A stretch of DNA of 56,661 nt from Micrococcales bacterium (GTDB lineage: Bacteria; Actinomycetota; Actinomycetes; Actinomycetales; Microbacteriaceae), in the NCBI GenBank assembly GCA_024639965.1, contig JAHEGC010000004.1:22366-79026 (forward strand). Direction: 5' to 3'. Both the position numbers and the translations under genes were made by a program. Each line of letters begins with the position of its first letter. Within the stretch, counting starts at the first letter, position 1. Shown here piece after piece: positions 1-56,661 of this stretch. Below the pieces are notes generated by a model, which made no database searches, was not told the DNA's origin, and was given only the letters and a program-made list of their open reading frames with translations.

Positions 1-512
1 CGGTCCGTTGCAGTGAAGGAAATGGCGGCCTGATCAATCTCGACCGAAATGTTCATCATCGCCGGCTGACCGTCATCTTTGAGAGCGGCGACGCCGACCT
101 GGGCGATCGCCTCAGAGAACGATTCTCCGTCGAAGGTGCCAATCGCCGCAGGCACCTCGGGAAGGTTGGGGTACTCGTTGAGTGGCATCACGGAAAGGGA
201 AAATTTTGCGGATCCTGAGGTGACGATCAATTTCGAGTCAACCAGAGCGATCGTGACGGTGTCACCGGGAAGACGGCTCGTGATGTCGGCGAGAATTTTT
301 CCCGAGACGAGGACAGACCCGGTTTCGGAGACATCCCCCTCGATCGTGGTGCGAGTGGAAACATCGTGGTCGAACGACGCGAACGTGATTCCCTTATCGT
401 CGACATCGACTCGAACACCCGCCAGGGTGGGATTCGCACTCTTGGCGGTGAGGAGCTTCGTAACAAAAAGCACGGCTTGTGACAGCACATCTTTGTTGGA
501 AGTGAATTTCAC
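1..512 (-). CDS. dnaN: DNA polymerase III beta sliding clamp, N-terminal part (3' end off window)
   Basis: The frame opens with GTG at 512 and stays open to base 1, giving about 170 residues that begin MKFTSNKDVLSQAV and end in FTATDR, so the C-terminal half lies outside the window. The beginning matches the first clamp domain of bacterial DnaN, and the ATDR segment is the family signature near the end of domain 1. DnaN forms the ring that holds polymerase III on DNA. It lies downstream of dnaA in the same direction, with the origin-like gap between, which is the standard actinobacterial order. An AGAGG stretch precedes the start. The ORF track misses it because it is open at the edge. Confidence 0.96.
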   Translation of the reverse strand, partial: MKFTSNKDVLSQAVLFVTKLLTAKSANPTLAGVRVDVDDKGITFASFDHDVSTRTTIEGDVSETGSVLVSGKILADITSRLPGDTVTIALVDSKLIVTSGSAKFSLSVMPLNEYPNLPEVPAAIGTFDGESFSEAIAQVGVAALKDDGQPAMMNISVEIDQAAISFTATD

Positions 513-861
513 GAGGGACCTCTCAAATCAAGTCGGTTTCTTATTCTGGCACAAAGGGGCGACGAGTCGAAAACTGTTTCGGAGCTACGTGGCCACCCGA
601 TCGGTTTACGTTATGGGATAACTCGAGCTCTCTCTTAAGTTAAGTTAATCGTATTAACGTCGGTGGATATGTGGATAACTCCCGGTTCTCCGAGCGTGCT
701 GGCTGAACTACAACGGTGAAAGTTATCAGTAAGTTGTTGGTATCCAAAGAACAACTCTGGGGCGGGAACCGGCCCGACCAACGTTATCCACAGGACTAAA
801 CCGAATTTTGTGGAATTGGTTTAGTTTTCCACATCGTTAACCACAGTTTTCGGGGACAACC
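513..861. other. oriC: dnaA-dnaN intergenic region, probable oriC
   Basis: This gene-free gap carries several DnaA-box-like 9-mers. TGTGGATAA (670-678, minus strand) and TTATCCACA (784-792) are perfect. TTTTCCACA (825-833) and TTAACCACA (837-845) are near matches. An AT-rich run, roughly 635-657 (ttaagttaagttaatcg...), stands out in GC-rich surroundings and could be the unwinding element. The place between dnaA and dnaN is where actinobacterial origins normally lie. Compared with the many boxes of Streptomyces or Mycobacterium origins this is a small set. A second box cluster near 16.1 kb (see findings) makes the assignment less than certain. Confidence 0.8.
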
Positions 862-2247
862 TCAACGAGACAATTGTTTGATGATGTGCGTGAGATCGGT
901 CACCTGGTTGTAGACCGAGCGACGCTCCTTCATTAACTCCGCGATCTTGTTGTTGGCGTAAATAACGGTTGTGTGGTCACGACCGATGAGCTGCCCGATC
1001 TTGGGGAGGGACATGGAGGTCAATTCGCGGCACAAATACATCGCGATCTGACGTGCTTGCGCGATAGCGGCGGCGCGGGAATTCCCATAGAGATCGTCCA
1101 GGGATAGTTCGAAGTATTTCGCGACCTGGTCGATGATGTCGGTAGGTGAGACCTCGCCCTCTTCGAGCGTGATCATATCTTTGAGAATCGTCTGCACGAG
1201 AGACAGGTCGATCGGAACTCTGTTGAGACTTGCGAACGCGGTGACTCGAATAAGTGTTCCCTCGAGCTCACGAATGTTCGATGCCACCTTGGTGGCGATG
1301 TATTCGAGAACATCGTGATTGACACCCAGTTCTTCGGCCGCCGCCTTCTTTCGAAGGATTGCGATTCGGGTTTCCAAGTCAGGAACTTGAATGTCGGTGA
1401 TGAGACCCCACCCGAAACGGCTGCGCATCCGCTCCTCGAATCCGACCAACTGTTTCGGAGGAACGTCACTCGTGATTACGACCTGCTTGCCGTGTTCGTG
1501 CAACGTGTTGAACGTGTGGAAGAACGTGTCCTGCGTTCCGTCCTTCCCGCCGAGGAACTGGATGTCGTCGATAAGAAGGAGATCGACCTCTCGATAACGC
1601 TGGTTGAAGGACCCGGCCTCACCCTTGACCATGGCGTTGACGTAATCGTTGGTGAATTCTTCACTCGTAACGTAACGGACCTTGATTCCGGGAAAGACAC
1701 CCTGGGTGTAGTGACCGATCGCGTGGAGGAGGTGGGTTTTACCCAATCCCGAACCACCGTAGATGAAGAGGGGGTTGTACGCCTTTGCCGGCGATTCCGC
1801 AACGGCGAGCGCCGCCGCGTGGGCAAACCGGTTGGACGGGCCGATGACAAATTTGTCGAACGTGTATTTCTGGTTGAGGCGCGCCTCGGTTGAGTTGACA
1901 CTCGCGCCCAGCGACGGCGGCTCACCCAGCAGCGGCGCGATGAGGGGTGGCGTGATGTTGTCGATGTCGTCGTTTTCGCGAATGGCGGGGTTGACGACGA
2001 TGGCGAAGTTGGAAATTTCCTCGTCGTCGACTGCGGACAGGGTGCGAATGAGATCGTCCCGAGCGCGGTCGATGAGGTCTCGCGCGAAATCAGATTCCAC
2101 TTCGATGTACAGCGTTCCCTGCATGATTCCCTGGGGAACGGCGGACTCGAGCACGGCGAGAATTCGAGGCGTGACGTCGACACCGTGAGAGACCTCATTG
2201 ACGACGTTGCGCCAGAGGCTTTCAAGGGGGCTGAGTTGAGTGGTCAT
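862..2247 (-). CDS. dnaA: Chromosomal replication initiator DnaA
   Basis: DnaA binds 9-bp boxes at oriC and opens the DNA for helicase loading. The 461-residue protein shows the AAA+ core with Walker A GGSGLGKT at residues 164-171, Walker [13 protein letters not shown], and the domain IV signature [10 protein letters not shown] near the C terminus. Domain I (1-90) is present. The linker domain II is short (about 30 residues), so the protein is shorter than in high-GC relatives. The ATG at 2247 gives a normal N terminus. A perfect DnaA box (2262-2270) lies just upstream of the start, suggesting autoregulation. Confidence 0.98.
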
Positions 2248-2261
2248 CGCTTTTCTGTGAC

Positions 2262-2328
2262 TGTGGATAAGTCACCATACTAATGAGCATTCGCGGTGCG
2301 CAATCCCTGAGCCTCGAACTGTGGACAA
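2262..2328. promoter_or_regulatory. DnaA boxes between dnaA and rpmH
   Basis: TGTGGATAA at 2262-2270 is 15 nt before the dnaA start, and TGTGGACAA (reverse complement TTGTCCACA, the actinobacterial consensus) is at 2320-2328. The second ends 15 nt before the rpmH -35 hexamer. Binding here could repress dnaA and influence the divergent rpmH operon. The matches are read directly; the regulatory role is inferred. Confidence 0.75.
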
Positions 2329-2343
2329 GCCGGACATCACGGT

Positions 2344-2372
2344 TTGACTCGCGACAGGATGTGTCCTATTCT
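2344..2372 (+). promoter_or_regulatory. rpmH promoter
   Basis: TTGACT (2344-2349) is followed after exactly 17 nt by TATTCT (2367-2372), a good housekeeping-sigma promoter. It drives rpmH-rnpA and probably the yidD-yidC-jag genes. The transcript would have a leader of about 55 nt containing the GAGGAG ribosome-binding site of rpmH. Confidence 0.75.
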
Positions 2373-2433
2373 TTTGTGGTTGCGCGTCTTCGCGTCAACC
2401 CCGATCGTTCCGGCCCCACGCCGAGGAGAAAAT

Positions 2434-2571
2434 ATGTCGAAGCGTACCTTCCAGCCCAACAACCGCCGCCGCGCCAAAGTGCACGGCTTCCGTCTCCGTA
2501 TGCGTACGCGTGCGGGACGCGCGATCCTTGCCGCTCGTCGTCGCAAGGGACGCACCGAGCTCAGCGTCTAA
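2434..2571 (+). CDS. rpmH: 50S ribosomal protein L34
   Basis: The 45-residue, Arg-rich protein starts [15 protein letters not shown] and ends RKGRTELSV, the family's usual length and signature. The ORF-track start at 2344 lies in the promoter. The ATG at 2434, preceded by GAGGAG, is the right start. L34 is a small component of the large ribosomal subunit. It stands first in the conserved rpmH-rnpA-yidD-yidC string. Confidence 0.98.
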
Positions 2572-2578
2572 TTTCGCG

Positions 2579-2893
2579 GTGTTGCCTCGCCAGCAGCGAA
2601 TCGTGTCGGCGGACGATTTTCGTCACACGATTCGACGCGGTGTTAAGAGCGTGGCCCCTCATGTGGTCGTATACCGACACGGTGCCGGACCGGCGCGTGT
2701 CGGTATCGTCATTTCTAAGGCGTGTGGTGGAGCCGTCGTGAGGAACACCCTCCGGCGCCAATCTCGGGCCATCACTCGGAAACTCATCGCCGAAGGTGTG
2801 CTGTCGGGTGACGTTGTCGTTCGATTCCGCTGCGACGGTTCAACACCCACCTTTGCGGAGCTCGAGGCGGAGATTTCCGCGGGATTAGGTTGA
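2579..2893 (+). CDS. rnpA: Ribonuclease P protein component
   Basis: RnpA is the protein cofactor of RNase P, which cuts the 5' leaders from pre-tRNA. From the GTG at 2579 the protein is 104 residues and begins LPRQQRIVSADDFR, the normal N terminus. The RNR-type motif AVVRNTLRRQSR is present. The upstream extension in the ORF track runs through rpmH and is rejected. The start is 7 nt after the rpmH stop, with no clear Shine-Dalgarno, so translation may be coupled to rpmH. Confidence 0.93.
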   Translation: MLPRQQRIVSADDFRHTIRRGVKSVAPHVVVYRHGAGPARVGIVISKACGGAVVRNTLRRQSRAITRKLIAEGVLSGDVVVRFRCDGSTPTFAELEAEISAGLG

Positions 2894-2897
2894 ATCC

Positions 2898-3203
2898 GTG
2901 AATCTTGTGTGGGCTTTCTTTCTTCTCCCCCGAAACATCGCGGTGGTGCTACTCCGTTTCTATCGCGCGGTCATCTCCCCCATCTACGGTGACGTGTGCC
3001 GATACCACCCCACGTGCTCCGCATACGGGCTCGGGAGCATCCAACAGTTCGGCATCGTGCATGGTGGAGCATTGACGATCAGCCGAATAATTCGATGTAA
3101 CCCGTGGTCACGTGGCGGAATCGACGACGTACCTGCCAGAATGGACGGTAACTTCCCCCTGTCGCGTTTCGGGTTCGTCCTTCCGAAACAGAAAGACCAG
3201 TAA
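2898..3203 (+). CDS. yidD: Membrane protein insertion efficiency factor YidD
   Basis: This is a 101-residue member of the YidD (DUF37) family, which assists YidC-dependent insertion. It has the hallmarks FYRAVISP near residues 22-29, CRYHPTCSAY around 34-43 and a CNPW segment at about residues 68-71. It begins at GTG 2898, 4 nt after the rnpA stop. Its stop overlaps the yidC start by one base (TAATG), so it is translationally coupled. Confidence 0.95.
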   Translation: MNLVWAFFLLPRNIAVVLLRFYRAVISPIYGDVCRYHPTCSAYGLGSIQQFGIVHGGALTISRIIRCNPWSRGGIDDVPARMDGNFPLSRFGFVLPKQKDQ

Positions 3204-4156
3204 TGCCTGACATTCTCGGAATTATCCTGTGGCCGTTCCGCTGGGCCATCGAAGCTCTTCTCGTCGGATTCCACACCGTGCTCACCAGCATCGGTCTCGA
3301 CCCGTCCTCGGGATGGACGTGGGCACTGTCGATCTTCGGCCTCGTCGTTGTCGTGCGTGCCGCCCTCATTCCGCTCTTCGTTCGTCAGATCAAGAGCCAA
3401 CGCAAGATGCTCGAGGTTGCCCCGGAGCTCAAGCGCATTCAAGACAAGTACAAGGGCAAGCGCGACCAGTTCTCGCGTGAAGCGATGACCCGCGAGACGA
3501 TGGCGCTCTACGGAAAGCACGGAACGTCACCGTTCTCTTCCTGCCTCCCGCTGCTCGTGCAGATGCCGGTCTTCTTCGGTCTCTTCACCACACTGAGCAA
3601 CGCGGCGCAGGACAAAGCAGGAATCGGCCTCATGGACGCCGCGCTCGCACAGAACTTCGGTCAGGCCGTCATCTTCGGTGACGCACCGCTCCGTCTCGCG
3701 ATGTCGACCGCGGACGGCAACATGACCGTCATTCTGGTCGCGGGAATCATGGTCGTCGTGATGACGGTGTCGCAGTTCATCACGCAGAAGCAAATCATGT
3801 CGAAGAACATCTCGAAGGCGATGAAGGAAAGCCCGACTTACAAGCAGCAGCAGATCTTGCTCTATATCCTCCCTCTCGTATTCCTCTTCTCAGGTTTCGC
3901 TTTCCCCCTCGGAGTCACTCTGTACTGGCTCGTGTCGAACTTCTGGACGATGGGACAGCAGTTCGTCGTCATTCGCAACATGCCGACACCGGGTTCGGAG
4001 GCGCACGAGAAGTGGCAGGAGCGTCAGCTCAAGAAGGCGGAGCGCAAGGGAACCGCGCCCGCCGTGGAAGCCGCGGAGGACGAAACTCCGAGCACGACCC
4101 AGCGTCAGCAGCCTGTTGGAAAGAACCGCGCCAAGCGCGGAAAGGGAAAGAAGTAA
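3203..4156 (+). CDS. yidC: Membrane protein insertase YidC
   Basis: YidC inserts and folds inner-membrane proteins, alone or with Sec. The 317-residue protein has the Gram-positive/actinobacterial layout of about five membrane spans without the large periplasmic domain of Gram-negative YidC. The conserved Arg in the hydrophilic groove is in VVVRAALIPLF (about residues 50-60), followed by a cytoplasmic helical hairpin. The last 60 residues are charged and basic (ending NRAKRGKGKK), typical of ribosome-contacting tails. It directly overlaps yidD. Confidence 0.97.
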   Translation: MPDILGIILWPFRWAIEALLVGFHTVLTSIGLDPSSGWTWALSIFGLVVVVRAALIPLFVRQIKSQRKMLEVAPELKRIQDKYKGKRDQFSREAMTRETMALYGKHGTSPFSSCLPLLVQMPVFFGLFTTLSNAAQDKAGIGLMDAALAQNFGQAVIFGDAPLRLAMSTADGNMTVILVAGIMVVVMTVSQFITQKQIMSKNISKAMKESPTYKQQQILLYILPLVFLFSGFAFPLGVTLYWLVSNFWTMGQQFVVIRNMPTPGSEAHEKWQERQLKKAERKGTAPAVEAAEDETPSTTQRQQPVGKNRAKRGKGKK

Positions 4157-4615
4157 ATGACTGAATCGCACGACGCTGCGGACATCGCGGCCGACTACAT
4201 CGAGGGACTCCTCGACATCGCCGATCTCGACGGAGACATCGAGATCACCCAATCGAACGGGCGGGACTACCTCTCCATCGTTGCGACGAATGAGGGCGAC
4301 CTCGCAACTCTCGCAAAGTCCGACGCGGTATCTGCTCTTCAAGAACTCGCCCGCCTCGCCGTTCACACTAAGACGGGCGACTTCTCTCGACTCATCCTCG
4401 ACGTCGCGGGCTCTCGCGACGCGCGTTCCAAGGAACTCGAGCGACTCGTCGATAGAGCGGTCGAACGCATCGAGGGCGGCGCTCAGTCAGCCGCACTTCC
4501 CCCGATGTCGTCCTACGAGCGCAAGCTCGTGCACGACTTCGTGAGCGAGCGTGGCCTCGCCTCACACTCCGAGGGTGAAGGCGCGGAGCGTCACACCGTC
4601 ATCAGCAACGCATAG
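4157..4615 (+). CDS. jag: Jag/KhpB-type R3H RNA-binding protein
   Basis: The gene begins on the base after the yidC stop. The 152-residue protein has a KH-like first part and a C-terminal R3H domain (SSYERKLVHDFVSE, about 117-130). It is the actinobacterial short form without the Jag-N domain. In Firmicutes KhpB/EloR is an RNA chaperone linked to cell elongation; here an RNA-binding role is inferred. Its stop lies in the left edge of a parS site. Confidence 0.92.
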   Translation: MTESHDAADIAADYIEGLLDIADLDGDIEITQSNGRDYLSIVATNEGDLATLAKSDAVSALQELARLAVHTKTGDFSRLILDVAGSRDARSKELERLVDRAVERIEGGAQSAALPPMSSYERKLVHDFVSERGLASHSEGEGAERHTVISNA

Positions 4616-4629
4616 TTTCACGTGAAACA
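4614..4629. promoter_or_regulatory. parS centromere site 1
   Basis: AGTTTCACGTGAAACA matches the 16-bp bacterial consensus TGTTTCACGTGAAACA at 15 of 16 positions, including the full 14-bp palindromic core. ParB binds such sites near the origin to load the segregation complex. The site contains the jag stop and the GTG start of rsmG, so coding and centromere functions overlap. Confidence 0.95.
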
Positions 4630-5275
4630 TTCGGCGATCGAACCCGAACCGGCCGTCGCGGCGCAACTGTGCGGCGATGCAATTGAGACGGTTCGGCGCT
4701 TCGCTCACGAGTTAGGCACGCGAGGCGAAGAACTCGGTCTGATCGGTCCGGATGAAGCGCCGCGGCTGTGGACTCGTCACATCCTCAACTGTGCACTGGT
4801 CGCACCCGTGGTTCCGACGGACAGTGTGTCCGGCGGTCGAGTCTCCCTTGCGGATGTGGGGAGCGGCGCGGGGTTGCCCGGTCTTGTGCTCGCGATGATC
4901 AGGCCGGACATCGATGTCACGCTCATCGAACCGCTCGAGCGACGAACCAAGTGGCTGACGGAAATGGTCGACTTTCTCCAGCTGACCAACGTCACGGTGT
5001 TCACGGGCCGGGCGGAAGACTTCCGCCCCCGCAAATCATTCGACGCGGTTACCGCCCGGGCGGTCAAAGCGCTCAAGGGGCTACTCCCCATCCTCACCCC
5101 ACTCGTTGTTTCGGGTGGCCACATCGTTCTCCTCAAGGGCCAACGTGTCGATGAGGAGATCTCCGACGCCACCGACATCATCCGGCGCCTCGGTTTGACG
5201 GGCGCGGTCAGTTCGGTGCTCGGAGAGGGAATCGTCGACGAACCGACGCGGTTGTTCACCGCTAAGGTGGAATAG
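4622..5275 (+). CDS. rsmG: 16S rRNA (guanine-527-N7)-methyltransferase RsmG (GidB)
   Basis: RsmG methylates G527 of 16S rRNA using SAM. The 217-residue protein has the SAM-binding glycine loop DVGSGAGLPGLVL around residues 78-90 and the acidic strand end TLIEPLERRTKW. The GTG start is inside parS site 1 (caCGTGaaac) and has no Shine-Dalgarno. The jag stop is 6 nt before. The stop is followed after 17 nt by parS site 2. Loss of this enzyme in other bacteria gives low-level streptomycin resistance, a known family trait. Confidence 0.95.
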   Translation: MKHSAIEPEPAVAAQLCGDAIETVRRFAHELGTRGEELGLIGPDEAPRLWTRHILNCALVAPVVPTDSVSGGRVSLADVGSGAGLPGLVLAMIRPDIDVTLIEPLERRTKWLTEMVDFLQLTNVTVFTGRAEDFRPRKSFDAVTARAVKALKGLLPILTPLVVSGGHIVLLKGQRVDEEISDATDIIRRLGLTGAVSSVLGEGIVDEPTRLFTAKVE

Positions 5276-5292
5276 CCCTTCGAGGAAGTCGA

Positions 5293-5308
5293 TGTTTCAC
5301 GTGAAACA
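5293..5308. promoter_or_regulatory. parS centromere site 2
   Basis: TGTTTCACGTGAAACA is a perfect 16-bp parS, 60 nt upstream of parA. ParB bound here could also control the parAB promoter. Together with site 1 it brackets rsmG. Confidence 0.98.
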
Positions 5309-5368
5309 TGTGAATCGAGTGGTGGCTACGAGGCACAATTTCGTGGCGAGCAGAAAGAGAGGGACGGC

Positions 5369-6247
5369 GTGACCGATAACGACGCGACTCCGCTCGCCAC
5401 CGAACTCATGGATCTCACGCGACGCCGCGAAATTCTCCGCGAGGCGACCGCGCCCCTTCCGCCCAGTACTCGAATTGTTGCTCTGTCCAACCAGAAGGGC
5501 GGAGTCGGAAAGACGACCACCGCGGTCAACATCGCCGCCGCTCTCGCGAAGCTCGGCGCCCGAGTACTCGTCATCGACCTCGACCCCCAGGGCAACGCGT
5601 CGACCGCTCTCGGAGTGGAACACACCGCCAAGGTCCAGGGCGTCTACGAATCCATCATCGGATCCGTTCCCCTCGTCGACGTGGTTCGCCAGAGCCCCAA
5701 CAACGCCAACCTCACCTGCGTGCCCGCGACCATCAACCTCGCCGGCGCGGAGATTGAACTCGTCAGTGCCCCGGCGCGCGAGACGCGACTCAAGAGCGCG
5801 ATCGAGGAATACCTCGCCACCGTCGAGGACAAGCCGCACTACATCTTCATCGACTGCCCGCCGTCGCTCGGATTGCTCACCCTCAATGCGCTCACCGCGG
5901 CGAACGAGGTTTTCGTTCCGATTCAAGCCGAGTACTACGCGCTCGAAGGCGTCACGATGCTCTGGGACAACATCGCGATGGTTCAGAAGTTCCTCAACCC
6001 CCGTGTGTCGATCACGGGCGTGCTGCTCACGATGTACGACCCCCGCACCAACCTTTCGCGCGAAGTCGCCGACGAGGTCAAACGCCATTTCCCCAATCTG
6101 GTGTTCCGGTCGGTCATCCCCCGATCCGTTCGAGTGTCGGAAGCTCCGAGCTATCAGCAGACCGTAATTGACTATGACCTGGATTCGGCGGGAGGCATCG
6201 CGTATCGCGAAGCCGCCATCGAATTCGCCGAGCGAGGGGTGTACTGA
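5369..6247 (+). CDS. parA: Chromosome partitioning ATPase ParA (Soj)
   Basis: The deviant Walker A KGGVGKTT is at residues 43-50, followed by Walker A' DLDPQGNAS and Walker B YIFIDCPPSLG. The length (292 aa) is normal for chromosomal ParA. It uses ATP-dependent DNA binding to move ParB-parS complexes. The GTG at 5369 is preceded by a GAGAGGGA purine run. parB begins 1 nt after its stop, so the two are one operon. Confidence 0.97.
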   Translation: MTDNDATPLATELMDLTRRREILREATAPLPPSTRIVALSNQKGGVGKTTTAVNIAAALAKLGARVLVIDLDPQGNASTALGVEHTAKVQGVYESIIGSVPLVDVVRQSPNNANLTCVPATINLAGAEIELVSAPARETRLKSAIEEYLATVEDKPHYIFIDCPPSLGLLTLNALTAANEVFVPIQAEYYALEGVTMLWDNIAMVQKFLNPRVSITGVLLTMYDPRTNLSREVADEVKRHFPNLVFRSVIPRSVRVSEAPSYQQTVIDYDLDSAGGIAYREAAIEFAERGVY

Positions 6248-6248
6248 C

Positions 6249-7196
6249 ATGGCGGACAAGCGAACCGGACTCGGCCGCGGAATCGGGGCGCTCATCCCCA
6301 CGTCGGGTGAATCGATTCCCGAACGAGGTATCGACGTCTTCTTCCCCGCCGAGGGAAGCTCGCCCGCCCGCGAGGTCCCGGGTGCGCGCCTGCAACTGAT
6401 CGACCCCAAACAGATCGTCCCCAACCCCCACCAGCCGCGCACGGAGTTCCGACCTGAAGAACTCGCCGAGCTCGAGCACTCGATTCGTGAGTTCGGTGTA
6501 CTCCAGCCCATCGTCGTTCGCCCGCTCGCGGGGACCGGCGCGGAGGCGACTTTCGAACTGGTCATGGGAGAGCGACGCCTGCGCGCGTCGAAGGCCGTCG
6601 GTCTCAAGGCGGTTCCCGCGGTCGTGCGCGACACCAAGGACGCGGACATGCTTCGCGACGCACTTCTCGAGAACCTGCACCGTGCGAACCTCAACCCGCT
6701 CGATGAGGCGTCGGCGTATCAGCAGTTGCTCGAGGACTTCGGAATCACGCAGGAGGAACTCGCCAAGCGAATCGGCCGCTCTCGTCCTCAGGTGACGAAC
6801 ACGTTGCGTCTGCTCAAACTCCCCGTCAAGGTTCAGCAGCGCGTCGCCGCGGGAGTGCTCTCGGCCGGGCACGCTCGCGCGATCCTGTCGGTTCCTGATG
6901 AGGCGGGTCAGGAAAAGCTTGCCACCAAGATTGTGGCAGAGGACCTGTCGGTGCGCGCGGCCGAAGAAGCCGCCACCACGCTGGGATCGGGAAAGAACAA
7001 GCCGGGCAAGGCGAAGCCGAAGGCGGGAAGCCGACGCGACCACCTTGACGCGATAGCCGCCAAACTCGGCGACCGCCTCGACACCCGCGTCTCGATTGCG
7101 ATCGGCGCGAAGAAGGGGTCGATCGTGATCGACTTCGCGACGGTGGCCGACTTGAACCGCATCGCCGGCGAACTCGGCGTCTCCGTCAACGACTAA
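6249..7196 (+). CDS. parB: Chromosome partitioning protein ParB
   Basis: The ATG at 6249 gives a 315-residue protein starting MADKRTGLGRGIGALIPT, the standard ParB N terminus; the longer ORF-track start is inside parA. It has the NPHQPR box, the GERRLRA CTP-binding motif and a helix-turn-helix (TQEELAKRIGRSRPQVTNTL) that binds parS. The C-terminal part is the dimerisation domain. Its last 4 nt overlap the end of the convergent aminotransferase gene. Confidence 0.97.
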   Translation: MADKRTGLGRGIGALIPTSGESIPERGIDVFFPAEGSSPAREVPGARLQLIDPKQIVPNPHQPRTEFRPEELAELEHSIREFGVLQPIVVRPLAGTGAEATFELVMGERRLRASKAVGLKAVPAVVRDTKDADMLRDALLENLHRANLNPLDEASAYQQLLEDFGITQEELAKRIGRSRPQVTNTLRLLKLPVKVQQRVAAGVLSAGHARAILSVPDEAGQEKLATKIVAEDLSVRAAEEAATTLGSGKNKPGKAKPKAGSRRDHLDAIAAKLGDRLDTRVSIAIGAKKGSIVIDFATVADLNRIAGELGVSVND

Positions 7197-8482
7197 AAAG
7201 CCCGATCAGAGACATTTTTTGTGCTCGATTCGAGCTGATGGGTGACGGAATCAGCCCGTTCCACCTCATGGTGGAGCACGCCGGCCAGGCGACGCACACC
7301 CTCACGGATCTCCGCAGGATTGGGATAGCAGAAGGCGAGCCGAATCCTGTCGCGTCCGAGTCCGTTCGCGTAGAACGCCGTGCCGGGGGTGTACGCGACG
7401 TGTTCCGCCACCGCCCGCGGCAGCATCGCGCGCGAGTCCAGGTTCGATGGGATGGACAGCCACACGTAAAATCCACCGTTCGGTTCGGTTCGTGCGTAAC
7501 TCGGGAGGAATTCGTCGAGCGCTCCGAGAATCGCGTCCCGGCGCTCACGATAGATGCCGCGGAAGTGATCGATTTGTGACGTCCAGTTCGCATGCGCGAG
7601 ATAGTCGCTGATGATGTTCTGTGACATCGCACTGGGACAGAGGATCGCGGACTCGGAGGCCAACACCAACTTCTCGCGAATTCCGCGCGGAGCGAGAGCC
7701 CAACCCACGCGGAACCCCGGTGCAAACGTCTTCGAGAATGATCCGAGATACACGATCCCGTCCTCATCAATCGATCGAAGAGCGGGGGGAGCGGGGCGGT
7801 CGAACCACAGCAACCCGTACGGATTGTCTTCGATGATGAGGATGTGGTGTCGCTTCGCAATCGCCACGAGTTGAGCACGGCGGCCCTCCGCGAGAGTCAC
7901 ACCGCTCGGATTGTTGAAGTTGGGAACCAGATAGAGGAACTTCATCGTTCGACCCGCGGCGATGACGCGTCGAATCGCCTCGTCGAGGGCTTCGGGGATC
8001 ATGCCGTCGTCGTCGGTCTCGACGTGCTCAATGCCGGCCTGATACGACCGGAAGATCCCGAGAGCTCCGAGATAGGAGGGGCTCTCGACGAAAACCACGT
8101 CACCCTCGTCGATGAACAGCTTGGTGAGCAGGTCAAGCGCTTGTTGTGATCCGGTTGTTACGACGACGTTGTCGGCGCTTCCGTTGATTCCTTCGAGTGC
8201 GCAAATGTCGATGATACGCTCGCGGATTTCGAGGCTCCCCTGACCCGAACCGTATTGCAGAGATTCGGGACCGCGCTCACGCATTACGCGTTGTAATGTT
8301 TCCGCGATGGTGTCGAGGGGCAGAGCCGAGACGGCGGGCATTCCGCCGGCCAACGACACCACTTCGGGACGTGACACCACCGCGAAGAGTGCGCGCACCT
8401 CCGACGCACTCAACCCCGAGGTCCGCACGGCGTAGTCGTCACGCCACGGGTCGCGCGGCGGGCTCACTGGGTCCGTCGTCAT
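7193..8482 (-). CDS. PLP-dependent aminotransferase, 2-aminoadipate/MocR-like class I
   Basis: A fold type I aminotransferase of 429 residues from ATG 8482. The substrate-binding segments NFNNPSG and IIEDNPYG and the PLP-lysine motif LGSFSKTFAPGFRVGW are clear. It resembles the stand-alone aminotransferases related to MocR C-terminal domains (LysN/ARO8-like) acting on aromatic amino acids or 2-aminoadipate. The exact substrate cannot be read. No N-terminal GntR-type DNA-binding domain is present. It lies downstream of trxA with a 13-nt gap and could share its transcript. Confidence 0.85.
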   Translation of the reverse strand: MTTDPVSPPRDPWRDDYAVRTSGLSASEVRALFAVVSRPEVVSLAGGMPAVSALPLDTIAETLQRVMRERGPESLQYGSGQGSLEIRERIIDICALEGINGSADNVVVTTGSQQALDLLTKLFIDEGDVVFVESPSYLGALGIFRSYQAGIEHVETDDDGMIPEALDEAIRRVIAAGRTMKFLYLVPNFNNPSGVTLAEGRRAQLVAIAKRHHILIIEDNPYGLLWFDRPAPPALRSIDEDGIVYLGSFSKTFAPGFRVGWALAPRGIREKLVLASESAILCPSAMSQNIISDYLAHANWTSQIDHFRGIYRERRDAILGALDEFLPSYARTEPNGGFYVWLSIPSNLDSRAMLPRAVAEHVAYTPGTAFYANGLGRDRIRLAFCYPNPAEIREGVRRLAGVLHHEVERADSVTHQLESSTKNVSDRAF

Positions 8483-8495
8483 GCCGTCCCCGTGT

Positions 8496-8819
8496 TTAGG
8501 CGATGAATTCGGCGAGATCCTGCTCGAGAGCGGGGCGCGGCTTCGCGCCAACGACGGTCTTGACGACCTCTCCGCCCTTGAACACCTTCATAGCGGGGAT
8601 GTTAAGAATGTTGTATTCGACCGCGAGGTCGGGGAAATCGTCGACGTTGAGCTTGACGATGTCGATCTTGTCGGCGTGCGCTTCGGCGATCGCGTCGAGG
8701 ATCGGCGAAACCGCACGGCACGGACCGCACCACGGCGCCCAGAAATCGACAATGACGGGCTTGTCGTTCTGCAAAACCTCCGCCGCGAAATTCTCCGCGG
8801 TCACGTCACGAGCACTCAT
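8496..8819 (-). CDS. trxA: Thioredoxin
   Basis: A 107-residue thioredoxin with the WCGPC active site (Cys31 and Cys34) and the cis-Pro segment NIPAMKVF. It reduces protein disulfides and is recycled by the adjacent TrxB. An AAGGGGG ribosome-binding site precedes the ATG. It follows trxB by 38 nt on the same strand, in which a TAGAAT -10-like hexamer may give it its own promoter. Confidence 0.97.
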   Translation of the reverse strand: MSARDVTAENFAAEVLQNDKPVIVDFWAPWCGPCRAVSPILDAIAEAHADKIDIVKLNVDDFPDLAVEYNILNIPAMKVFKGGEVVKTVVGAKPRPALEQDLAEFIA

Positions 8820-8857
8820 GTTGTCCCCCTTGTTGGATGGGCTAATTCTATCCGAGG

Positions 8858-9781
8858 CTAGTGGGCGTCGGATTCGAGAAAATGCTGGGCGTCGAGTGCG
8901 GCGACCGCACCGGTGCCCGCCGCGACGATCGCTTGGCGATAGGTTGGGTCGATCAAATCCCCGGCGGCGAAGACGCCCGGTACCGAGGTCAGCGACGAAC
9001 GCCCTTCCACTCGAACATTGCCCTCAGGGGTGAGCGTGATGACATCCTTGACGAGGTCGGTGCGCGGGTCGGAGCCGATGGCGATGAAGAGACCTTCGAC
9101 GTCGAGCGTGCGGGTCGATCCGTCGGCCATGTCGAGTGTGATTCCGGAAACCGTGTCAGCGCCCAGAATGCCCGAAACGGCTGCGCCGGTGATGAACTGA
9201 ATCTTCGGGTCGCTCTTCGCGCGCTGCAACATCGCCGGCGACGCGCGGAACGTGTCCGAACGATGCACGAGGTAAACCGTGTCGGCGAATTTGGTGAGGA
9301 ACGTCGCTTCCTCCATCGCCGAGTCGCCACCGCCGATGACCGCGACCGCCCTGTTGCGGAAAAACGCACCGTCACACGTCGCGCACCACGAAACACCGAA
9401 ACCGGAAAGTCGTGCTTCGTCGGGGATACCGAGTTTGCGGTATTCGCTACCCATCGCGAGGATCACGGCGCGGGTTTCGACCACGTCGCCGTTGCCCATA
9501 GTGACCTTCTTCACGTCTCCCGTGAGATCGACCTCGGTCACATCGTCGAAGAGCAGTTCGGCACCGAAGCGTTCCGCCTGGGCCTGCATGTTCATCATGA
9601 GCTCGGGTCCCATGACGCCCTCGGGGAATCCGGGGAAGTTGTCGACCTCGGTCGTGTTCATGAGATCGCCGCCCATTTTCACGCTCGACGTCACGACGAG
9701 CGGTTTGAGCTCCGCGCGCGCCGCGTAGATGGCGGCGGTGTACCCCGCGGGGCCAGAACCGATGATGACAAGATCGCGCAC
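8858..9781 (-). CDS. trxB: Thioredoxin-disulfide reductase
   Basis: A 307-residue low-Mr thioredoxin reductase that uses NADPH and FAD to reduce TrxA. It has the FAD-binding GSGPAGYTAA near the N terminus, the redox-active CATC at 133-136, the NADPH motif GGGDSAMEEA and the C-terminal FAD motif GVFAAGDLID. It starts at GTG 9781 with AAAGGA upstream. It follows murJ by 36 nt on the same strand, an order common in actinobacteria. Confidence 0.97.
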   Translation of the reverse strand: MRDLVIIGSGPAGYTAAIYAARAELKPLVVTSSVKMGGDLMNTTEVDNFPGFPEGVMGPELMMNMQAQAERFGAELLFDDVTEVDLTGDVKKVTMGNGDVVETRAVILAMGSEYRKLGIPDEARLSGFGVSWCATCDGAFFRNRAVAVIGGGDSAMEEATFLTKFADTVYLVHRSDTFRASPAMLQRAKSDPKIQFITGAAVSGILGADTVSGITLDMADGSTRTLDVEGLFIAIGSDPRTDLVKDVITLTPEGNVRVEGRSSLTSVPGVFAAGDLIDPTYRQAIVAAGTGAVAALDAQHFLESDAH

Positions 9782-9817
9782 GCGAGAATCCTTTCGACGC
9801 AGGTCAGCAACCCCAGC

Positions 9818-11404
9818 CTACGGTCGGTTATTCCTCCGCGAGCGCAGGGGCGCGAGAAGATCCCGAGCGGTTGGGTCGCGCAACAGTACGAGACCGACGA
9901 GGAAGGTGATACCCATGATCGCCGCGATGAATCCGGCCCAGAGAACCGCCCCACCGATCGAATCGGTGGAGGGGAGTGCGTCGCGAACCATGACTCCGAC
10001 CCCGAGCGAGGGGAGTGCGGCGATGACGAATCGAGCAATCCCGACCGTGAGACGTCGGAAGCCGAGAGTGCCGAGTTGCCGGCGCAACATGACGGCGAGC
10101 AACGCCGCTTGAACGAAGGTCGAGAGTGACATCCACAACGCGATCCCGGTGGCGACCGCTGAGACGGGCCCGGCCCCGACGGCGAGAATTCCGATGCCGA
10201 ACACCGCGGTCTGGGCGAGTTGAACAAGGAACGGTGTGCGCGTGTCTTCGAGGGCGTAAAAAATGCGCTGCAGGATGAAGGCGATTCCGAACGGCACAAG
10301 GCCGAGTGCATAGAGCGCGACGACGTCCGCCATGCCCGCCCCGGACTGGTCGGCGAACACGATGGCGACGTACGGCGACGCGAGACAGAGGATTGCACTG
10401 GAGATGACCATGAACAGGGAAACGCGAGAAATCGACTCCCGAACGTCCGCCGCGAGCCGATCCCACCGTTTGTCCCGTACATCGGTGGCCATCCGCGTGA
10501 AGTAGGCGGTTCCCAACGACACGGTGATGACCGAGTGGGGGAGCATGAAGACGAGCCAGCCAAATCGGAGGACCGCAAGACCCGGTTCGTTGAAGGCGGT
10601 TGCGACGGACGCAATGTTGCTCTGCAGGATTCCCGCCAGTTGGGTGACGAGAATCATTCCGAACGTCCACGCCGCGAGTTTCGTTGTGGTGCCCAAGCCC
10701 ACCCCACGGAATCGGAAATCGGGACGGAAGGAGATTCCCGCTCGTTTGAGGAAGGCGAAGAGTGCGACCGCCTGAACGAGAACGCCGAGCGTGGCGCTTC
10801 CCGCCAGGATGGCAATCGAGCTGGGTGACCAGGACGATGAGGACGTCACGTCTCCGGTGAATACCGCTGTGAACCAAATCATTCCCGCGATCGCGACGAT
10901 GTTGTTGAGTGCCGGAGCCCAGGTGAACGGACCGAACAGCCCACGGGCGTTGAGGACCTCACCGACGAGGGAGTAAACAGCGTAGAAGAAGATTTGCGGC
11001 AGACACCACCATGCGAATGCGGTTGCCAGCCCGAGGGCACCGTCGTCGAAACCCTGACGCGCGTAGAGGTTGACGAGAAACGGAGCGAGTCCGGTCGCGA
11101 GGATCGTGACCACAAAAACCAGGGACATTCCGAGAGTCAGCAGACGGTTCACGTACGCTTCTCCGCCGTCTTCGTGCAAACCCGCCTTGACGATTTGTGG
11201 AACGAGAACGGCGCTGAGCACACCACCCGCAACGATGACATAAACGTTGTTGGGGAGTTGATTGGCCAGGGCGAAGGCGTCGGCGCCGGCACCGACGACA
11301 CCGACGGTCCGCGCGAGCACCACTGCGCTGATGAATCCGAGAATGCGCGACACGATCGTGCCCGACGCGAGCAGGAGGCTCGAGCGCCCGATCCGATTAG
11401 GCAC
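9818..11404 (-). CDS. murJ: Lipid II flippase MurJ (MviN family)
   Basis: A polytopic protein of 528 residues with about 14 hydrophobic segments and the MurJ N terminus (GRSSLLLASGTIVSRILGF). It moves the peptidoglycan precursor lipid II across the membrane. The charged loops typical of MurJ are present (for example RMATDVRDKRWDRL). It starts at GTG 11404 and overlaps the end of the DUF6049-type gene by 8 nt, so the two are co-translated. Actinobacterial MurJ may carry a pseudokinase extension, as in Mycobacterium, but this one lacks it. Confidence 0.93.
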   Translation of the reverse strand: MPNRIGRSSLLLASGTIVSRILGFISAVVLARTVGVVGAGADAFALANQLPNNVYVIVAGGVLSAVLVPQIVKAGLHEDGGEAYVNRLLTLGMSLVFVVTILATGLAPFLVNLYARQGFDDGALGLATAFAWWCLPQIFFYAVYSLVGEVLNARGLFGPFTWAPALNNIVAIAGMIWFTAVFTGDVTSSSSWSPSSIAILAGSATLGVLVQAVALFAFLKRAGISFRPDFRFRGVGLGTTTKLAAWTFGMILVTQLAGILQSNIASVATAFNEPGLAVLRFGWLVFMLPHSVITVSLGTAYFTRMATDVRDKRWDRLAADVRESISRVSLFMVISSAILCLASPYVAIVFADQSGAGMADVVALYALGLVPFGIAFILQRIFYALEDTRTPFLVQLAQTAVFGIGILAVGAGPVSAVATGIALWMSLSTFVQAALLAVMLRRQLGTLGFRRLTVGIARFVIAALPSLGVGVMVRDALPSTDSIGGAVLWAGFIAAIMGITFLVGLVLLRDPTARDLLAPLRSRRNNRP

Positions 11405-12824
11405 GTCGGCGCCGATCGCGAATCTGGCGGACGATTCCCACGCTGAGGATGATGCTCACAAATCCCACGAAGACGGCGAGTGTCACGCCCTCCCACTGTG
11501 CTTGGATTTCCACGGGGAGAACGATCGGGCCGCTGATGTCAAACCCCTCGGCGGTGGTCAGGGTGACGACGAGTGCGGTGTGGCCGTTCGCGACCGTTTC
11601 CACGGGGATCGACACCTGTTCGTTCGCCCCCGCCGCAATCGTCACCTCCAGGTCAGGGGAGTCGACGCGCATCGCACCAGTCTGAGATCGCGCCGCGAGC
11701 GTGACGGTGATGTCGGTGGTTGACAGGTTGCTGACGGTGACCGGGATGTCCGCCTGGTTAGACAGAATCGTGTACTCGGCACCCTGCTGAACGGCCACAA
11801 CATCGGAATACGTTCGCGCGTTGCGGAGGTAGTTGCGGACCAGCGCGACGAATTGGTCATCGTCAGCGAGCCCCGCGAGAACGCAAATCCGCTCAAGCCG
11901 CGGAAGTGCGATGGCGGCGGGGTTAACACCAATGGCGGAAATTCTCCTGTCGAATCGGTGTTGAGTGAGCAGTGTCGCGACCACATCCGCATGGGGCTTT
12001 GAGATGACGGGGTTGCCGAGCGTCTCGGTCGTCGCGGGCTCGTATCGGGTGAGGGAGACACCCCGCGACGCGAGTTCGTCGAGAACGGCCGATGCTCGAG
12101 CGGGGTCGATGGCGCCAGGCGAACGCGGAAGAGATACCGCGCGAACGGTCCCGTCGCCAAGAATTCTGCCGACGACGTCGACCGCGCTGAGCGCCGCTCT
12201 CGGAGATACTCCGTCTGCGAGGAGCGCGCCTCCCGTCGCCGACAGCGCGTTGCGATTGCCGGGGAACGTGGCATCGTCGACGATGAGGGCAGTGAAGCCG
12301 AGCGTGTGAACGCGCGACACCGAGTTGCGATCGCCCACGCGACCCGTCGGCCAGCCCACGATGTCGGAGGCACCGACCCCCGACAATTCGCTCAATTGGA
12401 TCGCGGAAATTCGATTGTTCGTTGCGGTGGCCGCGAGCGCAAACGGGTCGGCGTTACCCCAGGGCAGGTCGAGGGGATTCGAGCGCTGCACGGCAGCCAG
12501 CCACGCCACGGCGCTCGCGGGAGCATCGTCGCCGAGGCGCTCGATGCTCGCGGTGATTCGGGAGTCGAGCGCGATCGTCGCGCCGTGTTCGAGTGCTGCC
12601 GCGGAGAGAACCGCCCAACCGCCCCCGGCGGCAGTGTTCGATTCGAGTTCGGCGGCGTCGAGGGAACCCGTTGACGTGGTCGCCGACACGATGGGAACCA
12701 CCACCGACATCGTGATGCGCGGTGCGGCCGGCGCGGGCGTGGCACTGCCGAAAACGGCGGCGACGAGCGCGAGCAGCCACGCGATTCGATACCGCCCGGC
12801 ACGAAGCACGAAGGCACCCGACAT
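11397..12824 (-). CDS. DUF6049-type secreted/membrane-anchored protein
   Basis: From ATG 12824 the protein has 475 residues. A signal peptide (about 1-33, ...GSATPAPAAPR) is followed by an extracytoplasmic part, an immunoglobulin-like stretch late in the protein (VTVSNLSTTDITVTL) and one C-terminal membrane span with a basic tail RQIRDRRRRA. This matches the DUF6049-type proteins that sit between murJ and the CCA enzyme in actinobacteria. Function is unknown; a role in cell-envelope work with MurJ is inferred from the overlap. The ORF-track N-terminal extension overlaps pcnB and is rejected. Its leaderless promoter shares a palindrome with pcnB. Confidence 0.8.
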   Translation of the reverse strand: MSGAFVLRAGRYRIAWLLALVAAVFGSATPAPAAPRITMSVVVPIVSATTSTGSLDAAELESNTAAGGGWAVLSAAALEHGATIALDSRITASIERLGDDAPASAVAWLAAVQRSNPLDLPWGNADPFALAATATNNRISAIQLSELSGVGASDIVGWPTGRVGDRNSVSRVHTLGFTALIVDDATFPGNRNALSATGGALLADGVSPRAALSAVDVVGRILGDGTVRAVSLPRSPGAIDPARASAVLDELASRGVSLTRYEPATTETLGNPVISKPHADVVATLLTQHRFDRRISAIGVNPAAIALPRLERICVLAGLADDDQFVALVRNYLRNARTYSDVVAVQQGAEYTILSNQADIPVTVSNLSTTDITVTLAARSQTGAMRVDSPDLEVTIAAGANEQVSIPVETVANGHTALVVTLTTAEGFDISGPIVLPVEIQAQWEGVTLAVFVGFVSIILSVGIVRQIRDRRRRA

Positions 12825-12831
12825 GACGGTA

Positions 12832-12841
12832 AGTCTAGACT
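12832..12841. promoter_or_regulatory. Shared bidirectional -10 palindrome AGTCTAGACT
   Basis: The 10-bp palindrome reads TAGACT on both strands. The start of the DUF6049-type gene is 7 nt from it on one side and pcnB 8 nt on the other. Both spacings fit leaderless transcription in actinobacteria. The palindrome and spacings are seen; promoter activity is inferred. Confidence 0.7.
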
Positions 12842-12849
12842 GACGGGGT

Positions 12850-14283
12850 ATGGAGAACGTGGCGGAGGCGATGGCCAGACTGACGTCGCTCGCGGCGAGC
12901 GACGCCGTTTCCGCGCTCTCCGCGGGCTTTGTTTCCGCCGGTTTCGAGCTCGCTCTCGTCGGTGGATCCGTACGAGATGCGTTCCTCGGTCGGAACATCA
13001 GCGACCTCGACTTCGCGACGAACGCGACGCCCGACGAGATTCTTCGGGTGGTGGCCCCGCTCGCCACGTCGACCTGGGACATCGGGCGCGACTTCGGCAC
13101 CATCGGCGCGGTTGTTCACAACCAGACGGTCGAAATCACCACGTATCGCTCGGATATTTACGATCGGGAATCCCGCAAACCCGAGGTGACGTTCGGAACG
13201 ACCATCGGAGGCGACCTCGTTCGACGAGACTTCGCGGTCAACGCCATGGCGTTCTCACTGCCGGCGAACGTTCTGGTTGATCCGTCGGGCGGCTTCGACG
13301 ATCTGCTCGCTCGCCGACTGCGCACTCCGGGCACTCCGGAAAAGTCATTCGCCGACGACCCACTTCGCATGATGCGCGCCGCGCGATTCGCCGCCCAACT
13401 GGGCTTCGAACCAGCACCCGAGGTCATCGACGCGATGCGCGACCGCGCCGAATCGATTCTCATGATTTCGGCGGAACGCGTGCGAGACGAACTCGTCAAA
13501 CTTCTCGCCGCGGCCGACCCCGTTCCCGGAATCCGAATTCTGGTGGACTCGGGGATTTGCGATCACGTGTTGCCCGAACTGCCCGCGCTGATTCGCGAGC
13601 ACGACGAACACGGACGCCACAAGGATGTGTACGAGCATTCCCTCAAGGTGCTCACCCGCTCGATTGCGCTCGAGGGAGAGCGCTTCCCCGATCGCGAGCC
13701 CGACACGATCGGCCGCCTCGCCGCGTTGCTGCACGACATTGGCAAGCCCGCAACGAGGTCGTTCGACAATTCCGCCACCGTCACCTTTTACGGTCACGAT
13801 TCCGTCGGTGCGCGCATGGCGAAGAAGCGACTCGTCGCACTGCGCTTCGACAACGAGACAATCGCGCGGGTGTGTTCGCTCATCCGCCTGCACTTGCGAT
13901 TCTTCGGCTATTCCGAGGGTGCGTGGACGGATTCAGCGGTTCGCCGTTACGTGCGCGATGCCGGCGAGGATCTCGAACGCCTCCACGTGCTCGTCCGCAG
14001 TGATGTGACGACGCGCAACGAGCGCAAGCAGAAGGCGATGGACGCGGCGTACACGGAACTCGAAGCGCGCATTGTCGAAATTCGCGAGCGCGAGGAAATC
14101 GACGCCATTCGCCCCGACCTCGACGGCGACCAGATCATGTCCATTCTCGGTTTGCGACCAGGTCGTGGTGTCGGGTTGGCGCGCGACTTCCTGCTCGAAC
14201 TTCGACTCGACGAGGGGCCGCTCGGCGCCGACGAGGCGGAACGTCGCCTCCGCGCGTGGGCAGCCGACCGCGAATTGTCTTAA
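12850..14283 (+). CDS. pcnB: CCA tRNA nucleotidyltransferase
   Basis: A 477-residue protein with an N-terminal polymerase-beta-type nucleotidyltransferase domain ([13 protein letters not shown] at about 37-49, with the catalytic DLDFAT) and a C-terminal HD domain (LLHDIGKP, His295-Asp296). It adds or repairs the CCA end of tRNAs. The length and HD domain match the actinobacterial type annotated as CCA-adding or PcnB. No Shine-Dalgarno precedes the ATG; see the shared -10 element. Confidence 0.93.
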
Positions 14284-14304
14284 CCCCCGGCTCTCGGCTA
14301 TTGT
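14275..14304 (+). promoter_or_regulatory. Candidate rpsF operon promoter
   Basis: TTGTCT (14275-14280) and TATTGT (14299-14304) are separated by 18 nt. The promoter overlaps the end of pcnB and would make a leader of about 90 nt before rpsF that contains the S6:S18-like structure. Confidence 0.5.
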
Positions 14305-14345
14305 TGGAGGGTTGCCCATCGGGCGACACGCACCAGATGCAATAC

Positions 14346-14388
14346 CCTCCTGCTACAGAAAGTCTGTAGCCGCTGAGTCCAGAGGAGG
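14346..14388 (+). promoter_or_regulatory. rpsF leader, S6:S18-type autoregulatory RNA
   Basis: CCTCCT (14346-14351) can pair with AGGAGG (14383-14388), which is the rpsF Shine-Dalgarno. Inside lies a perfect 8-bp hairpin, GCTACAGA-aag-TCTGTAGC (14352-14370), followed at once by the CCG that marks this RNA family. In bacteria the S6:S18 complex binds such a leader through the CCG and represses the rpsF operon. rpsF and rpsR are both in this operon, so feedback is logical. The structure is read by eye, not folded by program. Confidence 0.85.
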
Positions 14389-14398
14389 TGGGTTATTC

Positions 14399-14740
14399 AT
14401 GCATCCCTACGAAATGATGGTGATTCTCGACCCCGAGGTCGATGAGCGCACTGTCCAGCCGACGCTCGAGAAGTTCCTCGGCGTCGTCACCACTGATGGT
14501 GGCACCGTCGAGAACCTCGACATTTGGGGCCGCCGCCGTCTCGCCTACGAAATCAAGAAGAAGAGTGAAGGCATCTATGCCGTCATCAACTTCACCGCGA
14601 CCCCCGCGACCACGCAGGAACTTGAGCGCCAGCTTCGCCTCAACGAGTCGGTCATGCGCACCAAGGTTCTCCGTGCCGACGAGGCCGTTGCTCGTATCGC
14701 GGCCGTAGCCCTCACCGAGGCGAAGGCCGACGCGGAGTAA
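14399..14740 (+). CDS. rpsF: 30S ribosomal protein S6
   Basis: From ATG 14399, 10 nt after AGGAGG, the protein is 113 residues and starts [12 protein letters not shown], a typical S6 start. It ends with the acidic/alanine-rich tail TEAKADAE. S6 binds S18 on the 30S platform. The longer ORF in the track starts inside pcnB. First gene of rpsF-ssb-rpsR-rplI. Confidence 0.97.
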
Positions 14741-14745
14741 TCCCC

Positions 14746-15249
14746 ATGGCGAACGACACAATCATCACGGTTGTCGGCAACCTCACCGCCGACCCCGAAC
14801 TGCGCTACACGCAGAACGGCGTGGCCGTCGCGAACTTCACGATCGCGTCGACCCCTCGCACGTTCGACCGCGCGAGCAACGAGTGGAAGGACGGCGAAGC
14901 GCTGTTCCTTCGCGCGAGCGTGTGGCGTGAATTCGCCGAGCACGTCGCCTCCTCGCTCTCGAAGGGTGCTCGCGTCGTTGCGACCGGACGTCTTCGTCAG
15001 CGTTCTTTCGAAACGAAGGAAGGCGAGAAGCGCACGTCGATCGAACTCGAGGTTGACGAGATCGGCCCCTCGCTCCGTTACGCGACCGCGGCAATCACTC
15101 GCGCGGCGGGTGGAGCGTCCGGCGGTTCCGCGTCGAACGACTGGTCGGCTCCGGCCGGCGGCAACGACTGGGGCAACAGTGCACCTCAGACCGACAGCCC
15201 GTGGGGTGGCGGCACGACTGAGCCCCCGTCGGACGACGTCCCCTTCTAA
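14746..15249 (+). CDS. ssb: Single-stranded DNA-binding protein
   Basis: A 167-residue SSB with an OB fold over the first 110 residues ([17 protein letters not shown], then VWREFAEHV), a Gly/Ser/Trp-rich linker and the acidic tip DDVPF that recruits repair and replication partners. It starts 5 nt after the rpsF stop, the usual rpsF-ssb arrangement. Confidence 0.97.
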
Positions 15250-15277
15250 CCAACTCTTCACGTAAAGGATTCACATC

Positions 15278-15538
15278 ATGGCAGGTAAGGCAACCGGCGA
15301 TCGCCGCAAGCCGCGCGCCGGAAAGGGAGCCAAGGCGCTTCCCCCCGCACGCGCAATCAAGATCGACGTCATCGACTACAAGGACGTCGTCACTCTTCGC
15401 AAGTTCATCTCGGAGCGCGGCAAGATCCGTTCGCGTCGCATCACGGGTGTTTCGGTTCAGGAGCAGCGCCTCATCGCTCGCGCGGTCAAGAACGCGCGCG
15501 AGATGGCTCTTCTTCCCTACGCTGGCGCTGGCCGCTAA
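15278..15538 (+). CDS. rpsR: 30S ribosomal protein S18
   Basis: An 86-residue S18 with a basic N terminus and the conserved core [18 protein letters not shown] followed by [12 protein letters not shown]. The N terminus ([16 protein letters not shown]) has no Cys, so it is the zinc-independent form. It is the partner of S6 in the complex expected to bind the operon leader. Confidence 0.97.
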
Positions 15539-15549
15539 GGAGCACGACA

Positions 15550-16002
15550 ATGGCAAAACTCATTCTCACTCATGAGGTGTCGGGCCTCGGTTCGCCCGGC
15601 GACGTCGTCGACGTCAAGAACGGCTACGCCCGCAACTATCTCGTCCCCCAGGGTCTCGCAATCGTGTGGACTCGCGGTGGCGAGAAGCAGGTCAGCGACA
15701 TCAAGAACGCTCGTGCCGCTCGTGCTCTCGCATCCCTCGAGGACGCTCAGGCACTGAAGGCGAAGCTCGAGAGCGCAACCATCACGGTGAAGGCTTCGGC
15801 CGGACTCGGCGGTCGCCTCTTCGGTTCGGTGAAGACCGCGGACATCGCCGCGTCGGTCACCGAAGCGGGACTCGGCGACATCGACAAGCGCTCGATCGAA
15901 ATCGGCACCGCCATCAAGGCGACCGGTTCGTATTCGGCGACGGTCAAGCTCCACGACGGCGTCGTGGCGACCCTCGCCCTCAAGGTCATCGCCCGCAAGT
16001 AA
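15550..16002 (+). CDS. rplI: 50S ribosomal protein L9
   Basis: A 150-residue L9 with the N-terminal domain [29 protein letters not shown], the long connecting helix (about 42-75) and a C-terminal domain. An AAGGAG site is 7 nt before the ATG. Last gene of the operon, followed by a strong hairpin. Confidence 0.97.
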
Positions 16003-16020
16003 GGCCTTCGACCGGGTTTC

Positions 16021-16057
16021 GAAACGCCCGTGGTGCCCCGCGCACCACGGGCGTTTC
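16021..16057 (+). terminator. Hairpin terminator after rplI
   Basis: GAAACGCCCGTGGTGC (16021-16036) and its perfect complement (16042-16057) form a 16-bp stem with a 5-nt loop. No strong U tract follows on the plus strand (CCTGTG). It probably ends the rpsF operon, and shields the DnaA-box region from read-through. Confidence 0.85.
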
Positions 16058-16080
16058 CCTGTGAAATGGGGAAACCTTCG

Positions 16081-16262
16081 TGTGGAAAAGTTAAAGGTTC
16101 AACCATAACTCTAAACAACTTTCCCCACAGGCTGCCTATTAGAAAAACATGCGGTCAAACGGCATTTTTGCAACACGCTCGATATTTTTATCCACAGTTT
16201 TCCACAATGTCTCCACAGGAGACAACGGCGTGTTTCACAGGCAATCCCCAGAGTTATCCACA
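16081..16262. other. DnaA-box-like cluster in the 383-bp gap before dnaB
   Basis: The gap 16003-16385 has no gene. After the terminator it holds TTATCCACA twice (16188-16196 and 16254-16262, both perfect), TTTTCCACA (16198-16206), its reverse TGTGGAAAA (16081-16089) and weaker TTCCCCACA (16121-16129) and GTCTCCACA (16209-16217). The stretch between is AT-rich for this genome (for example gatatttttatcc). It is as dense in boxes as the dnaA-dnaN gap. It may be a second replication-initiation element, a DnaA titration site, or DnaA control of dnaB. Confidence 0.7.
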
Positions 16263-16385
16263 CCCCCGTTTGCGCCCCGTCGCGTGATTTCGTAGCGTTC
16301 ACCGAAGGAGTGGCGTGGCGCCCGACGATGTCGGAGCCGACCCGCATACTGAAAGACCCCTCCCCCTCGACAGAGAAAGGCGATC

Positions 16386-17744
16386 GTGGCAGGACCTCAA
16401 CTCGAACTGGTGCCCGAAGGTACCGGCGATTCCCGCGTTCCGCCGAACGACGCCGCCGCAGAGCAGAGCACGCTCGGCGGAATGTTGTTGTCGAAGGACG
16501 CGGCGGGTGAAGTTGCGCAACTGGTCAAGCCCACCGATTTCTATCTGCCCAAGCACGAAATAATCTTCCGTGCCATCACCGCACTGTTCGCCAAAGGTGA
16601 GCCCACCGACGTCATCATGGTGACCGAGCAGCTCAGCCGGGAGGGCAACCTTCAAAAGATCGGTGGCGCCAGCTACCTGCACACGCTCGAGTCGTCGGTC
16701 CCGACCGCCGCGAATGCGACCTATTACGCGAGCATCGTCGCGAGCAAGGCGCTCCTGCGCCGGCTCGTCGATGTGGGAACACGCATCACTCAAATGGGCT
16801 TCGCCGCTGAGGGAGAGCCGCACGACCTCGTCAATTCGGCGCAGACCGAGGTGTTCAACATCGGTCGTGCCGCCGAGGCGAACGACGCACAGTTCGTGCG
16901 TGACACCATCGACGCCACGATCCAGGAACTCGAACTCATTCAGGCCCGCGGTCATCACGAGCCCGAAATCCCCACCGGGTTCCGCGAGGTCGATGACGTC
17001 ACCAACGGCCTTCACCCGGGTCAGCTCGTGCTCATCGCCGCACGACCCGGTCTCGGTAAGTCGACCCTCGCGCTCGACTTCGCGCGGTCCGCGGCGATCA
17101 AGAACAACGTGCCCACCGTGTTCTTCTCGCTCGAAATGAACGCGATGGAAATCTCCCAGCGCCTCATTTCGGCGGAAGCGAACGTGTTTCTCAGCGATAT
17201 CCGAAAGGCCGACCTCAAAAGCGACCAGTGGCGTCGCATCACCGCGACACAGGGGCGGGTTCTCGACGCCCCATTGCTCATCGACGACAGCCCGAACCTC
17301 ACGCTCACGGAGATTCGCGCGAAGTGTCGCCGTCTCAAGCAGCAGCACGGCCTCAAGCTCGTCATCATCGACTACCTCCAACTCCTCACGAGTGGCGGCA
17401 AGGTGGAAAGCCGCCAGCAGGAAGTGTCGGAGTTCTCACGTTCCCTCAAACTCTTGGCCAAAGAGCTGCACGTTCCCGTCGTGGCGCTTTCCCAGCTCAA
17501 CCGAAACTCGGAGCAGGGACAAGGCGACAAGCGTCCGCAACTCTCCCAACTTCGTGAGTCGGGATCGCTCGAACAAGACGCCGACATCGTCTTCCTCCTG
17601 CACCGTGAGCGGTACCAAGAACAGGGCGAAAATCGCAACGATGCCGAGCTGATCATCGCGAAGCACCGAAACGGTCCGACGAAGGACATCAAGGTGAACT
17701 TTGAGGGCCAATTCTCGCGTTTCACCGAGATGGCACAGATCTAG
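16386..17744 (+). CDS. dnaB: Replicative DNA helicase
   Basis: A 452-residue DnaB: N-terminal domain (about 20-150), linker, and RecA-like helicase domain with Walker A GLGKST near residues 222-227, Walker B LVIIDYLQL and the SQLNR motif. It unwinds DNA ahead of the fork. No intein is inserted, unlike some actinobacterial dnaB genes. It starts at GTG 16386 with AAAGG upstream, after the rpsF-rplI operon, its common place in actinobacteria. Confidence 0.97.
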   Translation: MAGPQLELVPEGTGDSRVPPNDAAAEQSTLGGMLLSKDAAGEVAQLVKPTDFYLPKHEIIFRAITALFAKGEPTDVIMVTEQLSREGNLQKIGGASYLHTLESSVPTAANATYYASIVASKALLRRLVDVGTRITQMGFAAEGEPHDLVNSAQTEVFNIGRAAEANDAQFVRDTIDATIQELELIQARGHHEPEIPTGFREVDDVTNGLHPGQLVLIAARPGLGKSTLALDFARSAAIKNNVPTVFFSLEMNAMEISQRLISAEANVFLSDIRKADLKSDQWRRITATQGRVLDAPLLIDDSPNLTLTEIRAKCRRLKQQHGLKLVIIDYLQLLTSGGKVESRQQEVSEFSRSLKLLAKELHVPVVALSQLNRNSEQGQGDKRPQLSQLRESGSLEQDADIVFLLHRERYQEQGENRNDAELIIAKHRNGPTKDIKVNFEGQFSRFTEMAQI

Positions 17745-17768
17745 AAATTTGGTCGACCCGCAAGCAAT

Positions 17769-17774
17769 TAGGCT
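17769..17774 (+). promoter_or_regulatory. Leaderless-type -10 TAGGCT
   Basis: TAGGCT is followed by 6 nt and ATG at 17781, with no Shine-Dalgarno between. This is the spacing expected when transcription begins at or next to the start codon. Confidence 0.65.
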
Positions 17775-17780
17775 GTGCCT

Positions 17781-18503
17781 ATGCCGTCGTTGAATGAGAA
17801 CCTCTCGGGACTGAAGCGCGTCATCGATGTCGTTCGACCTTTCGGCCGCGCCGGAGCCGCGTTCCTTGCCGGCCTCGCTATCACGTTCGTGCAAGATCAT
17901 TCCTACGTGGTCGGTCTCGCGGGCATGCTCTTCGTCGTCGCCGTGTCCCTCCTCGTTCACGACGGCCCGCGCACTTTGTTCAACCGTGCCACCTGGTGGA
18001 TCGCGCTCGTTGTGTTCCTGTTCGGTGTTCTCGGTCTCGCCCTCGGCAAGATGTCCCCGTCCGCGACGCTCTCGCTCATCATGGCGCTCGCCGCGTTCGA
18101 GACGGGTCTCGCGATCGCACGATCGGATCGACTGTGGGCGTGGTCGACGGCCGTCTTCGTCGTCGCACTCTCCGTCGTCTATTTCGCGGCACCCCACGAA
18201 TCCCCCATTCCGGCAGGGCTCACCGGTGCCTGGGCGATCCTCGCGGGCGTTTTCGAGATCATCGCCGTTTTCGACATGCACGTGAAGTTCGCGAAGTCGA
18301 AGGTTGGCGGCGCCGTCACCTCCGCCGCAAAATCCGCCGCGACATCCACGGCGAAGGCGGGTGCGAAGGCCGCCAAGGCGGGCGCCAAAGCGGGAGTAGC
18401 GGCCGCTAAGGCGGGAGCGAAAGCCACCGTACGCGGTGCTCAGGCAACAAAACGTGGCGCAACACGCCTCGGAAAGGCGGCTCAGCGTGGCACGAAACGA
18501 TAA
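17781..18503 (+). CDS. HdeD-like membrane protein with histone-H1-like Lys/Ala tail
   Basis: The first 165 or so residues contain about six hydrophobic segments (for example AGAAFLAGLAITFV, WWIALVVFLFGVLGLALG), like the HdeD/DUF308 group of small membrane proteins. The last 70 residues are Ala/Lys/Gly repeats (AKAGAKAAKAGAKAG, then ATKRGATRLGKAAQ) resembling the C-terminal domain of histone H1 and mycobacterial HupB. The tail ends with no acidic residue. The membrane part is seen; DNA or nucleoid binding by the tail is inferred. No family function is known to me. The next gene overlaps it by 17 nt. Confidence 0.7.
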   Translation: MPSLNENLSGLKRVIDVVRPFGRAGAAFLAGLAITFVQDHSYVVGLAGMLFVVAVSLLVHDGPRTLFNRATWWIALVVFLFGVLGLALGKMSPSATLSLIMALAAFETGLAIARSDRLWAWSTAVFVVALSVVYFAAPHESPIPAGLTGAWAILAGVFEIIAVFDMHVKFAKSKVGGAVTSAAKSAATSTAKAGAKAAKAGAKAGVAAAKAGAKATVRGAQATKRGATRLGKAAQRGTKR

Positions 18504-18708
18504 GACGCGACCCATGCAGTTGGTGGGCCTCGCCCTCTTCGCGACGCTCTTCATCGGCGGAATCGTTCTCGCGGTCACCCGCAACGCCGAACTCGCGGCA
18601 ATCTTCGGCGGTGGCGCATTCGTCATCACCATCGTCACGCTCGCGATGATCGTCCTGACGATGTCGCCCGAACTCCCCGCGAAGCCGACGAACAACCCGC
18701 ACGACTAG
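18487..18708 (+). CDS. Small two-TM membrane protein
   Basis: From GTG 18487 the product is 73 residues (MARNDKTRPMQLVG...) with two hydrophobic helices (LVGLALFATLFIGGIVLAV and AAIFGGGAFVITIVTLAMIV) and a short polar tail PAKPTNNPHD. It overlaps the end of the H1-tailed gene by 17 nt in another frame, which suggests translational coupling. Its stop abuts the purB stop (TAG at 18706-18708 beside the reverse TTA). I do not recognise the family. Confidence 0.6.
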   Translation: MARNDKTRPMQLVGLALFATLFIGGIVLAVTRNAELAAIFGGGAFVITIVTLAMIVLTMSPELPAKPTNNPHD

Positions 18709-20085
18709 TTAGTCGAGGAAGTCGACCAGCTTCGAGGCGAGCCCGACGTACGTCGCGGGAGTGAGATCGAGAAGTCGCTCCTTGCCCGCCGCGGACATCT
18801 CCAGCCCCTCGATAAACGCGCGCACGTCACTTTCGGTGAGCCGCTTGCCACGCGTGAGATCCTTGAGGAGCTCATACGGATTGTCGATTTCGGTCGTTCC
18901 CGCGGCGCGTTCGGCGCGCAGAACGGTCTGAATCGCTTCGCCGAGGACCTCGAGGTTGTCGCCGAGATCGGCGAGGAGCGCGTCGCGGTTGATGCCGATT
19001 TCTCCGAGACCGCCGCGGATGTTTGCGATTGCCAGGAGTGAGTGTCCCAGAACAACACCGAGATTGCGCTGGGTGGTCGAGTCGGTGAGGTCGCGCTGCA
19101 TACGCGACGTGACGAGGGTCGAGGCAAGAGCGTCACCGAGCGCCGTTCCGATTTCGAGGTTCGCCTCGGCGTTTTCGAATCGAATCGGATTGACCTTGTG
19201 GGGCATGGTGGACGAGCCGGTCGCACCCTTGACCGGTATCTGCGTGATAAAGCCGTTGGAGATGTAGGTCCACACGTCGGTGCAGAGGTTGTGGAGTACG
19301 CGATTGACGAGTCCGATGCGCGTGAGCAACGCGGCTTGCGTGTCGTGCGATTCGATCTGGGTCGTGAGCGGGTTCCACTCGAGCCCGAGCGACTCGACGA
19401 AGCTGCGCGAGATGCGAATCCAATCGATCTCGGGAGCCGCGACGACGTGGGCCGAGAAGGTTCCCGTGGCACCGGAGAACTTACCCGTGAGGGTGATCGC
19501 GTCGACCTCTCGCAGGGTGACCTGGAGACGGTGAACGAACACCGCGATCTCCTTGCCGAACGTTGTCGGGGTTGCGGGTTGTCCGTGAGTGCGAGAGAGC
19601 ATGGGGGTCTCGCGCTCGGCACGCGCGAGGTCGGTGAGTGCGTCGACGAGCGCCGCCGCGGCGGGGCGCCACACCTCGCGAACCGCGCGACCAAGAGTGA
19701 TTCCGTAGGAGAGATTGTTGATGTCCTCGCTTGTACATGCGAAGTGCGTCAATTCGGCGAGGCGCGAAAGCCCCAGTCGGTCGAGATGCTCACGGACGAG
19801 ATATTCCACGGCCTTCACGTCGTGCTTCGTCGTGGCCTCCAACTCGGCGATTCGAGCGACGTCGTCATCTCCGAAATTTGCGGCGACCTCACGAAGCGAT
19901 GCCGCTTCGGCCGCGGTCAGCGAGGAACCGAACAAGCCCTCGTTCGCCAGCGCGATGAGCCATTCGATTTCGACGTGAACTCGGGCGCGATTGAGCCCCG
20001 CTTCGGAGAGAAACTGACCAATCTCGGCGACCGACTGGTGGTAACGACCATCGAGTGGGCTGAGCGGTTGCGGGGAAAGCGCCAT
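18709..20085 (-). CDS. purB: Adenylosuccinate lyase
   Basis: A 458-residue fumarase/aspartase superfamily enzyme that acts twice in purine synthesis, on SAICAR and on adenylosuccinate. The superfamily signature GSSTMPHKVNPI is present, with the E. coli-type N terminus LSPQPLSPLDGRY. ATG 20085 gives that start; the 14 residues before it in the track are not family-like. Other purine genes in the window are purA and purSQL, not adjacent. Confidence 0.96.
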   Translation of the reverse strand: MALSPQPLSPLDGRYHQSVAEIGQFLSEAGLNRARVHVEIEWLIALANEGLFGSSLTAAEAASLREVAANFGDDDVARIAELEATTKHDVKAVEYLVREHLDRLGLSRLAELTHFACTSEDINNLSYGITLGRAVREVWRPAAAALVDALTDLARAERETPMLSRTHGQPATPTTFGKEIAVFVHRLQVTLREVDAITLTGKFSGATGTFSAHVVAAPEIDWIRISRSFVESLGLEWNPLTTQIESHDTQAALLTRIGLVNRVLHNLCTDVWTYISNGFITQIPVKGATGSSTMPHKVNPIRFENAEANLEIGTALGDALASTLVTSRMQRDLTDSTTQRNLGVVLGHSLLAIANIRGGLGEIGINRDALLADLGDNLEVLGEAIQTVLRAERAAGTTEIDNPYELLKDLTRGKRLTESDVRAFIEGLEMSAAGKERLLDLTPATYVGLASKLVDFLD

Positions 20086-20202
20086 GCCTCCATTCTCGCA
20101 GTTTTCTCCCCACCGCGTGGGTCGCACGGTCGTTCCCCAATCGTGCCGAATGGCGCGCGGGGAGGTGGCCGTCTACGCCACCGTTGTGGGGTGATCACCG
20201 TG

Positions 20203-20367
20203 ATGGGGGGCGACCCTCGAGCCGACATTGACAGCGCACTGAGTGCGCTCTCCGCGAGTGTCGCGCGCGACGGCTGGTTCGGCCCGGCACGCATCGCTTA
20301 CGACGAGGTGGTCTCCTCTCTTGTTCGCAGACTCGTCGTCGTCGATGTCAGCGCCGGACACGGATGA
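20203..20367 (+). CDS. 54-aa small protein coupled to an alpha/beta hydrolase
   Basis: ATG 20203 (GTG 20200 possible) opens a 54-codon frame, MGGDPRADIDSALSALS... to VVDVSAGHG, whose TGA overlaps the hydrolase ATG (ATGA). The overlap and codon use support translation. The pattern is two short helices. It could be a shrunken relative of the WXG100-like helical proteins seen upstream of hydrolases in actinobacteria, but no WXG motif is present. Not recognised. Confidence 0.45.
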   Translation: MGGDPRADIDSALSALSASVARDGWFGPARIAYDEVVSSLVRRLVVVDVSAGHG

Positions 20368-21443
20368 TCCCTCCCGTCTCGGTTGATTCCACCTCGCTCG
20401 GTTACACCGCCGACGCGCTTGCCCGCCGGGTCAGCGATCTCGGTGTAGCCGCCGGGCACCTCGCTCGCGCGACCGTCACCGCCTCCATCGACCCGCGCTT
20501 CGACGCCGCTCGTGTCGAAATTGATGCCGTCTGGCGTGAGGTCTGTCGACTCCACGACGACCTCACCGCGGTGCTCGTCGCGCTCGTCCCGAGCGAGGCT
20601 AGTCGAATCGACTGCACGTCCTCCGTTTTCGGCGCGTTCGGAGGGGTTTTCGGTGCGCTGTCCGTGGTCGCGTCGGCGGTGATCGACGGGCGGGCATGGG
20701 CGCCGCTTCGCTCCGTTTCATCGGCGGTCGAGGGTTCGGCGCCGTGGGCAACTGCCAGCGCTGCCGTTGTCGGAGTCGAACGTGTCGGCGAGGCAACCGC
20801 GACAACCGCGCCCGACACCATGGCGGCACGGGTGAATCGAATCCCGCGCGGGCCCGATCGAATTCGCGTCGATCGCTTCGCTGGTCCGGACGGTGATCGG
20901 TTCGAGGTTTACCTCGGGGGCACCGATTTCACCGCGGCAGCGGAGGATCCGTGGTGGGCGGGCACGAATTTCGACCTGCTTGCATCGGGACGTTCGCGAT
21001 CGGTGGCGGCAACGGAAGAAGCCCTGCGGCTCGCGGGAGTGACACGGGATACGCCGATCGTGCTCACGGGACACTCGCAGGGTGGAGCGATCGCCCTCGC
21101 GCTCGCTCGGTCGGGCCACTTCACCGTCGACGCGGTGTTCACCGTGGGCACACCCGTCGGACTTGTCGGTGACGCACCGAACGTTCCCACGTTTCACGTG
21201 GAACACGTCAACGACGTTGTGCCTGCGCTCGGCGGTACGGTCGCCGACACGACGGGGACGACCTGGTTCGCCACGCCGACACACGGCGAGTGGGGAATCG
21301 AGGCGCATCTCTGGGAGACCTATCGCGACACCGCCGCCCGTGTCGACGCAACAAACGACCCAACCCTCACCGCCGTCGAACAGCGAATCCGACGCGACGG
21401 AGCCGGGGTGGTGTCGACCTTTCGGGTGACTAGTTCCTGGTGA
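20364..21443 (+). CDS. Alpha/beta hydrolase with N-terminal helical region
   Basis: A 359-residue protein. The first 160 residues are Ala/Val-rich helices (DALARRVSDLGVAAGHL, AFGGVFGALSVVASAV). The hydrolase core has the nucleophile elbow GHSQGG (Ser238), then VGTPVGL and a late His near HVNDVVPALGG. No signal peptide is visible. Esterase, lipase or peptidase activity cannot be chosen. It follows the 54-aa ORF by overlap and ends 14 nt inside the convergent holin-like gene. A degenerate parS lies in its coding sequence. Confidence 0.65.
   Translation: MIPPVSVDSTSLGYTADALARRVSDLGVAAGHLARATVTASIDPRFDAARVEIDAVWREVCRLHDDLTAVLVALVPSEASRIDCTSSVFGAFGGVFGALSVVASAVIDGRAWAPLRSVSSAVEGSAPWATASAAVVGVERVGEATATTAPDTMAARVNRIPRGPDRIRVDRFAGPDGDRFEVYLGGTDFTAAAEDPWWAGTNFDLLASGRSRSVAATEEALRLAGVTRDTPIVLTGHSQGGAIALALARSGHFTVDAVFTVGTPVGLVGDAPNVPTFHVEHVNDVVPALGGTVADTTGTTWFATPTHGEWGIEAHLWETYRDTAARVDATNDPTLTAVEQRIRRDGAGVVSTFRVTSSW
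21190..21205. promoter_or_regulatory. Candidate parS site 3 (degenerate)
   Basis: CGTTTCACGTGGAACA matches parS at 14 of 16 positions. The central 8 bp are intact except that the right arm has GTGG for GTGA. It lies 16 kb from sites 1 and 2 in a coding region. Similar single-base variants are known to be bound by ParB in other bacteria. Function is inferred. Confidence 0.55.
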
Positions 21444-21831
21444 CGGGACGCGTGAAAGGCCGCAGCACGACCCCGATGAGCCAGTTGCACAGCGACATCA
21501 CGAGCGCGCCGAGAACACCCCAACCGAACGACGTGATGACGAGACCGAAGCCGAGATACGGGGTCACACTGGCGACGAGCATGAGCAGCGCGCCGTTGAC
21601 GACGAGCGCGATGAGTCCCAGAGTCAGCAGATAAATCGGGAACGCGACGATGCGGATGAAGTTTCCGATGACGGCATTGACGATGCCGAAGATCGCGGCG
21701 ACGGTCGCATAGGACAGCGCGGTGTCCAAGTCGCTCGAACCGAACGGGACGAGCTGGATTCCGTCCACGAGGAGGTCGGAAATCCAGAGCGCCAAGGAGT
21801 TGACGATCAAACCGAGAAGCAGTCGAACCAT
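21430..21831 (-). CDS. Phage-holin-family small membrane protein (4 TM)
   Basis: A 133-residue protein with four hydrophobic segments (LLGLIVNSLALWI, ALSYATVAAIFGIVNAVIG, YLLTLGLIALVVNGALLMLV, GFGLVITSFGWGVLGALVM), matching the PF04020-type family annotated as phage holin family protein. These are widespread chromosomal proteins; lysis function is not implied. TAGGCT lies 6 nt before its ATG, so it is probably leaderless. It diverges from hisC. Confidence 0.8.
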   Translation of the reverse strand: MVRLLLGLIVNSLALWISDLLVDGIQLVPFGSSDLDTALSYATVAAIFGIVNAVIGNFIRIVAFPIYLLTLGLIALVVNGALLMLVASVTPYLGFGLVITSFGWGVLGALVMSLCNWLIGVVLRPFTRPVTRN

Positions 21832-21837
21832 GAGTAC

Positions 21838-21864
21838 AGCCTACGCGCGAGCACATCGTAGGCT
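21838..21864. promoter_or_regulatory. Divergent facing TAGGCT -10 elements (holin / hisC)
   Basis: AGCCTA (21838-21843) on the minus strand is TAGGCT, 6 nt before the holin ATG. TAGGCT (21859-21864) on the plus strand is 6 nt before a GTG of hisC. Only 15 nt separate them, so each -10 overlaps the expected -35 of the other. Confidence 0.6.
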
Positions 21865-21870
21865 GAAATG

Positions 21871-22956
21871 GTGAGCCTGTTCAGCAGAGAGAGCCGAGTC
21901 GTTGTGCGACCGGAAATTCTGAACCTGCCCGCCTACAAGCAGGGTCGACCGGCACCCGCCGACGCGTTCAAGTTGTCGTCTAATGAGAATCCGTTCCCGA
22001 CCCCCGCGTGGGTCGCGGAGGCGATGGCCGAGGCGCAGGTTTCGCGCTATCCCGAATCGACGTCGCGAACCGTGCGCGAGCGGATTGCCGCCGAGTGGGC
22101 GTGCGATGTGGACGAGGTCATCGTCGGTGCGGGATCCGTCTCGATTCTCTACCAACTCATTCAGGCGGTGTCGGGTCCGGGAGACAACATTGTTTTCGCA
22201 TGGCGGTCTTTCGAGGCGTACCCGTGGATTGCGACGGTGGCGGGTGCCGAGGGAGTGCGCATTCCCAACCTCCCTGACCACCGACACGATCTCGACGCAA
22301 TGATCGCCGCGGTCAACGATCGCACCCGTGCCGTCCTCCTCTGCACCCCAAACAATCCGACGGGTGCCGCCATCACGACTGACGAATTCCACAACGCGAT
22401 GGCGCGCATCCCCGACGACGTCCTCGTCATCCTCGATGAGGCGTACGCGGAGTTTTCCCACGAGCCCGACATCGTCTGCGGCAAGAAAATCACGGGTGGC
22501 TATTCGAACCTCGTGATGCTGCGAACCTTCTCCAAGGCCTACGGCCTCGCTGGCCTCCGAATCGGATACGGCATCGGGCCCGCGGCGATTCTGCAGGCCG
22601 CCAATTCCACGGCGATCCCCATGGTCGTCACCGAACAAGCGCAACGAGCGGCGCTCGCCGTGCTCGATCACAAGGACGATGCCATGGTGCGGGTGATGGA
22701 ACTTTGTGCGCGACGCGACCGGGTGTGGAGCGACCTCGTCGGCCAGGGGTGGAGCGTTCCGCGCCCGCACGGCAACTTCGTGTGGCTTCCCACGGGAACG
22801 GACACCGACAAGGCCGCCGAAATTCTCGAAAACGGCGGAATCATTGCTCGCGTGTTCCCCGGCGACGGAATTCGCGTGACAATCGGCGAGGCCGACTCGG
22901 TCGAACCGTTCCTCGCGGCCACGGCACGCATCATCGCGGCCGACCTGCAGCACTAG
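21871..22956 (+). CDS. hisC: Histidinol-phosphate aminotransferase (HisC/Pat type)
   Basis: A fold type I PLP aminotransferase of about 361 residues. It has SNENPFPTP at the N terminus, TPNNPTGA, the Asp/Tyr segment LDEAYAEF and the PLP-lysine motif RTFSKAYGLAGLRIGYG. HisC acts in histidine synthesis; close actinobacterial paralogues (Pat) use aromatic amino acids, and no other his gene is near, so Pat is possible. The track starts at ATG 21868; GTG 21871 is preferred because it has the 6-nt spacing from TAGGCT. The branched-chain dehydrogenase genes follow 24 nt later. Confidence 0.88.
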   Translation: MSLFSRESRVVVRPEILNLPAYKQGRPAPADAFKLSSNENPFPTPAWVAEAMAEAQVSRYPESTSRTVRERIAAEWACDVDEVIVGAGSVSILYQLIQAVSGPGDNIVFAWRSFEAYPWIATVAGAEGVRIPNLPDHRHDLDAMIAAVNDRTRAVLLCTPNNPTGAAITTDEFHNAMARIPDDVLVILDEAYAEFSHEPDIVCGKKITGGYSNLVMLRTFSKAYGLAGLRIGYGIGPAAILQAANSTAIPMVVTEQAQRAALAVLDHKDDAMVRVMELCARRDRVWSDLVGQGWSVPRPHGNFVWLPTGTDTDKAAEILENGGIIARVFPGDGIRVTIGEADSVEPFLAATARIIAADLQH

Positions 22957-22968
22957 AGGCGAAACGGC

Positions 22969-22974
22969 TAGTCT
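22969..22974 (+). promoter_or_regulatory. Leaderless-type -10 TAGTCT
   Basis: TAGTCT is followed by 6 nt and the ATG at 22981 with no Shine-Dalgarno between. It suggests that the dehydrogenase operon has its own promoter even though hisC is only 24 nt upstream. Confidence 0.6.
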
Positions 22975-22980
22975 GTTCTT

Positions 22981-24093
22981 ATGCCGTACACCGAGGCGAC
23001 CCTGCAGCTGCTGTCCATCGATGGCACTCTTGTCGAGAGCGATCGCACCGCGGAATATCGCGCCATCGTCGACAAACTCGGCGACGACCAGCTCCGCGAG
23101 TTCTATCGCCACATGGTCACGACCCGCCGATTCGACATCGAATCGGGCAACCTCCAGCGACAGGGGCAACTTGCGCTGTGGATTCCCAGCCTCGGTCAGG
23201 AAGCGGCACAGGTTGGCTCGGCCTTCGCGAGCCGCCCGCAAGACATGATCTTCCCGTCGTATCGCGAGCACGCCGTTGCGCGCATCCGCGGAATCGACCC
23301 CATCCACATCATCGAACTTCTGCGCGGTGTCACGAACGGCGGCTGGAACCCGAACGACTTCAACGTTCGTCTGTATACGCTCGTTCTCGGATCGCAGACA
23401 CTGCACGCCGCCGGATATGCGATGGGTATTGGCTTCGACGGCAAGTCCGGAACGGGCAAGGTCGACAAGGACGAAGCGACGATGGTCTACTTCGGCGACG
23501 GCGCAACGAGCGAGGGCGACGTCAGCGAAGCACTCGTCTTCGCACAGTCCTACCAAGCGCCGATCGTGTTCTTCCTCCAGAACAACCAGTACGCAATCTC
23601 GGTGCCGGTCGTACGCCAGTCGCGCAGCCCGCTCTACAAGCGCGGTGAAGGATTCGGAATCGAGTCGTACCAGATCGACGGAAACGACGTCCTCATCTCC
23701 TATGCCGTCACCCGAACCGCGCTCGACGCGGCTCGCGCGGGCGAGGGCCCGCGTTTCATCGAAGCGCAGACCTACCGACTCGGTGCTCACACCACGAGTG
23801 ATGACCCGACCAAGTACCGCGAACAGTCGGAAGAGGATTATTGGAAGGAGCGCGACCCGATCGCGCGTTTCGAGAAGTTCCTCCGCACCAAGGGCGAGAG
23901 CGACACGTTCTTCGCCGAGGTCAAGCAGGAGGGTGAAGATCTTGCCTCCGACATTCGCACGCGAACCCTCACGCTCACCGCCCCGACGATTGACGTGATG
24001 TTCGACCACGTGTTCACCGACGATCACCCCGTCACCGCGGCACAGAAGAAGTGGCTCGTCGAGTACGAGAAGTCGTTCGGGGGTGAGCGATGA
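22981..24093 (+). CDS. bkdA: 2-oxoacid dehydrogenase E1 component, alpha subunit
   Basis: A 370-residue thiamine-diphosphate enzyme of the branched-chain/pyruvate E1-alpha family. The ThDP motif starts GDGATSEGDVSEA and ends FLQNNQYAIS. The phosphorylation-loop-like YRLGAHTTSDDPTKYR is also present. With E1-beta and E2 it oxidatively decarboxylates a 2-oxoacid to an acyl-CoA. Whether the substrate is branched-chain or pyruvate is not decided by sequence; actinobacteria commonly use AceE for pyruvate, which favours branched-chain. The stop overlaps bkdB by 4 nt (ATGA). Confidence 0.85.
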   Translation: MPYTEATLQLLSIDGTLVESDRTAEYRAIVDKLGDDQLREFYRHMVTTRRFDIESGNLQRQGQLALWIPSLGQEAAQVGSAFASRPQDMIFPSYREHAVARIRGIDPIHIIELLRGVTNGGWNPNDFNVRLYTLVLGSQTLHAAGYAMGIGFDGKSGTGKVDKDEATMVYFGDGATSEGDVSEALVFAQSYQAPIVFFLQNNQYAISVPVVRQSRSPLYKRGEGFGIESYQIDGNDVLISYAVTRTALDAARAGEGPRFIEAQTYRLGAHTTSDDPTKYREQSEEDYWKERDPIARFEKFLRTKGESDTFFAEVKQEGEDLASDIRTRTLTLTAPTIDVMFDHVFTDDHPVTAAQKKWLVEYEKSFGGER

Positions 24094-25067
24094 CCGAAAA
24101 CCTGTCGATGGCGAAGGCCATCAACCTCGGCCTTCAGCGCGCGCTCGCCGACGACCCCAAAGTGTTGCTCATGGGGGAGGACATCGGAACACTCGGCGGC
24201 GTCTTCCGCGTGACCGAGGGTCTCAAAAAGGAGTTCGGCGAGAACCGAGTTCTCGACACCCCGCTCGCCGAGTCGGGAATTGTCGGAACAGCAATCGGTC
24301 TCGCGATGCGCGGCTACCGTCCCGTCTGTGAAATCCAATTCGAAGGATTCGTGTTCCCCGCTTTCGACCAGATCGTCACCCAGCTGGCGAAACAGACGAC
24401 GCGTCACCAGGGCACTCAATCCTTCCCCGTCGTGATTCGCATCCCCTACGGCGGGCACATCGGTGCGGTCGAGCACCACCAGGAAAGCCCCGAGGCGTAC
24501 TTCGCCCACACCGCGGGCCTCCGTGTCATTTCGCCCGCGACGCCCAACGACGGATTCCACATGATCCAGCAGGCGATCACGTCGAACGACCCCGTCATCT
24601 TCCTCGAACCGAAGGCACGTTATTGGCCGAAGGGCGATGTGGACATGTCGAACGCGGCCGCGCCGATGCACCAGTCACGCGTTGTGCGAACCGGCACAGA
24701 CATCACACTCGTTGGACACGGCGCCATGGTCGCCATGATGCTCGATGCCGCCGAAGTGGCCCAGAGCGAGGGAGTTTCCATCGAGGTCGTCGACCTTCGC
24801 TCGCTCTCGCCCATCGACTACGACCCGATCATTGCGTCGGTGCAGAAGACCGGCCGACTCGTCGTCTGCCAGGAAGCCCCGGGCAACGCCTCCGTTGGTT
24901 CGGAAATCGCCTCGACCGTCGCGGAACACGCGTTCTATTACTTGAACGCACCAGTTCTTCGAGTCAGCGGTTTCGACGTTCCGTTCCCGCCCGCGAACCT
25001 TGAGGGTTTGTATCTTCCCGATGTCGACCGAATTCTCGACGCGGTCGATCGAGCGAGAGGGTACTGA
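24090..25067 (+). CDS. bkdB: 2-oxoacid dehydrogenase E1 component, beta subunit
   Basis: A 325-residue transketolase-like E1-beta subunit with [17 protein letters not shown] near the N terminus, the [12 protein letters not shown] segment and a C-terminal domain ending [15 protein letters not shown]. It overlaps bkdA by 4 nt and is followed after 1 nt by the E2 gene, so the three are made together. No E3 (lipoamide dehydrogenase) is in the window. Confidence 0.88.
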
Positions 25068-25068
25068 C

Positions 25069-26433
25069 GTGGCTGTAGTTGATTTCCCGCTTCCCGACGT
25101 CGGTGAGGGTCTCACCGAAGCCGAGATTGTGCAGTGGCGCGTGAAGAAGGGCGACACCGTCGCGATCAACGATGTGCTCGTCGAGATCGAGACCGCCAAA
25201 TCGCTCGTTGAGTTGCCGAGCCCGTTCGCCGGAACCATTGTCGCGATTCTCGCTGCCGAGGGGGATACGGTCGCCGTCGGCACGCCGATCATTCAGGTCG
25301 ATTCGGAGGGTGGCGTTCCCGCACCGCTTCACCCCGCCCCCGAGATGAAGCACGACCCCGAAACTCTTCAGGCGAGCAAGCCGCCCGCGAGCAAACCCGC
25401 CGCGAAGGCGGAAGCCGAGTCGAAGCCCGAACCGGTTTTGGTCGGATACGGCAGCAGCGGACACGCAACCTCGCGTCGCGGCAAGCGCACGAATAACGCA
25501 CCGAGCGCTCCCGTTTCGGTGAGCGGCGTCGACGGCGTCACCGAACCCGTGGTCTACCCGCCCGCGGGATCGACTCCCGTGCTCGCCAAGCCACCGGTTC
25601 GCAAGCTCGCCAAGGAACTCGGCGTCGACATCACGAAGGTGCCGGCGACTGGAGCGAATGGCGAGGTCACTCGTGACGACGTCGTGCGTCAATCCGAAGT
25701 GAAGACGGTCTTCCGCAACGCCGAAACACCCGAGTGGCCGAGCGAACGCGAGGAGCGCATCCCCGTCAAGGGCGTCCGTAAGGCAATCGCCTCGGCGATG
25801 GTCAAGTCGAAGTTCGAAGCGCCGCACGTCTCAGTGTTCGTCGACATCGATGCGACCCGAACCATGGACTTCGTCAAGCGACTCAAGGCGTCACCCGACT
25901 TCCAGGGGATTCGCGTGTCGCCGCTTCTCATCATGGCGCGTGCCGTGATTTGGGCCGTCCAGCGCAACCCCACCGTCAACTCGTCGTGGACCGACAAGGA
26001 GATTGTCGTTCACCACTATGTCAATCTCGGGATCGCCGCCGCGACGCCGCGAGGGCTCATTGTGCCGAACGTCAAGGAAGCGCAGTCGCTCAACATGAAG
26101 CAACTCGCGATGGGGCTCGAACAGCTCACCATAACCGCACGGGATGGCAAGACGACCCCCGACGAGATGTCGAACGGAACCATCACCATCACGAACCTCG
26201 GTTCGTTCGGAGTGGACACGGGAACACCCATCATTAACCCCGGTGAGGTTTCCATCGTCGCGCTCGGAACCATCAAGCAGAAGCCGTGGGTCGTCGACGG
26301 CGAGGTCGTTCCGCGATTCGTCACCACAGTCGGAGCCTCATTCGACCACCGTGTCGTCGACGGTGATGTCGCCAGCCGATTCCTCGCCGACGTCGCGAGC
26401 ATTATTGAAGAGCCGGCCCTCCTCCTCGACTAG
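25069..26433 (+). CDS. bkdC: 2-oxoacid dehydrogenase E2, dihydrolipoamide acyltransferase
   Basis: From GTG 25069 the protein has 454 residues. A single lipoyl domain has the lysine in [12 protein letters not shown], then an Ala/Pro/Lys linker, the peripheral subunit-binding domain ([22 protein letters not shown]) and the catalytic domain with [12 protein letters not shown]. It carries the acyl group to CoA. The track start inside bkdB is rejected. The stop is 4 nt before a Zur-like palindrome. Confidence 0.93.
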
Positions 26434-26436
26434 TTT

Positions 26437-26465
26437 TTGACAATCATTCTCAATAACGATACGGT
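26437..26465 (+). promoter_or_regulatory. Zur-box-overlapped promoter
   Basis: TGACAATCATTCTCA (26438-26452) fits the Zur/FurB palindrome TGANAATNATTNTCA. It overlaps a good promoter: TTGACA (26437-26442), 17 nt, TACGGT (26460-26465), then 6 nt to ATG 26472. Zur with zinc would block RNA polymerase. The sites are seen; the zinc response is inferred from the family and from zur being the second gene. Confidence 0.82.
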
Positions 26466-26471
26466 CGGGGA

Positions 26472-26753
26472 ATGACACTCATCACTTTGGCCGCGGACGC
26501 TCACGATGCCGGGCTTTCATTCTGGGACGAATTGTGGGCCATCACGTTCGATCCCGCTCACATCGTGTCGGAACTCATTTGGCAGCTCGTGTTCGACGGT
26601 TTGTTCGTCGCCCTGTTATACGGAGTGGTCTTCAAGCGTTGGCTCCTTCCTCGTCTCCGCCGTGAAATCCACAAGGATCTCGATGCGGAGCACGGAATCG
26701 AACACCACGACGACCACATCCACATCCGGGGCGTCAACGACCACGACGACTGA
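26472..26753 (+). CDS. Small single-TM membrane protein with His/Asp-rich tail, Zur-linked
   Basis: A 93-residue protein with one main membrane span (about residues 33-55, ELIWQLVFDGLFVALLYGV), a basic stretch (RLRREIHKD) and a C-terminal tail EHHDDHIHIRGVNDHDD with five His and seven Asp. Such a tail can bind zinc or another metal. It sits directly behind the Zur box and 1 nt before zur, so it is probably made under zinc limitation. I do not know a named family for it. Confidence 0.72.
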   Translation: MTLITLAADAHDAGLSFWDELWAITFDPAHIVSELIWQLVFDGLFVALLYGVVFKRWLLPRLRREIHKDLDAEHGIEHHDDHIHIRGVNDHDD

Positions 26754-26754
26754 G

Positions 26755-27135
26755 ATGACAACCGCTACTCGAACTACCCGGCAACGCACCATGATCGAAG
26801 CCGCGCTATCGGGAGTCGCCGAGTTCGTTTCCGCACAACAGCTGCACGCGCTACTGGGTGCCGATGCTCCGTCACTCGCGACGGTTTATCGCACTCTTCA
26901 AAGTCTCGAACGAAGCGGACAGATAGACACCGTCAATCGGAACGGAGAAGCGGTCTATCGCGCGTGCGCCCCGACTCATCATCATCACCTCGTCTGCACC
27001 GTGTGTTCGACCACGATCGAGGTCGCCGGTGACGAGGTCGAGCGCTGGGCATCTCAAACCGCCACCGAGCACGGTTTCGCGTTGCAAACGCACGTAGCCG
27101 ACATTTATGGCACGTGTGTCGCGTGTTCGACCTGA
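26755..27135 (+). CDS. zur: Fur-family zinc-uptake regulator
   Basis: From ATG 26755 (gap 1 nt from the upstream gene) the protein is 126 residues. The winged helix covers the first 70 (SLATVYRTLQSLERSGQIDTV). The structural zinc Cys pairs are Cys81-Cys84 (VCTVC) and Cys121-Cys124 (CVAC), and THHHHLVC supplies the metal-sensing His. It is assigned to Zur rather than Fur from the upstream box and the His-rich neighbour. The track start at 26506 is rejected because it runs through the upstream gene. Confidence 0.85.
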   Translation: MTTATRTTRQRTMIEAALSGVAEFVSAQQLHALLGADAPSLATVYRTLQSLERSGQIDTVNRNGEAVYRACAPTHHHHLVCTVCSTTIEVAGDEVERWASQTATEHGFALQTHVADIYGTCVACST

Positions 27136-27137
27136 GT

Positions 27138-27257
27138 TTGTGCCAATTCCACATTTCGCGTACCCTTGAGACGTTGCGCGTTAACTCGTGCACGCCGTGG
27201 TCGGGTCACCCGATTCGACTGCAGACAAGTGATCTTGGGTGAGGGCTCGTACCTCAC
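27138..27257 (+). promoter_or_regulatory. rpmB leader region with candidate promoter and hairpin
   Basis: The 143-nt gap between zur and rpmB contains TTGTGC (27138-27143), 17 nt, TACCCT (27161-27166), a possible promoter. A 6-bp hairpin GTGAGG-7 nt-CCTCAC is at 27239-27257, before AAGGAG (27268-27273). I see no Zur-like palindrome here. Confidence 0.4.
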
Positions 27258-27278
27258 GGTAACTACAAGGAGAAAACC

Positions 27279-27515
27279 ATGGCAGCAGTGTGCCAGGTGA
27301 CCGGAGCCGTTCCTGGTTTCGGACACAGCATTTCGCACTCGCACCGTCGCACCAAGCGTCGGTTCGACCCCAACATCCAGAAGAAGACGTACTACGTGCC
27401 GTCGCTCGGCCGTAAGGTAACCCTCACGCTGTCGGCGAAGGGCATCAAGGTCGTCGACGCTCGCGGAATCGACGCCGTCGCCCGCGACCTCATCGCCCGA
27501 GGAGTGAAGCTCTAA
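27279..27515 (+). CDS. rpmB: 50S ribosomal protein L28 (zinc-independent form)
   Basis: A 78-residue L28 starting [15 protein letters not shown]. The Zn-binding form would have CxxC near here; this one has a single Cys, the zinc-free form like the E. coli CQVTG protein. It starts the L28-L33-S14 set of zinc-free proteins. Its TAA overlaps the rpmG ATG by one base. Confidence 0.96.
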
Positions 27516-27685
27516 TGGCCAAGAAGTCCCAGGACATCCGTCCGATCATCAAGATGCGTTCGACGGCTGGAACCGGGTACACCTACGTGACCCGCAAGAA
27601 CCGTCGAAACGACCCCGACCGCCTCGTGCTCAAGAAGTACGACCCGGTTGTCCGTAAGCACGTCGAATTCCGTGAGGAGCGCTAA
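27515..27685 (+). CDS. rpmG: 50S ribosomal protein L33 (zinc-independent form)
   Basis: A 56-residue protein beginning [14 protein letters not shown] and ending [10 protein letters not shown], with no Cys at all, so it lacks the four-Cys zinc site of the other L33 form. The gene is below the size cut-off of the ORF track. It overlaps rpmB by one base and precedes rpsN by 3 nt. Confidence 0.96.
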
Positions 27686-27688
27686 ACC

Positions 27689-27994
27689 ATGGCGAAGAAA
27701 AGCAAGATTGCTCGTAACGAGCAGCGCAAGGTAATTGTCGCCCGCTACGCGACGAAGCGTCTCGAGCTCAAGAAGGCGCTCGTCGACCCCAACGGAACCG
27801 CGGAGTCGCGCGAGGCAGCACGCCTCGGACTCCAGAAGCTCCCCCGCAACGCGTCCCCTGTTCGTGTTCGCTCGCGCGACGCGATTGACGGCCGCCCCCG
27901 CGGTGTCCTCTCGAAATTCGGCATCTCGCGTGTCCGATTCCGCGAAATGGCACACCGGGGCGAATTGCCGGGTGTCAAGAAGTCTTCTTGGTAG
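27689..27994 (+). CDS. rpsN: 30S ribosomal protein S14 (long, zinc-independent form)
   Basis: A 101-residue S14 starting [14 protein letters not shown]. It is the long form without the CxxC...CxxC zinc site of the 61-residue type. The C-terminal [33 protein letters not shown] is conserved. With rpmB and rpmG it forms the C-minus set that in many actinobacteria is Zur-controlled; here Zur lies just upstream but its box does not. Confidence 0.96.
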
Positions 27995-28009
27995 TCTGAA
28001 AGCGCTCAA

Positions 28010-28027
28010 TCAGTAGGTAACTACTGA
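28010..28027 (+). terminator. Short hairpin between rpsN and hupB
   Basis: TCAGTAG-gtaa-CTACTGA is a perfect 7-bp stem with a 4-nt loop. No U tract follows. It may be a weak terminator after rpsN or part of the hupB leader; AGGAGG and ATG of hupB follow after about 38 nt. Confidence 0.4.
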
Positions 28028-28065
28028 GAAGGCACTCCAAACACCAAAGTCTTAGGAGGACTTCG

Positions 28066-28338
28066 ATGAACCGTTCCGAGCTCGTCGCGGCAATCGCCGG
28101 ACACACCGGACAGAGCCAGGTCGCTGTCAACAGCGTGCTTGACGCCCTCTTCACGACCGTTGCCGGCGAAGTTGCCAAGGGTAACAAGGTCACCATCCCC
28201 GGTTGGGTCGCTTTCGACCGCACCAACCGCGCCGCTCGTACGGGACGCAACCCCCAGACCGGCGCTACCATTCAGATCGCGGCCTCGAAGAGCGTCAAGG
28301 TCTCGGCTGGTTCGAAGCTCAAGGCTGCTGTCAAGTAG
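28066..28338 (+). CDS. hupB: HU-family DNA-binding protein
   Basis: A 90-residue HU with MNRSELVAAIAGHTGQSQ and the DNA-binding arm signature (GRNPQTGATIQIAASK). It bends and compacts DNA. It lacks the long Lys/Ala tail of mycobacterial HupB; a similar tail occurs instead on the membrane protein at 17.8 kb. An AGGAGG site precedes it and a strong terminator follows. Confidence 0.96.
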   Translation: MNRSELVAAIAGHTGQSQVAVNSVLDALFTTVAGEVAKGNKVTIPGWVAFDRTNRAARTGRNPQTGATIQIAASKSVKVSAGSKLKAAVK

Positions 28339-28353
28339 TCATTGGATTTCCCG

Positions 28354-28389
28354 AAAGGGGGCGGAGGCAACTCCGCCCCCTTTTCTTTT
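28354..28389 (+). terminator. Strong rho-independent terminator after hupB
   Basis: AAAGGGGGCGGAG and CTCCGCCCCCTTT form a perfect 13-bp stem with a GCAA tetraloop (28367-28370), followed by a T-rich tail (tcttttg). This is the clearest terminator in the window. Confidence 0.95.
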
Positions 28390-28406
28390 GCCCTCGTGAC
28401 CGTGGG

Positions 28407-28412
28407 TAGGCT
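28407..28412 (+). promoter_or_regulatory. Leaderless-type -10 TAGGCT
   Basis: TAGGCT is followed by 6 nt and GTG at 28419, right after the hupB terminator. The 6 nt (CAAAGG) hold a possible Shine-Dalgarno only 1 nt from the GTG, so leaderless start is more likely. Confidence 0.65.
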
Positions 28413-28418
28413 CAAAGG

Positions 28419-30359
28419 GTGACCCGAACGCGCGTACTCCTGCTCGTCGCGTTGGTTCTCGCCACATTCTCCGGTGTCGCATTCTCACTGGAACTCGGCG
28501 GTGCGGCCCACGCGGCGCAGTTCGACGACCCGGGTGATCTCGTGCGCTGGGGTGGCCCACTCGTCACGTCGCTCGTCTCCCTCGCCGGCGCCCTGACAAT
28601 TGGCGGCCTTGGCGTGGTTCTCTTCGTTCTCCCGCCCGGCGCGGCGCAGGAGCGCGTCCAAGCCGTCGCGCTCGGTTCGGGAATCGTGTGGACGATCGCC
28701 GTGCTCGCGCGGATTCTCTTCACGTATTTCACGGTCGTCGGCACGCCGTTCGCGTTCGACGAGGGGTTCGACGCCGACTTCGGTTTCTTCCTCACGGGCA
28801 CCGACCTCGGCCGACTGTTGCTCATCATCCTCGGCATGACCGCTCTGACAACCGTGCTCATCGCGTTCGCCCGAACGTTCTTCTGGCAGGCGGTGGCGTT
28901 TCTACTTTCCGCCGCCACCGCATGGCCGTTCGCCGAGATGTCTCACTCGGGTTCGACGGCGAACCACGGCATCGCGGTCAACGCGCTGGTGTTGCACATC
29001 ATCTTCGTCTCGCTCTGGACGGGTGGGCTGGTGGCGGTCCTCGTGGCAATGTTGGCCGGCACCGACCGCCTCAACGCGCTTCGGCGGTACTCGTCGATAG
29101 CACTGCTGTCGATTTCGATCGTCGTGGTAACGGGACTCGCGAGCGCGATGATTCGCATCGGCTCGTGGGACAACCTCGTGACCGAGTACGGAATTCTGGT
29201 TCTACTCAAGGCGACCGCGACCGTTGTGCTTGCGCTGCTCGGCGTGCGCTGGCGACGACAGATAATCCCCCATCTCGATTCGGTGAAGGGAGTTCTCGGC
29301 TTCGCCGCGCTCGAAACCGCGATTCTTGGTTTTGTCGTGGGTCTCGCGACGGGACTCGCTCGAACCGCCCCACCCGTCGAACAGACGGCAACGGGGGCGC
29401 TCACCCCCGCCGAAATTCTCACCGGCCGCCCGCTTCCGCCCGCGTGGAGTTGGACCACCGCGGTGACCGAGTGGAATCTCGACCTCATCTGGGGCATCTT
29501 CGCGGTGTTCACCACCCTCTGGTACCTCTGGGGGGTGGCACGACTGCGCCGCCGCGGCGACACATGGCCGATACACCGCAGCATCGCCTGGGTGTTCGCG
29601 ATGGGGGTGCTCGTCTATTCGACGAGCGGCGGCGTGGCGGTCTATGGTGAGTTCCTGTTCAGCGCCCACATGATCGAACACATGTTGCTCACGATGCTCG
29701 TGCCGGTCGGTATCGTTCTCGCGGCACCAGTGACCCTCGTTGCGCGAGCCATCGAGGTTCGGCACGACGGTTCCCGTGGAATGCGCGAATGGTTCCTCGG
29801 GATCGTCCACTCGAGGTGGATCGGATTCGTCGGACACCCGCTCATCGCCACGGTCGTGTTCGCGCTGTCTCTCATGGTGTTCTATTACTCGCCGCTTCTC
29901 TCATGGGCGACGACCACGCACCTCGGCCACGAATGGATGATTCTGCACTTCCTACTCTCCGGTTACCTCTTCATTCAGGCGCTCATCGGGGTCGACCCGT
30001 CCCCTCACCGAACGCCCTACCCGATGCGCATGATCCTCCTGATGGCGACGATGGGTTTCCACGCGTTCTTCGGCCTCTCGCTCATGACGGGCGAAGCGTT
30101 GCTGTTGCCCGAATGGTTCGGCGCGATGGGGCGCACCTGGGGTGACCCGCCCCTTGTCGACCAACAGACGGGCGGCGGGATCGCTTGGGGGATTGGCGAA
30201 CTGCCAACCCTCGTGCTCTCGGGGTTGGTGATTCTCTCGTGGATTCGCTCCGACGACCGCGAAGCGAGGCGACTCGACCGACAGGCGGTGCGTAACAACG
30301 ACGCCGAACTCGACGAATACAACCGCATGCTCGGTCGACTCGACGACCGTTCGAAATAA
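28419..30359 (+). CDS. CopD-CtaG fusion, copper resistance / cytochrome oxidase assembly membrane protein
   Basis: A 646-residue polytopic protein. The first half (about 20-330, with many membrane spans) resembles CopD, including the LHIIFVSLWTGGLVAVL segment with a His. The second half (about 340-610) is a CtaG-type domain with HMIEHMLLTMLVPVG and LGHEWMILHFLLSGYLF, His-rich helices linked to copper delivery to cytochrome c oxidase. The fused form is common in actinobacteria. Copper import and delivery is inferred; no cox genes are in the window. Confidence 0.87.
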   Translation: MTRTRVLLLVALVLATFSGVAFSLELGGAAHAAQFDDPGDLVRWGGPLVTSLVSLAGALTIGGLGVVLFVLPPGAAQERVQAVALGSGIVWTIAVLARILFTYFTVVGTPFAFDEGFDADFGFFLTGTDLGRLLLIILGMTALTTVLIAFARTFFWQAVAFLLSAATAWPFAEMSHSGSTANHGIAVNALVLHIIFVSLWTGGLVAVLVAMLAGTDRLNALRRYSSIALLSISIVVVTGLASAMIRIGSWDNLVTEYGILVLLKATATVVLALLGVRWRRQIIPHLDSVKGVLGFAALETAILGFVVGLATGLARTAPPVEQTATGALTPAEILTGRPLPPAWSWTTAVTEWNLDLIWGIFAVFTTLWYLWGVARLRRRGDTWPIHRSIAWVFAMGVLVYSTSGGVAVYGEFLFSAHMIEHMLLTMLVPVGIVLAAPVTLVARAIEVRHDGSRGMREWFLGIVHSRWIGFVGHPLIATVVFALSLMVFYYSPLLSWATTTHLGHEWMILHFLLSGYLFIQALIGVDPSPHRTPYPMRMILLMATMGFHAFFGLSLMTGEALLLPEWFGAMGRTWGDPPLVDQQTGGGIAWGIGELPTLVLSGLVILSWIRSDDREARRLDRQAVRNNDAELDEYNRMLGRLDDRSK

Positions 30360-30455
30360 CCGCGACTTTTCCTCCCCATTCGCGCGTGCCGCCACGGGTC
30401 GGCGACGGCGCTCGCGGGTACTGTGGAGAGTCCGCCCCTCGACGAAAGGCTCTTC

Positions 30456-31760
30456 GTGACGATCCATCTCACGCCCGAACAGGCGCGACTCATGGACGTC
30501 ATCGAGAACACCCGCGAACACGTGTTCGTCACGGGGCGAGCGGGAACGGGCAAGTCGACGTTGTTGCAGGAGTTCGTGCAACAGACGAAGAAGGCGCTCG
30601 TTATCGCCGCCCCGACGGGCGTAGCGGCGCTCGCGGTCGGTGGGCAGACCATTCACTCGCTTTTCCGGCTTCCCGTTGGGCTCATCACGAAGGAAACCAA
30701 GTTCTATCCCGTCAGCGATGACGCCCGAACACTTCTTCGCCGCATCGACACCGTCGTCATCGACGAGATTTCGATGGTTCGTTGTGACACGCTCGATGGT
30801 CTTGATCGCCGGATGCGCTCGGTGCGCGGCCGACGCCACGAACCGTTTGGTGGCGCTCAGGTCGTCATGTTCGGCGACCCGTACCAACTTCCTCCCGTTC
30901 TCAAGGACGGTCCCGAAAAGCAGTACCTCATGGATAACTACCGTTCGCCGTGGTTCTTCGACGCGAAGGTGTGGACCGACGTCACACCACGCGTCGTCGA
31001 ACTCACCGATGTGATGCGACAAGACGAGGGGGAGTTCCGCGACATCCTCGACCGCATGCGCAACGGGGCAATGACCGAAGTCGACGGCAATCGACTCAAC
31101 GAAATCGGTTCGCGCCGACCGATTCCCGAGGGAACCATCACTCTCTCGGCGACGAACGCGAGTGCCAACGCGATCAATGCGCGCGAGCTCGCGTCACTTC
31201 CCGGCGAGGTCAAGCGGGCCACCGCACACATCGACGGTGATTTCGGCGCGCAACACCCCGCCGAGGAAGAGCTCGAACTCAAACCGGGCGCTCGCGTGAT
31301 GTTCCTTCGCAACGACTCCTTCACCGAAGGCTCACGCTGGGTCAACGGAACGCTCGGTACCGTTGTGAAAATCGACGCCGCCGTGCACGTCGCGCTCGAC
31401 GACAATCCCCGCGAATCCGTCGAGGTGAAACCGGTGCAGTGGGAGAAGATTCAGTACACCTATGACCCGACCGAAAACAAGGTCGAAGCGGATGTCACTG
31501 CCGTGTTCGAACAGTTCCCGTTGCGGCTCGCGTGGGCGGTGACCATCCACAAGTCGCAGGGCCAAACCCTCGATTCGGCGGTGCTCGATTTCGGGCGCGG
31601 CGCCTTCGCCGACGGCCAGGCGTACGTCGCGTTCTCCCGAATCCGATCGCTCGAGGGGGTCTTCCTCTCGCGCACGCTCCGCCCCACCGACATTCAAGTG
31701 AACGGCCGCGTCGTCGACTTCATGCGCACCGCGAAGGACAACGACTTTCTCGTTGAGTGA
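30456..31760 (+). CDS. PIF1-like DNA helicase (AAA, superfamily 1)
   Basis: From GTG 30456 the protein has 434 residues. Walker A is GRAGTGKST (about 27-35), then AAPTGVAAL, the Walker B VVIDEISMV, the QLPPV segment and the C-terminal helicase motif LAWAVTIHKSQGQTLDSAV followed by YVAFSRIRSLEGV. This order matches Pif1/RecD-like 5'-3' helicases. A role in replication-fork or G-quadruplex repair is inferred. It ends exactly at the next convergent gene's stop. Confidence 0.88.
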   Translation: MTIHLTPEQARLMDVIENTREHVFVTGRAGTGKSTLLQEFVQQTKKALVIAAPTGVAALAVGGQTIHSLFRLPVGLITKETKFYPVSDDARTLLRRIDTVVIDEISMVRCDTLDGLDRRMRSVRGRRHEPFGGAQVVMFGDPYQLPPVLKDGPEKQYLMDNYRSPWFFDAKVWTDVTPRVVELTDVMRQDEGEFRDILDRMRNGAMTEVDGNRLNEIGSRRPIPEGTITLSATNASANAINARELASLPGEVKRATAHIDGDFGAQHPAEEELELKPGARVMFLRNDSFTEGSRWVNGTLGTVVKIDAAVHVALDDNPRESVEVKPVQWEKIQYTYDPTENKVEADVTAVFEQFPLRLAWAVTIHKSQGQTLDSAVLDFGRGAFADGQAYVAFSRIRSLEGVFLSRTLRPTDIQVNGRVVDFMRTAKDNDFLVE

Positions 31761-32024
31761 CTAGAAAGGCGGAGGCTCCGGCTTGCTTCCCCCGATCCAC
31801 GCGCACAGCTGCTCGTGGGTCACGGAATTCACTCCGGACTGGAGCAAGCCCAATTGCGTGTAATTCGGCAGGCCCTCGTTGTGCATGTTTACGAAACCGT
31901 CGGGCGCGCCCGTCAACGCGCCTTCGGCCGTACCCACCACGAGTACCCAGCCCGTTGACATCAACGAGCTTCCGTATTTTCGCTTGATGAATTGTGACAC
32001 CGCGTCATCCATTGTGATCTCCAT
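31761..32024 (-). CDS. Hypothetical protein, 87 aa
   Basis: From ATG 32024, preceded by GGAGG, the product is 87 residues (MEITMDDAVSQFIKRKYG...). It has no clear signal or membrane span. The C terminus is WIGGSKPEPPPF. It is convergent with the helicase at zero gap, and divergent from dcd. I do not recognise it; the codon use and a usable ribosome-binding site support it as real. Confidence 0.6.
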   Translation of the reverse strand: MEITMDDAVSQFIKRKYGSSLMSTGWVLVVGTAEGALTGAPDGFVNMHNEGLPNYTQLGLLQSGVNSVTHEQLCAWIGGSKPEPPPF

Positions 32025-32140
32025 GCATCCTCCGTTCACTTCCGTTCTCGGCGGAAGGCTGGTCAGGGTACACTCGACCACCCACGCCAAACAGAACGCA
32101 GCGATGCGCACGGTGCAGCGCCAAGAAAACCGCGAAACGA

Positions 32141-32146
32141 TAGGCT
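32141..32146 (+). promoter_or_regulatory. Leaderless-type -10 TAGGCT
   Basis: TAGGCT is followed by CGTTCC and ATG 32153, a 6-nt spacing with no Shine-Dalgarno. The rest of the 128-nt gap shows no other feature. Confidence 0.68.
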
Positions 32147-32152
32147 CGTTCC

Positions 32153-32728
32153 ATGCTTCTCAGTGACCGCGACATCCGGGCCGAACTCGAGTCGGGGCGG
32201 GTTCAGCTCGACCCGCTCGATCTCGGGATGATCCAGCCGTCGAGCATCGACGTACGGCTCGACAAGTACTTCCGGTTGTTCGACAACCACAAGTACCCGT
32301 TCATCGATCCGGCCGAAGAGCAGCCCGACCTGACTCGTGCGGTCGAGGTTCACCCCGACGAGCCCTTCATTCTTCACCCCGGCGAGTTCGTGCTCGGAAG
32401 CACGTTCGAGCTCGTCACCCTTCCCGATGATGTCGCCGCCCGACTCGAGGGAAAGTCGTCGCTCGGTCGACTCGGTTTGCTCACGCACTCAACCGCAGGC
32501 TTTGTCGACCCCGGGTTCTCCGGCCACGTCACGCTCGAACTGAGCAACGTTGCGACGCTGCCGATCAAGCTGTGGCCCGGAATGAAAATCGGTCAGCTCT
32601 GTTTCTTCCGCCTCACTTCGCCGAGCGAAAATCCCTACGGCAGCGAGAAATACGGGAGCCGTTACCAGGGTCAGCGCGGGCCTACGGCCTCGCGTTCGTG
32701 GAAGAACTTCCACAAGACCGCGCTCTAG
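32153..32728 (+). CDS. dcd: dCTP deaminase (probably bifunctional with dUTPase activity)
   Basis: A 191-residue trimeric dUTPase-fold enzyme with the conserved [24 protein letters not shown] and a C-terminal [15 protein letters not shown]. It makes dUMP/dUTP from dCTP for dTTP synthesis. In related actinobacteria (Mycobacterium) the enzyme does both steps; this is a family inference. Its last 4 nt overlap the end of the convergent idi. Confidence 0.95.
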
Positions 32729-33258
32729 TCGAGACGAGATTCGACCAGCTGCTCGTGTTGCCACACGAGCCACGGGCTGAACGCGAACGGTGCGCCTTCG
32801 ATTGCGGCGCGGAGGTTCTCGGGTTTCACCCAACGCCACTCGCACACCTCGTCAGGCGACGGATCGGGTTCACCGACCGCCGTCGCCGCGAAAACGGGGC
32901 AGATCTCGTTTTCCACGATGCCCGAGGCGTCGACCGCACGATAACGGAAGTCGGGGAGTGCGACACGGATGTCGCGGATTTCGAGACCGAGCTCCTGGAG
33001 CGCGCGACGACGAATCGCGTCGTCCATCGATTCGTCGGGACCGGGGTGACCGCAAAACGAGTTGGTCCACACCCCGGGCCACGTCTTTTTAGAGAGAGCC
33101 CGGCGGGTGATGAGCACTTCGCCGTTCGCGTTAGTCACGTGACACGAAAACGCGAGGTGCAGCGGTGTCTCGGTCGTGTGAACGCTCACCTTCGGGGCGG
33201 TCCCCACGGGGTTTCCACCCTCGTCGACGAGGACGACAAGTTCAGCTTCGGTGCTCAT
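32725..33258 (-). CDS. idi: Isopentenyl-diphosphate delta-isomerase, type 1
   Basis: A 177-residue Nudix-fold isomerase. The active-site Cys is in TNSFCGHP and the Nudix-type ALQELGLEI and the later ENEICPVF Glu are present. It converts IPP to DMAPP, the first step toward carotenoids. It is divergent from crtB with 58 nt between, consistent with shared control of carotenoid synthesis. Confidence 0.95.
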
Positions 33259-33316
33259 ATCCCGTTAAGGCTATCCTGAGAACGTATCGCGGTGAAGCAC
33301 TGGAGGAGGTGTCCGA

Positions 33317-34186
33317 ATGGCCCGCCTCAGCCTCTACTCTCGTGTCGCCGAGCGATCAGCCTCGCTCGTCATTCGGGACTATTCGACCTCGTTCGGTCTC
33401 GCAACGCGAATTCTCTCCCCAGGGACCCGCCAGCACATCGACAACGTTTACGCGCTCGTCCGCCTCGCCGACGAGGTCGTTGACGGTGTCGCAACCGAGG
33501 CGGGGCTCACCCGTGCGCAGGTTGGCGCGCAACTCGACGCCCTCGAGGCAGACACCTACGCGGCGATGGCGTCGGGGTACTCGACGAACCTCATCGTGCA
33601 CGCCTTCGCGTTGACCGCGCGGGCCACCGGGATCGACCGTGACGTGGTTGAGCCCTTCTTCCACTCGATGCGCATGGATCTCGCCGATCGCGTCTACACG
33701 CCCGAATCATTCGCGACCTACGTGTACGGGTCGGCCGAGGTCGTCGGGCTCATGTGCCTCGCGGTGTTCATTCGCGATGCGAAACCCGCACCCGACGTCG
33801 CCCGCACCCTCTACCTCGGCGCCCGCGCGTTGGGGGCGGCCTTTCAGAAGGTCAACTTTCTGCGCGACCTTCGCGCCGACGTCGACGACCTGGGCCGCTC
33901 GTACTTCCCCGGCGTCACCGTCGCAACCTTCGCCGACGACGACCGAGACCGCCTCTGTGACGACATCGACAACGACCTTGGCGCGGCCGCTCGCACCATT
34001 CCTCTGCTTCCCCGTGATGCCGCTCGAGCCGTTGGCCTTGCCCACGGCCTGTTCGCACGCCTCAACGCGAAGATCCGCCGCACTCCGGCGGCCACCCTCA
34101 AGACCACACGCATCCGGGTCAGTGACCCCGAGAAATTCGCGATCGCCGCACGGGTGATTGTCGCGGGAACGAAGGCACCCCAATGA
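33317..34186 (+). CDS. crtB: Phytoene synthase
   Basis: A 289-residue squalene/phytoene synthase. The first Asp-rich motif is ADEVVD (51-56) and the second is FLRDLRADVDDLGRSYFP (about residues 180-198). YSTSFGLATRIL is the N-terminal signature. It joins two geranylgeranyl-diphosphates to phytoene. A GGAGGAGG site precedes the ATG. crtI follows with a 4-nt overlap. No crtE is in the window. Confidence 0.94.
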   Translation: MARLSLYSRVAERSASLVIRDYSTSFGLATRILSPGTRQHIDNVYALVRLADEVVDGVATEAGLTRAQVGAQLDALEADTYAAMASGYSTNLIVHAFALTARATGIDRDVVEPFFHSMRMDLADRVYTPESFATYVYGSAEVVGLMCLAVFIRDAKPAPDVARTLYLGARALGAAFQKVNFLRDLRADVDDLGRSYFPGVTVATFADDDRDRLCDDIDNDLGAAARTIPLLPRDAARAVGLAHGLFARLNAKIRRTPAATLKTTRIRVSDPEKFAIAARVIVAGTKAPQ

Positions 34187-35757
34187 CCAGTCAACACGTC
34201 GTCATCATCGGAGCGGGAATCGGCGGCCTCGGTGCCGCAGGTCTGCTCGCCAAGGAGGGCTACCGCGTAACGGTGCTCGAGTCACTCCCGACCGTCGGCG
34301 GTCGCGCCGGCACGTGGGAGAAGGACGGCTTCCGATTCGACACCGGCCCGTCGTGGTATCTCATGCCCGAGGTGTTCGACCACTATTTCCGGCTCATGGG
34401 AACCACCACCGAGGACCAACTCGACCTGAAGTTGCTCGACCCCGGCTATCGCGTGTTCTTCGAGAACGGTGCGGGTGCGGCGGATGTCGTTGACATCGAG
34501 GTCGGACGCGACAAGAACCTCGCGGTGTTTGAATCGATCGAACCGGGTTCGCGCGGTTCGATGGAGCGGTACCTCGACTCCGCCACCGAAACTTACGAGA
34601 TCGCAAAGAAGTATTTCCTCTACTCGTCGTTCCGCAACCTGCTCCCGATCCTCAAGGCGGAGGTCGTTGGCCGACTCGGCACCCTCGTTCGCTTACTCAC
34701 CGGCAACCTGTGGTCGTTCGCCTCGCGCTACGTGCGTTCCAATCGCGCGCGCCAGATTCTCGGGTACCCCGCGGTGTTCCTGGGCGCAAGCCCGTTTGAC
34801 GCTCCCGCGATGTTCCACCTGATGAGCCACCTCGACCTCGTCGACGGCGTTCAGTATCCCCAGGGTGGATTCATCAAACTTATTGACGCCATCGCCAACC
34901 TCGCGATGAACCACGGCACCGAGATCCGCACGAGCGCTCGCGTCGTCCGGATCGACACCGAGCGTCGGGGCAAGGCGAAGGCCACGGGCGTTACGTACGT
35001 TGACGCCGCGGGCACCGAACACACCATTGACGCCGATCTTGTCGTCTCGGCTGCCGATCTGCACCACACCGAAACCACATTCCTACCGCGCGAGCTCCAG
35101 AGCCTCCCCGATGAGTGGTGGAAGAACAAGCAGCCGAGCCCGGGGGCGGTGCTGCTCTATCTCGGAGTCAAGGGTGACCTCCCCGAGTTGCTGCATCACA
35201 GCCTCTTTTTCACGAACGACTGGCAGGGCAACTTCACGCAAATCTTTGCCGACAAACCGAGCGTTCCCGACCCCGCGTCGTTTTACGTGTGCACCCCGAG
35301 CCATTCCGATGCGAGTGTCGCTCCAGCCGGACACTCGAACGTCTTTGTGCTTGTACCGTGCCCCGCCGACGTGTCGCTCGGACGTGGTGGGCTCGACGGC
35401 AAGGGTGACGCCTCAATCGAAGAGGTCGCTGATCGAACGATCGATCACCTCGCGCGTTGGGCGGGAATCCCCGACCTCCGTGATCGCATTGTGGTGCGCC
35501 GAACCGTGGGCCCGGGCGACTTCCACCACGACCTCGGCGCGTGGCGCGGTAACTCACTCGGGCCGGCGCACACCCTCATGCAGAGCGCGGTGTTCCGTGC
35601 GAAGAACCACTCGGCCAAGGTCGACGACCTCTATTACGTGGGCTCGGGAACCATCCCCGGAATCGGACTGCCGATGTGTCTCATTTCCGCCGAGGTTCTC
35701 CTCAAGACGCTGCGCGGTGACACCTCCGCCGGCCCGTTGGCCGACGCCGAGCTCTGA
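34183..35757 (+). CDS. crtI: Phytoene desaturase
   Basis: A 524-residue FAD enzyme with the Rossmann motif VVIIGAGIGGLGAAGLL near residue 7, GRAGTWEKDGFRFDTGPSW, and the C-terminal signature PGIGLPMCLISAEVL. It desaturates phytoene toward lycopene. ATGA overlap with crtB. No cyclase, elongase or other downstream crt genes follow, so the final pigment cannot be named. Confidence 0.94.
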   Translation: MTSQHVVIIGAGIGGLGAAGLLAKEGYRVTVLESLPTVGGRAGTWEKDGFRFDTGPSWYLMPEVFDHYFRLMGTTTEDQLDLKLLDPGYRVFFENGAGAADVVDIEVGRDKNLAVFESIEPGSRGSMERYLDSATETYEIAKKYFLYSSFRNLLPILKAEVVGRLGTLVRLLTGNLWSFASRYVRSNRARQILGYPAVFLGASPFDAPAMFHLMSHLDLVDGVQYPQGGFIKLIDAIANLAMNHGTEIRTSARVVRIDTERRGKAKATGVTYVDAAGTEHTIDADLVVSAADLHHTETTFLPRELQSLPDEWWKNKQPSPGAVLLYLGVKGDLPELLHHSLFFTNDWQGNFTQIFADKPSVPDPASFYVCTPSHSDASVAPAGHSNVFVLVPCPADVSLGRGGLDGKGDASIEEVADRTIDHLARWAGIPDLRDRIVVRRTVGPGDFHHDLGAWRGNSLGPAHTLMQSAVFRAKNHSAKVDDLYYVGSGTIPGIGLPMCLISAEVLLKTLRGDTSAGPLADAEL

Positions 35758-35760
35758 ACG

Positions 35761-37131
35761 CTAGCGAAGCGGCTTGATCTTGATGGGCAGAAGCAGCGCG
35801 AGCCCGACAGCAAGAACGGTCACGATTCCCAGGATGCCCCAGTAATCGGCCCCGCCAAGGGTGATGAAATAGGCGAACAGCGCCGGCGTGATGAACGAAA
35901 TCGCGCGACCCGTCGTTGCGTACAGACCGAAGAGCTCGCCCTCCTCGTTGGGGCGGGCAAGGCGGCCGATCAGGGCACGACTCGACGACTGCGCGGGACC
36001 GACGAACAGCGTGAGGAGAAGCCCGAACACCCAGAACGTAGCCGGACCACCCTCGTGGTTGATGTAGAGCAGGCCACCGGAGATGACGAGGCCGACGAGC
36101 GACCACACGATGACGCTCTTCGAGGAGAAGAGGTCGTCGAGGTAACCTCCGAGGAAGACGCCGAAGCCGGCGACGAGGTTGCCCGCGATAGCGAACAGGA
36201 TAACTTCGGTGTCGCCGAGCCCGAACACCTTCCCGGCGAGGATTCCGCCGAAGGTGAAGACGCCGACGAGGCCGTCGCGGAACACGGCGCTCGCGAACAG
36301 GAAGTAGAAGGTTTCGGGGGTGTCGCGCCACAGTGAGGCAACCTTGCGGAAGACCTTCCCGTACGAGGCGAAAATGCCCTTGCCGCCGTCGGGATCGACG
36401 GCAACGTTCTCGGGGATGAGCGTCATCGCCGGGATGGAGAACACGAGCGACCAGACCGCGGCGATGAGCACGATGGCGCGAATGTTCGCGCCGTTGTCAT
36501 TCGTGACACCGAACCAGTGCACGTCACTGAGGATGAAACCGAACAGGGCGATGACGAGAACGACGATTCCGCCGACGTAGCCCATGCCCCAGCCGAATCC
36601 CGAGATGCGGCCCATGTTCTTTGGGTTCGATATCTGAAGGAGCATGGCGTTGTAGTTGACGTTCGCCATTTCATAAAAGATGTTGGCGACAGCGACGAGC
36701 ACGATTCCGGCCATGAAGAACGCGGGTGACCCCTGGATGAAGAACATCCCGAACGTGGCGGCGACCGTGATGAGCGTGTTGATCGTGAGCCAGCGTCGGC
36801 GCCGACCGCCCTGGTCGGTGCGCTGCCCCACGATGGGGGCGAGGATCGCGACGATGACACCGCCGATCGCGAGTGCCCAACCGAGCTGCGCGGTGAGGGC
36901 GGCACTCGCGGCGTTGTAGACCCTCTCCTCGAAACCACCGGTGATCGTCACGCCTTCGCGTGGCTTGTACGCGGCGACCACATCGGGGTCGATGAAGTAG
37001 TCGGAGACAATGTACCGCGAGAACACGAACGTCGTGATGAGAACCGAGAAGGCGGAGGTCCCCCAATCCCACAGGGCCCACGAGAGGGTATGGGAGAAAG
37101 GGGTCTTGGCGGGAACGGCGGCGTTCGTCAT
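35761..37131 (-). CDS. MFS transporter, Atg22/UMF1 type
   Basis: A 456-residue protein with about 12 membrane spans. YDWG-like TLSWALWDWGTSAFSVLITTFVF at the N terminus and the loop GQRTDQGGRRRRW match the UMF1/Atg22-like group (vacuole effluxer family). Such proteins are proposed to export amino acids; the substrate here is unknown. It faces crtI with a 3-nt gap, and its promoter lies in the MFS-dnaK intergenic region. Confidence 0.85.
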   Translation of the reverse strand: MTNAAVPAKTPFSHTLSWALWDWGTSAFSVLITTFVFSRYIVSDYFIDPDVVAAYKPREGVTITGGFEERVYNAASAALTAQLGWALAIGGVIVAILAPIVGQRTDQGGRRRRWLTINTLITVAATFGMFFIQGSPAFFMAGIVLVAVANIFYEMANVNYNAMLLQISNPKNMGRISGFGWGMGYVGGIVVLVIALFGFILSDVHWFGVTNDNGANIRAIVLIAAVWSLVFSIPAMTLIPENVAVDPDGGKGIFASYGKVFRKVASLWRDTPETFYFLFASAVFRDGLVGVFTFGGILAGKVFGLGDTEVILFAIAGNLVAGFGVFLGGYLDDLFSSKSVIVWSLVGLVISGGLLYINHEGGPATFWVFGLLLTLFVGPAQSSSRALIGRLARPNEEGELFGLYATTGRAISFITPALFAYFITLGGADYWGILGIVTVLAVGLALLLPIKIKPLR

Positions 37132-37189
37132 GGGTCAACGCTAGCGAAGTTCGGTGAAGAATCGCAGACCTACGACTGATTTTTAGAAA

Positions 37190-37208
37190 CTGAGCCGACT
37201 CGGCTCAG
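37190..37208. promoter_or_regulatory. Palindrome CTGAGCCGA-c-TCGGCTCAG
   Basis: A perfect 9-bp inverted repeat with a single-base centre lies 58 nt before the MFS start. The loop is too short for a hairpin terminator, so a protein operator is more likely. It sits between the MFS start and the dnaK control region; which gene it governs is unknown. Confidence 0.5.
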
Positions 37209-37222
37209 ATTTCCCCCATGAA

Positions 37223-37277
37223 CTTGACAAAGTTATCCACAGGTGTCAAACTTGACACAACGCGGCTCAAGTTGACA
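37223..37277 (+). promoter_or_regulatory. dnaK control region: HAIR-like element, DnaA box, inverted repeat
   Basis: CTTGACA-N7-GCTCAAG at 37251-37271 fits the HspR (HAIR) consensus CTTGAGT-N7-ACTCAAG with 3 changes. Upstream are GTGTCAA-ac-TTGACAC (37244-37259), overlapping it, and TTATCCACA (37233-37241), a perfect DnaA box. TTGACA occurs three times (37224, 37252, 37272); the -10 partner is not clear. The HspR target is supported by hspR being in the operon. Confidence 0.75.
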
Positions 37278-37356
37278 GGTCACACTGGCGACACCGCGAG
37301 AACTTCCTCGAAACGAGAAGAAATCGCCGGAGACGGCGAAGAAGGAGAAGAGAACA

Positions 37357-39195
<1,839 letters not shown>

Positions 39196-39197
39196 TC

Positions 39198-39770
39198 ATG
39201 TCGGACAACAACGAACAACCTAACGATGAGCAGGTTCCCCCCACCGACGACGCCACTGAGGCGCCGGAGGCGGGGGAGCCGACGCTCGCCGAGGAAGCCG
39301 CTGAGAGCGACGCCGAGGCGTTGCTGGAGCAGATGCTCGGCGAGGTCGAACGCAACCTCGTGGAGGAATACCGCGATCGCGCCGCCCGCGCCGAAGCCGA
39401 ACTCGCGAACTTCCGCAATCGTGTCGAGCGCGACCGTGCCGCCAATCGCGACGCGGTCATCGCCGAAGTGATTCGCTCGGTGCTCCCCGCTATGGACGAT
39501 CTCGCCCGAGCGGAATCGCACGGCGACCTCGCGGGCAGCCCGCTCGAGATTGTCGCACAGAAGATTCGCACCGGCTTCGCACGATTCGGCCTCGAGCCGG
39601 TCGGCGCGGTGGGCGAACCGTTCGACCCCAACCGCCATGAGGCGATCGTCAAACTCCCCACCGAGGGCGCGACCGCGGAGACCGTGGCCGACGTCGTCGA
39701 GGTGGGGTACACGCTCGGTGAGCGACTGATTCGACCCGCGAAGGTCGCCGTCGCCGCTCCCGCGGAGTAG
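39198..39770 (+). CDS. grpE: Nucleotide exchange factor GrpE
   Basis: A 190-residue GrpE. A long helical stretch (about 35-85, LVEEYRDRAARAEAELANFRNRVER) leads to the beta domain (EPFDPNRHEAIVKLPTEG). It releases ADP from DnaK. The acidic N terminus is common. It starts 2 nt after dnaK. Confidence 0.97.
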   Translation: MSDNNEQPNDEQVPPTDDATEAPEAGEPTLAEEAAESDAEALLEQMLGEVERNLVEEYRDRAARAEAELANFRNRVERDRAANRDAVIAEVIRSVLPAMDDLARAESHGDLAGSPLEIVAQKIRTGFARFGLEPVGAVGEPFDPNRHEAIVKLPTEGATAETVADVVEVGYTLGERLIRPAKVAVAAPAE

Positions 39771-39788
39771 GTCGAAGGGAGGACGCCG

Positions 39789-40757
39789 ATGGCCAGTCAG
39801 GATTGGTTCGAGAAGGACTTTTATGCCGTGCTCGGCGTCACTAAGACCGTCTCCGATGCCGAACTCAAGAAGGTTTACCGCAAGCTCGCTCGAGAGTTTC
39901 ACCCAGATTCGAATCCCGGTGACGCCAAGGCGGAGGCGCGCTTCAAGGAAATCTCCGAGGCGTACACCGTTCTCTCGGACCCGCAAACCCGCCAGGAATA
40001 CGACCAAGTTCGGGCGATGGGTGGCGGCGCTCGATTCACGAGCGGAGCACCCGGCGCGGCGGGCGGTTTCGAGGACATGTTCGGCGGAATGTTCGGCGGC
40101 GGTGGCGGCAACAGCCGCGTTCGATTCCCGACGGGTGGCGACGACATCTTCGGTGGACTGTTCGGCGGCGGTGGCGGGGGCTTCCCCGGACAGCGACCGA
40201 GTCCCAGCAAGGGCGCCGACCTTTCGGCAGCGATCACAATCGATTTCCGCACCGGAATTCAGGGCGGCGAGGTGAGCCTCGATTTGCGCGGCCAGAAGCC
40301 GCTGAAAGTGGCAATCCCCGCGGGCGTCAACGACGGCCAGAAAATTCGAGTACGCGGTAAGGGCGAGGCGAGCATGACCGGCGGACCCGTCGGTGACCTC
40401 GTACTGACCGTGACGGTTCGCGACCACCCCGTCTTCGACCGCGACGGGGACAACCTTCGCATCGATATCCCCGTGACAATCCCCGAGGCGGTTCTCGGCG
40501 CGACGATCGAGGTGCCCACGCTCGACGGCGAACGGGTCAAGGTGAAGGTGCCCGCCAACACCCCGAGCGGTCGCGTTCTGCGTGTGAAGGGTCACGGGGT
40601 TTCGGTCAAGGGCAAGAAAGGCGACCTGCTCGCGACCATCCTCATCGTCACCCCCGACTCGCTCTCGGACACCTCGAAGAAGCTCATCCAGGAGTTCGCC
40701 GCGGCGAACGACGGCGAAAGCCCCCGTGACACCCTGTACGGGAAGGCTGCCCTCTAG
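39789..40757 (+). CDS. dnaJ: DnaJ-family chaperone without zinc finger (class B)
   Basis: A 322-residue J protein. The J domain (1-75) has the HPD motif in [26 protein letters not shown] Gly/Phe-rich segment ([11 protein letters not shown]...) follows to about 135, then two C-terminal beta domains. No CxxCxGxG repeats are present, so it is a class B (CbpA/DnaJ2-like) protein, the type usually coded beside hspR in actinobacteria. A zinc-finger DnaJ would be elsewhere. Confidence 0.94.
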
Positions 40758-40765
40758 GAGGCGAC

Positions 40766-41188
40766 GTGTTCAGCGAAGACGATCCCATTTTTCCCATCGC
40801 CCACGCGGCAGAACTTTCGGGCATGCACCCGCAGACACTGCGCCAATATGATCGGCTCGGTCTCGTCTCGCCCGGCCGCACCGCGGGCAAGACCCGTCGC
40901 TATTCGATGCGCGACATCGTGCAACTTCGTGAAGTTCAACGGCTCTCGGCGGAGGGACTCAACCTCGAGGGCATCCGGCGAATCCTCGAACTCGAGAACA
41001 CCGTGACTGAACTGACCAAGCGGGTTCGGGAACTCGAATCGATGCTCGCGGACGAACTCATCTCGCGTCCCGGAAGCCGCGTGTTCGCGGCGGGAACCGG
41101 CGGCGAGGTCGTGCCGCTCCGTGCGGGCACCCGAAGCCAGAAATCCAATCAACTCGTCGTCTGGCGTCAGTTCCCGTGGTGGAACTGA
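40766..41188 (+). CDS. hspR: HspR, MerR-family heat-shock repressor
   Basis: A 140-residue MerR-type protein. The N-terminal helix-turn-helix covers [28 protein letters not shown], then a coiled coil (about 60-95). It represses dnaK and clpB by binding HAIR elements, using DnaK as co-repressor in Streptomyces. It is the fourth gene of the operon that has the HAIR-like element, so it is self-regulating. Confidence 0.94.
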
Positions 41189-41204
41189 CCGAAAGGAGGA
41201 ACCG

Positions 41205-43355
<2,151 letters not shown>

Positions 43356-43378
43356 ACACCCCAACCGAAAGCGACACC

Positions 43379-43951
43379 ATGTCCAAGCGCGCAGTGACCG
43401 AATTCCCCATCAACGAAACACTCGCAACGAGGTGGAGTCCCCGGGCGTTCGACCCGAGCGTGATCCTCACCCCCGCCGACCTTTCGTCGGCCTTTGAGGC
43501 GGCACGCTGGGCACCCTCGGCCAACAACCTGCAGCCGTGGCAGTTCATCGTCGGGTTCCGCGGTGACGACGTCTTCACTGCGATCGCCAATGACCTCTCC
43601 GGCTTCAACCAGTCGTGGGCCCCGGACGCTGGCGCTCTTGTGGTAGCGATCACGAACACCGTCACCGCGTCGGGCCGCGCCAACGCCTATGCACGCTACG
43701 ACCTCGGTCAAGCCGTCGCGCACTTCACCATTCAGGCGACGAGCGACGGACTCATGACCCACCAGATGGGTGGATTCGACATCGACGCGCTGACCCTCGC
43801 GCTCGAGGTGCACGAGCCGTGGGAAATTGTCTCGCTTATCGCCGTCGGTTCGCTCGGAGACCCGCACCGCTTGCCCGAAGATCGTCAAGCATCGGAGACC
43901 GGTCCGCGCGAGCGCAAGCCCTTCAATGAGGTCGTCGTTCGCGGGCTCTAG
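43379..43951 (+). CDS. Nitroreductase family protein
   Basis: A 190-residue flavoprotein of the nitroreductase superfamily. TRWSPRAFDP, the FMN-binding ARWAPSANNLQPWQF and the later GSLGDPHRLPEDRQ are typical. Substrate unknown. It starts 23 nt after clpB on the same strand and could be read through from it. Its last 4 nt overlap the next gene's end. Confidence 0.88.
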   Translation: MSKRAVTEFPINETLATRWSPRAFDPSVILTPADLSSAFEAARWAPSANNLQPWQFIVGFRGDDVFTAIANDLSGFNQSWAPDAGALVVAITNTVTASGRANAYARYDLGQAVAHFTIQATSDGLMTHQMGGFDIDALTLALEVHEPWEIVSLIAVGSLGDPHRLPEDRQASETGPRERKPFNEVVVRGL

Positions 43952-44223
43952 CCCAACATCGCCTTGTCCATCAGCGCGAAGAGTGCGCTCTTCATCTCGC
44001 CGCGATTCGTCACGGGGTAGGGCCAGGTGATGGGCACCTCACGGCTGACTCCATCTTTGGTGATCGAGAACAGGCCGTGGGTCTCGGTGATGTCGACGAG
44101 CGTCACATCGGATTCGAGCTCGGCGCCGGCGAGGCGTTCGGCGATGAACCGCATGTGGTCGGCCATCGACGGGTCGTTCATGTAGTCGCAGACGCCGGTG
44201 ACGTCGTTGGGGTCAAGAGGCAT
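43948..44223 (-). CDS. Small DUF2470-type protein
   Basis: A 91-residue protein with a HMN-like segment (DYMNDPSMADHMRFIAERL) and a second half VTLVDITETHGLFSI...VSREVPITWPYPV. It resembles the DUF2470 domain usually found at the C terminus of heme- or FMN-binding HugZ-like proteins, here alone. Function unknown. It overlaps the nitroreductase tail to tail by 4 nt. Confidence 0.7.
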   Translation of the reverse strand: MPLDPNDVTGVCDYMNDPSMADHMRFIAERLAGAELESDVTLVDITETHGLFSITKDGVSREVPITWPYPVTNRGEMKSALFALMDKAMLG

Positions 44224-44246
44224 GGTTCACGATAACCCGAGACGGG

Positions 44247-45317
44247 TCATTTCGCGTCGGTGAGGGCGGCGCAGATCGCCTCGGCGAATCGAACGACATC
44301 GGCCTCGGTGGTGTCGAAGGCGGTCATCCAGCGAACTTCGTTGATAGATTCGTCCCAGTCGTAGAAGTGGAACGTCTCGCGCAGCCGGTCGATCGCGGGG
44401 CGCGGGAGGGTCGCGAACACTGCGTTCGCCTCGGTCTTCTGTGTGAAGGCGAGCTCGGGAGCCTCGCCGCGAACGATTGCGCCCTCGAGGGTGTCGCGCA
44501 GTATCGCCGCCATCGCGTTGGCGTGACGGGCGGCCGACATGCCGAGGTCGTTCTCGAGCAGCGTGAGGTACTGCTGCGAGACGAACCGGAGTTTGCTGCC
44601 GAGCTGCCCAATCGCCTTGCGCAGGTAGAGCATGCCGGGGGCGGTCTCGGGGTTGAGCACGACCACCGCTTCAGCGCCCATTCCGCCGATTTTGGTGGCG
44701 CCGAACGAGAGGATGTCCACGCCCACGTCGGTGGTCATCTCGCGGAAGGTCACACCGAGCGAGGCGGCCGCGTTCCACAGCCGCGCGCCGTCCATGTGCA
44801 CGGTCATACCCTTGTCGTGGGCGAACCGGGTGAGGGCGCGAATCTCGTCGAGCGAGTACACCGTGCCCAGCTCGGTCGTTTGGGTGATCGAGAGCACGAG
44901 CGGTTGCGCGCGGTGCTCGAAACCGAACCCCCACGCCTCGGTGGCGACGAGGTCGGGGGTCAATTTCGCGTCGGGCGTGGGAACGGGGTAGAGCTTGAGG
45001 CCCGTGATGCGCTCGGGCGCGCCCCCCTCGTCGGTGTGGATGTGCGCGTGAGTGGAACACACCACCGCACCCCAGCGCGGCATCGATGCGGTGAGGGCGA
45101 GCACGTTGGCGCCCGTGCCGTTGAACACGGGAAAGATTTCGGCCTGCTCGCCGAAGGTGTCGCGAATGACGGCGCCGAGTTGGGCGGTGTACGGGTCGTC
45201 GCCGTAGGCACTGACGTGCCCACCGTTGGCGATGGCGAGGCCGTCGAGGATTTGCTGGTGAACGCCGGCGTAGTTGTCGCTCGCGAAGGCGATGCGGTGG
45301 GGGTCGTGGATCGTCAC
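44247..45317 (-). CDS. ltaE: Low-specificity L-threonine aldolase
   Basis: A 356-residue fold type I PLP enzyme from GTG 45317. FNGTGANVLAL, HMDGARLWNAA and the PLP-lysine motif SFGATKIGGMGAEA match threonine aldolases, which split threonine or allo-threonine to glycine and acetaldehyde. GTG 45317 was chosen because the earlier residues of the track ORF are not family-like. xth is 19 nt upstream on the same strand, so the pair is probably an operon. Confidence 0.9.
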   Translation of the reverse strand: MTIHDPHRIAFASDNYAGVHQQILDGLAIANGGHVSAYGDDPYTAQLGAVIRDTFGEQAEIFPVFNGTGANVLALTASMPRWGAVVCSTHAHIHTDEGGAPERITGLKLYPVPTPDAKLTPDLVATEAWGFGFEHRAQPLVLSITQTTELGTVYSLDEIRALTRFAHDKGMTVHMDGARLWNAAASLGVTFREMTTDVGVDILSFGATKIGGMGAEAVVVLNPETAPGMLYLRKAIGQLGSKLRFVSQQYLTLLENDLGMSAARHANAMAAILRDTLEGAIVRGEAPELAFTQKTEANAVFATLPRPAIDRLRETFHFYDWDESINEVRWMTAFDTTEADVVRFAEAICAALTDAK

Positions 45318-45336
45318 GGTTCCATTCTGCCGTTCG

Positions 45337-46170
45337 TCACCAGAACATGGGGCGGTCGTCGTCCTCGTCGCCTCCGCCAAGTTCGACGACGACGGGAACG
45401 TGGTCGCTGGGTGAATCGCCCTTGCGCTGGTCGCGGTCGATGAACGCGTCGGTCACGTCGGCGGCGAACCCAGCCGAACCGAGCACGAAGTCGATGCGAA
45501 GTCCCTCGTCGCGGGGGAACGCGAGGTTCTTGTAATCCCAGTAAGTGAAGCCCGCGGGTTGCCGCGGGCGAACGACGTCGGTGAGCCCGATTCGCTCGAA
45601 TTCGGCGAACGACGCGCGTTCGACGGGTGAGATGTGGGTCGAATGGCCCGGGACCATGCGCGGGTCACCGCAATCGCCGTCGAGCGGCGCGATGTTGAAG
45701 TCGCCCGAGATTGCGAGTCGGTCGAACCGGTTCATCTCGTCGACCATCGCTGTGCGCAACGCCTCAAGCCATCGGAGTTTGTAGGTGAAGTGCGGGTCGT
45801 CGAGCGCCCGGCCGTTGGGCACGTAGAGACTCCAGAAGCGAACGCCGTCGACGGTGGCGCCGAGAGCCCGGGCTTCGAGGGGAGGTTCGCCTTCGCCGTC
45901 GTGATCCTTCGCGAAGCCCGGCATTCCCGGGAACCCGACGGTGACATCGGCGAGACCGACGCGGGAGAGTATTGCCACCCCGTTCCATTGGCTGAGCCCG
46001 TGGTGGGCTACCTCGTACCCTGCTGCCTCGAACGGCGCGAGAGGGAACTGGTCGTCGCGACATTTCGTCTCTTGAAGCGCGAGCACGTCGATGTCGCTCG
46101 ACTCGAGCCACGAGACGACCCGCTCGTAGCGGGTCCGAATCGAGTTGATGTTCCACGTCGCGATGCGCAC
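45337..46170 (-). CDS. xth: Exodeoxyribonuclease III
   Basis: A 277-residue EEP-superfamily nuclease from GTG 46170. RIATWNINSIRTR at the N terminus, LALQETKCRDDQFP (catalytic Glu), NIAPLDGD and SDHVPVVVEL at the C terminus are all present. It cleaves AP sites in base-excision repair. A TAAACT -10 is 7 nt before the GTG. The track start at 46272 overlaps the pyrE promoter and is rejected. Confidence 0.93.
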   Translation of the reverse strand: MRIATWNINSIRTRYERVVSWLESSDIDVLALQETKCRDDQFPLAPFEAAGYEVAHHGLSQWNGVAILSRVGLADVTVGFPGMPGFAKDHDGEGEPPLEARALGATVDGVRFWSLYVPNGRALDDPHFTYKLRWLEALRTAMVDEMNRFDRLAISGDFNIAPLDGDCGDPRMVPGHSTHISPVERASFAEFERIGLTDVVRPRQPAGFTYWDYKNLAFPRDEGLRIDFVLGSAGFAADVTDAFIDRDQRKGDSPSDHVPVVVELGGGDEDDDRPMFW

Positions 46171-46177
46171 GAGAGCG

Positions 46178-46198
46178 AGTTTAGGCGTTCGATAAGGT
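46178..46198. promoter_or_regulatory. Divergent -10 elements of xth and pyrE
   Basis: TAAACT on the minus strand (46178-46183) is 7 nt before the xth GTG. TAAGGT on the plus strand (46193-46198) is 6 nt before the pyrE ATG. The two are 9 nt apart. The pyrE spacer GGAGGA also has a Shine-Dalgarno. Confidence 0.55.
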
Positions 46199-46204
46199 GG
46201 AGGA

Positions 46205-46756
46205 ATGACCGACGACCGCGCCCGACTCGCGTCGCTCATCCGCGACAACGCCGTGTTCTTCGGCGATTTCACGTTGACGAGCGGAAAAAAGGCGACGTAT
46301 TACATCGACCTGCGCAAGGTGAGCCTCGATCACCGCGTAGCGCCCCTCATCGGTGACGTCATGGTCGACCTCATCGACGACATCCCCGACGTGTTCGCCG
46401 TCGGCGGGCTCACGATGGGCGCCGACCCGATCGCCTCGGCGGTTCTGCACCGCGGAGTGCTCAAAGGCAGGGATTACGACGCGTTCGTTGTGCGCAAGGA
46501 GCCCAAAGATCACGGTCGCGGCAAACAGGTAGAAGGCCCGGACCTCGAGGGCAAGCGCGTCATCGTGCTCGAAGACACCTCCACTACCGGGGGCTCGCCG
46601 CTCGCCGCAGCTGCCGCACTCGAGAAGGTCGGCGCGATTGTGGTTGCCGTCGCGGTGGTTGTTGACCGCGATACCGGCGCACGCGAGAAGATCGAGGCCG
46701 CGGGGTATCAGTACCGCGCCGCACTCGGGCTCGGCGATTTGGGGCTCGAGCCGTGA
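46205..46756 (+). CDS. pyrE: Orotate phosphoribosyltransferase
   Basis: A 183-residue enzyme adding PRPP to orotate in UMP synthesis. The PRPP motif VIVLEDTSTTGGSPL is at about 119-133, and FGDFTLTSGKKATYYIDLRKV marks the N-terminal orotate end. The next gene overlaps by 4 nt. It stands away from other pyr genes. Confidence 0.95.
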   Translation: MTDDRARLASLIRDNAVFFGDFTLTSGKKATYYIDLRKVSLDHRVAPLIGDVMVDLIDDIPDVFAVGGLTMGADPIASAVLHRGVLKGRDYDAFVVRKEPKDHGRGKQVEGPDLEGKRVIVLEDTSTTGGSPLAAAAALEKVGAIVVAVAVVVDRDTGAREKIEAAGYQYRAALGLGDLGLEP

Positions 46757-47832
46757 CCGACGAACCACGCGAGGACAACGCCGACGATGTCGAATGGCTC
46801 AAGAACGCCTTCGACCGTGCCAACCAGGGTGACAACGGAACCGTCTCAGAGACACCCCGACCCACACCGACACCTTTTGACGAGTCGGCTCGCCGACACG
46901 ACCTCGACCTGGATTTCGAGACTGAAAACTTTCAGCCCGTCACCGAATTCAAACCGGTTCAGATTCCCCGGGAAGAGCCCGCCCCACCCGCGGCGGTAGA
47001 GCCAAAGACCGAAGCGCTCGATGCGCTCGAAATTCCCGAGACTGCGCAACCGGCTCAACCCGAAGCTCCCACCGCTCCCGTCGTCGCCCAGGAGACGACC
47101 GGAATCGACCGTCTCGACGCGATTTTCGCGGGTGCCGCGACACCGTCCGATTCGGAGCCGACTACCGCGATGCCGACGGCGGAGAAGTCCGGCCGCGGAT
47201 CGCGCAAGCCGAAACGCGACGCGGCGATGACCGCCACCGACCCCGCCGCCTCGGCGAAGTTCCGACAGCAACTCGTCTTGGTGGCTGCGGGAATCGGGAT
47301 TGTGATTCTTTCGATTGGTGGCTTTCTCGCTGGTCGGGTCATTGGAAAGCCCGCGGTCGCGCCTGTGGCAACACCCACCGCGGAACCCGCGCCCACCGCC
47401 GCGCGCGAACCGGGCGACTGGGCGTTCGACAAACTTTTCGGTGGCGAATGCATTTCACCGTTCGGCGGAGCGTGGAGCGAAACATTCACCGTGGTCGATT
47501 GCGCCACCGAACATGCCGCACAACTCGTCTACGCGGGTGACCTCGCCACCGACGGGTCGTACCCGTCGTTCCCCGGCGAAACCCACATCGGCAACGCGGC
47601 GATGACGCTGTGCCAGCGCGAGGGCGTGCTGAGCCTCTCGGCCGCCAAGAAGTATTCCGACATCCTCGTGTCGAGCGCGTATCCCGTCTCGCAGGAGGCG
47701 TGGGATTCGGGTGACACTCGTTATTACTGTTTCGTCAGTCGCGAGGCGGACGCGAGCTTCACGGGCGATCTCGCCGGGTCGTTGCTCAGCGCGCCGAGCG
47801 AAGCGACTCCGGCACCGTCGGCGACGCCGTAA
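46753..47832 (+). CDS. Membrane protein with disordered N terminus and septum-formation-type domain
   Basis: A 359-residue protein. About 170 residues of acidic, Pro/Glu/Ala-rich probably disordered cytoplasmic part come first, then one membrane span (about 173-195, VLVAAGIGIVILSIGGFLAG) and an outer domain with four or more Cys (GGECISPF, VVDCATEH, LCQREG, YYCFV). This outer layout resembles the septum formation domain of actinobacteria. The function is unknown. It overlaps pyrE by 4 nt, and its end overlaps the MTase gene by 47 nt tail to tail. Confidence 0.7.
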   Translation: MTDEPREDNADDVEWLKNAFDRANQGDNGTVSETPRPTPTPFDESARRHDLDLDFETENFQPVTEFKPVQIPREEPAPPAAVEPKTEALDALEIPETAQPAQPEAPTAPVVAQETTGIDRLDAIFAGAATPSDSEPTTAMPTAEKSGRGSRKPKRDAAMTATDPAASAKFRQQLVLVAAGIGIVILSIGGFLAGRVIGKPAVAPVATPTAEPAPTAAREPGDWAFDKLFGGECISPFGGAWSETFTVVDCATEHAAQLVYAGDLATDGSYPSFPGETHIGNAAMTLCQREGVLSLSAAKKYSDILVSSAYPVSQEAWDSGDTRYYCFVSREADASFTGDLAGSLLSAPSEATPAPSATP

Positions 47833-48640
47833 CGTCAAGTCGCGATTCGATCACGGCGATCGAATCGGGGTTGCGATCGATGAGCACCGTGTTGCGGTCG
47901 AGGGCACGGGCGGCAGCACCCGTCGTGCCGCTCCCCGCGAACGGGTCGAGAACCCAATCCCCCGGTCGGCTCGACGCCGCGATGATGCGCCGCAGAATGC
48001 CGACCGGTTTCTGGGTGGCATACCCCGTCTTCTCGCTCCCGGTTGGGGAGACGATCGTGTGCCACCACACATCGGTCGGCAGTTTCCCCCGCTCGCGCTT
48101 CTCGGGGGTCACCAGACCCGGGGCCATGTAGGGCTCGCGATCGACCGTGTCCGAATCGAAAAAGTACGTCTTCGGGTTTTTCACATAGACGAGAATCGTG
48201 TCGTGTTTGGTCGGCCAACGTTTGGTCGACTTCGCCCCATAGTCGTAGGCCCAGATGATCTCGTTGAGGAAGTTCTCGCGCCCGAAGAGCGCGTCGAGGG
48301 CCACCTTCGCGTAATGGGCTTCGCGGTAGTCCAGGTGCAGATAAAGCGTGCCCGAGTCGGTGAGCAACCGGTGCGCCTCACGCAAACGGGGCTCGAGGAA
48401 CTCCCAATAATCCTCGAACGCGTCGTCGTAGCCGTAGAGCACGCCCTTGACGGTGTCGTAGTTCGCGCCGCCGAACCCCACGCGCGTTCCCGTCGAACTC
48501 TTCTGCGTCGACATCGTCTGTCGTTCCTGGCGGCGTCCCGTGTTGAACGGCGGGTCGAGGTACACGACCTGGAACGTGCCGTCGGCGAGCGAGCGCATCA
48601 CGTTGAGGTTGTCCCCCTCGATCAGGTGTGTTGCGTTCAT
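47786..48640 (-). CDS. Orphan DNA methyltransferase, beta class
   Basis: A 284-residue SAM-dependent DNA methylase. Motif IV DPPFNTG (29-35) precedes motif I FAGSGTTG (about 234-241), the permuted order of beta-class N6-adenine or N4-cytosine methylases. TGYATQKPV is the motif X-like segment. The recognition sequence is not predictable. No restriction endonuclease is beside it, so it is an orphan, possibly cell-cycle or gene-control related. A leaderless -10 TAATTT lies 6 nt before its ATG. Confidence 0.87.
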   Translation of the reverse strand: MNATHLIEGDNLNVMRSLADGTFQVVYLDPPFNTGRRQERQTMSTQKSSTGTRVGFGGANYDTVKGVLYGYDDAFEDYWEFLEPRLREAHRLLTDSGTLYLHLDYREAHYAKVALDALFGRENFLNEIIWAYDYGAKSTKRWPTKHDTILVYVKNPKTYFFDSDTVDREPYMAPGLVTPEKRERGKLPTDVWWHTIVSPTGSEKTGYATQKPVGILRRIIAASSRPGDWVLDPFAGSGTTGAAARALDRNTVLIDRNPDSIAVIESRLDVTASPTVPESLRSAR

Positions 48641-48645
48641 TCCCC

Positions 48646-48652
48646 TAAATTA
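48646..48652. promoter_or_regulatory. Shared -10 between MTase and SpoU methylase
   Basis: TAAATT (48646-48651, plus) lies 6 nt before the SpoU GTG; TAATTT (48647-48652, minus) lies 6 nt before the MTase ATG. The two hexamers overlap by 5 nt, so one 7-bp site serves both strands. Promoter activity is inferred. Confidence 0.55.
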
Positions 48653-48657
48653 ACAGA

Positions 48658-49302
48658 GTGGAACACGACGAGTCGCACGCGCCGAGCGCGGAACTGTCGA
48701 CTCACGGAGTTGGGCCGTGGCGAGGCGATTGGCCCGACGACCCGCGGTTCGACCCCGACCTGCTGCGCGACGGTGACACCCGCAACGTCATCGACCGCTA
48801 TCGGTATTGGCGCGTCGACGCGATAGTGACCGATCTCGATGAGCGCCGACACGGATTTCACGTCGCTATCGAGAACTGGCAGCACGACCTCAACATCGGG
48901 TCAATCGTGCGCACCGCCAACGCGTTCCTCGCCGACACCGTGCACATCGTCGGGCGGCGGCGTTGGAACAAGCGGGGGGCGATGGTGACCGACCGTTACC
49001 AACACGTGATGCACCACCCCACTATCGCCGAGTTTCTCGAATGGACGCGCGCCCACGACCTCCCCGTCATCGGGGTCGACAACGTCGACGGGTCGCGCTC
49101 GATCGACGAGACGGCACTTCCCGAACGCTGCGTTCTGTTGTTCGGCCAGGAGGGCCCCGGCCTATCTCCCGAGGCAATCGCCGCGAGCGACGTGGTTGTC
49201 GAAATCCCGCAATTTGGATCGACTCGATCGCTCAATGCTTCCGCCGCGGCGGCGATCGTCATGCACTCGTGGGTTCGGGAGCACGTGACCGCCAAACGAT
49301 AG
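48658..49302 (+). CDS. SpoU/TrmH-family RNA 2'-O-methyltransferase
   Basis: A 214-residue SPOUT enzyme. Motif 1 is NIGSIVRTANAF, motif 2 RCVLLFGQEGPGLS and motif 3 STRSLNASAAAAIVMHSW. An N-terminal extension of about 60 residues precedes it. tRNA or rRNA ribose methylation is expected, with unknown target. The promoter is shared with the divergent DNA methylase. Confidence 0.9.
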   Translation: MEHDESHAPSAELSTHGVGPWRGDWPDDPRFDPDLLRDGDTRNVIDRYRYWRVDAIVTDLDERRHGFHVAIENWQHDLNIGSIVRTANAFLADTVHIVGRRRWNKRGAMVTDRYQHVMHHPTIAEFLEWTRAHDLPVIGVDNVDGSRSIDETALPERCVLLFGQEGPGLSPEAIAASDVVVEIPQFGSTRSLNASAAAAIVMHSWVREHVTAKR

Positions 49303-49335
49303 ACTTGTCGGGTTGCCCGAACCGAAGGAATCGTC

Positions 49336-50622
49336 ATGCCCGCCGCCGTCATCGTTGGAGCGCAATGGGGCGACGAGGGCAAGGGCAAAGCCACGGACCT
49401 CATCGCCTCGCGCATCGATTACGTCGTGAAATTCAACGGCGGCAACAACGCGGGCCACACGGTCGTCATCGGAAACGAAAAGTACGCGTTGCACTTGCTG
49501 CCGTCGGGAATCCTCACCGAGGGTGTCACCCCCGTCATCTCGAACGGTGTCGTCGTCGACCTCGAGGTGCTCTTCGAGGAACTCGACGCGCTCACGACCC
49601 GCGGAATCGACGTGTCGCGCCTTCGCATCTCGGCCAACGCCCACGTCATAACCGAATACCACCGCACGCTCGACAAAGTGACCGAACGATTCCTTGGCAA
49701 ACGCCAGATCGGCACGACGGGCCGCGGAATCGGACCGACCTACGCCGACAAGATCAACCGCGTCGGAATTCGCATCCAGGACATCTTTGACGAGGGAATC
49801 CTGCGCCAGAAGGTCGAGGGGGCGCTCGACCTCAAGAACCACCTCCTCGTCAAGATCTACAACCGCCGTGCGATTGTGGTTGACGACATCGTCGCCGAAC
49901 TGCGCTCGTACGCCGACCGCCTTCGCCCGATGGTGTGTGACACGTCGATGTTGCTGCACCAGGCACTCATTGAGGGCAAGACGGTTCTGTTCGAGGGCGG
50001 ACAGGCAACGATGCTCGACGTCGACCATGGAACCTACCCGTTCGTCACATCGTCCAACTCCACCGCGGGAGGCGCCTCGACGGGTGCGGGTATCGGCCCC
50101 AACCAGTTCACCCGAATCATCGGAATCGTCAAGGCCTACACGACGCGCGTCGGGTCGGGTCCGTTCCCCACGGAGCTCGACGACCAGTTCGGCGAACGCC
50201 TTCGATCGGTCGGTGCCGAATTCGGCACGACCACCGGCCGTCCCCGTCGTTGTGGATGGTACGACGCCCCCATCGCGCGTTATTCGGCCCGCATCAACGG
50301 AATCACCGACTTTGTGCTCACCAAGCTCGACGTGCTCACGGGTCTCGACGAGATCCCGGTGTGTGTCGCCTACGAGGTCGACGGCGTGCGTTTCGACGAA
50401 ATGCCCGTCAACCAATCCGACTTCCACCATGCCAAACCGATCTACGAGAACTTCCCCGGCTGGAGGGACGACATTTCGGGCGCTCGCCAATTCTCCGACC
50501 TCCCCGCCAACGCTCAGGCTTACGTGCTCGCGGTTGAAAACATGTCGGGCGCTCGAATTTCGGCAATCGGAGTCGGACCCGCTCGTGACGCGATCATCCA
50601 GCGTCACGAACTGCTTGACTAA
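49336..50622 (+). CDS. purA: Adenylosuccinate synthetase
   Basis: A 428-residue GTP-dependent ligase with [16 protein letters not shown] at the N terminus, [11 protein letters not shown] and [13 protein letters not shown]. It makes adenylosuccinate from IMP, before PurB acts. A TAGACT -10 is about 35 nt upstream and GAAGGAA is the ribosome site, so this gene is not leaderless. Confidence 0.97.
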
Positions 50623-50705
50623 GACTCGTCCAAGGTTTGGTAAAGGCCGCATTGCCCGTGGCGCATCGAAATTAGACTGATGTCATCTCACCAAGGAGAA
50701 TCCCC

Positions 50706-51026
50706 GTGACCGTCCGACACGCAGCCATCGCCGCAACTCTGTTGATAGCGACCGTGTCGATCGCCGGTTGTTCCCCGTCGGTGCCGTCGGAGACGATGAG
50801 CGTCATCCCCGGAAACGACATCCTCACCGCCGATCTCAGCAACGACGTCACTGCGCGCGGCGTGGTTCTCGCGGCGGTCTTGCTTGTTGCCGGCGACATC
50901 GACAAGGCGATGACCAAGGGAACCGTTACTCAGGCGGAGGTCGACGCGGCGCGCGAAGCGATGGCCGACGGAACACTCGACATGTGGCGCCAACGCGCAG
51001 ATTCAGATCAGGCGGCAAGCAAATGA
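50706..51026 (+). CDS. Small lipoprotein
   Basis: A 106-residue protein with a lipoprotein signal (LLIATVSIAGC, lipobox Cys at 22) and a helical mature part with alternating charge. No known domain is recognised. It has TAGACT (50673-50678) and AAGGAG upstream. The next gene overlaps by 4 nt (ATGA), so the two secreted proteins are made together. Confidence 0.75.
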   Translation: MTVRHAAIAATLLIATVSIAGCSPSVPSETMSVIPGNDILTADLSNDVTARGVVLAAVLLVAGDIDKAMTKGTVTQAEVDAAREAMADGTLDMWRQRADSDQAASK

Positions 51027-51535
51027 CCACCAAGCGTTTCATGACAATGGCGGCCATCGCCGCGGTGACGGCGGGGGTTTTCGGCACCGGCCAAGCGGCA
51101 CTCGCGTACACCGATGATGCGGTGAAGCGCGCAATCGTCACCATCGTTCTCAAGAACCTCGGCGTCGAGCCGAGCAGTTCCATCGTCGACGCGATCGTCG
51201 CCGACCTTCCCCTCGACGCCCTGTCGACGAACCTCGTCGATGAGGTCGGGGCGGCCCTCGACGCCGGCGACGACCCCACATTGATCGTCGGTCAGACGGT
51301 CGATTCCGACGGCGACGGTGTGCCCAACGAAAACGGCGCACTCGATTCCGAAAGTGACGACTTCAGCACGGATGACGATTCGGACAACGACGATGGCTCG
51401 GATGACGACAACTCCGGCTCCACCGTCAATGGCGGTGGTGGTGATGACGATTCGGACAACGAAGATGACGATTCGGACGAAAGTGACGAAGGCGATTCGG
51501 AACATTCGGAAGATTCCGAAGATCCCGACAACTAA
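51023..51535 (+). CDS. Secreted acidic Asp/Ser-repeat protein with Ca-loop-like motif
   Basis: From ATG 51023 the protein has 170 residues: a signal peptide (about 1-29), a helical part of about 60 residues, then DSDGDGVPNENGALD, which fits the thrombospondin type-3/dockerin Ca-binding loop, and a tail of Asp/Ser/Glu repeats (SDDFSTDDDSDNDDGSDDDN). No wall-anchor LPXTG motif is seen. It overlaps the lipoprotein by 4 nt. Function unknown; a low-complexity metal-binding or surface role is inferred. Confidence 0.7.
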   Translation: MTTKRFMTMAAIAAVTAGVFGTGQAALAYTDDAVKRAIVTIVLKNLGVEPSSSIVDAIVADLPLDALSTNLVDEVGAALDAGDDPTLIVGQTVDSDGDGVPNENGALDSESDDFSTDDDSDNDDGSDDDNSGSTVNGGGGDDDSDNEDDDSDESDEGDSEHSEDSEDPDN

Positions 51536-51564
51536 CACAGACTCCCCAGGGGTGGGGTGAATAC

Positions 51565-51606
51565 GCGCCCGTTCGCATTTCGATGCGGGCGGGCGCTCTC
51601 CTTTTG
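51565..51606 (+). terminator. Terminator after the acidic-protein gene
   Basis: GCGCCCG-tt-CGCAT-ttcg-ATGCG-gg-CGGGCGC makes a 7 + 5 bp stem with a UUCG tetraloop, followed by TCTCCTTTTG. It separates the lipoprotein pair from the chorismate mutase gene. Confidence 0.85.
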
Positions 51607-51612
51607 TAGGCT
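51607..51612 (+). promoter_or_regulatory. Leaderless-type -10 TAGGCT
   Basis: TAGGCT is 7 nt before ATG 51620 and directly follows the terminator's T-rich tail. No Shine-Dalgarno lies between. Confidence 0.65.
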
Positions 51613-51619
51613 GAACACT

Positions 51620-51919
51620 ATGGACGAGGAAACCGCCGCGAGACTTCGCGATCTGCGACAGAGCATCGACAACATCGATGCGGCGCTTGTGCACATCCTC
51701 GCGGAACGCTTCCGATTCACTCAGCAAGTCGGCGTGCTCAAGGCTCAGGCGGGATTGCCCAGCTCCGACAAGCAGCGCGAGGCGGAGCAAATCGAACGTC
51801 TTCGCGGTCTCGCGGCCGACGCGAACCTTGACCCGTCGTTCGCGGAAGAGTTTCTCAATTTCATCGTCGCCGAGGTGATTCGTCACCACGAGAAAATCGC
51901 TAACGACAGCGATGCGTAA
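51620..51919 (+). CDS. Chorismate mutase, AroQ type
   Basis: A 99-residue all-helical chorismate mutase: LRQSIDNIDAALVHILAERF, then VGVLKAQAGLPSSDKQRE and a C-terminal HHEK. The Arg/Lys/Glu residues of AroQ are in place. It turns chorismate into prephenate for Phe/Tyr. ATG 51620 is 7 nt after TAGGCT. No other aro gene is near. It ends 6 nt before the convergent nuclease gene. Confidence 0.9.
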   Translation: MDEETAARLRDLRQSIDNIDAALVHILAERFRFTQQVGVLKAQAGLPSSDKQREAEQIERLRGLAADANLDPSFAEEFLNFIVAEVIRHHEKIANDSDA

Positions 51920-51925
51920 ACGCCC

Positions 51926-52510
51926 CTACGAGTGAGGGATGTGCGCGTAGAGCTTGTGCGCGGTGGAGATGCAGTCGTCGATCATGCGCGGTTGGCGCTT
52001 GACCGTGACGTATTTGGGGCCAACCCACGCTGGCACGAACCCACCGTCGGGAGACTTCCCACGAAGCATCCACGCGAACACGCACTCTTCGGCACCGGTG
52101 ACGAAGAGTTGCCACTGAACCTGCCGCTTGTAGCTGAGCGGAACGAAATCGTACGAACCCCAGTCGCGGCCCGTCGTTTTGACCTCGACGATGCGACCGT
52201 GGTCGGGCGAGAGCCCGTCGGGCGTCGCCATCATCCACTGCTCCTCGGTCGATGCGATGAGCCAGTCGTTACCTTCGATGTCGAATCGTTCCGCGAGGCG
52301 GGCGATGATGTTGGGTTCTTGGTCACGACCGAACGCCATGTAAGCGTTGTCGGGAATGGGGGTCGGGTCGGCGATCTGCGCCGAGACCTCGGCGAAACCC
52401 TTCTCGTCGTGAGCCTTCCCAACCATCGTCGCGGTCACGCCCGTCGCGCGCACGCGAATCCATTCGTCGTAATCGGCACTCTGCACCAGGAACCGGGATT
52501 TCTCGATCAA
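51926..52510 (-). CDS. YqaJ-type recombinase/exonuclease-fold nuclease
   Basis: A 194-residue protein with RATGVTATMVGKA, AFGRDQEPNI and the nuclease core GRIVEVKTTG followed by RQVQWQLFVTGAEECVFAW. This matches the YqaJ/lambda-exonuclease superfamily of phage recombination nucleases. No prophage genes are around, so it is a lone host gene or a domesticated one. The start is TTG 52510 with AAAGG upstream. No ssDNA-annealing partner is adjacent. Confidence 0.8.
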   Translation of the reverse strand: MIEKSRFLVQSADYDEWIRVRATGVTATMVGKAHDEKGFAEVSAQIADPTPIPDNAYMAFGRDQEPNIIARLAERFDIEGNDWLIASTEEQWMMATPDGLSPDHGRIVEVKTTGRDWGSYDFVPLSYKRQVQWQLFVTGAEECVFAWMLRGKSPDGGFVPAWVGPKYVTVKRQPRMIDDCISTAHKLYAHIPHS

Positions 52511-52582
52511 CGCGTCTCTACCTTTCGAACTTCTCCACGCTAACGGTGGTCGACCACGCCAAACGGGTCGACACGAGGGGTG

Positions 52583-54886
52583 TCAGCCGCCAACGACAGC
52601 GCCGAAGTGTGCGGGCAGGGTGCCTCGGTGGGTGCCGCGAAGCGTATCGAGGGGGATGTCGAACAGGCCCTGAACCGAAAGCGCGCGGGATTCGCGGTCG
52701 GTGACGCCCACGCGAAGCACGGGTACACCGCGACCGTCACAGAGCCCGCGGAACTTGACGTCGTCCTCGCGGGCGACCGTGACGATGGCGCGGGCCTGCG
52801 TCTCGGAGAAGAGTGCCGCGGTCGTGTCGACGCCGTCGCGCGAGACGATCTCGTCGAGCCAGACTCGGGCACCGACACCGAAGCGCAGGACGCCGTCGGC
52901 GACCGCGCGGAGGAAACCGCCCGTACCCAGGTCGATGGCGCTCGTCACCATTCCTTCGTGAGCGGCCGCGCCGAGCAGACCGGCGAGCGCCTTTTCGGCA
53001 CCGAAGTCGACGCGCGGGGGAACGCCACCGAGGTGGTCGTGCACGACGCCCGCCCAGGCCGACCCGCCGAGTTCGTCGGCGGTGACGCCGAGGAGATAGA
53101 TGTTCTCGCCCTCGTCTTGCCACCCGGAAGGCAGGCGACGCGCGACGTTGTCGATGGACCCCATCACCGCGACGACGGGCGTCGGGTGAATCGGTTGGTC
53201 GCCCGTCTGGTTGTAGAACGAGACGTTGCCGCCCGTGACGGGGATCCCGAGTTCGAGGCAACCGTCGGCAAGGCCCTCGACGGCTCGGGCGAACTGCCAC
53301 ATCACCTCGGGATTTTCGGGGCTACCGAAGTTGAGACAGTCGCTCACCGCGAGCGGGGTTGCTCCGCTGGTGGCGACGTTGCGATACGACTCGACGAGAG
53401 CTAGTTGCGCACCCACATAAGGGTCGAGCTGGCAGTAGCGCCCGTTGGCGTCCGTCGCGAGGGCGACGCCGAGCCCGCTTTCCTCGTCGATGCGAATCAT
53501 GCCCGCACCGTCGGGAGTGTGGAGGGCGGTGTTGCCCATCACGTAATAGTCGTACTGGTTGGTGATCCAATCGGTGTCGGCTTCGTTGGGCGACCCGAGG
53601 ATCGCGAGGAACTGCTTTGTGAGCGCCTCACCCTCGGTTTCACGTGCGAACTTCGACGGCGAATCCGCTTGCAGTGCGTCGAGCCAGGCGGGGTATTCCA
53701 TCGGGCGCTCGTAGACGGGACCGTCGATGGCGACGGTCGTCGGGTCGACGTCGACGATGGTCTGGCCCTTCCACTCGATGATGAGTCGGCCGGAGTCGGT
53801 GACCTCGCCAAGCACGCTGGCTTCGACATCCCACTTGGTCGTCACTGCGAGGAACGCGTCGAGCTTCTCGGGGCGCACAATCGCCATCATGCGCTCCTGG
53901 CTCTCCGACATGAGGATCTCTTCGGCGGTCAGCGTGGGGTCGCGCAGAAGCACGTTGTCGAGGGTGATGTGCATGCCGCCGTCACCGTTCGACGCGAGTT
54001 CACTTGTTGCACACGAGATTCCCGCCGCACCGAGATCCTGAATGCCCTCGACGCAATCACCCGCGAACAATTCGAGGCAACACTCGATGAGCACCTTCTC
54101 GGCGAACGGGTCGCCCACCTGAACGGCCGGCCGTTTGGTCGGGCCGCCCTCGGCGAAGGTGTCCGAGGCGAGGATCGAGGCGCCGCCAATGCCGTCGCCG
54201 CCCGTTCGGGCGCCGAACAGCACGACGAGGTTGCCCACGCCTTTGGCGTTCGCGAGGTGAAGGTTTTCGTGGCGCAGCGCGCCGACCGCGAGCGCATTGA
54301 CTAGCGGATTCGCCTGATACACCGGGTCGAACCACGTCTCGCCCCCGATGTTGGGGAGACCGAGGCAGTTTCCGTAGAACGAGATTCCGCTGACGACTCC
54401 GCCCACGACACGGTTCGTGTCGGGGTGGTCGATAGCGCCGAAGCGAAGGGCGTCCATGACGGCGACGGGACGAGCACCCATCGAGATGATGTCGCGCACG
54501 ATTCCACCGACGCCGGTGGCCGCGCCCTGGAACGGTTCGATGTAGGAGGGGTGGTTGTGGCTTTCAATCTTGAACGTGACCGCCCAGCCCTCGCCGATGT
54601 CGACGACGCCGGCGTTCTCTCCCATTCCGACCATGAGGTGTTTCGTCATGTCGGGCGTCACCTTCTTGCCGAACTGACGCAGGTGTACCTTCGACGACTT
54701 GTAGGAGCAGTGCTCCGACCACATCACCGAATACATCGCGAGCTCACCGCTCGTCGGGCGACGGCCGAGAATGTCCCGGATGCGCTGGTACTCGTCGGGC
54801 TTGAGGCCGAGCAGGTGGAACGGCTGATCCTTCTCCGGCGTCGCGGCGGCGTTCTCGACGGTGTCGGGCACGTGGTCGTGGGTCAC
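52583..54886 (-). CDS. purL: Phosphoribosylformylglycinamidine synthase subunit PurL
   Basis: From GTG 54886 the protein has 767 residues, the small PurL that works with PurS and Pur[22 protein letters not shown] and GGETWFDP are ATP/FGAR-binding signatures. The long ORF-track start (880 aa) runs into purQ and is rejected. It follows purQ by 14 nt. It makes FGAM in purine synthesis. Confidence 0.95.
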
Positions 54887-54900
54887 GGATTCTCCAGGTC

Positions 54901-55596
54901 TCAAGAAAGGACGGTGGCGGCGAGTACCGACTGGAACATGGCGAGACCGTCGGTTCCCGATGACATCGCTTCGGGCATGTCGGGGCCGAAGCCCGGTTCG
55001 ACGGCGTGTTCGGGGTGGGGCATGAGCCCGACGACGTTGCCGCGCGCGTTGCGCAAACCCGCGATGTCCCGCAGCGAGCCGTTCGGGTTGACATCGACAT
55101 AGCGGAAAGCGACGAGCCCATCGCCCTCGAGACGATCGAGCGTCTCCTCGTCGGCGATGAACCCGCCCTCGCCGTTCTTGAGGGGAATCACGATCTCCTG
55201 TCCGACGGAGTATTTGTTGGTCCACGCTGTGTCGACGTTCTCGACCCGAAGCTTCTGGTCGCGGCGAATGAACGTTCCGTGATCGTTGCGGATTAGGCCG
55301 CCGGCGAGCAGGTGCGCTTCGACGAGCACCTGAAAACCGTTACAAATTCCGAGAACGGGCATTCCCTTGTTCGCGGCGTCGATGACCTCGCTCATGATGG
55401 GCGAATGCGCGGCGATGGCGCCACAGCGCAGGTAATCGCCGTACGAGAACCCGCCGGGCAAAACGATGGCGTCGACACCCTGAAGGTCGTGTTCGCCGTG
55501 CCAGAGCGAAACGGCCTCACCTCCCGCGAGCGTGATCGCGCGCAGAGCGTCACGGTCGTCGAGCGAGCCGGGAAACGTGATAACGCCGACGCGCAT
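54901..55596 (-). CDS. purQ: Phosphoribosylformylglycinamidine synthase subunit PurQ
   Basis: A 231-residue glutaminase subunit of the PurSQL complex. The nucleophile Cys is in [10 protein letters not shown] and the His in [10 protein letters not shown]. It gives ammonia to PurL. ATG 55596 gives [11 protein letters not shown], and it begins 1 nt after the purS stop. The longer track ORF is rejected. Confidence 0.96.
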
Positions 55597-55597
55597 G

Positions 55598-55846
55598 TCA
55601 GTCGGCCACGCGGATCGAGATGACGTCTTCGATGACGTCGTTGGACAGCACGTCCTTCGCAATTTCACCGATGTGCTCCAGAAGCTTCGGGGTCACCTCG
55701 CCGTCGATGGTCAGTTCGAAGCGCTTGCCGATGCGAACATCGGTAATCTCACCGTCGCCGAAGCGCTGCAGTGCCCGAGCGGTCGCCTTTCCGGCCGGAT
55801 CCAGAAGGACCTCTTTCGGCATGACCTCGACGATGACTGTGGGCAC
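55598..55846 (-). CDS. purS: Phosphoribosylformylglycinamidine synthase subunit PurS
   Basis: An 82-residue PurS with the usual beta-alpha pattern and [14 protein letters not shown] followed by [12 protein letters not shown]. It links PurQ and PurL. GTG 55846 was chosen because the protein then starts [11 protein letters not shown] like the family. A TAGACT -10 (55881-55886) and a GGAGCG site lie upstream. Confidence 0.94.
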
Positions 55847-55902
55847 GGGCGCTCCTCGAATTGGCGACGATTTCGCCTCCAGTCTACCGAGCGCGCGCGG
55901 CG

Positions 55903-56661
55903 CTAACCCGCGACGGCGAGTCGAACGGTGTTGCCCCACGGGTCGTCGAGTTCGACCGTCGCACCGTTGTCGCGCAAGTCGTGACCGGCGTGACGAAGTC
56001 GCTCGAGGGTGGTGCCGTAATCGTCTGCACTGGGGAGGTCGATTTCGAGAATCCCGAGGCCGAGCGTGGGTTGGCGAACACCCGCACCTTTGCTGCGCCA
56101 GATGTTCATCGCCATGTGGTGGTGGTAACCACCGGCCGACACGAAGACGGCGGCATTGTTCCACTCGAAGGTCTGGTCGAACCCAAGATGGTTGACGTAG
56201 AACTCCTGAGCGGTCGGAATGTCACCGACGGAGAGGTGCACGTGGCCCACTTCGACGTTGCCGGTGCCGTGCGCGCCGACCGACGTTTCCGTGGCGTACT
56301 GCTGAATGAACTGGTTGGGGTCGAGGTAAAGCGTGTCCATCTGGATTTCGCCGTTCTCCACGCGCCACGCGTCGCGCGGTCGATCCCAGTAGAGCTCGAC
56401 ACCGTTGCCTTCCGGGTCGTTGAAGTAGAACGCCTCGGAGACGAGGTGATCGGACGACCCGGTGAAGGAGCCGGGGAACTGCTGTGCAACGGCGAGAACG
56501 CTTGACGCGAGAGTCGACTTGTCGTCGAACAGGATTGCGGTGTGGAAAAGGCCGGCATCCGACGGGCCCGCGTGCTTGAGCGCGGGCGAGTGGCGAAGCG
56601 TCATGAGGATGCGGTTGCCGCGCCCCAGAGTGCGCACACCGCCGGCGAGGTCGGCGAGAAC
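55903..56661 (-). CDS. VOC-family (catechol 2,3-dioxygenase-like) protein, 5' end off window
   Basis: The frame is open to the window edge, giving 252 or more codons. Two glyoxalase-type modules show EAFYFNDPEGNGVELYWD and later HVHLSVGDIPTAQEFYVNHLGF, with metal-ligand His/Glu candidates. The layout resembles CatE-type ring-cleaving dioxygenases. The internal GTG used by the ORF track is not the true start. Substrate unknown. It lies 56 nt upstream of purS on the same strand. Confidence 0.75.
   Translation of the reverse strand, partial: VLADLAGGVRTLGRGNRILMTLRHSPALKHAGPSDAGLFHTAILFDDKSTLASSVLAVAQQFPGSFTGSSDHLVSEAFYFNDPEGNGVELYWDRPRDAWRVENGEIQMDTLYLDPNQFIQQYATETSVGAHGTGNVEVGHVHLSVGDIPTAQEFYVNHLGFDQTFEWNNAAVFVSAGGYHHHMAMNIWRSKGAGVRQPTLGLGILEIDLPSADDYGTTLERLRHAGHDLRDNGATVELDDPWGNTVRLAVAG

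What the first reader, a model, noticed from the sequence alone, without database searches (positions are those of the whole stretch)
12832..12841. One palindrome serves as -10 for two divergent genes
AGTCTAGACT reads TAGACT on both strands and lies 7 nt and 8 nt from the starts of DUF6049-type and pcnB genes. A single symmetrical site would force the two transcripts to compete for one polymerase. This links envelope (murJ operon) and tRNA maturation expression.
Basis: partly seen in the sequence, partly recalled or inferred. Interest (0 to 1): 0.65.

Follow-up and report, generated by a model that had tools for sequence, protein, structure and literature searches.

The report
Two-way promoter shared by leaderless genes
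A ten-letter DNA palindrome, kept unchanged across five genera of one bacterial family, most likely acts as the RNA-polymerase start signal for two genes at once, one on each side, so the gap between them is little more than a single two-way promoter; it is a clear new example of a known promoter type rather than a new mechanism.

Summary
AGTCTAGACT (12832-12841) is the only copy in the genome. It carries TAGACT on both strands, 7 nt from the DUF6049 ATG and 8 nt from the "pcnB" ATG; that gene is an actinobacterial CCA-adding enzyme.

The site is under strong selection: identical in 41 distinct sequences from five Microbacteriaceae genera whose flanks have diverged (between-genus identity 1.00, against 0.35 for the spacers).

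The pattern fits two overlapping -10 boxes (AnnnTAnnnT), not a regulator's operator. In 34 other genera the DUF6049-side box (AGTCTA/ATTCTA) stands alone, never followed by GACT. Two members of one palindrome genus lack the intact site; one keeps both boxes, split apart.

Leaderless promoters are common in this genome (265 of 1252 called genes). Five other divergent pairs have fused -10s, at the 18 or 23 bp spacings known for E. coli bidirectional promoters; two of three tested are conserved in the genus.

So the shared-promoter reading is well supported by comparison, though no transcript data exist. Forced competition and an envelope-tRNA link are not supported: tested E. coli bidirectional promoters show no basal competition.

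The parts
12832..12841 (.). palindrome AGTCTAGACT: two overlapping -10 hexamers sharing the central TA (AnnnTAnnnT, the 23-bp class)
   Evidence: invariant in 41 distinct sequences of 5 genera
12836..12841 (+). -10 box TAGACT of cca ('pcnB')
   Evidence: kept as a separate TAGACT at cca in L328 and L331 of genus g59 when the site is split
12832..12837 (-). -10 box TAGACT of the DUF6049-murJ operon
   Evidence: AGTCTA or ATTCTA kept alone on the DUF6049 side in 34 other genera
12842..12849 (+). 8-nt spacer from -10 to the cca ATG; no room for a Shine-Dalgarno leader
   Evidence: 8 or 9 nt in palindrome bearers
12825..12831 (-). 7-nt spacer from -10 to the DUF6049 ATG (leaderless spacing)
   Evidence: 6 or 7 nt in all fused relatives
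11397..12824 (-). DUF6049 protein with signal-peptide-like N-terminus (P0002)
9818..11404 (-). murJ, overlapping the end of DUF6049 by 8 nt (operon)
   Evidence: NCBIfam score 234.7, just under its cut-off 235.55; Pfam 230.6, cut-off 27.4

Best explanation
A bidirectional housekeeping-sigma promoter made of two overlapping -10 boxes. RNA polymerase opens the same ten base pairs in either orientation: on the + strand it uses TAGACT and starts cca at or within a few nucleotides of its ATG; on the - strand it uses the mirror TAGACT and starts the DUF6049-murJ operon at its ATG. Both mRNAs are (nearly) leaderless, so no Shine-Dalgarno region is needed and the 25-nt gap holds little but the promoter. 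Shown here: sequence, spacing, conservation, and fused versus separate states in relatives. Inferred: the actual start sites, activity in both directions, mutually exclusive binding.
For: Genome-wide leaderless signal: TANNNT peaks 6 nt (188) and 7 nt (77) before start codons against 3-26 at other spacings. Invariance of all ten bases in 41 distinct sequences of five genera, spacers at 0.35 between-genus identity. A start codon lies 6-7 nt from the - strand box in every one of the 56 loci where cca's -10 has the A needed for fusion. Genus g38 has the non-palindromic fused form AGTCTATTCT, still two valid -10s. In 34 genera with separate promoters the DUF6049-side box is AGTCTA or ATTCTA followed by variable bases, never GACT; in genus g59 the same two boxes occur fused (L093-L099) or apart (L331), and L328 has TAGACT at cca without AGTC. 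A at the position needed for the opposite box is only 16% in ordinary leaderless promoters. The spacing is the 23-bp class of E. coli bidirectional promoters, and five further fused pairs exist in this genome, two of three tested being conserved in the genus.
Against: No transcript data. Spacing 8 (9 in other genera) on the cca side is outside the main 6-7 nt peak. Invariance of the inner triplets exceeds what a -10 needs (TAGACT is only 13 of the hexamers in the peak, TAGGCT 38), leaving room for an extra constraint. If starts lie exactly at both ATGs they are 26 bp apart, one beyond the 7-25 bp range used to define the class.
Confidence: 0.86

Rival explanations
1. The palindrome is the operator of a dimeric transcription factor controlling both genes; the -10 likeness is secondary.
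For: It is a perfect inverted repeat and its inner letters do not vary in palindrome bearers; -10 boxes elsewhere tolerate inner changes, for example thiL.
Against: One copy per genome in the own genus. When the two promoters are apart the palindrome is not kept: only the DUF6049-side half remains, in 34 genera, and in g59 the halves separate with their genes. g38 is fused without a palindrome. No regulator gene was recognised among the neighbours in the ORF list (by eye).
Confidence: 0.07
2. Only one gene uses the site; the other starts elsewhere, and the symmetry is incidental.
For: The cca spacing of 8-9 nt is not in the main leaderless peak.
Against: A one-gene promoter does not explain conservation of the other half: ordinary leaderless promoters have no AGTC before TANNNT. 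The cca box TAGACT persists when separated in L328 and L331, and the DUF6049 box persists alone in 34 genera.
Confidence: 0.06
3. Chance: two -10-like hexamers overlap by accident in a short gap and are conserved by common descent only.
For: Fused -10s share two required bases, so they arise cheaply; the excess at divergent over tandem genes in this genome is modest (13 of 138 against 3 of 142, with each divergent pair counted from both sides).
Against: Invariance across five genera with diverged flanks and at least two, six on the best tree, changes between fused and separate states.
Confidence: 0.01

Closest known systems
Prokaryotic bidirectional promoters (Warman, Grainger and co-workers; PMC12825309, PMC10268837)
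   Same: Overlapping -10 elements on opposite strands between divergent genes; last-T distance 9 here gives the 23-bp class, one of the common E. coli spacings.
   Different: Both predicted starts coincide with start codons, so there is almost no 5' UTR; no -35 element is evident; start sites are not mapped here.
Leaderless actinobacterial genes with TANNNT about 12 bp upstream of the start codon (PMC3160421, PMC3898074)
   Same: TANNNT at leaderless spacing, no -35, no Shine-Dalgarno.
   Different: Here two such genes share one core back to back.
lysG/lysE overlapping divergent promoters of M. tuberculosis (PMC5648196)
   Same: Divergent actinobacterial genes with mapped overlapping promoters and an inverted repeat at the centre.
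   Different: 108-bp gap, a LysR-type regulator bound to it, overlap of -10 and -35 elements rather than one shared core with two leaderless starts.

Membership tests
Bidirectional promoter | -10 elements on opposite strands overlap reciprocally in a known configuration (18 or 23 bp class) | tested here: met
   AnnnTAnnnT, last-T distance 9 = 23-bp class
Bidirectional promoter | divergent start sites mapped 7-25 bp apart | not testable with these tools
   predicted 23-26 bp; no transcript data held
Bidirectional promoter | RNA made in both directions from the fragment | not testable with these tools
   needs in vitro or in vivo transcription
Leaderless gene | TANNNT at leaderless distance from the start codon | tested here: met
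   DUF6049 gap 7 lies in the genome's 6-7 nt peak; cca gap 8 is just outside it
Leaderless gene | transcript start within 5 nt of the start codon | not testable with these tools
   no 5'-end data; criterion from PMC3898074
Transcription-factor operator | palindrome kept when the promoters lie apart | tested here: not met
   only half of it kept in 34 genera; halves separate in g59
Transcription-factor operator | several copies in the genome, or a regulator gene beside it | tested here: not met
   one copy; no regulator recognised among neighbouring ORFs by eye

The most novel reading that the evidence does not exclude
In leaderless-rich Actinobacteria fused -10s are a repeatedly gained and lost compact promoter type whose only intergenic content is the promoter, and at cca/DUF6049-murJ the invariant palindrome is selected to hold the two outputs in a fixed ratio.
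Probability: 0.25. Interest if true: 0.68.

Novelty: new member of a known kind. Interest (0 to 1): 0.5.

Why it matters
Bidirectional promoters have been defined mainly from start-site maps, chiefly in enterobacteria in the papers I could read; little is said there about how they evolve. This locus gives a natural experiment: sister lineages, even members of one genus, carry the same two -10 boxes fused or apart. It also suggests that in leaderless-rich genomes such promoters can be predicted from sequence alone, because the start codon marks the start site, and it makes the cost or benefit of fusion testable.

Tried and rejected
Generic sigma-70 scan: no promoter match; its TTGACA/TATAAT consensus does not suit this genome. 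Rfam: nothing at the junction. TF-operator reading: tested against relatives with separate promoters and largely rejected. Order-wide search for AGTCTAGACT + 8 nt + ATG: 2 of 297 genomes, the other (L211) before an unrelated ORF. In-genome enrichment of fused promoters: divergent versus tandem leaderless genes gives p about 0.01, but each pair is counted from both sides, so it is weaker in truth and not used as main evidence. phnA pair: fused state not seen in the one other genus member that has the gene. Papers joining bidirectional promoters with leaderless genes: nothing relevant in the held library; no held paper on start sites and leaderless genes names Microbacteriaceae; the 2021 founding paper, as I recall its DOI, is not held, so its coverage of Actinobacteria could not be checked.

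Full report
OBSERVATION. AGTCTAGACT lies at 12832-12841 and is unique in the 1.37-Mb genome. On the + strand TAGACT is followed by 8 nt and the ATG of P0001 at 12850; on the - strand TAGACT is followed by 7 nt and the ATG of P0002 at 12824. P0001 is the actinobacterial CCA tRNA nucleotidyltransferase (TIGR02692, 679.6 bits against a cut-off of 438.8), so 'pcnB' is better called cca. P0002 is DUF6049, overlapping murJ by 8 nt.

GENOME CONTEXT. I read 1.336 of 1.370 Mb of the genome in stretches and called 1252 genes with a simple codon model. TANNNT has a sharp peak 6 nt (188) and 7 nt (77) before candidate start codons, against 3-26 at other spacings; 265 genes have it. This matches the published leaderless signal of Actinobacteria (PMC3160421; PMC3898074). 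No -35 element emerges in the leaderless set. TAGACT is only one of many hexamers used (13 occurrences at 6-7 nt; TAGGCT 38). The DUF6049 spacing (7) is in the peak; the cca spacing (8) is just outside it, so a leader of 0-3 nt is likely there.

CONSERVATION. All 13 nearest relatives found by protein search carry the exact palindrome at this place. In the 400-genome family sample it is present in all 10 sampled genomes of the own genus g1, in 9 of 9 of g31, 9 of 9 of g74, 3 of 3 of g7 and 7 of 9 of g59; every such site examined in these genera lies just before cca. Among 41 distinct sequences all ten columns are invariant, while between-genus identity of the spacers averages 0.35. Of 84 genera sampled through the cca gene, six have fused -10s: these five with the palindrome, and g38 with AGTCTATTCT, which is not a palindrome but is still two overlapping -10s.

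THE SEPARATED STATE. In 34 other genera a DUF6049-side box AGTCTA or ATTCTA lies 6-7 nt from an outward-facing start codon. The four bases after it vary and are never GACT, and the cca start lies further off (29-113 nt from the box), in most with its own TANNNT 6-8 nt before it (the ORF behind that start codon was not checked in each case). Genus g59 holds both states. Seven members have the fused site followed by CGAC..(C/T)TATG-type spacers; L331 has AGTCTA about 70 nt upstream and TAGACTCGACGGCTATG at cca; L328 has CTCGGTAGACTCGACCGTTATG at cca without AGTC. The two halves thus behave as two separable -10 boxes, each belonging to its own gene. This is the strongest argument for dual use and against an operator. 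On a tree of 113 CCA enzymes the fused state needs six changes on the best tree, but well-supported branches force only two, and gain cannot be told from loss.

NOT ALONE. Among 156 divergent pairs in this genome, 31 have leaderless-type -10s on both sides. Six are fused, with last-T distances of 4 (two) and 9 (four), and none falls at 5-8 or 10-16. With the usual 7-bp distance to the start these are the 18-bp and 23-bp classes of E. coli (PMC12825309). They are also the two overlaps in which the hexamers share two required bases, so they are the cheapest to evolve, and their frequency alone is not proof of selection. Conservation was tested for three: the site between a DNA methyltransferase and a SpoU/TrmH-type methyltransferase (window 48640/48658) is kept in 9 of 10 genomes of the genus; the thiL pair keeps both -10s in all 11 readable genomes, including ones with changed inner letters; the phnA pair is not kept in the one other genome that has the gene. 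AGTCTAGACT also sits between unrelated divergent ORFs in other genera (L087, L088, L147, L148).

MECHANISM. Best reading: RNA polymerase with the housekeeping sigma factor binds the same core in either orientation, each event excluding the other. Shown: sequence, spacing, conservation, fused and separate states. Inferred: start sites, two-way activity, exclusion. A functional link between lipid II export and tRNA maturation is not shown; many genera show the two genes with separate -10s.

OPEN POINT. The inner letters GAC/GTC never vary in palindrome bearers, though -10s tolerate variation there (thiL). Possible reasons are tuning of strength in both directions, since each inner triplet is also the upstream context of the other box, or an unrecognised factor. 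This keeps a small probability for an operator.

VERDICT. Real, conserved, and very probably a bidirectional promoter of a known class with (near-)leaderless transcripts on both sides. A good natural experiment, not a new mechanism.

Noticed in passing
window 48638-48660: A second fused leaderless promoter, CATTCCCCTAAATTAACAGAGTG, between a DNA methyltransferase (-) and a SpoU/TrmH-type methyltransferase (+), start codons 18 bp apart (TAnnnTA, the 18-bp class); kept in 9 of 10 genus members.
   Followed up: partly
L093-L099, L140-L146, L248, L274, L298, L239, L131, L139, L057, L068: In genera g59, g7, g31 and g38 the leaderless start on the DUF6049 side opens an 11-14 codon ORF (such as MSAVSFGSAPLCR*, MPALGIATRRRG*); in those read by eye its stop overlaps a GTG that could start the next gene. 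In g1 and most of g74 the same MSA N-terminus is in frame with DUF6049 or another long ORF. Possible leaderless upstream ORF coupled to the main gene.
   Followed up: partly
L314-L324 (thiL junction): Fused promoter AGGCTACCGT between thiL and a divergent gene that looks like DUF3515, kept in all readable genus members; inner letters vary while the -10 letters stay.
   Followed up: yes
L087, L088, L147, L148: AGTCTAGACT also lies between start codons of unrelated divergent ORFs in other genera, 6-8 nt from each: recurrent use of the same site.
   Followed up: partly
L214, L215, L219, L228, L240, L245, L266, L268, L289, L295: Several genera have no TANNNT before cca but share a TGTGGCAAGCTTG-like stretch about 20 nt upstream of its ATG; perhaps another promoter type.
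   Followed up: no
G000 divergent pairs: No divergent leaderless pair has last-T distances of 10-16, while 17-34 is well filled: a possible exclusion zone between fused and separate promoters.
   Followed up: no
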